A stretch of DNA of 33,043 nucleotides, taken from assembly GCF_016888135.1 (NCBI RefSeq), contig NZ_JACSWB010000208.1, forward strand, positions 1 through 33,043, read 5' to 3'. A program made the translations under genes and the position numbers. This DNA comes from Leptolyngbya sp. CCY15150 (GTDB lineage Bacteria > Cyanobacteriota > Cyanobacteriia > RECH01). Below the pieces are notes generated by a model that saw only the letters and a list, made by a program, of their open reading frames with translations, was not told the DNA's origin and did no database searches. How positions within the stretch are numbered: the stretch's first letter is position 1; each line of letters begins with the position of its first letter. Positions 1-33,043 of the stretch are shown here, in pieces.

Positions 1-80
1 TTCTCCCAAAAACGGGAGAAGGGGAGCTAGATTCAAAGTCCCTCGCCCGACTTGGGAGAGGGATTTAGGGTGAGGGCTAC
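1..80. repeat. Dispersed cyanobacterial palindromic repeat
   Basis: Two hairpins lie in tandem. The first is perfect: TTCTCCC at 1-7 pairs with GGGAGAA at 14-20. The second pairs 40-48 with 54-62 (CCCTCGCCC with GGGAGAGGG) with one mismatch, and is followed by further GGG-rich sequence to about 76. From memory, very similar CCCTC...GGGAGAGGGATTTAGGGTGAGGG sequences are scattered between genes in many filamentous cyanobacteria. It lies just downstream of hsp20 and may help end its transcript. The left boundary is cut by the window edge. Confidence 0.6.
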
Positions 81-110
81 AAAAGTGGGATACACCCATC
101 GCCCTAGACA

Positions 111-554
111 TTATCCAAGGTTAACCTTCACAACCTTGTTTTTAACTTCTTCAGTTTTGGGCAACGTCAGCATGAGAATGCCATCTTTATAGTTGGCTTC
201 TACCTTAGTATTTTGCACCCTGGTAGGTAGTGGGATGACGCGTTGGAACTTGCCATAGCGGAATTCGCTACGAGTCGATCCATTTTCTTCATGGCTGGTT
301 TCAGACTTACGTTCACCGCTGATAGAAACCGACTGTTCTGTTACTTCTACATTCAGATCCTTAGGTTCCATTCCTGGCACTTCCAGCTTCAGCAATAGAG
401 CTTCTTCTGTTTCACTAAGTTCTGCTGCGGGCATGGTAGGAAGCCAATCTTGTTGAGCAACAGATATGGGAGCCAAAACATTATCCAACAGTCGATCGAG
501 TTGTTGATGAAGGGTATTCACTTCACGATAGGGTTGCCAACGAATGAGTGTCAT
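111..554 (-). CDS. hspA: Small heat shock protein, Hsp20/alpha-crystallin family
   Basis: This is an ATP-independent holdase chaperone that binds unfolding proteins and, in cyanobacteria, also membranes. The 147-residue protein has an N-terminal arm beginning MTLIRWQPYREV, then an alpha-crystallin domain from about residue 45. The typical strand motifs are visible: LKLEVPGMEPKDLNVEV, VSISGER, and the GILMLTLPK motif near the C-terminus. The final K-V-V-K-V segment resembles the I-X-I/V tail used in oligomer assembly. The reading frame extends 14 codons further upstream, but the ATG at 554 has AGGAG nine bases before it and matches the family N-terminus, so I use it. Transcription is separate from the two-component pair upstream, across a 211-base gap. 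The leader contains an inverted repeat abutting the ribosome binding site. Symbol by similarity to cyanobacterial HspA. Confidence 0.93.
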   Translation of the reverse strand: MTLIRWQPYREVNTLHQQLDRLLDNVLAPISVAQQDWLPTMPAAELSETEEALLLKLEVPGMEPKDLNVEVTEQSVSISGERKSETSHEENGSTRSEFRYGKFQRVIPLPTRVQNTKVEANYKDGILMLTLPKTEEVKNKVVKVNLG

Positions 555-563
555 AATCTTCAG

Positions 564-643
564 CTCCTGTAGTAATCTCTGATTGCATTTAGTCAAGTTT
601 AGGTGACTGTTACTAGGACTATCTTTGTCCCTTTGATTACTAC
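564..643 (-). promoter_or_regulatory. hsp20 leader with inverted repeat next to the Shine-Dalgarno
   Basis: Read on the minus strand, GTAGTAATC (643-635) and GATTACTAC (577-569) form a perfect 9-base inverted repeat with 57 bases between the arms. The second arm directly touches the AGGAG ribosome binding site (568-564). A second short pairing, AGTCA with TGACT, can form inside the loop. AU-rich structures of this kind can act as RNA thermometers, which are known for cyanobacterial hsp17 leaders. That role here is inference, and no transcription start was identified. Confidence 0.35.
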
Positions 644-765
644 TTTAGAAGACTTTTCCTAAGAGGGGATTCGGTTATAGGAACTCAGTTTAGTCGTGGT
701 TCCCGACCTCATTTTTTTAGGATGATAAACGTTGTCTTAGAAACCGTAATCATTGTTTCGGTTCT

Positions 766-1452
766 CTACCCATGATCAGGAGGAGTATCTTTAGGATGAA
801 TGAGACCTTTTTGTAGGGCTAGCACAGCAGCTTGGGTGCGATCGCGCACCTCAAGTTTTTGCAAAATGGCGTGAACGTGGACACGGACAGTACCCGCCGC
901 AATGTAAAGAGTCTCGGCAATTTCTGAGTTACTTTTGCCGCTAGCAACTAACGCTAAAATCTCCCGTTCTCGTTGGGTGAGGGGATTGTCTAGTACGGGT
1001 GCAGGCAAGAGTGGTTCGGGACTGGGCTGTTGAAATTGGGCACGAATTTGCGCTGTAGCTTGAGCATCCCACCAAGAAGCGCCTGCTGCTATGGACTGAA
1101 TCGCTAGAATTAAGGATTCGGCCGCCACTCCTTTTAGGCAATAGCCTTGAGCCTGAGCTTCGATAAGGCGGTTAATCAGTGGGGGTTGAGAATGGGAAGT
1201 TAGGATCAAGATGGGTAAATGGGGCGAGAGTTGCTTCATTTGCCGACAGGTTTCCACTCCACCAATACCCGGTAGACCGACATCTAAAACCACGATGTCG
1301 AACATCTGTTGAGTGATCAAATCTAGGGCCGTTTCCCCATCTTCGGCCTCAGCCGCAATTTCTAGCATCGGCTCTTGCTGGAGTCGCGTAGCCAACCCTA
1401 GCCGAAACAATTCATCATCTTCAACTAACAAAATCTTAAGGGGAGACGTCAT
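766..1452 (-). CDS. NarL/FixJ-family response regulator
   Basis: The 228-residue protein has an N-terminal receiver domain (about 5-120) and a C-terminal LuxR-type helix-turn-helix (about 155-220). The acidic pair is in VEDDE, the phosphoacceptor is Asp57 in VVLDVGLPG, the conserved Thr is in LILTSHS and the conserved Lys is in GYCLKG. The HTH shows LTQREREILALVASGKSNSEIA and a recognition helix in TVRVHVHAILQKL. It should be an intact phosphorylation-dependent DNA-binding regulator. Its ATG overlaps the stop of the kinase gene by four bases (ATGA), so the two are translationally coupled partners. The pair is divergent from the kdp cluster, which has no kdpE, so it is a candidate kdp regulator; that link is inference from position. 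Confidence 0.9.
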   Translation of the reverse strand: MTSPLKILLVEDDELFRLGLATRLQQEPMLEIAAEAEDGETALDLITQQMFDIVVLDVGLPGIGGVETCRQMKQLSPHLPILILTSHSQPPLINRLIEAQAQGYCLKGVAAESLILAIQSIAAGASWWDAQATAQIRAQFQQPSPEPLLPAPVLDNPLTQREREILALVASGKSNSEIAETLYIAAGTVRVHVHAILQKLEVRDRTQAAVLALQKGLIHPKDTPPDHG

Positions 1453-2582
1453 GTAGTCGATTGGCTTGTAGCAGCTAAGGGCAACTCATGGATACAGGCG
1501 GGCAGTCGAAATGCAAAGACCGCACCATTCGCTCGGGACTCTGCCCAAATTTTACCGCCGTGGGCTTCCACAATTTGACGGCTTAGATAGAGCCCCAGCC
1601 CTGTTCCTTTAGCTTGGCGATCGCTCTGTCCCTGGTAGAAGCGATCGAACAAATGCGGCAGTTCATCGGCGGGAATACCCTGCCCCTCGTCGATGATACA
1701 GACCTGATAATGACCGTGCTTAGATCCCATGACCACCTGAACAGAACTACCTCGTCGAGAATGATTGACAGCATTGGACAGGAGATTAACCAACACCCGC
1801 GACAGTTGCAAAGCGTCTCCATTAACGCAGTAAGAGCGGCGAAAATCAGAGCTTTCATCGTTCACGCGCAGATGAATCTGGCGCGACGTTGCTAGAGGAA
1901 CCACATCGGCAACGGCTTCCTCTGCCAGGGTGAGCAGATCGAGCTGTTGGCGGTGCAGCTTCAGCCCTTCAGAATCGTTGCGGTAAACGTCCATCAAGGT
2001 TTCAACCAGTTGGAGGGTCTTTTGATGACTTCGGGTCATAACATCAAAGACTCGGCGCTGGGCTAGCGAAACCGCACCAAAATTTTCGCTTCGCAAAGCC
2101 TGTAACGTCTCCAACGCACCCAGCATGGGGGTCTTGAGATCATGGGTTAACGTCGAGACAAAATCTTCCCGCATCTGGGCAAGTTGCTCCTGGGCCTGGA
2201 GTTGTAAGCGTTGCCGAGTAATAGCCTGCTCATAGGCCTGAAGGCGATCGCCCAGCCAACCTGTGACGCCTAGCGCCAGCACCGTAATCACCCGGTTAGC
2301 GACGGTGTCTGGCGCTACTATAACGACCCCTGGAATCAAAAGATTCAATAAAGTAAGAGCGATCGCGATGGCTGTCACCCAAATAGTTGCTCGACGACTG
2401 AGGCGAGTGCTGGCAATCAAAACCGCCCCGACATAGAGATATCCAAACACGTAGGGAGGCGGAGTACTGTACTCCAACAAGATCACCAAGACAAAAATGA
2501 TGCTGATGAGCCAGTGAATACGATGACGGGCTTGGATGAATTGTTCAAAATGTGAAAAAGGTCTAGACCGGGGCATAGGCAA
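1449..2582 (-). CDS. Membrane-bound sensor histidine kinase
   Basis: This 377-residue sensor kinase has an N-terminal membrane region (about 22-112) with roughly four hydrophobic segments and almost no periplasmic loop. A coiled linker (115-138) leads to a HisKA dimerisation domain with the phosphorylated His147 in STLTHDLKTP. The HATPase domain shows the N box (NLLSNAVNHS), G1 box (DEGQGIP) and G2 box (GTGLGLYLSRQIVEAHGG), so it looks catalytically complete. No PAS, GAF or HAMP domain is seen; the stimulus is probably felt in or near the membrane. It is first in a two-gene operon with the NarL-type regulator. The NarL-type partner with a HisKA kinase is a less usual pairing than HisKA_3 kinases. 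Confidence 0.9.
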   Translation of the reverse strand: MPMPRSRPFSHFEQFIQARHRIHWLISIIFVLVILLEYSTPPPYVFGYLYVGAVLIASTRLSRRATIWVTAIAIALTLLNLLIPGVVIVAPDTVANRVITVLALGVTGWLGDRLQAYEQAITRQRLQLQAQEQLAQMREDFVSTLTHDLKTPMLGALETLQALRSENFGAVSLAQRRVFDVMTRSHQKTLQLVETLMDVYRNDSEGLKLHRQQLDLLTLAEEAVADVVPLATSRQIHLRVNDESSDFRRSYCVNGDALQLSRVLVNLLSNAVNHSRRGSSVQVVMGSKHGHYQVCIIDEGQGIPADELPHLFDRFYQGQSDRQAKGTGLGLYLSRQIVEAHGGKIWAESRANGAVFAFRLPACIHELPLAATSQSTT

Positions 2583-2919
2583 GGGTCACGTAATGGTTAG
2601 CAACCAATAATGAGTAACGGTGTCCTAATCAAATCAGATGTCAATCTATGTCCATCTATTTTAAGAGCTGAATAGCCTAAACAAATGAAAATAAATGAAA
2701 TTATATTGGATGATATAGGCGTTTATGAACTTCGCCTAAACGCTTCTAAACGCATCTAGTCCTTTCGTCTAAATCACAAAGTATAAATCTCCCCTAAACG
2801 CCGCTCTATACCTTTTCAAAGCTACTCTGAAGGTGAAATAGTAAAGCTGTTAGTTCTAACTTACTTGTTCTTTGAGATGGAACTAACCTAACACTTGCTG
2901 ATTTCTGGTTTTAACGCTA
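2583..2919. promoter_or_regulatory. Divergent promoter region between the two-component pair and kdp
   Basis: This 337-base AT-rich intergenic region must hold the promoters for the kinase operon (leftward) and the kdp cluster (rightward). It contains a cluster of CTAAACGC-like motifs, listed separately. An inverted repeat, GTTAGTTC at 2849-2856 and GAACTAAC at 2880-2887, lies 32 bases before the first ATG and could be an operator or a leader hairpin. TATA-like hexamers occur (for example TATAAA near 2781), but I cannot assign -35/-10 pairs with confidence. I looked for a ydaO/c-di-AMP riboswitch core and did not see one. Confidence 0.55.
2717..2801. promoter_or_regulatory. Iteron-like cluster of CTAAACGC sites upstream of kdp
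   Basis: CTAAACGC occurs exactly at 2736-2743, 2746-2753 and 2794-2801. The first two are spaced by 10 bases, one helical turn, as 10-base direct repeats. Degenerate versions are at 2756 (CTAGTCC) and 2769 (CTAAAT). An inverted copy, GCGTTTA, lies at 2719-2725. Repeated motifs on one face of the helix upstream of a regulated operon suggest a transcription factor binding array. Candidate binders are the adjacent NarL-type regulator or an OmpR-type regulator encoded elsewhere. Confidence 0.5.
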
Positions 2920-3162
2920 ATGGTTCCCAAAGTAGTTTTACACCAAGTTTATTTCAACAGTGCACATCTTGGTCAAACGCTTCGACAGATAGCCTTACCT
3001 GATGATTGTTATGTGCTGGGTTTGATTCGGGACTCCCACCTGATGATGGTTTGTGAAGACCCCATTTTGCAAGAGCAAGACTGGGTCATAGCTGTTACCC
3101 CAAAGGAGGCATTAGCGCCAGAATTGCAAATTTGTTTGGGAAAAGTTCAAGTACAGTCTTGA
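2920..3162 (+). CDS. Stand-alone RCK_C (TrkA-C)-like small protein
   Basis: This 80-residue protein looks like an isolated RCK_C domain, the regulatory module at the C-terminus of TrkA/KtrA potassium-channel subunits and some transporters. The visible signature is an outgoing strand, then LGQTLRQIALPDDCYVLGLIRD and a DPILQEQDWVIAV segment resembling the G-D-x-V/L core of RCK_C. It has no RCK_N/Rossmann part and no membrane segment, so it is probably cytoplasmic. It lies 16 bases before kdpA and is almost certainly co-transcribed with it. RCK_C domains in other bacteria bind cyclic di-AMP or ions; a role as a Kdp regulator is inference. The ATG at 2920 has no strong ribosome binding site. Confidence 0.65.
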   Translation: MVPKVVLHQVYFNSAHLGQTLRQIALPDDCYVLGLIRDSHLMMVCEDPILQEQDWVIAVTPKEALAPELQICLGKVQVQS

Positions 3163-3178
3163 TGTTTAGGAGTTTTTC

Positions 3179-4873
3179 ATGGCTCAGGGATTTTTTCAGT
3201 TAGCGATCGCTTTAGCGATTTTATTGGCAGTAGCGCCATTCCTCGGCACCTACATGGCGCGAGTGTTCATGGGGCTAAGAACGCTGCTTGACCCAGTAGT
3301 CGGCCCTGTAGAGAGACTGTTGTTCGCTGCCGGCGGCGTTGCACATCAACGGTCTATGACTGGCGGCCAATACATCCGGGCCATTCTGGTGAGCAACCTG
3401 GTGATGGCGACCTTCGTGTTTATTATCTTCATGTTGCAAGGAGGACTGCCGCTCAATCCAACGGCTTTGGACGCACCGAACTGGGACTTAGCGCTACATA
3501 CGGCTATTTCGTTTGTGACCAACACGAACCAGCAGCATTATTCCGGCGAAACCACCTATACTTACTTCTCGCAGGTTGGGGCACTGGGCTTTTTAATGTT
3601 TACCTCAGCAGCAACGGGGATTGCGGTGGCGATCGCCTTCATACGTGGCCTGACGGGGAACGCCCTGGGCAACTTCTACGTTGACCTGACCCTGTCCATT
3701 ACACGGATTCTGCTGCCTATTTCGATCGTAGGGGCGATCGCCCTAGTGATTGCAGGAGTGCCAGAAACCTTTGCTGGCCCTGCCGTTGCTCAAACGCTAG
3801 AAGGGGCAACCCAATATATCGCCCGTGGCCCGGTGGCCCATTTTGAAATTATCAAAGAACTAGGCGAAAACGGCGGCGGCTTCTTCGGCATCAACTCTGC
3901 TCATCCCTACGAAAACCCGAATAACTTCACCAACCTGTTCACCAACATCATCATGCTGGTGATTCCGGCAGGGCTGATTTTGACCTACGGCATCATGGCG
4001 GGCAAACCTCGCCAGGGTTGGCTTATCTTTGGCATGGTATTTATCTTCTACGCCGTCCTGATCGCGATCGCTGCTGTAGGAGAGTTTCAGGGTAATCCTT
4101 TGGTCAACAGCATGTTGGGGGAGCAAGCTCCTAATCTTGAAGGTAAAGAGGTGCGCTTTGGCTGGGCACTTACGGCACTCTGGGCCGTTTCAACCACAGG
4201 AACCATGTGTGGTGCCGTCAACGGAATGCACGATTCCCTGATGCCACCCGGTGGTTTTGCTACCCTCTCAGATATGTTTTTGCAAATCATTTGGGGTGGA
4301 CAAGGTACAGGGACGGCTTATCTATTCGTGTTTCTAATTTTGACCGTGTTTTTAACTGGGTTGATGGTAGGACGCACGCCCGAATTCCTCAGCCGTAAAA
4401 TCGAGAAGCGTGAAATCGTCCTAGCCAGCATCATTTTGCTGGCTCACCCCATCGCCATTCTAATTCCCGGCGCAATTACGTTAGCCTTTCCTGAAACCTT
4501 AGCGGGCATTAGTAACCCTGGCTTCCATGGCATTTCCCAGGTGATTTATGAATATGCCTCCGCTGCCGCTAACAACGGCTCCGGCTTCGAAGGGTTAGGG
4601 GATGACACCCTTTGGTGGAACCTCAGCGCTAGCTTCTCGCTCATCGTGGGTCGCTATATGCCGATTATTGCCCTGATTTATTTAGCCGACAGCATGGCCC
4701 AGAAACAGCCCGTACCAGAAACCGCAGGCACCCTCTACACTGACAGCTTCTTGTTCACAGGCGTAACCGCAGGTACTATTCTTATCCTTGGTGCGTTAAC
4801 GTTCCTGCCTGTGTTGGCGTTGGGGCCAATTGCGGAAGGGTTTGCGATCGCGAAAGCAGCGAGTGGTGGGTAA
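3179..4873 (+). CDS. kdpA: Potassium-transporting ATPase subunit A (KdpA)
   Basis: KdpA is the potassium-binding, channel-like membrane subunit of the high-affinity KdpFABC pump. The 564-residue protein is full length for the family (about 557-565) and has roughly ten membrane segments. The four selectivity-filter-like loops can be seen: [52 protein letters not shown] and [13 protein letters not shown]. The start is preceded by AGGAG with good spacing. It is the second gene of the cluster, 16 bases after the RCK_C-like gene and 71 bases before kdpB. No damage is seen. Confidence 0.97.
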
Positions 4874-4944
4874 GAAAAACGTTCTCACCTGCTACCCCCT
4901 TCCCTGACTCATGCAACCTTTAGTTCTTTCATTTCATAACCGCC

Positions 4945-7032
4945 ATGACCAGTTCTTCTCAAACCCGGCATCAACCCGGTGGCCCTCGCGAAGGGCGACG
5001 ACATACGCCCAAAGTAAACATGTCCGGTCTTTATCAGCGGGCATTCCAAGAGGCATTTTTCAAGCTCGATCCGCGAGTTACCGTGAAAAATCCCGTCATG
5101 TTTGTGGTGTGGGTTGGCACGATCATCACAATTCTGCTCACGTTCAACCCAGGACTATTTGGCCCTGTGCCCGATAATCCGGTGCTGTTCAACGCTTTGA
5201 TTGCCGTCATCCTGTTCTTCACCCTTGTTTTTGCCAACTTTGCCGAAGCCGTAGCCGAAGGTCGCGGTAAGGCTCAGGCTGATGCGCTGCGCTCTACTAA
5301 GTCAGAAACCACAGCTCGCAAAATTTTGGCTGATGGCTCAATCAAAGAAGTGTATTCCACCAGCTTAAGTCGGGGCGATCGCATCAAAGTGATCGCTGGC
5401 GATATCATTCCCGCCGATGGAGAAGTTTTGGATGGAGTAGCGTCCGTGGATGAATCAGCCATCACGGGGGAATCGGCCCCCGTACTGAAGGAAGCAGGTT
5501 CGGATGTTGCCAGCTCTGTCACCGGCGGTACTAAGATTATTTCCGATGAGCTGACAATCCAGGTCACAGCCGATCCGGGTAAGGGCTTTATTGACCGCAT
5601 GATTGCCCTCGTCGAAGGAGCCGAACGCAGCAAAACTCCTAACGAAATTGCCTTGACGGTGCTGCTAGCGGTGTTGACCCTGGTGTTCTTGATTGTGGTA
5701 GTGACCTTGCCAACTCCAGCAGCTTACGTGGACAGTCCAGTCAGCGTGGCTATTCTCATTGCCCTTTTGGTAGCCCTCATCCCCACCACAATCGGTGGCT
5801 TGTTGAGCGCGATCGGCATTGCCGGGATGGATCGCGTGGCGCAGTTCAACGTGGTCGCGACTTCGGGACGAGCGGTCGAAGCCTGCGGCGATATCAACAC
5901 CCTAGTGTTGGATAAAACGGGCACCATTACCTTAGGTAATCGCTTAGCTGAGGAGTTTATTCCTCTCAATGGTCACAGTCCCGATAAAGTCGCTTCTGTG
6001 GCCCTAGCTGCCAGCATCTTTGATACAACCCCCGAAGGTAAATCCATCGTGCGACTGGCACAACAGCAAGGTGCTACCCTGGCATTCGACCAGACAACAG
6101 CGGAAGCAGTGGAATTTTCAGCCCGTACCCGGATGAGCGGAACCAATCTTCCCGATGGCGGCGAAATTCGCAAAGGGGCCGTAGACGCGATTCGCGGCTT
6201 TGTTCGATCCCGTGGCGGCACCGTGCCTGAAGGGCTGGATCAGGCTTTTGAAAAGGTATCTCGTTTAGGCGGTACACCGCTGGCTCTTTGTCAGAACGAT
6301 GACATCTACGGCGTAATCTACCTGAAAGACATCATCAAACCCGGCATTAACGAACGGTTTGACCAACTGCGACGCATGGGGGTTCGCACCGTCATGCTGA
6401 CCGGCGACAACCGGATTACCGCCGAAGTTATCGCACGAGAAGCTGGAGTCGATGACTTTGTCGCCGAAGCCACCCCTGAAGATAAAATCCAGGTTATTCA
6501 AGCCGAGCAGGCAGAAGGTAAGCTGGTGGCGATGACGGGTGACGGCACCAATGATGCTCCTGCTCTAGCCCAGGCCAACGTCGGTTTAGCGATGAACTCC
6601 GGCACCCAGGCTGCCAAGGAAGCTGCCAACATGGTAGACCTCGACTCCGACCCCACCAAGCTCATTGATCTAGTCACCATCGGCAAACAGTTGCTGATTA
6701 CTCGTGGGGCATTGACCACGTTCTCGATCGCCAACGACATTGCCAAATACTTTGCGATTATTCCAGCCATGTTTGCCTCAGCAGGTATCGGCGCACTCAA
6801 CATCATGGGCTTGCATAGTCCCCAATCTGCTGTCCTATCTGCTCTGATCTACAACGCCCTGATCATTCCAGCTCTGATTCCTCTGGCGTTGAAAGGGGTG
6901 CAGTTCCGCCCCCTAACCGCCAATCAACTCCTGCAGCGCAATATGCTGATCTTTGGTTTGGGCGGTGTTATTGCTCCCTTTATTGCCATCAAGTTTATTG
7001 ACCTTATGGTCGGGAATATTGGCTTAGCCTAG
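4945..7032 (+). CDS. kdpB: Potassium-transporting ATPase subunit B (KdpB)
   Basis: KdpB is the P-type ATPase subunit that hydrolyses ATP to drive potassium import through KdpA. The 695-residue protein carries the P-ATPase motifs: TGES at about 174-177 (actuator), DKTGT with the phosphorylated Asp323, MLTGDN, and GDGTNDAP around 532-539 (hinge). The N-terminus has about 25 polar residues ([19 protein letters not shown]) before the conserved region begins, slightly longer than E. coli KdpB. It is positively charged, and the true start could be a few codons later. The ribosome binding site before 4945 is weak. The stop overlaps the ribosome binding site of the next gene, so translation is probably coupled. 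Confidence 0.97.
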
Positions 7033-7045
7033 GAGATTTTGTATC

Positions 7046-7921
7046 ATGACTTTTTCCTCTTCTCAACTCTCGTCAGAGTCCTCAAGCAATCTAGCTCAAC
7101 AGTCTGTTGACCAAGGTTCAAATGTTCAAGTACTCGATCAATCTGAAGCTGATTTGCCAGAGGTTGTCTCGGCAGAAAATGCCACACCGTTTATAAGTAT
7201 TTTGATCGTGCATCACGAAACCGCCACCCGGCTGATGTTGACAGAATTTTTGCAAGCCGAAGGCTATAGCGTCCATTCTGAAGACACCTGGGAAGCTGCG
7301 TTTGAGCAGTTGCAACAACAGCCTATCGACCTAGTAATTTTAGATCTAGCAATTTCTCAAAAGGTCGAAGGAGGGGGACTGAGACAACTGTTGTCACTTT
7401 ATCCCGATACCCGAGTAGTGATGATTTGCGACCATTGCAGCCTAGATGATGCAGTCAATGCCATGAAACAAGGTGCGGTGGACTTAATTCATCAGCCCCA
7501 CGGTTATCTCCAGCACCCCTTGAAAGCTGACCAAATTTGTGCCGTTATCGCTGAAGCACTGAACTGCCCACGATATCGTGTCATGCCTATCGGAAATTTT
7601 GATGAATTAATCGAACTAGCCTACCAGTGCTCTCAGAAAAGAGACTTTGCCCAAGCTCGAAAACTAATAGGCGAAGCAATGAAGCAAGCTCCTGAGCGTC
7701 CAGAGTATTTAACGTTGCTGGGTCTGATTGCTGAATGTGAAAGCGATCGCTTAGAAGCCCTCAAATTCTATCGTGCTGCCCTTGGTCTCGATCCCACATA
7801 TCAACTCGCCGAAGATAACTTACATCGGGCAACGACCAATCTAAAATCTCGTCCCTGTTTTGACGATCCCCTTCCGCTAAAGCATTCGAACGTTCCAACA
7901 TCTCCATGTTCAGATACCTAA
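7046..7921 (+). CDS. Degenerate receiver domain fused to TPR repeats, inside the kdp cluster
   Basis: The 291-residue protein has a polar N-terminal extension (1-48), a receiver-like domain (about 50-172) and one or two TPR units (about 190-270, around ALKFYRAALGLDPTYQLAEDNL). The receiver keeps the phosphoacceptor position (Asp100 in LVILDLAIS). The acidic pair is replaced by His56-His57, the Thr/Ser switch by Cys (VVMICDH) and the invariant Lys by Gln (LIHQPHG). It is therefore a pseudo-receiver, unlikely to be phosphorylated normally, and has no DNA-binding domain. It starts 13 bases after kdpB with AGGAG well placed. It probably acts through protein contacts; a scaffold or regulator of the pump or of KdpD is inference. 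Confidence 0.75.
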   Translation: MTFSSSQLSSESSSNLAQQSVDQGSNVQVLDQSEADLPEVVSAENATPFISILIVHHETATRLMLTEFLQAEGYSVHSEDTWEAAFEQLQQQPIDLVILDLAISQKVEGGGLRQLLSLYPDTRVVMICDHCSLDDAVNAMKQGAVDLIHQPHGYLQHPLKADQICAVIAEALNCPRYRVMPIGNFDELIELAYQCSQKRDFAQARKLIGEAMKQAPERPEYLTLLGLIAECESDRLEALKFYRAALGLDPTYQLAEDNLHRATTNLKSRPCFDDPLPLKHSNVPTSPCSDT

Positions 7922-7947
7922 AAAACCACCACACGGAGAATCCACTG

Positions 7948-8202
7948 ATGAATAAATTTATCCTGCCTTCCCTCGATGAAATGTGCAATGACTGCCTCAT
8001 TCGTCTGCAGCAACGCCGCTCTCGAATTGCCTTAGGGATATTTTTGGTTTTGTTCTTAAACGTAGCGATCGCTCCCGCCCTCTATGCCGCTACCGATAGT
8101 CTCAGTCGAGGCAATGCATACGCGCTGGGTCTCCTTGGTCTGGTTGTTATCGGACTAGCCGCCTATCTCACCGCCGTTATTCTCAAACCGGAGAAGTTTT
8201 GA
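7948..8202 (+). CDS. kdpF: KdpF-like small membrane subunit (cyanobacterial long form, KdpG-like)
   Basis: The 84-residue protein has a basic cytoplasmic start, a first hydrophobic segment (about 27-46, GIFLVLFLNVAIAPALYAA) and a second (about 56-76) ending AVILKPEKF. The last 30 residues resemble KdpF, the single-helix subunit that stabilises the Kdp complex. The extra N-terminal half is not present in E. coli KdpF. Anabaena kdp operons have been described with a gene called kdpG at this position. The frame is open back to 7906, overlapping the previous gene, but the ATG at 7948 has GGAG nine bases upstream and is preferred. Confidence 0.72.
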   Translation: MNKFILPSLDEMCNDCLIRLQQRRSRIALGIFLVLFLNVAIAPALYAATDSLSRGNAYALGLLGLVVIGLAAYLTAVILKPEKF

Positions 8203-8204
8203 TC

Positions 8205-8354
8205 ATGCTAAAAAGACTGATTGCCCAAATCCGCGAACAGATTCATATCGGTCGAATGAAGCGACGAATGCGTCAAGCGGAGTTAAAAAGAATTCGCGAT
8301 CGCCACCATCGCCGCCACAAAGATACGTTTTCCAACACCTTCCTAAAGTCTTAG
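8205..8354 (+). CDS. Very basic 49-residue peptide between kdpF and kdpC
   Basis: This ORF begins at an ATG two bases after the kdpF stop (TGATCATG) and ends in TAG at 8352-8354. The product starts MLKRLIAQIREQIHIG and continues with a run rich in Arg, Lys and His (MKRRMRQAELKRIRDRHHRR) with no hydrophobic segment. It would be an amphipathic or disordered helix with a strongly positive charge. GGAG lies 11 bases upstream inside kdpF, which is acceptable for coupled translation. I do not recognise a family. Placement inside the kdp operon suggests it is either a small cofactor or simply the spacer before kdpC. Confidence 0.45.
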   Translation: MLKRLIAQIREQIHIGRMKRRMRQAELKRIRDRHHRRHKDTFSNTFLKS

Positions 8355-8414
8355 TCATTCCAACCTTTCGTCCTTCCAACCCTACTCTTGTCAACCCAAC
8401 GTTCTGTAAAAACA

Positions 8415-8987
8415 ATGATTCGAGATATTACCACCAGCATCCGCACCACAGTCGTCCTTTGGCTACTCACTGCTCTAATTTACCCCATGCTAATTTTCGC
8501 GATTGGACAGGGCTTCTTTCCCACCCAAGCCAATGGCAGTCTGATCACCAACGACCAGGGGCAAATTATCGGCTCGGCCCTGATTGGACAAACCTTTAGC
8601 AGTGACGAGTATTTTTGGAGTCGCCCCAGTGCAATTGACTATAGCCAAGGTGAAGATGCTGCCCCCACTGGCATATCTGGGGCTAGTAACTTGGCACCTA
8701 GCAATGCGGCGCTACTGGAGCGCATTCAGTCTGAAGCCGAGCGCCTCCAAGCTGCTGGAATAGAGCCTACTGCGGATCTCTTGTATTCCTCTGGTTCAGG
8801 ACTAGACCCTCATATTTCACCCGCTAGTGCGTTCAACCAACTCGATCGGATCGCTGCCGTTCGCAACCTTGCACCTGACAATCTACAAACTCTCATTGAA
8901 CAACATACCGAAGGTCGTTTCTTAGGTATCTTTGGTGAACCAGCAGTCAATACAGTCACCCTAAATCTGGCATTAGATCAGCTCTAA
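8415..8987 (+). CDS. kdpC: Potassium-transporting ATPase subunit C (KdpC)
   Basis: KdpC is the single-pass membrane subunit that aids ATP binding by KdpB. The 190-residue protein has one N-terminal membrane helix (about 9-30, TTVVLWLLTALIYPMLIFAI) and the usual family motifs: GQTFSSDEYFWSRPSA near 60-75, SGASNLAPSN, and the late DPHISPASAFNQLDRIA motif. The frame extends to a TTG at 8388, but the ATG at 8415 gives the normal family N-terminus (MIRDITTSIRTT). No good ribosome binding site precedes either start. It lies 60 bases after the small basic ORF. Confidence 0.95.
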   Translation: MIRDITTSIRTTVVLWLLTALIYPMLIFAIGQGFFPTQANGSLITNDQGQIIGSALIGQTFSSDEYFWSRPSAIDYSQGEDAAPTGISGASNLAPSNAALLERIQSEAERLQAAGIEPTADLLYSSGSGLDPHISPASAFNQLDRIAAVRNLAPDNLQTLIEQHTEGRFLGIFGEPAVNTVTLNLALDQL

Positions 8988-9040
8988 CCCTCTTAACCTT
9001 CCGCCCCATAGACCTTTCAACATCACTTCGTCCTGTTTCT

Positions 9041-10156
9041 ATGTACAACTCTGCTGCGATCGCCTCTGCTAGCTACCAAAAACCTCATCGCCGAGGTAAG
9101 CATAAAATCTTTATTGGTATGGCACCTGGTGTCGGCAAAACGTATCGAATGCTTGAAGAAGGACATGCCCTTAAGCAAGATGGTGTTGATGTGGTCATTG
9201 GGTTATTAGAAACTCATGCTCGGGAAGAAACTGCCCTGAAAGCAGAAGGTCTGGAGTTGATTCCGCGTAAACAGGTCAATTGTCGGGGAGTCATGCTTCG
9301 AGAAATGGATACCGAAGCCATTTTGAAACGGGCTCCCCAATTAGTATTGGTAGATGAACTCGCTCATACCAATGTGCCAGGCTCTCAGTGGGACAAGCGC
9401 TATCAGGATGTGGAACAGATTCTAGAGGCTGGTATTGACGTTTACTCAACCGTCAATATCCAACATTTGGAAAGCTTAAATGATCTTGTGCATCGTATTT
9501 CTGGGGTAGTGGTGCGAGAGCGCATCCCAGATCGCATCATTGACGAAGCGGATGAAATTGTCGTGGTTGATGTTACCCCAGAAATGCTGCAGGAACGCCT
9601 TCAAGAGGGTAAGATTTATGCCCCCGAAAAGATTGATCAAGCTCTACAAAACTTTTTCCGCCGGAGCAATCTGATTGCCCTGAGAGAGCTGGCGCTGCGA
9701 GAAATTGCTGATAATATTGAGGAGGAATCTGTTTCCACAGGTCAAAATCTTCATTGTAATATTCAAGAGCGCATCTTAGTATGCATTTCAACGTATCCAA
9801 ATTCGATTCAACTCCTGCGGCGTGGTGCCCGAATTGCCAATCAAATGAATGGTCGGTTATTCGTCCTATTTGTTGCCCCTGCAGGTAAATTCTTATCGAA
9901 ACCAGAGACGCTACATATTGAAACCTGCAAACGCCTATGTCAAGAGTTTGAAGGAGAATTTGTTAGGAGAGAATCTTCAGATATTGTGAGTGCGATCGCT
10001 GATATTTCAGACCAAGAACGTATTACACAAATTGTTTTAGGTGAAACTCGTCGTTCCCGATTTCGCCTCTTATTGAAAGGTTCAATTGTGCAACGATTGA
10101 TGCGGGAACTGCCTCAGGTTGACTTACATATTATTTCTAATAACCAACCAGCGTGA
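9041..10156 (+). CDS. kdpD: Truncated KdpD: KdpD sensor domain plus USP domain, no histidine kinase
   Basis: The 371-residue protein matches only the N-terminal part of E. coli KdpD (about 894 residues). The KdpD domain (about 20-230) has a Walker A-like GMAPGVGKT (26-34) and LVDELAHTNVPGS. A USP-like domain follows (about 242-368, ending in a QRLMRELPQVDLHIIS segment). The membrane helices, GAF, HisKA and HATPase parts are absent, and the coding sequence ends cleanly. Short KdpDs of this kind are known from Anabaena and Synechocystis, so this is a cyanobacterial form, not a broken gene. No kdpE is present nearby. In Firmicutes the KdpD USP domain can bind cyclic di-AMP; this copy has not been shown to. 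Confidence 0.93.
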   Translation: MYNSAAIASASYQKPHRRGKHKIFIGMAPGVGKTYRMLEEGHALKQDGVDVVIGLLETHAREETALKAEGLELIPRKQVNCRGVMLREMDTEAILKRAPQLVLVDELAHTNVPGSQWDKRYQDVEQILEAGIDVYSTVNIQHLESLNDLVHRISGVVVRERIPDRIIDEADEIVVVDVTPEMLQERLQEGKIYAPEKIDQALQNFFRRSNLIALRELALREIADNIEEESVSTGQNLHCNIQERILVCISTYPNSIQLLRRGARIANQMNGRLFVLFVAPAGKFLSKPETLHIETCKRLCQEFEGEFVRRESSDIVSAIADISDQERITQIVLGETRRSRFRLLLKGSIVQRLMRELPQVDLHIISNNQPA

Positions 10157-10274
10157 CTTTTGTACTGTTTGGTTGCTTCCTAGGTTGATCCCGGCCCGAT
10201 CGCCATTGGCTTAGCACTGTGCCCTAGGTATCAAGGTTGGCTCTAGAGGCACCGGCTCTAAACGGTCTGATGAA

Positions 10275-10329
10275 AACAGCGATCGCTCTCCCAATCCGTC
10301 CAGTCTGCTTCAGGGGAGCGATCGCTGTT
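10275..10329. terminator. Bidirectional hairpin terminator built on HIP1 octamers
   Basis: AACAGCGATCGCTC at 10275-10288 pairs with GAGCGATCGCTGTT at 10316-10329, and the stem continues inward with CCC against GGG. The loop is about 20 bases. Each arm contains a complete GCGATCGC. It lies between kdpD (rightward) and the methyltransferase (leftward), where convergent transcripts must end. There is no long T run, so it may work as a simple barrier. Confidence 0.6.
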
Positions 10330-10347
10330 CTGCACCATTAGCCCCGG

Positions 10348-11202
10348 TTAGCCCATGGCAACCTGAACATCACCGCTAGGTGACCAGTCTGGGCTGTTAA
10401 CCGGCAGCGGTTTTTGGGCGCGGGTGACCTGGTTGCTCCACCAATTGTTCTCCGTTTGCACCGCTTCAAAGCCGACGGCCTGCATCCAGTCGTCCACCGA
10501 GCCGGCAGCATAGGCCTTGATGTAGGGTTCTTCAAAGATTTCGGTGAGCCAGGTGACTTGGCGGAGAGTGGCTTGGTTGCCATCGAGAATCAGCACCTGC
10601 CCGCCAGGACTGAGCAGCCGGAAGCATTCCCGGAGAATCTCTTGGGCGATCGCGGGTGGAGTTTCATGGAACAGCAGGGACGCGGTTACCACATCAAAGC
10701 TGGCATCGGGGAAGCCAGTGGCTTCGGCTAGACCGTGGCGGAAGTCGATGGATAGACCGTTGAGCCGAACTTTTTGGTGGGCCATCACCAGCATATGGGG
10801 CGATAGATCCAGACCCACCACCTCGGCATCGGGAAAGGCTTGCTTGAGCAACACGGTGGTGGAACCCGTGCCACAGCCTAGGTCGAGGATGCGCCGGGGT
10901 TGCCCTTGGACGCGATCGCACAGGCCTTGACGAATCCAGGTTTCGTTAGGCAGCAAGACGTATTGGGTAATCGGATCATAGGTGATCGCCGCGTCGGCGG
11001 TCAGGTAACCATTTTGGATGCCGTGGAAATTTTGGCTGCGGTAATAGTCGGGATAAGCGACCGTGGGCGACGAGAGGCGATCGCACTCCGTTTCCCAATC
11101 AATACTGTCGCGCTGGCGGAGCAGAGCTGCTTCATCCAGGAGAAACTGGCTGAACAGAGGAGCCAGAAATCGTTCAAAAATGGTGGACTGAGTCGTTGTC
11201 AT
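10348..11202 (-). CDS. Class I SAM-dependent methyltransferase
   Basis: This predicted methyltransferase of 284 residues has an N-terminal helical cap (1-110) and a Rossmann core (about 112-240). Motif I is LDLGCGTGSTTVLLKQ, followed by the acidic end of strand 2 (VVGLDLSPHML) and a post-I motif around DASFDVVTASLLFHE. The pattern resembles the UbiE/Methyltransf_11 group acting on small molecules; the substrate cannot be told. The frame is open to 11265, but the ATG at 11202 (MTTTQSTIFERFLAPLF) is the likely start, as the upstream residues are not family-like. It is divergent from sbcC, with a 199-base shared promoter region. Confidence 0.88.
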   Translation of the reverse strand: MTTTQSTIFERFLAPLFSQFLLDEAALLRQRDSIDWETECDRLSSPTVAYPDYYRSQNFHGIQNGYLTADAAITYDPITQYVLLPNETWIRQGLCDRVQGQPRRILDLGCGTGSTTVLLKQAFPDAEVVGLDLSPHMLVMAHQKVRLNGLSIDFRHGLAEATGFPDASFDVVTASLLFHETPPAIAQEILRECFRLLSPGGQVLILDGNQATLRQVTWLTEIFEEPYIKAYAAGSVDDWMQAVGFEAVQTENNWWSNQVTRAQKPLPVNSPDWSPSGDVQVAMG

Positions 11203-11401
11203 GGCTTGGATGAAGATATCGCGGTTTAGAGTCTGTGTCTTTAGTATGCAGAACCTAGGCGGCAATGGGGAGGCCTAGGAAAAAATGGGGCTGGCAAATA
11301 CCAAATGGCTGAATTTTTAAGAAAATTTTCCGTTCATGTGTATCAAAGTGCGAATGTACTGTTAAGCTATGAGACAAGCGATCGTCCATGGCTAATGGTC
11401 C

Positions 11402-14400
11402 ATGATTCCGCAATCTCTCAAACTTAGGAATTTTCTTAGTTATCGCCAGGCTACTCTGGATTTTCGTGGATTGCACGTAGCCTGTATTTGTGGTGCCAAT
11501 GGGGCAGGTAAATCGTCCTTACTGGAAGCGATCGCTTGGGCGGTCTGGGGCCAGGGACGAGCGGCAAGTGATGATGATGTGATTTACCAAGGGGCCTTGG
11601 AAGCCCAGGTAGACTATACCTTTCGTTATCGGGAGCAGGTCTATCGGATTATCCGCACGCGCTATCGGGGGCAGCCCAGTTCTCTGGAGTTTCAGATTGA
11701 AACCCCCAGTGGCTTCCAAACCCTAACCCAGCGAGGTTCCCGCGCCACCCAAAGTTTAATCCAGCAGCATCTTAAGCTGGACTATGAGACGTTTATTAAC
11801 TCGGCCTATCTGCGCCAAGGGCGGGCGGATGAGTTCATGCTGAAGCGGCCAGCGGAGCGCAAGCAGGTGCTGGCAGATTTGCTGAAGCTGGATCAATACG
11901 ATCGCCTTTCGGAACAAGCTAAGGAGCGATCGCGTCAGGTTCGTGCTGAGATGGAGGTGCTGGAGCGAGGATTAGAGCAAATTCAGCAGCAGCTTCTCCA
12001 GAGCGATCGCTTGGCTACAGAACGCTTGACCCTGGAAAACACCCTAGAGCAGCTTACCCAGCAGCAGCAGGCCCATACGGCCCAGGTGCAGGCGTTACAC
12101 ATCCAGCAGCAGCAGCGCCAGCTTGGGCAACAGGAGCTCCAGCGTCACCACCACCAAGCCCAGCAGCTTCAGCAAGACTGTCAGCAGCTCCAGCAGCAGC
12201 TTACGACATTACAGACCCAAGAGCGATCGCTGCAGACCATTCTCAGTCAGTCCGACGCCATCGCCCAGGGCTATGCCCATCTGCAGGCGCTGCAAACCAA
12301 GGATGTAGCGCTCACCCAAACGTTTCATACCTACCAAACCCTGACGGCAGAACACCAGCAGCTTCAGCAGCAGCACCAAACCGCGATCGCCGCCCTGCAG
12401 GATCAGCACCACCAGGTTGAGGCCCAGCTAACCTCCCTGGTGCAGCAGGAACAGGAGGTGCAGCAGGTGCTCAGTAAGGCAGGGGAAATTGGCGACGCCT
12501 TAGAACGTCTGCGGCTAGCGCGGCAGCAGCTTCAGCAGTTGGATCGCCTACAGGTGCAGGTGGCACCCCTGATCCAGCGGCGGCAGCAGCTCCAGTCTCA
12601 GTCGGAACGAGCCCAGGCCCATCTCCAGGCCCGCCTGGATGCGTTTAACCATCAGATTCAGCAGCTCCAGCTTCAAGAGCAGCGGCAGCCCAACTTAACC
12701 CAGTCTGCGGCGGAGCTGAGCACCCAACTCCATTACCTAGAGGAGCGACGGCTGTATCAACAGCAGGTGCGCGACAAGGGTCTGGAGCGCCGTAATTTTA
12801 TGGAACGGCTGCAGGCCGATCAACGTATCTATGAAACCCAACTGGCGGAGCTAGACCAAAAAATTCAGTGGCTCAAACGGCAGGCAGGCCCTTGGTTGAA
12901 CGATCGCTCCCTCAATCCATCCATTGAAGAAGAGTTGCGATCGCTGCAGGTAGACGCGCAGGAGGCAAGGCAGACCTGTCAGGATCAGGGCACCCCCTAC
13001 CAACTAGAGGTGGCAGACTATCCTCCCTGTCCCCTCTGCGATCGCCCCTTGGATGAACAGCATGGGCGGGTGGTGCTCGAACGCCATCAAGCCGACCAAG
13101 CCGCCATTCTCAAACGGCTTTGGGTGGTGCGGGAGCAGTTATCCGCCTCGGAGCGAGAAATTCAGGTTCTGCGCCAGGAATATCGCGATTTGGACTATGA
13201 ATTGGCGAATTACGGAGCCATGCTGGAACGGCGGGGGCGTCTGCAGGAACAGCTTCAGGGTGTGGTGACGGTGAAAACCCAGCTTCAGGAGCTGATTGCC
13301 GAGCGGGATGCCCTAGCACGTTCCCTAGAATCGGGCGGCTATGCGGCAGAATGGCAGGAAGAGTGGCAGGAAATTGACCATACCCTCAGCCAATTGCAGT
13401 ATGACGACAAAAATCACGCCCTAGCGCGCGGACAGGTGGATCGCTGGCGTTGGGCAGAGCTGCGCCAAGCCGAAATTCACAGCGCCCAGCAGCGCCAGAT
13501 CCAGTTAGCTCAGCAGCGTCCGCTTCTGGAAGCTCGTCGCGCCCAGATCGATCATGATCTACAGCAACACCACCAATCGCCGCTCTACCAACAGCTTCAG
13601 GAGGTCAGCGATCGCTTGCTCCAGCTTGGCTATGATGCACCGGCCCATGCGGCCGTGAAAGATGCTATTCGCCAGAACCAAGGCTGGCAGTTGCGTTACC
13701 AAGATCTGCATCAAGCCCAGCAGCAGCTACCCCAAGTGCAGCAGCAGCGCCAGCAGATCGAAGCCGAGTGGCAGGAGCGATCGCACCGTCTACAGGACGT
13801 GCAGCAGCAAATTGCTCAGCTTAGCCAACAGTTAGACTCAACGCCAGATGCCACAGAGGCGATCGCTCTCTTGGAATATCAGCTAACCGAGGGACGATCG
13901 CAGAGGGATCAACACTTAGCTCACCTGGGTCGCCTCCAGCAACAGCAGCAGCAGCTCGATGACTTGATCCACCAGCGCGATCGCCAACAGACCGAGGTGC
14001 AAACCCTGCGCCGCCAGTATCGGGTCTATCAAGAACTGGCCCAAGCCTGTGGCAAAAACGGCATTCAGGCATTGATGATTGAAAATATCTTACCCCACCT
14101 AGAGGCAGAGACCAATCAACTCCTAGGACGACTCAGCGCCCATCAGCTCCATGTCCAGTTTATTACTCAGCGAGCGAGTAAGCGCAGTAAACGCCATGCC
14201 AAGCTAATTGATACCCTAGATATTTTAATTAGTGACCTCCAGGGTACCCGTCCCTACGAAACCTATTCTGGCGGTGAAGCCTTTCGGGTCAATTTTGCTA
14301 TCCGTCTAGCCTTATCTCGTCTATTAGCCCAGCAGTCTGGCACACCGCTGCAAATGTTAATTATCGATGAGGGATTTGGCACCCAGGATGCGGCAGGCTG

Positions 14401-14551
14401 TGAGCGTTTGGTGGCAGCTATCCAAGCGATCGCTGATGATTTTGCCTGTATCTTAGCGGTCACTCACATGCCGCACCTCAAAGCGGCGTTTCAAACCCGT
14501 ATTGAGGTACAAAAACAAGCTCAAGGATCGCAAATTCAGTTGGTTCTGTAG
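11402..14551 (+). CDS. sbcC: SbcC/Rad50-type exonuclease ATPase subunit
   Basis: This is a 1049-residue SMC-like ATPase of the Mre11-Rad50 type that normally works with SbcD to process DNA ends and hairpins. The N-terminal lobe has Walker A GANGAGKS (31-38) and a Q-loop region around INSAYLRQGRADEF. Long coiled coils (about 165-535 and 560-890) flank a zinc hook CPLC (543-546). The C-terminal lobe has the ABC signature YSGGEAFRVNFAIRLALSRL and Walker B LIIDEGFGTQ. The coiled coils are exceptionally glutamine-rich, encoded largely by CAG repeats. No sbcD is in the window. The last 190 bases of the gene are duplicated downstream in damaged form. Confidence 0.94.
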   Translation: MIPQSLKLRNFLSYRQATLDFRGLHVACICGANGAGKSSLLEAIAWAVWGQGRAASDDDVIYQGALEAQVDYTFRYREQVYRIIRTRYRGQPSSLEFQIETPSGFQTLTQRGSRATQSLIQQHLKLDYETFINSAYLRQGRADEFMLKRPAERKQVLADLLKLDQYDRLSEQAKERSRQVRAEMEVLERGLEQIQQQLLQSDRLATERLTLENTLEQLTQQQQAHTAQVQALHIQQQQRQLGQQELQRHHHQAQQLQQDCQQLQQQLTTLQTQERSLQTILSQSDAIAQGYAHLQALQTKDVALTQTFHTYQTLTAEHQQLQQQHQTAIAALQDQHHQVEAQLTSLVQQEQEVQQVLSKAGEIGDALERLRLARQQLQQLDRLQVQVAPLIQRRQQLQSQSERAQAHLQARLDAFNHQIQQLQLQEQRQPNLTQSAAELSTQLHYLEERRLYQQQVRDKGLERRNFMERLQADQRIYETQLAELDQKIQWLKRQAGPWLNDRSLNPSIEEELRSLQVDAQEARQTCQDQGTPYQLEVADYPPCPLCDRPLDEQHGRVVLERHQADQAAILKRLWVVREQLSASEREIQVLRQEYRDLDYELANYGAMLERRGRLQEQLQGVVTVKTQLQELIAERDALARSLESGGYAAEWQEEWQEIDHTLSQLQYDDKNHALARGQVDRWRWAELRQAEIHSAQQRQIQLAQQRPLLEARRAQIDHDLQQHHQSPLYQQLQEVSDRLLQLGYDAPAHAAVKDAIRQNQGWQLRYQDLHQAQQQLPQVQQQRQQIEAEWQERSHRLQDVQQQIAQLSQQLDSTPDATEAIALLEYQLTEGRSQRDQHLAHLGRLQQQQQQLDDLIHQRDRQQTEVQTLRRQYRVYQELAQACGKNGIQALMIENILPHLEAETNQLLGRLSAHQLHVQFITQRASKRSKRHAKLIDTLDILISDLQGTRPYETYSGGEAFRVNFAIRLALSRLLAQQSGTPLQMLIIDEGFGTQDAAGCERLVAAIQAIADDFACILAVTHMPHLKAAFQTRIEVQKQAQGSQIQLVL

Positions 14552-14598
14552 AACTAGTCTCTACAGTGTGAGCTGGCTTGGAAAGGGCGCAGACATTT
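14358..14598 (+). repeat. Copy 1 of a 240-base direct duplication (sbcC 3' end plus tail)
   Basis: This segment covers the last 194 bases of sbcC, from the Walker B coding sequence (TTAATTATCGATGAG), plus about 47 bases after the stop. It is repeated at 14827-15064 with roughly 90% identity by eye. The copies match up to GGGCGCAGACATTT and then diverge completely. This copy is the functional one, since it keeps the sbcC frame. Confidence 0.85.
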
Positions 14599-14826
14599 TT
14601 CGAGAGTTAGCCGATCCTACTTTTTCCGTTGCAGGTGTAAATGAAGCACCAACCTTTGACTGGATACAAGTTCATCCTGTTAGCGATCGCCCCCTTATCA
14701 AAGCACTAAGCAACGAACTTGATATTGGGGAAGCAGAAGCGATCGCCCTTTCATTCTAGCTTTGCAATTGCATCCACGGCGACAGCTCGACATCTTACAG
14801 TTTGTTGCTCTTTTTTCAGCAAACCC
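14599..14826 (+). pseudogene. Remnant of a DUF3368/PIN-domain toxin-like gene
   Basis: From 14598 to 14759 the plus strand encodes FRELADPTFSVAG, FDWIQVHPVSD and ELDIGEAEAIALSF before a stop. This is the middle part of DUF3368 proteins, PIN-fold relatives often found with a small antitoxin. The first Asp-containing motif and the C-terminal LLIDE catalytic part are missing. After the stop another frame continues with ALQL-like residues, suggesting a frameshift within a decaying copy. No antitoxin gene is visible. It is sandwiched between the two copies of the sbcC tail, so it was probably caught in a rearrangement. Confidence 0.6.
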
Positions 14827-15064
14827 TAATTATCGATGAGGGATTTGGTACCCAGGATGCAGCAGGCTGTGAACGTTTGGTGGCAGATATCCAAGCGATC
14901 GCTGATGATTTTGCCTATCTTAGCGGTCACCCACATACCTCACCTCAAAGCGGCGTTTCAGACCCGTATTGAAGTGAAAAACAAGCTCAAGGGTCGCAGA
15001 TCCGGTTGGTTCTGTAGAAATAATCCCTAGAGTGTGAGCTGGCGTGGAGAGGGCGCAGACATTT
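14827..15064 (+). pseudogene. Copy 2 of the sbcC tail, frameshifted
   Basis: This repeats the sbcC 3' end: Walker B region, D-loop, VAxIQAIADDFA, then the downstream tail. A two-base deletion (GCCTATCTTAG against GCCTGTATCTTAG) shifts the frame and leads to premature stops. About 25 further single-base differences and a one-base loss occur. It has no start codon or upstream ATPase part and cannot make a functional product. The decay relative to copy 1 shows that the duplication is not recent. Confidence 0.85.
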
Positions 15065-15139
15065 GCCGCATTTGAATTGTTAGCTCGTTAAATGCTTGGC
15101 AAAAAGATAGTTTCAAAATTAAAACGTTATGATCAGCTA

Positions 15140-15436
15140 CTACGCTTTACGACGAAATACAAATTTCAGACCGCTTCCTAAACTCGATTCAATTCCACTT
15201 CCAAGAATCTTAATTGTTCCTGATGCTGAAACCTCAGCAGATAATTCAATTTCATCAAGTTCATAGTCTCCTATTGCTTTTGGTGTTGCTGTCAAAATAG
15301 AGCCTAATTTGGAAAGAAAAGATTGTAGCTCTCCCGATAGAACACCAACGTCAATTTGTGTTTCAATAAGTTCCCGTCTTTCTGTTAATGTGGTTGACTG
15401 TCTAACAGTAACTACCCAGATTCTATCCTCATTCAT
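15140..15436 (-). CDS. Small Pepco/trypsin-co-occurring-like protein, third gene of the bS16-CHAT operon
   Basis: The 98-residue protein begins MNEDRIWVVTVRQ. It has a helical middle (about 27-55) and ends in a beta-rich part around YELDEIELSAEVSASGTIK, then a Gly-rich turn and LKFVFRRK. The layout resembles the small proteins (Pepco or trypsin-co-occurring domains) that accompany CHAT, trypsin or NTPase effectors in bacterial conflict systems; this assignment is from memory of the fold pattern. The frame is open to 15490, but the ATG at 15436 has AAAGG nearby and fits the family start. It lies 22 bases after the CHAT gene, so it is probably its partner: an inhibitor, adaptor or substrate. 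Confidence 0.6.
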   Translation of the reverse strand: MNEDRIWVVTVRQSTTLTERRELIETQIDVGVLSGELQSFLSKLGSILTATPKAIGDYELDEIELSAEVSASGTIKILGSGIESSLGSGLKFVFRRKA

Positions 15437-15458
15437 GATTATTACCTTTGTAAGGGTT

Positions 15459-16643
15459 CTATTGGAGTACAAATTTAGCGAATGGTTCACCGTAGATAGT
15501 GTAACTCAGCCAGCTAGGATCGCCAGGATAAAGATCTCTCAAGTCAAGTCTCGCATCTTTCAAAGCCCTTGCAACAGTCATTAGTCCACTTGAATTAGTT
15601 ACCGAATTGTAGAAGAAGGCTGAAAACTTACAAGCAGCAAAATGAGAAACTTCCCAACATGTTCCTATAAACCCACTACATTTTGCATCATAAACAAACA
15701 CCCTAATCCATCCATTGACACCAGAAAAATTAAAGTTATCTCCTGCACTAGCACAAGCATTCATAAAAATGAATGCTTGATTACCATTTGAGGCAAATCC
15801 TAGCAACCTGCCTACAACTTCTCTGGCCATTAGAGTTTCACCGTTGGCAAGTATTAGGCAAGATGCATCTGGATCAAGTTGCACAAACCTACAGTGACCA
15901 AAATAATGTAGATTAGAAAAGCTATTGCTTTGTTGAAATAATTGCTCTATAGCCTGTTTATTAGGTGGGTTTACTTCTTCAAAATCCACATTGCTAAAAG
16001 CTTGCCTTATCAGATCAAACTCCTCCTGAGCAGATGATCTATGAAATACCTCAGATGAATCTTGTGAAAGAGGGGGCGAGATGAGCACAATTTTTCTTAC
16101 ATGAATTGTACGAGGCATTCTTAGATTTTTAGGATAACGTGCTAGCTCAAACTTTTCGCCCCAAAAAAGATCCTCGGCTTCATCTTTAGAAGGTCTTACA
16201 AGTTCCCAGGGAATCCTCAAGTCTTCTGAATGTATTAACACACTTTTTACATTGTCTTTCAATATATCCCAGTACAGAGCTTTAAACTCATCATCAAAGA
16301 GATTTCTATATAATTCAATCCCAATAATTTCTAAATCTCTTTGTAGTTCACTTATACTCTGAGGACTTAGAGATCCATTTTTTTGAAATTGATCATATTT
16401 AGAGTAAATTTGATTAACACGTTCAATGCGATTTCCAAGAATTTCAATATAATCATTTAGATTCTTAGGACTCAAACAAGGTCCGTAAGCGCGTGCTAAG
16501 TTAGGGTGATCACATATCAGGTGATATTTATATTTGGATTCCCTAGTATCTCGATCAACAAAAATTACTAAGTCTGCACGCTCTTCAGGTTGACGCGGGA
16601 CAAAGACGGCTTGTTCCTCTTTTCTTCTCCTGTTTCTTGCCAT
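15459..16643 (-). CDS. CHAT-domain (caspase-like) protease
   Basis: The 394-residue protein is mostly a CHAT domain, a clan CD cysteine-peptidase fold used by bacterial caspase-like effectors such as the gasdermin- and CRISPR-associated proteases. An N-terminal segment (about 1-110) with [10 protein letters not shown] precedes helices and IPWELVRP (around 150), typical for CHAT. The catalytic pair is visible: His250 in LHYFGHCRF and Cys297 in [11 protein letters not shown]. The C-terminus shows [14 protein letters not shown], another CHAT hallmark. The frame opens at a TTG (16664) and the first ATG is 16643; neither has a good ribosome binding site. It overlaps the bS16-fusion gene by 76-97 bases in the -1 frame, so it may really be the C-terminal half of that protein. 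Base composition is clearly more AT-rich than the chromosome around it. Confidence 0.82.
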
Positions 16644-17293
16644 ACAGTAGCTTCTAGTTCCCAATTACCTATGTAAGCAGTATCCTGAAAAAGTCTAATA
16701 GAAATTTCACCTTTGCCCATTTGCCTTGGAGTCAATGGGAAACCCAACCATTCAGACTTGCCTTGAGCAGGTACAATAGCAGTCCTAATAGATGTATCTT
16801 TAATTGTAAAAATTTGTTCATCAACTTCTAGCAAAACATTAATCAGTAAAGGTTCTTCCCAGTCGGAAGTTGATGTATCCCTATCAAGACAAAGCTTTAA
16901 ATCAAGAGTTTCTGATAAATCAACTTTAGAAGGGAATTTTAAGTTCACTCTTAAGTTCACAATACTGCCTTCTTCAAATTTCTCCTCACTATGTAAGTCT
17001 AATTGCAAGTTAGACTCCAAAGATCTTAGATCTAGCTTAGTTTTATTTTCCTCTAAATGTCTATAAACTCCGGATCTAGCCAATAGAGAATCTAAAGTTT
17101 TCGTCGGCTGCGCACCTTGCTTCAAAAAGCTTACAATCCCCGCAGCATCTAACCTGATTTCCTTAGTCCTTGGATTATAAAACCCAAGCTCCTGAATAGT
17201 TCGCCCTTGATTCCTGGCTCTACTATCAGCAGCTACTATTCGATAGCTAGGCTCTTTTTTCTTACCAAAGCGCTTCAGCCTTAGTTTAAGCAT
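16568..17293 (-). CDS. Ribosomal protein bS16 domain fused to a novel beta-rich C-terminal domain
   Basis: The 241-residue protein begins with an almost complete bS16 domain (1-78): [20 protein letters not shown], then [19 protein letters not shown] and [17 protein letters not shown], all bS16 hallmarks. From about residue 84 to 235 it carries an unrelated domain with repeated beta-strand patterns (for example [39 protein letters not shown]), suggesting a beta-sandwich. Normal cyanobacterial bS16 is about 80-90 residues and encoded with translation genes, so this is a second, specialised copy. The ATG at 17293 fits bS16 exactly; the frame is open to 17350. No ribosome binding site is obvious. 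It is first in an operon with the CHAT protease and the Pepco-like protein. A ribosome-sensing, decoy or (because E. coli S16 was reported to nick DNA) nuclease role is inference. Confidence 0.85.
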
Positions 17294-17324
17294 GGCATAA
17301 AAGTATGTTTTTTCTCTGAACAAA

Positions 17325-17374
17325 GTAGCATGATATCCAAGCCATATCAATATTGCTTAAGTAGTCTATGCTAC
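17325..17374 (-). promoter_or_regulatory. Inverted repeat upstream of the bS16-fusion operon
   Basis: GTAGCAT at 17325-17331 and ATGCTAC at 17368-17374 are perfect 7-base arms, with an inner GATAT/ATATC hairpin at 17332-17348. The structure lies 31 bases before the bS16-fusion start, in an AT-rich leader. It could be an operator or an mRNA structure controlling the operon. A TATAAG-like box lies further upstream near 17390, but I cannot assign a promoter with confidence. Confidence 0.3.
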
Positions 17375-17772
17375 AAAGCTTCTTGCTTATACGAAATTTT
17401 ACAATAAGCGTAGTTTGATAAAAATTTGAACTTAGGGAGATGAAGGCTTCACTTACAACTGTGTTGAGGATTGGAGAGCTAACTATTGTTTATACTGAAT
17501 GCCTCCCCTTTGATCTGCATAACACCCCCACAGGGAGGGTTATGACGATCGCATCCTTGATAACACTCCAATTAGAGTAATTATACAGACCGGTGTCAGC
17601 CTAATCCGCTCATGTCAAGGTGTTATATCGTTAGCTTCAGACAATCTTCACGATCAGCCGAGGATCAACGATCGCCCTTGCAGCCCATCTAGGCATTCAA
17701 GACAAAAGCGATCGCCCTTGTGGTACAGGACAAAAGCGATCGCTCTCTGCCCAATGACTACCTCTGGACGAA
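17375..17772. other. Intergenic stretch with one hairpin and HIP1-containing direct repeats
   Basis: No gene is supported here. An imperfect 12-base hairpin lies at 17518-17544 (CATAACACCC against GGGTTATG). Downstream of cysK, GACAAAAGCGATCGC occurs twice with a 28-base period (17701 and 17729), and a third related GATCGCCCTTG lies near 17670. These HIP1-containing repeats mark the return from the AT-rich island to ordinary chromosome and may contribute to ending the cysK transcript. Confidence 0.5.
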
Positions 17773-18753
17773 TCAATCCGTGAGCGAAAGTCCCTTACTT
17801 TTCAGCCAGTCGGGGTTGTAGAGGCGAGATTGATAACGACTGCCGCTATCACAGAGTACGGTGACGATGGTATGTCCCGGGCCCATTTGCTTAGCTAGGG
17901 CAACAGCCGCCGCGACGTTGATGCCGACAGAACCGCCCATAAATAACCCATCGCGGTGTAGGAGTTGATACACCACCCGCAAACATTCTTGGTCATCAAT
18001 TTGGATGGCGTCGTCAATGGGAGCCCCCTCCATATTGGCGGTGATGCGGCTATTGCCAATGCCTTCGGTGATGGAGCTGCCGGTGGGGGCAATTTCCCCA
18101 GTTTTGATATAGCTGTAGAGACCGCTACCCATAGGATCAGCCACCACGGTTTGCACCGCTGGATTTTGATCTTTGAGGTACATAGCGACCCCTGCATAGG
18201 TGCCCCCCGTCCCCGTTGCTGCCACCCAGGCATCAATTTTGCCGTCGGTTTGCGCCCAGATTTCCGGCCCCGTGGTTTCATAGTGGGCGAGGCGGTTCGC
18301 CAGATTATCAAACTGGTTAGCCCAAATGGCATTGTCCAATTCCTCAGCCACGCGCCCTGAGAGCTTCACGTAGTTGTTGGGATCACGGTAGGGCACGGCT
18401 GGCACCGGACGCACTTCTGCCCCGAGGGTACGCAGCACGTCCATTTTTTCCTGGGACTGGGTGTCTGGGATAATAATCAGGCATTTGTAGCCCTTGGCGT
18501 TACAAATATGGGCTAGGCCAATGCCGGTGTTGCCTGCGGTTCCTTCAACAACAGTGCCGCCGGGTTTCAGGTGGCCGCGTGCTTCTGCATCGTTGATGAT
18601 GTAGAGCGCAGCTCGGTCTTTGACAGAGCCTCCTGGATTGAGAAATTCCGCTTTTCCAAGAATTTCACAGCCGGTTTCGTCACTGAAGCTGTTGAGCCGA
18701 ATGAGCGGTGTATGGCCCACGGTTGCTACAAATCCGTTCTTAATATCCATCAT
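17773..18753 (-). CDS. cysK: Cysteine synthase-like PLP enzyme (O-acetylserine sulfhydrylase family)
   Basis: This fold-type II PLP enzyme of 326 residues probably makes cysteine from O-acetylserine and sulfide in the cytoplasm. The PLP lysine is in NPGGSVKDRAA, the phosphate-binding glycine loop in TGTGGTYAG, and the cofactor-contacting C-terminal region in LCDSGSRYQS. The substrate loop reads EGTAGNTGIGLA, whereas typical CysK has TSGNTG; this form is common in one cyanobacterial, actinobacterial and fungal CysK-like branch, so the exact substrate is less certain. Two adjacent ATGs (18753, 18750) are possible; the second gives MDIKNGF. It is divergent from the next gene, about 96 bases apart. 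Confidence 0.85.
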   Translation of the reverse strand: MMDIKNGFVATVGHTPLIRLNSFSDETGCEILGKAEFLNPGGSVKDRAALYIINDAEARGHLKPGGTVVEGTAGNTGIGLAHICNAKGYKCLIIIPDTQSQEKMDVLRTLGAEVRPVPAVPYRDPNNYVKLSGRVAEELDNAIWANQFDNLANRLAHYETTGPEIWAQTDGKIDAWVAATGTGGTYAGVAMYLKDQNPAVQTVVADPMGSGLYSYIKTGEIAPTGSSITEGIGNSRITANMEGAPIDDAIQIDDQECLRVVYQLLHRDGLFMGGSVGINVAAAVALAKQMGPGHTIVTVLCDSGSRYQSRLYNPDWLKSKGLSLTD

Positions 18754-18849
18754 GCACGTTTGATCATCACGAACTGCGTTCTGTCTCCTCTATTCTCTAG
18801 GAAAACTGCCCGAACTGAACACCCGACCTCCAAGACTGGATCAGGTAGA

Positions 18850-20121
18850 ATGAAAGCGCTGCTGAACGGGTTTAACGGTCTGATGAAGTCACCACCGTCC
18901 TCCTCTAGCCAAATGTCTCCTGTTGTGATTTGGGCCAAGCGCATTGGCTGGAGCCTATGGCTCAGTTTACTGGTTCTTTTGCCGGTTGGAGCGCTGACGA
19001 TCGCCTTCAAGATGTTGATGACAATGCCTGAGAGCACGAGTTGCCCTCGCTATTTTGACGCCGAGCATTCCGATAGCCTCAGAATTTACTGTGCCCAGCA
19101 GCTTGCGGATGAGGGAACATCCGACAGTCTTCAGCAGGCGATCGCGCTAGTGGATCGCCTGCCCAGCAATAGCCCCAGCCGTGGCCAAGGCGATCGCCTC
19201 GTGCAAGATTGGTCTGCGGAATTACTAGAGCTAGCAGAGGAACAGTTTCAAACTGGGCACCTAGATGAAGCCGTGGAGTTGGCCGGCCAGGTGCCGCCTA
19301 ACACCGATGCCTATATCCAGGCCCGCGATCGCATGGATGCCTGGCAAGCGGTTTGGCAGGACGCCGAAGCGATCTATAGTCGAGCGGATGATGCTATGGC
19401 GTTGGGTAATTGGGATGTGGCCCTAAGTCGAGGCCGAGACCTGCTGACGCTAGATAATCGCTATTGGGCCATGGAGCGTTATCCTGAGCTGGCTCGGCGG
19501 GCCCAAGAAGGGCGGGAACAGGAGCAATGGCTAGCGGAGGCTGCCAAGCGCCGTCGCACTAACCTGACGACGTCCACGGAGGGACGGCGTACCCAGTGGG
19601 AGCAGGAGCGGGATCAGCGAGATTTGCAAGTTCTTCAAGAGGCTCAAGCTCTGGCTCAATCGAGCAACGTAGACGATCTGCGGGAAGCGATCGTCAATGC
19701 TCGGCGCATCATCTGGGGAACGCCCCACTATGACCAAGCTCAATCGTTGATTACCACCTGGCAGGCTCAGGTACAGGCGATCGAAGATGCTCCTAGGCTA
19801 GCGCAGGCGCGGCAGATAGCTAGCTCAGGGGAGGTCGAAGATTTAGAAAGCGCCATTCGCGAGGCTCGGCGTATTCCTAGCTATCGATCGCTCCATCCTG
19901 AGGCTCAGTCTGACATCCAGGTGTGGCAGCAGCAAATTCGAGAGATGACGGCTGAATCTATGACACCGGTTCAGGAGGCGATGGATGAACGTATGGCTCC
20001 ATGGTCTCCGCCGGAGGATCCGCGATCGCCCCTGAATCCTGACTGGAACCCCGACCAAGATGAGCGTTTCCCGGATGCCTATGGAGAGCCGCTTGGGGAC
20101 TTGGAAGAGGGTGGCGGCTAG
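18850..20121 (+). CDS. Conserved cyanobacterial membrane-anchored helical-repeat protein
   Basis: The 423-residue protein has a short cytoplasmic start, one membrane helix (about 34-58, LWLSLLVLLPVGALTIAF) and a CPRYFDAEHSDSLRIYCAQ motif just outside it. Long helical, TPR-like repeats follow (about 85-340; for example QQAIALVDRLP, LDEAVELAGQVPPNT, LREAIVNARRI and LESAIREARRIP recur). The C-terminus is Pro- and Asp-rich. I recall similar cyanobacterial proteins annotated as chromosome segregation ATPase without an ATPase motif; none is seen here. Function unknown. The frame runs back to 18571 through cysK, but the ATG at 18850 is the sensible start, preceded by CAGGTAG. Confidence 0.75.
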   Translation: MKALLNGFNGLMKSPPSSSSQMSPVVIWAKRIGWSLWLSLLVLLPVGALTIAFKMLMTMPESTSCPRYFDAEHSDSLRIYCAQQLADEGTSDSLQQAIALVDRLPSNSPSRGQGDRLVQDWSAELLELAEEQFQTGHLDEAVELAGQVPPNTDAYIQARDRMDAWQAVWQDAEAIYSRADDAMALGNWDVALSRGRDLLTLDNRYWAMERYPELARRAQEGREQEQWLAEAAKRRRTNLTTSTEGRRTQWEQERDQRDLQVLQEAQALAQSSNVDDLREAIVNARRIIWGTPHYDQAQSLITTWQAQVQAIEDAPRLAQARQIASSGEVEDLESAIREARRIPSYRSLHPEAQSDIQVWQQQIREMTAESMTPVQEAMDERMAPWSPPEDPRSPLNPDWNPDQDERFPDAYGEPLGDLEEGGG

Positions 20122-20143
20122 AGGGCCGATAAGAGGGCTGATC

Positions 20144-20239
20144 TACTCTAAGTCTTGTTCTAACGGCAGCCTCGTGGGAGGTGCGTTACGGCTTCGCCTA
20201 ACAGCACCCTACTCCAACTCTTGTTCTAGAACGGCAGCG
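20144..20239. repeat. Palindromic repeat flanked by about 27-base direct repeats
   Basis: The core at 20179-20210 is an imperfect hairpin (GGTGCGTTA, CGGCTTCGCC, TAACAGCACC), a pattern I know as a common dispersed cyanobacterial repeat. It is flanked by near-identical sequences at 20144-20170 and 20210-20239 (TACTCxAAxTCTTGTTCTA with ACGGCAGC), differing at two bases and a two-base gap. The right copy contains the stop and last codons of the MFS gene. This looks like insertion of a mobile palindromic repeat with a flank duplication. The hairpin can serve as a terminator between the convergent genes. Confidence 0.6.
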
Positions 20240-21630
20240 ATCGCTTTTTTCGACGTGGTTTGAAACTCTTGAACATTGACTCGGGCAAGTAAGCCCATGG
20301 CCACGAGCATCCCCATAGCTTCCAGAGCAAAGACTAAGGCAAAGGCCGGATAGGTTTGGGTAAAGACACTGCGACCAATATCCAGCAAGGCTCCGCCCAG
20401 CAGTGTAGCGCTAGCCTGGGCCATGGCTTGGGCCAGCCCCCACGCCCCCACAAAGGTACCGGCTGTTTCCGCTGCTGTTAGGTCAAGCATCAGGCTGACG
20501 GCGCTATTCGTCAGAATGCCTGAGGATAGACCAAACAGCAGTACCGCTAGCTTCAGGAGTCCTTGGGTTTGGGTGATGCCCGACAGCAGGACTAAGCCAA
20601 AACACATGGCAGTCAACAAGCAACCTAGCTGGGCTGAACGTTTCTTACCAAGCTTCGGCACAATCCAAAAGCCCGATAGAGCCATGCCCGCCAAGATGCC
20701 ATAGCCCCAATATTTGTTGAGCCCAGCACTTTCGCCGATGGTCATTTGAAACACCTCGCGGGCATAGGGTTCTAAAACCGGCTGCTGGAGGAATAGGCTA
20801 ATGGTCATCATCAGCAAAAAGCCGAAGAAAATACCGGTTTGGCGAGAGGCGGTCAAAATCCGCAGCGATCGCCCTAGGGTAATCTGCTCTTCTCGATCTG
20901 CTACGGTGGAGCGCAGAGCATAGCGAGAATATTTCTTTTCGACGCCAGCGGTGGCGATCACCGTCAGCCCGATCACCGCTAGGGGAAACAGGATGAAGAG
21001 GCGGTTGATGCCGGCCTGCAGCGTATCGGGCGTCATGCCAGACAGCATCACCTCGCCGACGATCGCCCCGACGACAATCCCCACCATCAGCATCGCCCAG
21101 ACGATGCCCACTAGCTTGGAGCGGTTATCTTCATCGGAAATGTCAACTAACAGGGCGGTAAAAGGCGTTGAACTAGCGCTAATACAAAGTCCGTAGCATC
21201 CAAACATCAGCGCCAGCAGCCCCACCCAACCATAGGTTGGCGCTGCCCAACCCGCCGTTTCAACACTCGCGCCCAGTTGCCAAACCACCTGCACAGCAAG
21301 GAAGAGGCAAATGGCTTGCAGCGTCATGCCAATCCACACATAGCCGGTGCGATGATGGCCGCGAATGGGCCGCGAGTCAGACATTTGGCCAAACCAGATC
21401 CGAGCCGGGGCCACGAACTGATACATGGCGATCGCCCCTGCTGCCAGCACGCCTGGAATGCGCAGCTCGGAAATCATCACCTGGTTTAACACCCCTAGGG
21501 TGAGCAAGGACAGTAGCCCTAGCCCCATTTGGAAGAGGCCAAGACGAAACATAGTAAACAGCGTAATTTTTGGACGACTTGGAGCCATCACATCTCCAAG
21601 CGGTGGATTCGACAAATGTTCAGTTGCCAT
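20209..21630 (-). CDS. BCD/PucC-family MFS transporter
   Basis: The 473-residue protein has about twelve membrane helices. It shows PucC/LhaA-type features: FRLGLFQMGLGLLSLLTLGVLNQVMI at the first helix, PARIWFGQMSDSRPI after helix 2 and HHRTGYVWIG. The BCD (bacteriochlorophyll delivery) family acts in assembly of photosynthetic pigment-protein complexes; cyanobacterial members are probably involved in chlorophyll or photosystem assembly, but the cargo is not established. The start is an ATG at 21630. The stop (TAG at 20211-20209) coincides with the edge of an inserted palindromic repeat, and the last nine codons are duplicated beyond it. Confidence 0.85.
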   Translation of the reverse strand: MATEHLSNPPLGDVMAPSRPKITLFTMFRLGLFQMGLGLLSLLTLGVLNQVMISELRIPGVLAAGAIAMYQFVAPARIWFGQMSDSRPIRGHHRTGYVWIGMTLQAICLFLAVQVVWQLGASVETAGWAAPTYGWVGLLALMFGCYGLCISASSTPFTALLVDISDEDNRSKLVGIVWAMLMVGIVVGAIVGEVMLSGMTPDTLQAGINRLFILFPLAVIGLTVIATAGVEKKYSRYALRSTVADREEQITLGRSLRILTASRQTGIFFGFLLMMTISLFLQQPVLEPYAREVFQMTIGESAGLNKYWGYGILAGMALSGFWIVPKLGKKRSAQLGCLLTAMCFGLVLLSGITQTQGLLKLAVLLFGLSSGILTNSAVSLMLDLTAAETAGTFVGAWGLAQAMAQASATLLGGALLDIGRSVFTQTYPAFALVFALEAMGMLVAMGLLARVNVQEFQTTSKKAIAAVLEQELE

Positions 21631-21853
21631 GGGACAGGTGTAGACGTGAAACTGTGGGTGTGAAACTAGTATGGACGGCTAAACCATTGATGGAGATAGA
21701 TGGTTATCTACCACAATAGCGGGCCTGGTGTATGAGGCGATCGCAAGATTCACCACAGGATTCACCGCATTACCCCATCGCCTATCACCTAGCCCCTCAG
21801 GAATCATGATGCCGTCCTCATCGCTGTCAGGGTTGGGGTCACAAATCGGAAGG

Positions 21854-22771
21854 TTAGGGTAGTTCCACGGAAGTGGGTTTAGCAATGTGGGGCAGCCCCC
21901 AGCCCAGCTTCTCCCGCAGCACCTGGAAGAACTCCGGAGGGCGCAGCCGGATGAACTTGGCACTATAGGGCGATCGCATCACCTGCACCCGGTCTTCGGG
22001 GAGCACATAACAGCCAGCATTGCCATCCACCACCATCACCAAGCGATCGGGGTTGGCAGGGTGGATGACCACCAGCTCATGGTCAGAAAACACCAGGGCT
22101 CGGGATGCTAGGGAATGGGGGCAGATGGGGATTAATTGCAGCACCGGCACCCCCGGCGCAATTACAGGGCCGCCGGCCGAAAGCGCATAGGCGGTGGAGC
22201 CCGTGGGGGTCGATACAATCACACCATCGGCAGCAATATCAACGGGGGCGTGGCGGCCAATGGCAATTTCAAAATGGCACATGCTGGTCAGGGGTTCTCG
22301 GTGCAGCACCATTTCGTTTAAACACAGCGCCTCCCAGGCCAACTGGTCGTTGTGAAACATTTGCACGACCAGCATGACGCGATGCTCAATGGTGTAGTCA
22401 CCGCTGAGGACGCAGTCGATCGCCTGGGGTAGTTGGTTGAGATAGGCTTCGGTCAAAAAGCCCATATGCCCGGTGTTGATGGTGAGCAGAGGCACGCCCG
22501 TAGGCGCAACCTGGCGAGCCGCAGCCAGCACCGTGCCATCGCCCCCCAGCACCATGGCAAAGTCCATATCTGCATCGAAATGGGGCGGAACCAAATCCTC
22601 GATGGGAGTTCGCTGAACAGGATCATCGGGGCTGGAGTAGCCAAGGATGCCTCCTGCGCCCGACAGCCGATGCACGTCATATCCTAACTGGCGGAGCTTT
22701 TCGTCTAGCTCCGTGGCAACTCGACAGGCGACCGGCTTCGTATCGTTATATATAATGCCTACTTTGGGCAC
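21854..22771 (-). CDS. nadK: NAD kinase
   Basis: This is a full-length, 305-residue NAD kinase that phosphorylates NAD to NADP using ATP. The diagnostic GGDGT is in [14 protein letters not shown] (about 75-80), followed by NTGHMGFL, the NE/D motif in LNEMVLHR, and [16 protein letters not shown]. The length equals the Slr0400-type cyanobacterial form. The frame opens at a TTG (22777), but the GTG at 22771 gives [10 protein letters not shown], the usual start in this family, so I prefer it. The region after the stop holds no gene before the MFS start at 21630. Confidence 0.93.
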
Positions 22772-22777
22772 GCGCAA

Positions 22778-23287
22778 CGTCCAAATTTATAATCAAATGG
22801 TTATGAATGGGCTGTCTAGCATCGGGTTTTAGCCGAAGACAGGCAAGGCGCAAGGCTGGAACCAACGCATTCAGTCTAGATCGGGGCATCCCATGGGGAT
22901 CAAACCCAATCTGTGAAGCCGTCGCATCCTGCGGGTGTCGGTCTAGATTTAGCGGCACCCATTTGCGCTTCTATCTAGATTAGTGTGATTTGCACTGCTT
23001 TGAACAGCCATCCCCCAAGTCTGCCGAACCGCTGGGTTGGGGGGGCGATCGCCATTAGGCTTTCCAATCTCAATCATCAGAAACTCCGATGCTGTGGTGG
23101 GGAGATCTCGGAGATAAACGCCTCAAAGCTATGTATGTCGAGATGTTGAGCGATCGCTGCTCGTTTTGAAAATGACAGCCCGAAACCTAGAGTCGGCGCA
23201 AATCATCCATATTCGCTCCCCGGCTTGTTGTCGAAGCCTTCATATTTTGTTACAAAGAGAGCAGATGGCTTGTAGGCAGGATACTGC
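22778..23287. other. Intergenic region between nadK and the LmeA-ExbBD cluster
   Basis: About 510 bases separate two divergent genes. I see no convincing coding ORF or RNA gene. TCTAGAT-like motifs occur three times (22875, 22942, 22974), and one HIP1 site lies near 23150. Promoters for nadK and the DUF2993 gene must be here, but no clear boxes were found. Confidence 0.5.
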
Positions 23288-24082
23288 ATGTTTGGTGGAT
23301 TGACTGGATTTGCAAATGGCTCCAAGACCGACGTTGGAGAACAGATGTTGAATGCGGCGGCGAGTCAGTCGATCCGTCACTTGTTTTCCAAAAGTGATGC
23401 GGTCGATGTCGCTGTTCGTTGCTACCCATCCAGTAAGCTACTGCAGGGCAGCATTGACAGCTTCAAGATGACGGGACGCGGTCTGGTGATTCGCCGTCAG
23501 TTTGCGGTAGAGGAAATGTCCTTTGAAACCGATGCCGTAGCTCTAGATGTTGGTGGTATTTTCGCCGGACAGATTCGTCTGCGCCAGCCCACCCAGGCGG
23601 TGGCCCAAGTGGTGCTGTCGGAAAAGGCGATTAACGATGCCTTCACGGCCGATTTAGTTGAAAAGCGCCTCAAGAACGTCGATCTAGAGGTGCTCACCCA
23701 GCTCTCGGGGGGAGAACCGGTATCGTTTCGCGACGTGGTGGTAACGCTACTGCCAGGCAATCGGGTAGCGATCGCTGCCAAGACTGATTTGCCCAACCGT
23801 CAAGATGTGCCCATTTCCATGAAGGCCACCTTGATGATCGAAAAGCGGCGACGGCTGCGGTTTGGCGAGGCAGAATTTTGGGATGAGGCCGTGCCCGCTG
23901 AGGTGCGATCGCTCTCGGAAACCTTGACCATGGCCTTTGCCGAAGTTCTCAATGAAATGGTAGATCTAGATCGGTTTGACCTTGATGGCGTCAAGCTACG
24001 CCTCAACCGATTAGAGGTTGAGGGGAAAAATCTAGTCCTGAGCGGGTATGCTCAGATTGACCATTTCCCAGGTATTCGTTAG
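23288..24082 (+). CDS. LmeA-family (DUF2993) phospholipid-binding-like protein
   Basis: The 264-residue protein matches the DUF2993/LmeA pattern, a lipid-binding beta-barrel-like fold first characterised in mycobacterial lipomannan elongation. Recognisable segments are VDVAVRCYPSSKLLQGSIDSF, GRGLVIRR, LDVGGIFAGQIRLRQPTQA and SEKAINDAFTADLV. Several paralogues are usual in cyanobacteria. No signal peptide or membrane helix is seen, so it is probably cytoplasmic or peripheral. Its stop overlaps the GTG start of the next frame, and it is likely in one operon with exbB and exbD. Whether it has a role with that proton-channel pair is unknown. Confidence 0.82.
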   Translation: MFGGLTGFANGSKTDVGEQMLNAAASQSIRHLFSKSDAVDVAVRCYPSSKLLQGSIDSFKMTGRGLVIRRQFAVEEMSFETDAVALDVGGIFAGQIRLRQPTQAVAQVVLSEKAINDAFTADLVEKRLKNVDLEVLTQLSGGEPVSFRDVVVTLLPGNRVAIAAKTDLPNRQDVPISMKATLMIEKRRRLRFGEAEFWDEAVPAEVRSLSETLTMAFAEVLNEMVDLDRFDLDGVKLRLNRLEVEGKNLVLSGYAQIDHFPGIR

Positions 24083-24096
24083 TGCCTGATTCGGCG

Positions 24097-24744
24097 ATGC
24101 CAGTTCAAAACTTCTTGTCGCTCGGGGGAGTCGTGATGATTCCCCTGATTGCGCTGTCGATATTAGCCTTGATGCTGATTTTGGAACGGCTAATCTTCTG
24201 GGGGCGAATCACGGGCCGGCAAACTCGTATTGCTCAGGAAGCGATCGCCCTCTATGCCCGCAACCCAGCCCAGGCGTTTCAACTGCTCAAGCGCAACCAG
24301 AAGCTTCCAATCGCCCGAGTGTTTCTATCGGCCCTGCAGCTAGAGCAAGCCAACCCCGATGACTTTCGCCTGGCTTTGGAAACCGCTGCCCAGGCAGAGT
24401 TGCCTACCCTGAAGCGCTTCAATACCATTTTTGAAACGGTGATCAGCGTTGCACCCCTCTTGGGCCTGCTGGGCACTATTTTGGGCTTAATGGAGGCCTT
24501 TGCCGCCCTACGGGTGGGCGACATTGGCGGCACCGAAACCCTCGACGTCACGGCGGGCATCAGCCGCGCCCTGATTTCCACCGCCTCGGGTCTGGTGGTC
24601 GCCATCAGCACCCTCTTCTTTGCCAACCTGTTTCGCGGACTGTACCTACGGCAGCGAGCCCTGATCTTGGAATATGGTGGACATCTAGAGCTGCTCCACC
24701 GTCGCTACCATCGCGCTGGAGGGGCACCCTATGCAGCTCCCTGA
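24097..24744 (+). CDS. exbB: MotA/TolQ/ExbB-family proton channel
   Basis: The 215-residue protein is an ExbB/TolQ-type subunit that uses the proton-motive force with ExbD to energise an outer-membrane process. It has the expected three membrane helices: about 10-32 (GVVMIPLIALSILALMLILE), about 115-140 and about 155-180. The family signature AAQAELPTLKRFNTIFETVISVAPLLGLLGTILG lies in the middle, with helices 2 and 3 after it (ISTASGLVVAISTLF). The frame opens at a GTG (24082) overlapping the previous stop; the ATG at 24097 is also possible and preferred. It overlaps exbD by 14 bases. No tonB is in the window. Confidence 0.9.
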   Translation: MPVQNFLSLGGVVMIPLIALSILALMLILERLIFWGRITGRQTRIAQEAIALYARNPAQAFQLLKRNQKLPIARVFLSALQLEQANPDDFRLALETAAQAELPTLKRFNTIFETVISVAPLLGLLGTILGLMEAFAALRVGDIGGTETLDVTAGISRALISTASGLVVAISTLFFANLFRGLYLRQRALILEYGGHLELLHRRYHRAGGAPYAAP

Positions 24745-25129
24745 GGAAACCGATGCACCACCTCAGATCAACATCGTGCCGATGATTGATGCCATTTTCG
24801 CGGTGCTGGCTTTTTTCATCATGTCCACCCTGTTTCTCACCCGCTCCCAGGGGCTGCCGGTGACCTTGCCCGATGCGGCCACCAGTGAAACCCAGGTTCA
24901 GGAGCAATGGGTGGTGACTCTGGATGCTCAAGGACGTGTGTTTCTCAATCAAGTGCCTGTAGCAGTGGATCAGCTCGCGGCCCAGGTGCGATCGCAACTC
25001 ACCGATACAAACCCTTTGGTGATCATCCAAGCGGATGCCGCCACTCCCCACGGGTTAGTGGTGCAAGTGATGGACGAATTGCGTACCTTGGAGGGTGTAC
25101 GGCTAGCGATCGCCACCCAACGCTCCTAG
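24731..25129 (+). CDS. exbD: ExbD/TolR-family proton channel partner
   Basis: The 132-residue protein has one N-terminal membrane helix (about 15-37) carrying the essential Asp (INIVPMIDAIFAVLAFFIM) and a periplasmic domain. The periplasmic part shows the ExbD pattern VTLDAQGRVFLNQ and a late V-x-I-x-A-D motif (VIIQADAATPHGLVVQVMD). It forms the ion-conducting complex with ExbB. The start overlaps exbB by 14 bases, so expression is coupled. Its stop shares the palindrome CTAG with the stop of the converging hydrolase gene. Confidence 0.9.
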   Translation: MQLPEETDAPPQINIVPMIDAIFAVLAFFIMSTLFLTRSQGLPVTLPDAATSETQVQEQWVVTLDAQGRVFLNQVPVAVDQLAAQVRSQLTDTNPLVIIQADAATPHGLVVQVMDELRTLEGVRLAIATQRS

Positions 25130-26310
25130 GTTAAATCGGGCACCAGGGGAAGCTGCCCATCTTGATGGAGACGCGCTAGGTTATCCGGGTCGATCCTACC
25201 CTGCACTAAGAAGCGATAGGTTTCCTGATACATCGTTTGCCAATAGCGATTGCTCATACTTTGGCTAACCTCTGTGGGATCGACCATGGGATGGGGAACA
25301 AGATCACCTGCAGAATACAGGTAAGAATAATGACCTTGAGCTTCCCCGCCTAGTTTTTGAGTGAATTTCTCATTGGTAGACAGATCAGCCGCATCTTCAT
25401 TCTCAGTCAAAATCAAGCAGGTGGGAATGCGGCGTAGGGTACGCATACTTTCAGGACGCAGGACAAAGTCTCCAAAGCGGTTATTGGCCGTAAAGCAACC
25501 CACCGGGAAACGTAGCGATGGATCCCAACCCGCTTCCTGTAAATCCAAGGGCCCAGCAATGTTGACATAGAGTTCATTGTCCTTGCCATGGATTTCCAGC
25601 AGGGGTGCGTAGGCAACTACCCGCTGAATGCGATCGGGCTGATCTGCCGCCAGGGCCAACGCAACGGCACCGCCCACCGACAGACCGATGGTGTAGATTG
25701 CTCCCGGCATGGCGTCGAGCTCCGTCAAACGCGATCGCGCCTCGGTTAGATAATTCTCATGGGACGAGGTGAAATAGCGATCAAAGTTAGGGTTATCATA
25801 ATCCTCCAGCGCTTTTTTGATCTGGAATAATTCAGGCTCAATCCTGAGCAGTCGAGCTGCCAGAGCGGCCTGCTGCAGGGGATTAGGATGTTTGATCTGA
25901 GTCGGATCACCACCCATCATCTGGGTCAGCATGCCCATCAGCACCGGATCTTGCTTGACCTTACGCTTCAGGGGTTCGGCATACTCGGGTTTGAGGTCAA
26001 TTTGGGGCCAATAGCGATCGGCAGGTAAGAAACTATGTCCAGCTAAGCTGGCTTGGTAAACATTGAACCCACTGCGGAACAGATAGTCTGCCAAGCGCCA
26101 CATTTGGTGGGGGCGGGCGCTGAAGCCATGGAACAGCATGACCGTTCCGAAAATCGGCTGACCGGGTTCATGGAACAGGTAGTAGGGATAGGCTCCATCT
26201 CGGCGATCGGGATTTTGGTCAATCGAGGTAATGTAGTGGTCGATCGCAGCCTTGGTGCGGGCGATCTGATCGGCGTTGGGGGTCACACGGATCGGCGTTG
26301 TGGTCGTCAT
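25126..26310 (-). CDS. Alpha/beta hydrolase
   Basis: The 394-residue protein is a predicted alpha/beta-hydrolase-fold serine esterase or lipase. The oxyanion strand is in GTVMLFHGFSARPHQMWRL, and the nucleophile elbow is GLSVGGA with Ser in the usual G-x-S-x-G position. A late VVPHPM-like segment may hold the catalytic His (LVPHPMVDPTEV), and the acid is likely in the LTENEDAAD region. A long helical cap (about 110-190) separates the early core from the elbow. Substrate unknown. The frame extends to 26346, but the ATG at 26310 (MTTTTPIRVTPN) looks better. It converges on exbD with overlapping stops. Confidence 0.82.
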   Translation of the reverse strand: MTTTTPIRVTPNADQIARTKAAIDHYITSIDQNPDRRDGAYPYYLFHEPGQPIFGTVMLFHGFSARPHQMWRLADYLFRSGFNVYQASLAGHSFLPADRYWPQIDLKPEYAEPLKRKVKQDPVLMGMLTQMMGGDPTQIKHPNPLQQAALAARLLRIEPELFQIKKALEDYDNPNFDRYFTSSHENYLTEARSRLTELDAMPGAIYTIGLSVGGAVALALAADQPDRIQRVVAYAPLLEIHGKDNELYVNIAGPLDLQEAGWDPSLRFPVGCFTANNRFGDFVLRPESMRTLRRIPTCLILTENEDAADLSTNEKFTQKLGGEAQGHYSYLYSAGDLVPHPMVDPTEVSQSMSNRYWQTMYQETYRFLVQGRIDPDNLARLHQDGQLPLVPDLT

Positions 26311-26490
26311 AACAGGTTTTGGGGGGTAGTTTTTAGGGGGGTACAAGAGATTCGATCAGCATCCCATAGAACCATGGGGGGAACTGGAGTCACTATAGAC
26401 AAGCGATCGCTGCCTTGACGGATCGACCGTGCCACTTTGATAATCGGTCTGACCCCATCGGGCCCGATCGCTCACTCAGAGGCAACTGGC

Positions 26491-27303
26491 ATGAAGACAA
26501 CGTCGCCCACTATTCTGGCACTTGATTTTGATGGTGTCTTGTGCGATGGACTGATTGAATATTTCCAGACGGCATGGCAAGCCTATGGCCGCATCTGGTC
26601 GCCAATGTCGGCTCAGCCACCGGCAGGGCTGGCTGAGCGCTTTTACCGCCTGCGGCCGGTGGTAGAAACGGGTTGGGAGATGCCGCTGCTGCTGCGATCG
26701 CTCCTGTTGGGTGCCGCCGATGCCGATATTTTGAACGACTGGCCGACCCTCGCCCATGATCTAGTCACCGCCGAGCAGCTCGACAGCGCCCACCTAGCCA
26801 CCACGGTAGACGGCGTTCGGGATGAGTGGATTGCCCGAGACGTAGACCATTGGCTAGCCCAGCATCGCTTCTATCCTGGGGTGATTGCCCGACTGCAGGA
26901 GGCGATCGCCCAATGTACGGTGGCGATTGTCACCACGAAGGAAGGACGGTTTGTGATGCAACTGTTGCAGCAGCAGGGGATCCAGCTTGATCCATCGATG
27001 ATTTTAGGTAAGGAAGTGAAGCAACCTAAGTATCAAACCCTGCGCCAGTTGCGATCGCGCTATGGGAGCCAGAGCGTGATCTGGTTTGTGGAAGATCGGC
27101 TCAAGGCCTTACAGTCGGTGCAGGGGCAAGACGATCTGCATGACGTGCGGCTGTTCCTGGCCGACTGGGGCTACAATACCGAGAGCGATCGCGCCCAAGC
27201 CCAGCAGGCTGCTGCCGTTGACTTAATATCCCTAGCCACGTTTTGCCAACCCTTTAGCCATTGGCCGAGTCATCAGGATGATTCTGCTTCGGCCTCAACT
27301 TGA
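26491..27303 (+). CDS. HAD-superfamily hydrolase
   Basis: The 270-residue protein is a predicted phosphatase. HAD motif I is LALDFDGVLCDG with the nucleophile Asp at about residue 12, motif II is in AIVTTKEGRF, the motif III Lys is probably in EVKQPKYQTL, and motif IV is WFVEDRLKAL. The cap domain is a helical insertion after motif I (about 20-130), as in phosphoglycolate phosphatase-like enzymes. The substrate is not known. The frame opens at a TTG (26437), but the ATG at 26491 (MKTTSPTILALDFDG) is natural. Its 3' end overlaps the converging diguanylate cyclase gene by 50 bases. Confidence 0.85.
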   Translation: MKTTSPTILALDFDGVLCDGLIEYFQTAWQAYGRIWSPMSAQPPAGLAERFYRLRPVVETGWEMPLLLRSLLLGAADADILNDWPTLAHDLVTAEQLDSAHLATTVDGVRDEWIARDVDHWLAQHRFYPGVIARLQEAIAQCTVAIVTTKEGRFVMQLLQQQGIQLDPSMILGKEVKQPKYQTLRQLRSRYGSQSVIWFVEDRLKALQSVQGQDDLHDVRLFLADWGYNTESDRAQAQQAAAVDLISLATFCQPFSHWPSHQDDSASAST

Positions 27304-30300
27304 GAGAGTCTGCCCCATCCAGATCCTCAGTAGGATGCTCAGCGGGATAGTGATCTGCAGGATAGTGATCTGTAGAATCACTGGGGGTTGAGCCATTGAG
27401 TTCGCCAGGCAAGAGCCCCAAGCGCATACCTTCCGTTTCGCTACAGATACGATAGGTATTGCGCCCTTGGCGTTTCGCCTCATAGAGGGCGGAGTCTGCC
27501 ATACGAATCAGGATTTCTGGAAAGTTATTGCGGGTAGGAATGTAGGTGGCAACACCAATGCTAATGGTGACGTGGGAGGAGTTTTGGGACACTTCATGGT
27601 GGATTTCCATGGCCCGAATGCCTGCCCCAATAGTTTTAGCAACCTGGATGGCTCCCTCTTGTTCTGTATTAGGCAAGATCACCGCAAATTCTTCACCGCC
27701 GTAGCGAGCCACCAGATCCGCTGGCCGTTTGACCAACTGGCTGATCAAATTAGCCACCATCCGTAGGCAGCGATCGCCCTCTTGGTGGCCGTGGGTGTCG
27801 TTGTAATACTTGAAAAAATCAATATCGCACATCAGTAATGAGAGGGGCTGGCGATCGCGCATCAGCCTGCGCCACTCATGGTCAAGATATTGATCAAACC
27901 GGCGGCGGTTGGCCACTTGGGTAAGGCCGTCCAAAAAGGCAATGCGCTGCAGTTTCTGATTGGCTTGCTTCAGTTCCTCGTGCAGTTCGGCCTGCTGGAT
28001 GGCAATACTAAATTGGGTGGCCAGTTGCTGTAGCAGGCGCACTTCTCCCGGCTTCCAATGGCGGATTATCTTGCACTGCTGCACAATCATCAGCCCCCAC
28101 AGCGTTTCTCCCTGCAGCAGTGGCACCACAAGCTGAGCGCGGATGTTGAAATATTCTAAAAATTCCTGCTGATGGGGCTTGAGAGGCTGCTCGTAGATAT
28201 CCTCCACCGCCAACACGCGGCCGTGCTGGTACAGCGACAGATATTTTTTCTCTAGCGTCCAAGGATCGCGCACGATCCAACCCAGCATTGAGAGCTGGTC
28301 ATTGGCCAAGGATTCTTCAATGACCAATCCCGTGCCGTCGGGTTCCAGATGTTGAATAATCACCCGATCCACCTCCAGCAGATTGCGAATATCGGTGGTG
28401 ATGGTGGTGAGAATTTCATCCAGCTTCAGCGACTGGCGAATATGTTGAGCGATCGCCCCTAACACTTGCTCCCGATGCACCTGCTCCCGCAGCTCCTGTT
28501 CCACCCGCTTGCGATCGGTAATATCGCGATTGCTCGACCGGATACCTCGCCATTCCCCCTGATCGCTGTAGACCGGCTGAGACATCTGCGATAGCCAACG
28601 CACATGCCCACTGCGGGTCACAATCCGAAAGTCGAGGGAGGTGGGGGCATTCATCGCCTGGGTTTGGGCCATTTCCACCTGGGGGCGATCGTCGGGATAG
28701 ACGAGCTGCTCTAACAGACTGGGATCTTGAACAAACTCGCTCACGCTATAGCCGGTTAGCCGTTGGCAGGAGGGAGACATGTAGAGAAATTGCCCATCTG
28801 GGCCCACCCAATATTCCCAGTCCTCGGTGAAATCTGCCACGGTGCGGAAGCGCTCTTCACTGTCGCGCAGGGCCAGTTCAGCCCGTTTGCGATCGCTCAC
28901 GTCTTGAATCAACACATAAAATCCCGACCCCTGGGGCGGCTGTTGGGGAATATAGTCCACCTGCATATCATGAAGGCGACCTGTAGAATCAGCCAGGGAC
29001 ATTTCAAACTGTAGGGTGCGTCCCATAAGCACACCGTTGATGTAGGGCAAAATCGTGTTGTAGACATCAGGAGGCATGACCTCTTGCATCGATCGCCCCA
29101 GGATCTGCTCGGCTCGTCGATTAAACCACGTTGCATAGCGCTGGTTGACAAACTGATAGCGCTGCTGAGCATCAATTTGGGCAATCATCACGGGTACGGA
29201 GTCAGTAATCTGCCGCAGTTGGGCTTCTCGTTCTTGCAGAGACTCCTCCGCTTGGTGGCGTTCCGTAGTGTCGCGGCCCACCGACTGAAAGCGCAGCAGG
29301 TTACCCGTTTCATCAAAAATGGCGCGATCGCTCCACAGTTGCCATCGATATTCACCATTGGCCGCCACCACCTGATGCTCCATCATCTGCATGGGCGTAG
29401 TGGGGGTAAGATGTTTCAGATGTTGGGTGAGCTGACGGCGATCGGGGCGGGGTAAAAAGTCAAAAATATTGTGTTGATACACTTGGTCGGGGGCAATGCC
29501 AAAGTAATGGCAGTAGGCTGGGTTGACCCGCGTTAGTTGACCATCCGGCAAAAACTCACACAGCAACTCATCAGGATCAGCCATGGCATCACGCTGTAGG
29601 CTGCCTGGATGCAGATGGGCGATCGCGGTCACCGATGGAATACGCGATCGCCATGCAATGGGGTTGCCATGTTGGACAAGATCGGCGCGATGGACAACGC
29701 CAATCAAATGACGCTGGGGGCAAAAAACGACGAGATGGTCAAGCTCCAGTTGCGCCATATGTCGCTGGGCGCGCCAGAGGGAGTCTTGCAGCCCAATCAG
29801 CAGGTCAATAGGTTGCATAATCGCGGCGGCCGGTGTGCGACTGGCACAGCCTGCTAGGGTCACCTGGGCTAAGTCGTTGGGGGTGATGATGCCCACAGGG
29901 TAGCGTTTGAAGGGTGCCTGGGAGGATGGCTGGCGATTGGGTCGTGACTCGACCACCACCGCGCAGCTCGCCTGGGTCAACGCCATGCGCCGGGCAATAT
30001 CTTGCAGGGACGTATAGGTGGTGACCTGCATCACCTGGGTGTCGATGATGTCAGCCACCAATTGCAGCTTGAGGAGATCAACGGTGCGCAACTTGTCCTT
30101 GAGGCGATCGCCCCAAATAAGACCCAGTAAGGTTCGCTGATCGTCAACCACTAAAACCACCGATGTGCCTTCATGCTGCATGGGTTCGAGCAGGTGGCGG
30201 ATATGGCTAAACTGGCAGGTATTCAGGGTGGCAACGGCATGAAGATTTAGATCCCCAATCTGGACATCCCGTAGGTTTTCCCAAGTGGCGATCGCTTGAA

Positions 30301-30508
30301 TCAGATCGAGGGGCAGCAGCACGCCCAGCCAACGCTCTGACAAGGCTACAACAAGAGGACGCATGGATGCCGTTGAGGGGGGTGCGCTAGAGTCTGGAGT
30401 CATGAGCGCTAGGGCATCCGCAAGTGATGTGTTGGGTGATGCCACGAGCGGGGCATGATCCATCACGCGCTTGAGAAATGCGAGTGGGAAACCAGCATTG
30501 TAAGCCAT
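27254..30508 (-). CDS. Diguanylate cyclase with CBS, PAS and GAF sensory domains
   Basis: This 1084-residue cytoplasmic signalling protein has CBS-type repeats (about 15-285), three PAS domains (about 305-425, 430-550 and 555-675), a GAF domain (about 695-850) and a GGDEF domain (about 865-1030). The active site is GGEEF in ARYGGEEFAVILP. An inhibitory I-site RPAD lies five residues before it, so the enzyme should make cyclic di-GMP and be inhibited by its product. No EAL domain follows; the final 50 residues are polar and contain repeated HYPADHYPAEHP. No membrane helix is seen. The ATG at 30508 is used; a second ATG (30463) begins MDHAPLVASPN and is possible. The C-terminal coding region overlaps the HAD gene by 50 bases. 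Confidence 0.9.
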   Translation of the reverse strand: MAYNAGFPLAFLKRVMDHAPLVASPNTSLADALALMTPDSSAPPSTASMRPLVVALSERWLGVLLPLDLIQAIATWENLRDVQIGDLNLHAVATLNTCQFSHIRHLLEPMQHEGTSVVLVVDDQRTLLGLIWGDRLKDKLRTVDLLKLQLVADIIDTQVMQVTTYTSLQDIARRMALTQASCAVVVESRPNRQPSSQAPFKRYPVGIITPNDLAQVTLAGCASRTPAAAIMQPIDLLIGLQDSLWRAQRHMAQLELDHLVVFCPQRHLIGVVHRADLVQHGNPIAWRSRIPSVTAIAHLHPGSLQRDAMADPDELLCEFLPDGQLTRVNPAYCHYFGIAPDQVYQHNIFDFLPRPDRRQLTQHLKHLTPTTPMQMMEHQVVAANGEYRWQLWSDRAIFDETGNLLRFQSVGRDTTERHQAEESLQEREAQLRQITDSVPVMIAQIDAQQRYQFVNQRYATWFNRRAEQILGRSMQEVMPPDVYNTILPYINGVLMGRTLQFEMSLADSTGRLHDMQVDYIPQQPPQGSGFYVLIQDVSDRKRAELALRDSEERFRTVADFTEDWEYWVGPDGQFLYMSPSCQRLTGYSVSEFVQDPSLLEQLVYPDDRPQVEMAQTQAMNAPTSLDFRIVTRSGHVRWLSQMSQPVYSDQGEWRGIRSSNRDITDRKRVEQELREQVHREQVLGAIAQHIRQSLKLDEILTTITTDIRNLLEVDRVIIQHLEPDGTGLVIEESLANDQLSMLGWIVRDPWTLEKKYLSLYQHGRVLAVEDIYEQPLKPHQQEFLEYFNIRAQLVVPLLQGETLWGLMIVQQCKIIRHWKPGEVRLLQQLATQFSIAIQQAELHEELKQANQKLQRIAFLDGLTQVANRRRFDQYLDHEWRRLMRDRQPLSLLMCDIDFFKYYNDTHGHQEGDRCLRMVANLISQLVKRPADLVARYGGEEFAVILPNTEQEGAIQVAKTIGAGIRAMEIHHEVSQNSSHVTISIGVATYIPTRNNFPEILIRMADSALYEAKRQGRNTYRICSETEGMRLGLLPGELNGSTPSDSTDHYPADHYPAEHPTEDLDGADSLKLRPKQNHPDDSANG

Positions 30509-30957
30509 CCGACTACCATCAAAGGAATGAGATGCTCTGATGATTGGTGCAACTCCAAGGAGTCGCAGTGTTCAACGGGGCAGACGAGAATCATCGTTAC
30601 TGGACGCTAATCCAACCTAGCCTTGGGGCAGCCATTGGGGCAGCCCTGACCCAGGCAAGCATGGATTGTGCGGAAACGGGTAGACTCCAACATCTAGCTC
30701 CTGTTGCTACTGTCGCTATGAAGTAGTTGCCATGGCGTAACAGTCAAGAAGCAGATATTCAACGGTAGTGCATCATTCAAAAACAATGCATCCTAACTTA
30801 TACGTAGCTGAGCTACCTGAATCCGGGCGAATTTTAACCATGTCACAAGCTTGATCAGAGACAATCGTCTATCTCTGGGACTAGAGTACCCCAGTCATCA
30901 GATGTCTAGAACACATACGGCTAACCTAGCAACCCTGAGAGCATCCCATAATCGGGG
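30509..30957. other. Intergenic region
   Basis: About 449 bases lie between the diguanylate cyclase start and the end of the next minus-strand gene. I see no convincing gene. A 60-residue open frame at 30544-30726 lacks a recognisable family or ribosome binding site. The cyclase promoter is presumably in the first 150 bases. Confidence 0.5.
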
Positions 30958-31593
30958 CTAGGGTTCAGTTAACACTAGATGCCACTCCCCATCTTGAGTA
31001 TGCCATGCGGGTATGGGAGTTTGTCCGACCACAAAGGGGCCCCAATAGTGCCGGGAGCCATCCTGAGCAAAGGCCACCACAATATCACCGGGCTGAATGG
31101 ACAAATCTTGATCCGGTAGGGATAACATGAGACCGCGGGCGCTGCCTTCGGCGGGAGCAAAGTCCCAATGCACGGGTTCGGTGAAGGGGGGAGGGCTAGC
31201 TGTTGTGGATGGGGTGATTTCCTCTAGGTCAGCTTCAGGGATGGTGCTATCCCCATCGCCCGGACGGGCCAAGAGCGCCACCCGCACGGGATAGATCGAG
31301 CGATTGCTGACGCGCAGATGACCGCGCAGGTCTGCATTGGCCGGTATGCTATCGGGAGAGACTAGGAACTGATCATCTGCCGTGGCCGGAAAAGCTTGCG
31401 GGATCTCGTTGGTGATGGATGACAGCGATCGCTCTGCAGATGATGCATCATCCATACCGGGAGTAACATCAGGCTGAACGGGCTCAATTTGAATGGAGAG
31501 GTCAAACGGTCTGAAGACCCACGCCAATAGGGCTAACCCAATCACACCAGCCACAGCAGGGTAGACCCATAGCTTAAAATCCTTGGTCACCAT
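30958..31593 (-). CDS. Unrecognised membrane-anchored protein
   Basis: The 211-residue protein has a short basic start, one membrane helix (about 10-28, YPAVAGVIGLALLAWVF) and a polar, Pro/Ser/Asp-rich linker to about residue 80. A predicted beta-rich extracytoplasmic domain follows (ADLRGHLRVSNRSIYPVRVALLARPGDGDS, LMLSLPDQDLSIQPGDIVVAFAQDGSRHYWGPFVVG). The pattern of N-terminal anchor plus a beta-sandwich-like domain suggests a periplasmic or thylakoid-lumen protein. I do not recognise a family and assign no function. It is transcribed alone, divergent from the IS element. Confidence 0.65.
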   Translation of the reverse strand: MVTKDFKLWVYPAVAGVIGLALLAWVFRPFDLSIQIEPVQPDVTPGMDDASSAERSLSSITNEIPQAFPATADDQFLVSPDSIPANADLRGHLRVSNRSIYPVRVALLARPGDGDSTIPEADLEEITPSTTASPPPFTEPVHWDFAPAEGSARGLMLSLPDQDLSIQPGDIVVAFAQDGSRHYWGPFVVGQTPIPAWHTQDGEWHLVLTEP

Positions 31594-31726
31594 CGCACCC
31601 CTGTCTCACCCCCTGCATGTCGTCTATCTTTACTCTAGTGAGTGGATGAGGACTTCGGGGGGGTCTTCTGGACAACTTTACGATTTTTTTGATTCGTCCT
31701 CATGGTTTTGTTTAGAACAGGGCAAC

Positions 31727-31813
31727 CTTGATAGCACACCTGAAGGAGTTGAATCCTTCAACAGCCTATCAAGACCTTCGCAGTACTCCAGCCATCGCTG
31801 AACGCTTGGCTGG
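31727..31813. repeat. Left-end palindromes of an IS200/IS605-type element
   Basis: CTTGATAG at 31727-31734 pairs with CTATCAAG at 31766-31773, enclosing TGAAGGA (31741-31747) and TCCTTCA (31754-31760), a hairpin with an internal loop. An alternative inner pairing is GTTGAA with TTCAAC. A second perfect hairpin, CCAGCCA at 31788-31794 with TGGCTGG at 31807-31813, lies 60 bases before tnpB. Subterminal hairpins without terminal inverted repeats are typical of IS200/IS605 ends. The exact boundary cannot be set from one copy. Confidence 0.5.
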
Positions 31814-31872
31814 TGGTGTAGCGGAGCGCGACTGAAGGAAGAGGTTTACACAGCACCATGTAGAGTGTAGAT

Positions 31873-33043
31873 ATGCTGAACATAACGTGGGAATTCAAGC
31901 TAGAGCCAACTGCTGAACAGATTTCAGAGATTGAGCACATTCTTGATGTGTGCCGCAAGGTCTGGAACTTTGCCCTGCGGGAACGCAAAGACTGGCTGGA
32001 TTCTCGCAAGTCCCCGGTGAATGCATGTTCAATCCGGCAGGAGTTTATCCTGCCTGTTGATACACCGTTTCCGAGTTACCACGCTCAGGCTAAAGGCTTA
32101 ACCAAGGCCAAGGGCGACTTCCCGAGTCTCAAGACCGTCAACGCCCAAGTGCTCCAGCAAGTTCTCAGGAAGCTGGATGGAGCGTGGGAGTCATGGCGAT
32201 TGAAGCGGTCGGGGTTCCCACGGTTCAAAAAACCTAACCGGATGCGGTCGTTTGTGTTCCCTCAGATGCTCAAACACTGCATCACAGAAGAGGGGCTTAA
32301 GCTGCCGCAACTGGGCTGGGTCAAGGTGCGTTGGTCACGGGAGATCCCAGATCTCTTTCAGGTAAAGCAGGCCAGGATTGTTCGCAAGGCGTCGGGTTAT
32401 TTTGTCCTGTTGAGCCTCCAAGCCGATGTTGATGTCCCTGCTACCATGCCTCATGGGCATCCGGTAGGGATTGATGTTGGGCTGGAATATTTTCTCTCAA
32501 CGTCCGATGGAGAACAGGTCAAGCGACCTCGCTTTTTCAATGAACTGCACCGCAAGCTGACATTGCTGCAACGCAGGCTCAAGACCAAGCAGAAGGGGTC
32601 GGCCAACTGGCTAAAGCTCCAGAAGAAGATTGGGAGAGTCCATCAACGCATTGCCGACACTCGCAAGGATTGGCATTTCAAGTGGGCCCATCACCTTTGT
32701 GATGGAGCAGGGATGATGTTTGTGGAAGACCTGGACTTCCGGATCATGGCCAAAGGGATTCTAGGTAAATACACTCTGGATGCTGGTCTGGGGCAATTCA
32801 CAAACCAAATTCTGCCCTGGGTGTGCTTCAAGCGCGATGTGTTTTACGGCAAGGTGGATGCTCGTGGTACCTCTCAAACGTGCCCAGATTGTGGGGCAGA
32901 GGTTCGCAAAGACCTCTCAACTAGAATCCATCACTGCCACAACTGTGGGTCAATCAAACCCCGTGATGTGGCGGCAGCTCAAGTCATTCGTACCCGTGGG
33001 CAACGGGGAATAGAAAATGCCTGTGGAGTCGATGCGGCGGGGG
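31873..33043 (+). mobile_element. tnpB: IS200/IS605-family TnpB (RNA-guided nuclease), truncated by the window edge
   Basis: An uninterrupted frame from the ATG at 31873 encodes at least 390 residues and runs off the window. It is a TnpB/OrfB protein, ancestor of Cas12, that cuts DNA under guidance of an RNA from the element's right end. The RuvC residues are all visible: Asp201 in GIDVGLEYF, Glu285 in FVEDLDF and Asp365 in KPRDVAAAQVI. The zinc ribbon is CPDC (337-340) with CHNC (355-358). The N-terminal OrfB HTH region (ITWEFKLEPTAEQ) is present. No TnpA transposase is found before it, so this looks like a tnpB-only element. Nothing suggests inactivation within the visible part. Confidence 0.93.

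Follow-up and report, generated by a model that had tools for sequence, protein, structure and literature searches.

In E. coli, the potassium pump operon kdpFABC is controlled by a two-component system, the pair KdpD/KdpE. The KdpE half-sites are reported to be direct repeats, consisting of two AT-rich 6-bp repeats, and the DNA-binding domain of KdpE is a winged helix (PMC3264566). A different arrangement is reported for Deinococcus radiodurans: the pair DR_B0081/DR_B0082 is encoded divergently upstream of kdp, KdpD is truncated, and expression of kdp depends on the divergent regulator, which binds to the kdp promoter (PMC5716572). According to the same study, K+ limitation elicits a response from just one of two kdp operons in cyanobacteria; it also cites work on Anabaena sp. 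L-31 in which a response regulator bound the promoter region of kdp (Ballal and Apte 2008, cited via PMC5716572). In Synechocystis PCC 6803, Hik20/Rre19 (Sll1590/Sll1592) have been called homologous to KdpD/KdpE, and Sll1592 was placed in the NarL subfamily, in passages that give no binding site (PMC7090099). That such regulators bind kdp promoters elsewhere is thus partly in print. The site code described below, and its co-occurrence with the regulator, were not found among the titles and opening lines of abstracts covered, which included few subscription papers.

The window, as we call the whole 33,043-nt stretch of Leptolyngbya sp. CCY15150 DNA that was analyzed, contains a 337-bp divergent region (2583–2919) between a histidine kinase gene and a TrkA_C-like gene. 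On the minus strand, the kinase gene (1449–2582; Pfam HisKA and HATPase_c) is followed by that of its partner, a response regulator (766–1452). Pfam assigned to the regulator a receiver (Response_reg) and a C-terminal GerE/LuxR helix-turn-helix (HTH) domain, the composition of the NarL/FixJ (LuxR-type) family, and no OmpR/KdpE-type winged-helix output domain. Among the matches listed, the regulator reached no NCBIfam equivalog cut-off. Conservation over 54 homologues is highest in its HTH (mean 0.81, versus 0.73 for the receiver). Full-length structure matches included VraR (5hev, E 5.2e-33) and NarL (1a04, E 2.8e-26), and the two-domain build is that of the NarL/FixJ regulators of solved structure (VraR, DevR, DesR and NarL), although these are distant in sequence and have different targets.

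On the plus strand, the first gene past the array is an open reading frame (ORF) at 2920–3162, an addition to the original prediction, which lies between the array and kdpA. It encodes an 80-residue, stand-alone protein resembling TrkA_C (the RCK C-lobe) with a marginal Pfam score. A tblastn match to this protein was seen just upstream of kdpA in 17 of 80 named kdpA loci; its function may be to sense a ligand as a small partner protein of the pump. The gene for KdpA (3179–4873), the first structural gene of the presumed target operon, is followed rightwards by kdpB, a gene for a receiver+TPR protein (7046–7921), an ORF whose end matches KdpF, kdpC and, on the same strand, kdpD (9041–10156), with which the series ends. 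Only a KdpD sensor domain and a Usp domain were found by Pfam in this KdpD, and no histidine kinase domains; its best NCBIfam match was KdpD_non_kinase, at 446.9 bits, below the cut-off of 550. The locus therefore differs from the E. coli system in having a GerE/LuxR HTH, a different word, more copies spread over ≈100 bp and a KdpD without kinase domains. It resembles that of D. radiodurans in the divergent pair and the truncated KdpD, a likeness of layout. For D. radiodurans, a T-rich stretch within 38 bp was proposed as the binding site, and the primer pair printed for it is without CTAAAC (PMC5716572). The response regulator reported at the kdp promoter of Anabaena sp. L-31 is likewise cyanobacterial.

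The original prediction was of a phased array of the word CTAAACGC in the divergent region. The three exact copies it claimed are found on the plus strand at 2736–2743, 2746–2753 and 2794–2801, the first two starting 10 bp apart as stated, and the inverted copy lies on the minus strand at 2719–2726, with one mismatch. The additional degenerate copies, CTAAATCA at 2769 and CTATACCT at 2806, are weak by their letters, with three mismatches each. When 2583–2919 was shuffled 5000 times with dinucleotides preserved, three exact copies never arose, and four matches at up to one mismatch arose twice. Over the whole window the word was not enriched at up to one mismatch (19 seen, 20.1 expected). Because some 8-mer occurred three times in 259 of the 5000 shuffles of the region, the evidence of the window by itself is no more than moderate. 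The only exact CTAAACGC-N2-CTAAACGC pair in the 5.75-Mb genome is the one in the array. Two other CTAAACRC pairs were found in this genome (L185 and L186), and the reversed-pattern control of the same search also gave two matches; within 1.5 kb of either pair there was no kdp or pair homologue, except for a weak kdpB-like match in L186.

The question was settled by comparison with relatives, which confirmed, at the level of sequence, that the array is real and conserved. The top 80 named loci among the kdpA matches listed served as relatives; judged by the closest of them, the window is itself cyanobacterial. A divergent kinase gene stood upstream of kdpA in 58 of them (59 of 81 with the window included), and 57 of these 58 had enough sequence for word counts; L063, L075 and L099, with regions shorter than 120 bp, were left out of the counts. 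By its own terms, the original prediction would be undone if relatives with the same regulators had no such motif before kdp. Instead, exact CTAAACGC was present in 22 of the 57 linked relatives (28 matches; 300 permuted words averaged 0.4 and never exceeded 4), and 43 of 57 had it with up to one mismatch (91 matches; permuted words, mean 12.5 and maximum 47). K-mer counts were preferred to a simple EM fit of a motif, which had drifted towards AT-rich sequence of a generic kind. The counts, made without prior choice of a word, returned CTAAACGC as the most enriched 8-mer, in 22 of 56 de-duplicated regions versus 0.45 expected from 40 shuffles, with CTATACCT and CTATATC variants also near the top. 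The remaining 14 of 57 lacked a match at up to one mismatch under the 800-bp cut, and one of them, L066, is counted there only through that cut, its copy appearing in the alignment described below. Two contigs labeled as Psychroflexus and Nitriliruptoraceae MAGs (L068 and L099) bear a cyanobacterial-type kdp and pair and are probably misbinned. In another of the 14, a Komarekiella locus (L136), the kinase and regulator persist only as fragments upstream of kdp, and nothing close to the word is left; the array seems to have decayed along with the pair.

To describe the block as a whole, 14 hand-picked loci with kdpA 78–100% identical to that of the window were aligned, including one from Synechocystis salina. 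The order of elements is palindrome TATATCANNTGATATAG, CTAAACRC, TATAAA, TAAACRC and CTATACCTTG, with spacing that is almost fixed, and nearly gapless from CTAAACRC onward. The palindromic block falls at 2702–2718, where it is imperfect in the window. It is possibly an inverted pair of CTATATC-type half-sites, and the k-mer CTATATC/GATATAG is enriched in the relatives' regions. Copy 2 (2746) occupies a column kept as CTAAACRC in most of the 14 loci. Copy 1 (2736) belongs to an additional unit of about one helical turn that the window has in common with L061, L062 and L068, the L061 counterpart reading CTAAACAC, and that is absent from the 10 other aligned relatives. The TATAAAT block at 2782–2788 (plus strand) contains TATAA, which is invariant in 14 of 14 loci. 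Copy 3 (2794), the TAAAC block, stands 48 bp from copy 2, a spacing that the relatives keep. The last element, CTATACCTTT at 2806–2815 on the plus strand, reads CTATACCTTG in most relatives and is a candidate for a degenerate half-site joined to a -35 element. In S. salina (L070) the CTAAAC core has been lost and the other blocks are retained. The pair beside kdpA at that locus is homologous to Hik20/Rre19 of PCC 6803, whose genes we likewise take to adjoin kdpA.

Spacing and orientation of TAAAC[GA] were then read across the relatives' regions. Same-strand spacings grouped at 7–12, 18–25, 30–36 and 44–49 bp, with none at 13–17 or 26–29. The best period was ≈11.5 bp (R 0.61, n = 61, reached in 0 of 2000 uniform nulls), in a phase test that is inflated, as are the p values given below, because the sequences share ancestry, notably in the 48-bp spacing. 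The words pointed towards kdp in 117 cases and the opposite way in 46. Several copies at helical-turn spacing, kept upstream of the same gene, are what is expected of a phased direct-repeat operator.

Whether the word follows the regulator was assessed in 19 genomes of 19 loci, comprising 18 loci without a divergent kinase and L136 with its decayed pair. The regulator matches listed split cleanly, with identities of at least 64% or at most 41%. Left out of the groups, from 20 loci without a divergent kinase, were L079, which has a contig break beside the pair, the short L095 and L116, whose genomes were outside the regulator search, and L124, where the regulator is linked and the kinase was not found. 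In genomes without a regulator orthologue, none of seven kdpA loci had the exact word, and two of seven had a near match. By contrast, the exact word was present at all four loci from which the pair has moved away (L091, L106, L134 and L138), which represent about two lineages. Second kdp copies, in genomes where the pair adjoins a different kdpA, had the exact word in none of five cases and a near match in one. This contrast is weak, because the pair-linked copies of the same genomes, readable in four, were also without the exact word (0/4; near matches in three; nine CTAWAY versus 7.1 expected). The exact word is therefore a marker in some cyanobacteria; in these heterocystous relatives, either the sites have diverged or the reading fails.

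Comparing linked and moved loci with the no-regulator and second-copy groups by Fisher's test gave p = 0.003 for the exact word and 0.001 for near matches, and about 0.03, calculated by hand, for the exact word against the no-regulator group alone, all subject to the inflation just mentioned. The looser half-site CTAWAY was counted 211 times (64.5 expected) at those 43 linked loci where a near match was present and 51 times (28.3 expected) at the 14 where it was not; the counts were 28 versus 7.2 in the moved-pair loci, 22 versus 17.8 in the no-regulator loci and 12 versus 15.1 in the second kdp copies. The word thus tends, in these sequences, to track the presence of the regulator in the genome. 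Conservation and co-occurrence together support the link that the original prediction suggested, through a regulator array upstream of kdp, between the NarL-type regulator and potassium uptake.

The moved pairs also show where the array stays. L091 and L106 overlap the stretches bearing their pairs, placing them on the same contig as the array; the kinase genes start ≈6 and 7.6 kb from kdpA and are still divergent, so DNA has been inserted between array and pair. At both loci the array adjoins kdpA, and none was seen in the 500 bp before the kinase gene. In the L134 genome, where 460 bp upstream of kdpA could be read, the pair lies on another contig, with array-like words before the kinase gene. 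In L138, the pair was absent from the 4.1 kb read upstream of kdpA.

A sequence-only model of the block was searched against 388 genomes and found 42 places in 41 genomes at E ≤ 0.01, with a single one, at kdp, in the window's own genome. At the top 30 loci, the kinase was within 1.5 kb in 30 of 30 and kdpA or a piece of it in 28; 12 of the 30 were training loci, and among the 18 others the kinase was found in all 18 and kdpA in 16. The two without kdpA were L245, at a contig end, and the L235/L249 operon. In L249, a 645-residue kinase and a 218-residue protein related to the receiver+TPR protein lie between array and kdpA (2668–5251), which, with the receiver+TPR protein of the window, hints at a second phosphorelay tied to kdp. 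Eight of 12 further places were just upstream of kdpA by their coordinates. The 12 also include G084, which adjoins the pair and a kdpA piece, G303, which repeats a locus already counted, and two weak places off the listed kdpA contigs (G276, E 0.0035; G327, E 0.0056). Since the block is almost always at the kinase and kdp, the regulon looks close to kdp alone, as far as this layout is concerned; sites of other layout would escape the model. Three loci carry kdpA pieces followed by a kdpC or kdpD piece (L250, 6508–9618; L251, 5227–6297; L254, 2518–4413) and retain kinase and block, with a regulator match in two of the three; these are either decaying operons or assembly gaps.

In the genome scan for direct repeats that was suggested with the original prediction, pairs of the exact word at gaps of 1–30 were found in 59 of the 388 genomes, but many were not at kdp, some were tandem repeats, and the reversed-pattern control appeared about as frequent by eye; word pairs alone therefore define no regulon. 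At start-to-start spacings of 9–11, 7 of 14 places among the matches listed lie before kdpA (G000, G392, G222, G317, G133, G306 and G344). At five, neither kdp nor the pair had a homologue within 1.5 kb (two overlapping in G021, and one each in G136, G225 and G188), the neighborhoods of G026 and G146 being excluded.

We consider it probable that the array is the kdp operator and that it is read by the adjacent NarL-type regulator rather than by an OmpR-type KdpE. The half-sites would be CTAWAY, with CTAAACGC as the strongest form and CTATACC and CTATATC as variants. They would be arranged mostly as direct repeats ≈11 bp or multiples thereof apart, and therefore on the same side of the double helix; an inverted pair would lie upstream of them. 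The kinase would phosphorylate the regulator, presumably at low K+, and regulator dimers would bind the array directly and activate rather than repress kdp, by bringing RNA polymerase to its promoter. A candidate promoter lies at 2813–2842 on the plus strand (TTTTCA at 2813–2818, an 18-bp spacer and AATAGT at 2837–2842). This weak candidate was missed by the promoter scan. Its -35 may overlap the last half-site: it comes straight after CTATACC and reads TTGTCA in L061, L062, L064 and L068, and the -10 reads GATAAT in L064. A second conserved block, at 2638–2650 near the kinase gene, has TTTGTCAATC in 7 of 56 regions (0.05 expected), and its minus-strand TTGACA is a candidate -35 of the kinase promoter. 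With such a mechanism, the NarL-type pair would stand in for KdpE, and KdpD would persist without its kinase domains.

Another factor, for example a global one, might read the array for kdp, with the neighboring pair as a passenger. The pair-linked copies in the four two-kdp genomes are not clearly richer in half-sites than chance. Nevertheless, the exact word is missing from all seven loci without the regulator and present at all four where it is in the genome and not adjacent, and the block's single occurrence in its own genome is unlike a global regulator's site; we regard such a factor as unlikely. Still less probable is that the array mainly serves the kinase–regulator promoter in autoregulation. 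It does lie in a shared divergent region, and the relocated pair of the L134 genome has array-like words before the kinase gene, but L091 and L106 keep the array beside kdpA with none before the kinase, and the words point predominantly towards kdp.

There is precedent for control of kdp through RNA: in Bacillus thuringiensis, kdp is reported to be under a c-di-AMP riboswitch (PMC6488665). That the conserved block acts as a riboswitch or structured leader of kdp is nonetheless very unlikely: copies are found in both orientations and at helical intervals, as for DNA sites, and covariance-model searches of 2400–3300 gave no riboswitch, with nothing in Rfam matching even at E values up to 1. That an 8-mer was repeated by chance within a single intergenic region could draw on the frequency of tripled 8-mers in the shuffles, but is already contradicted by conservation at fixed spacing in many cyanobacterial genera, and its probability is negligible.

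If the regulator does read the array, a broader and more tentative picture, which we hold to be possible though doubtful, is that cyanobacteria have rewired kdp. The NarL-type pair would have replaced KdpE, and KdpD would now be a kinase-less sensor; the operator would be a one-faced CTAWAY array whose half-sites shift in number and spacing by whole helical turns from one lineage to the next, and the regulon would have nearly a single target, kdp and possibly the pair itself. It would follow that, of two kdp operons, the array-bearing one should respond to K+ limitation. The CTAAAC/CTAWAY array is a testable DNA code for kdp regulation in cyanobacteria, and offers a prediction of which kdp operons fall under the pair. 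If true, this would show how a conserved operon can pass from one regulator family to another and still retain a portion of its former sensor protein.
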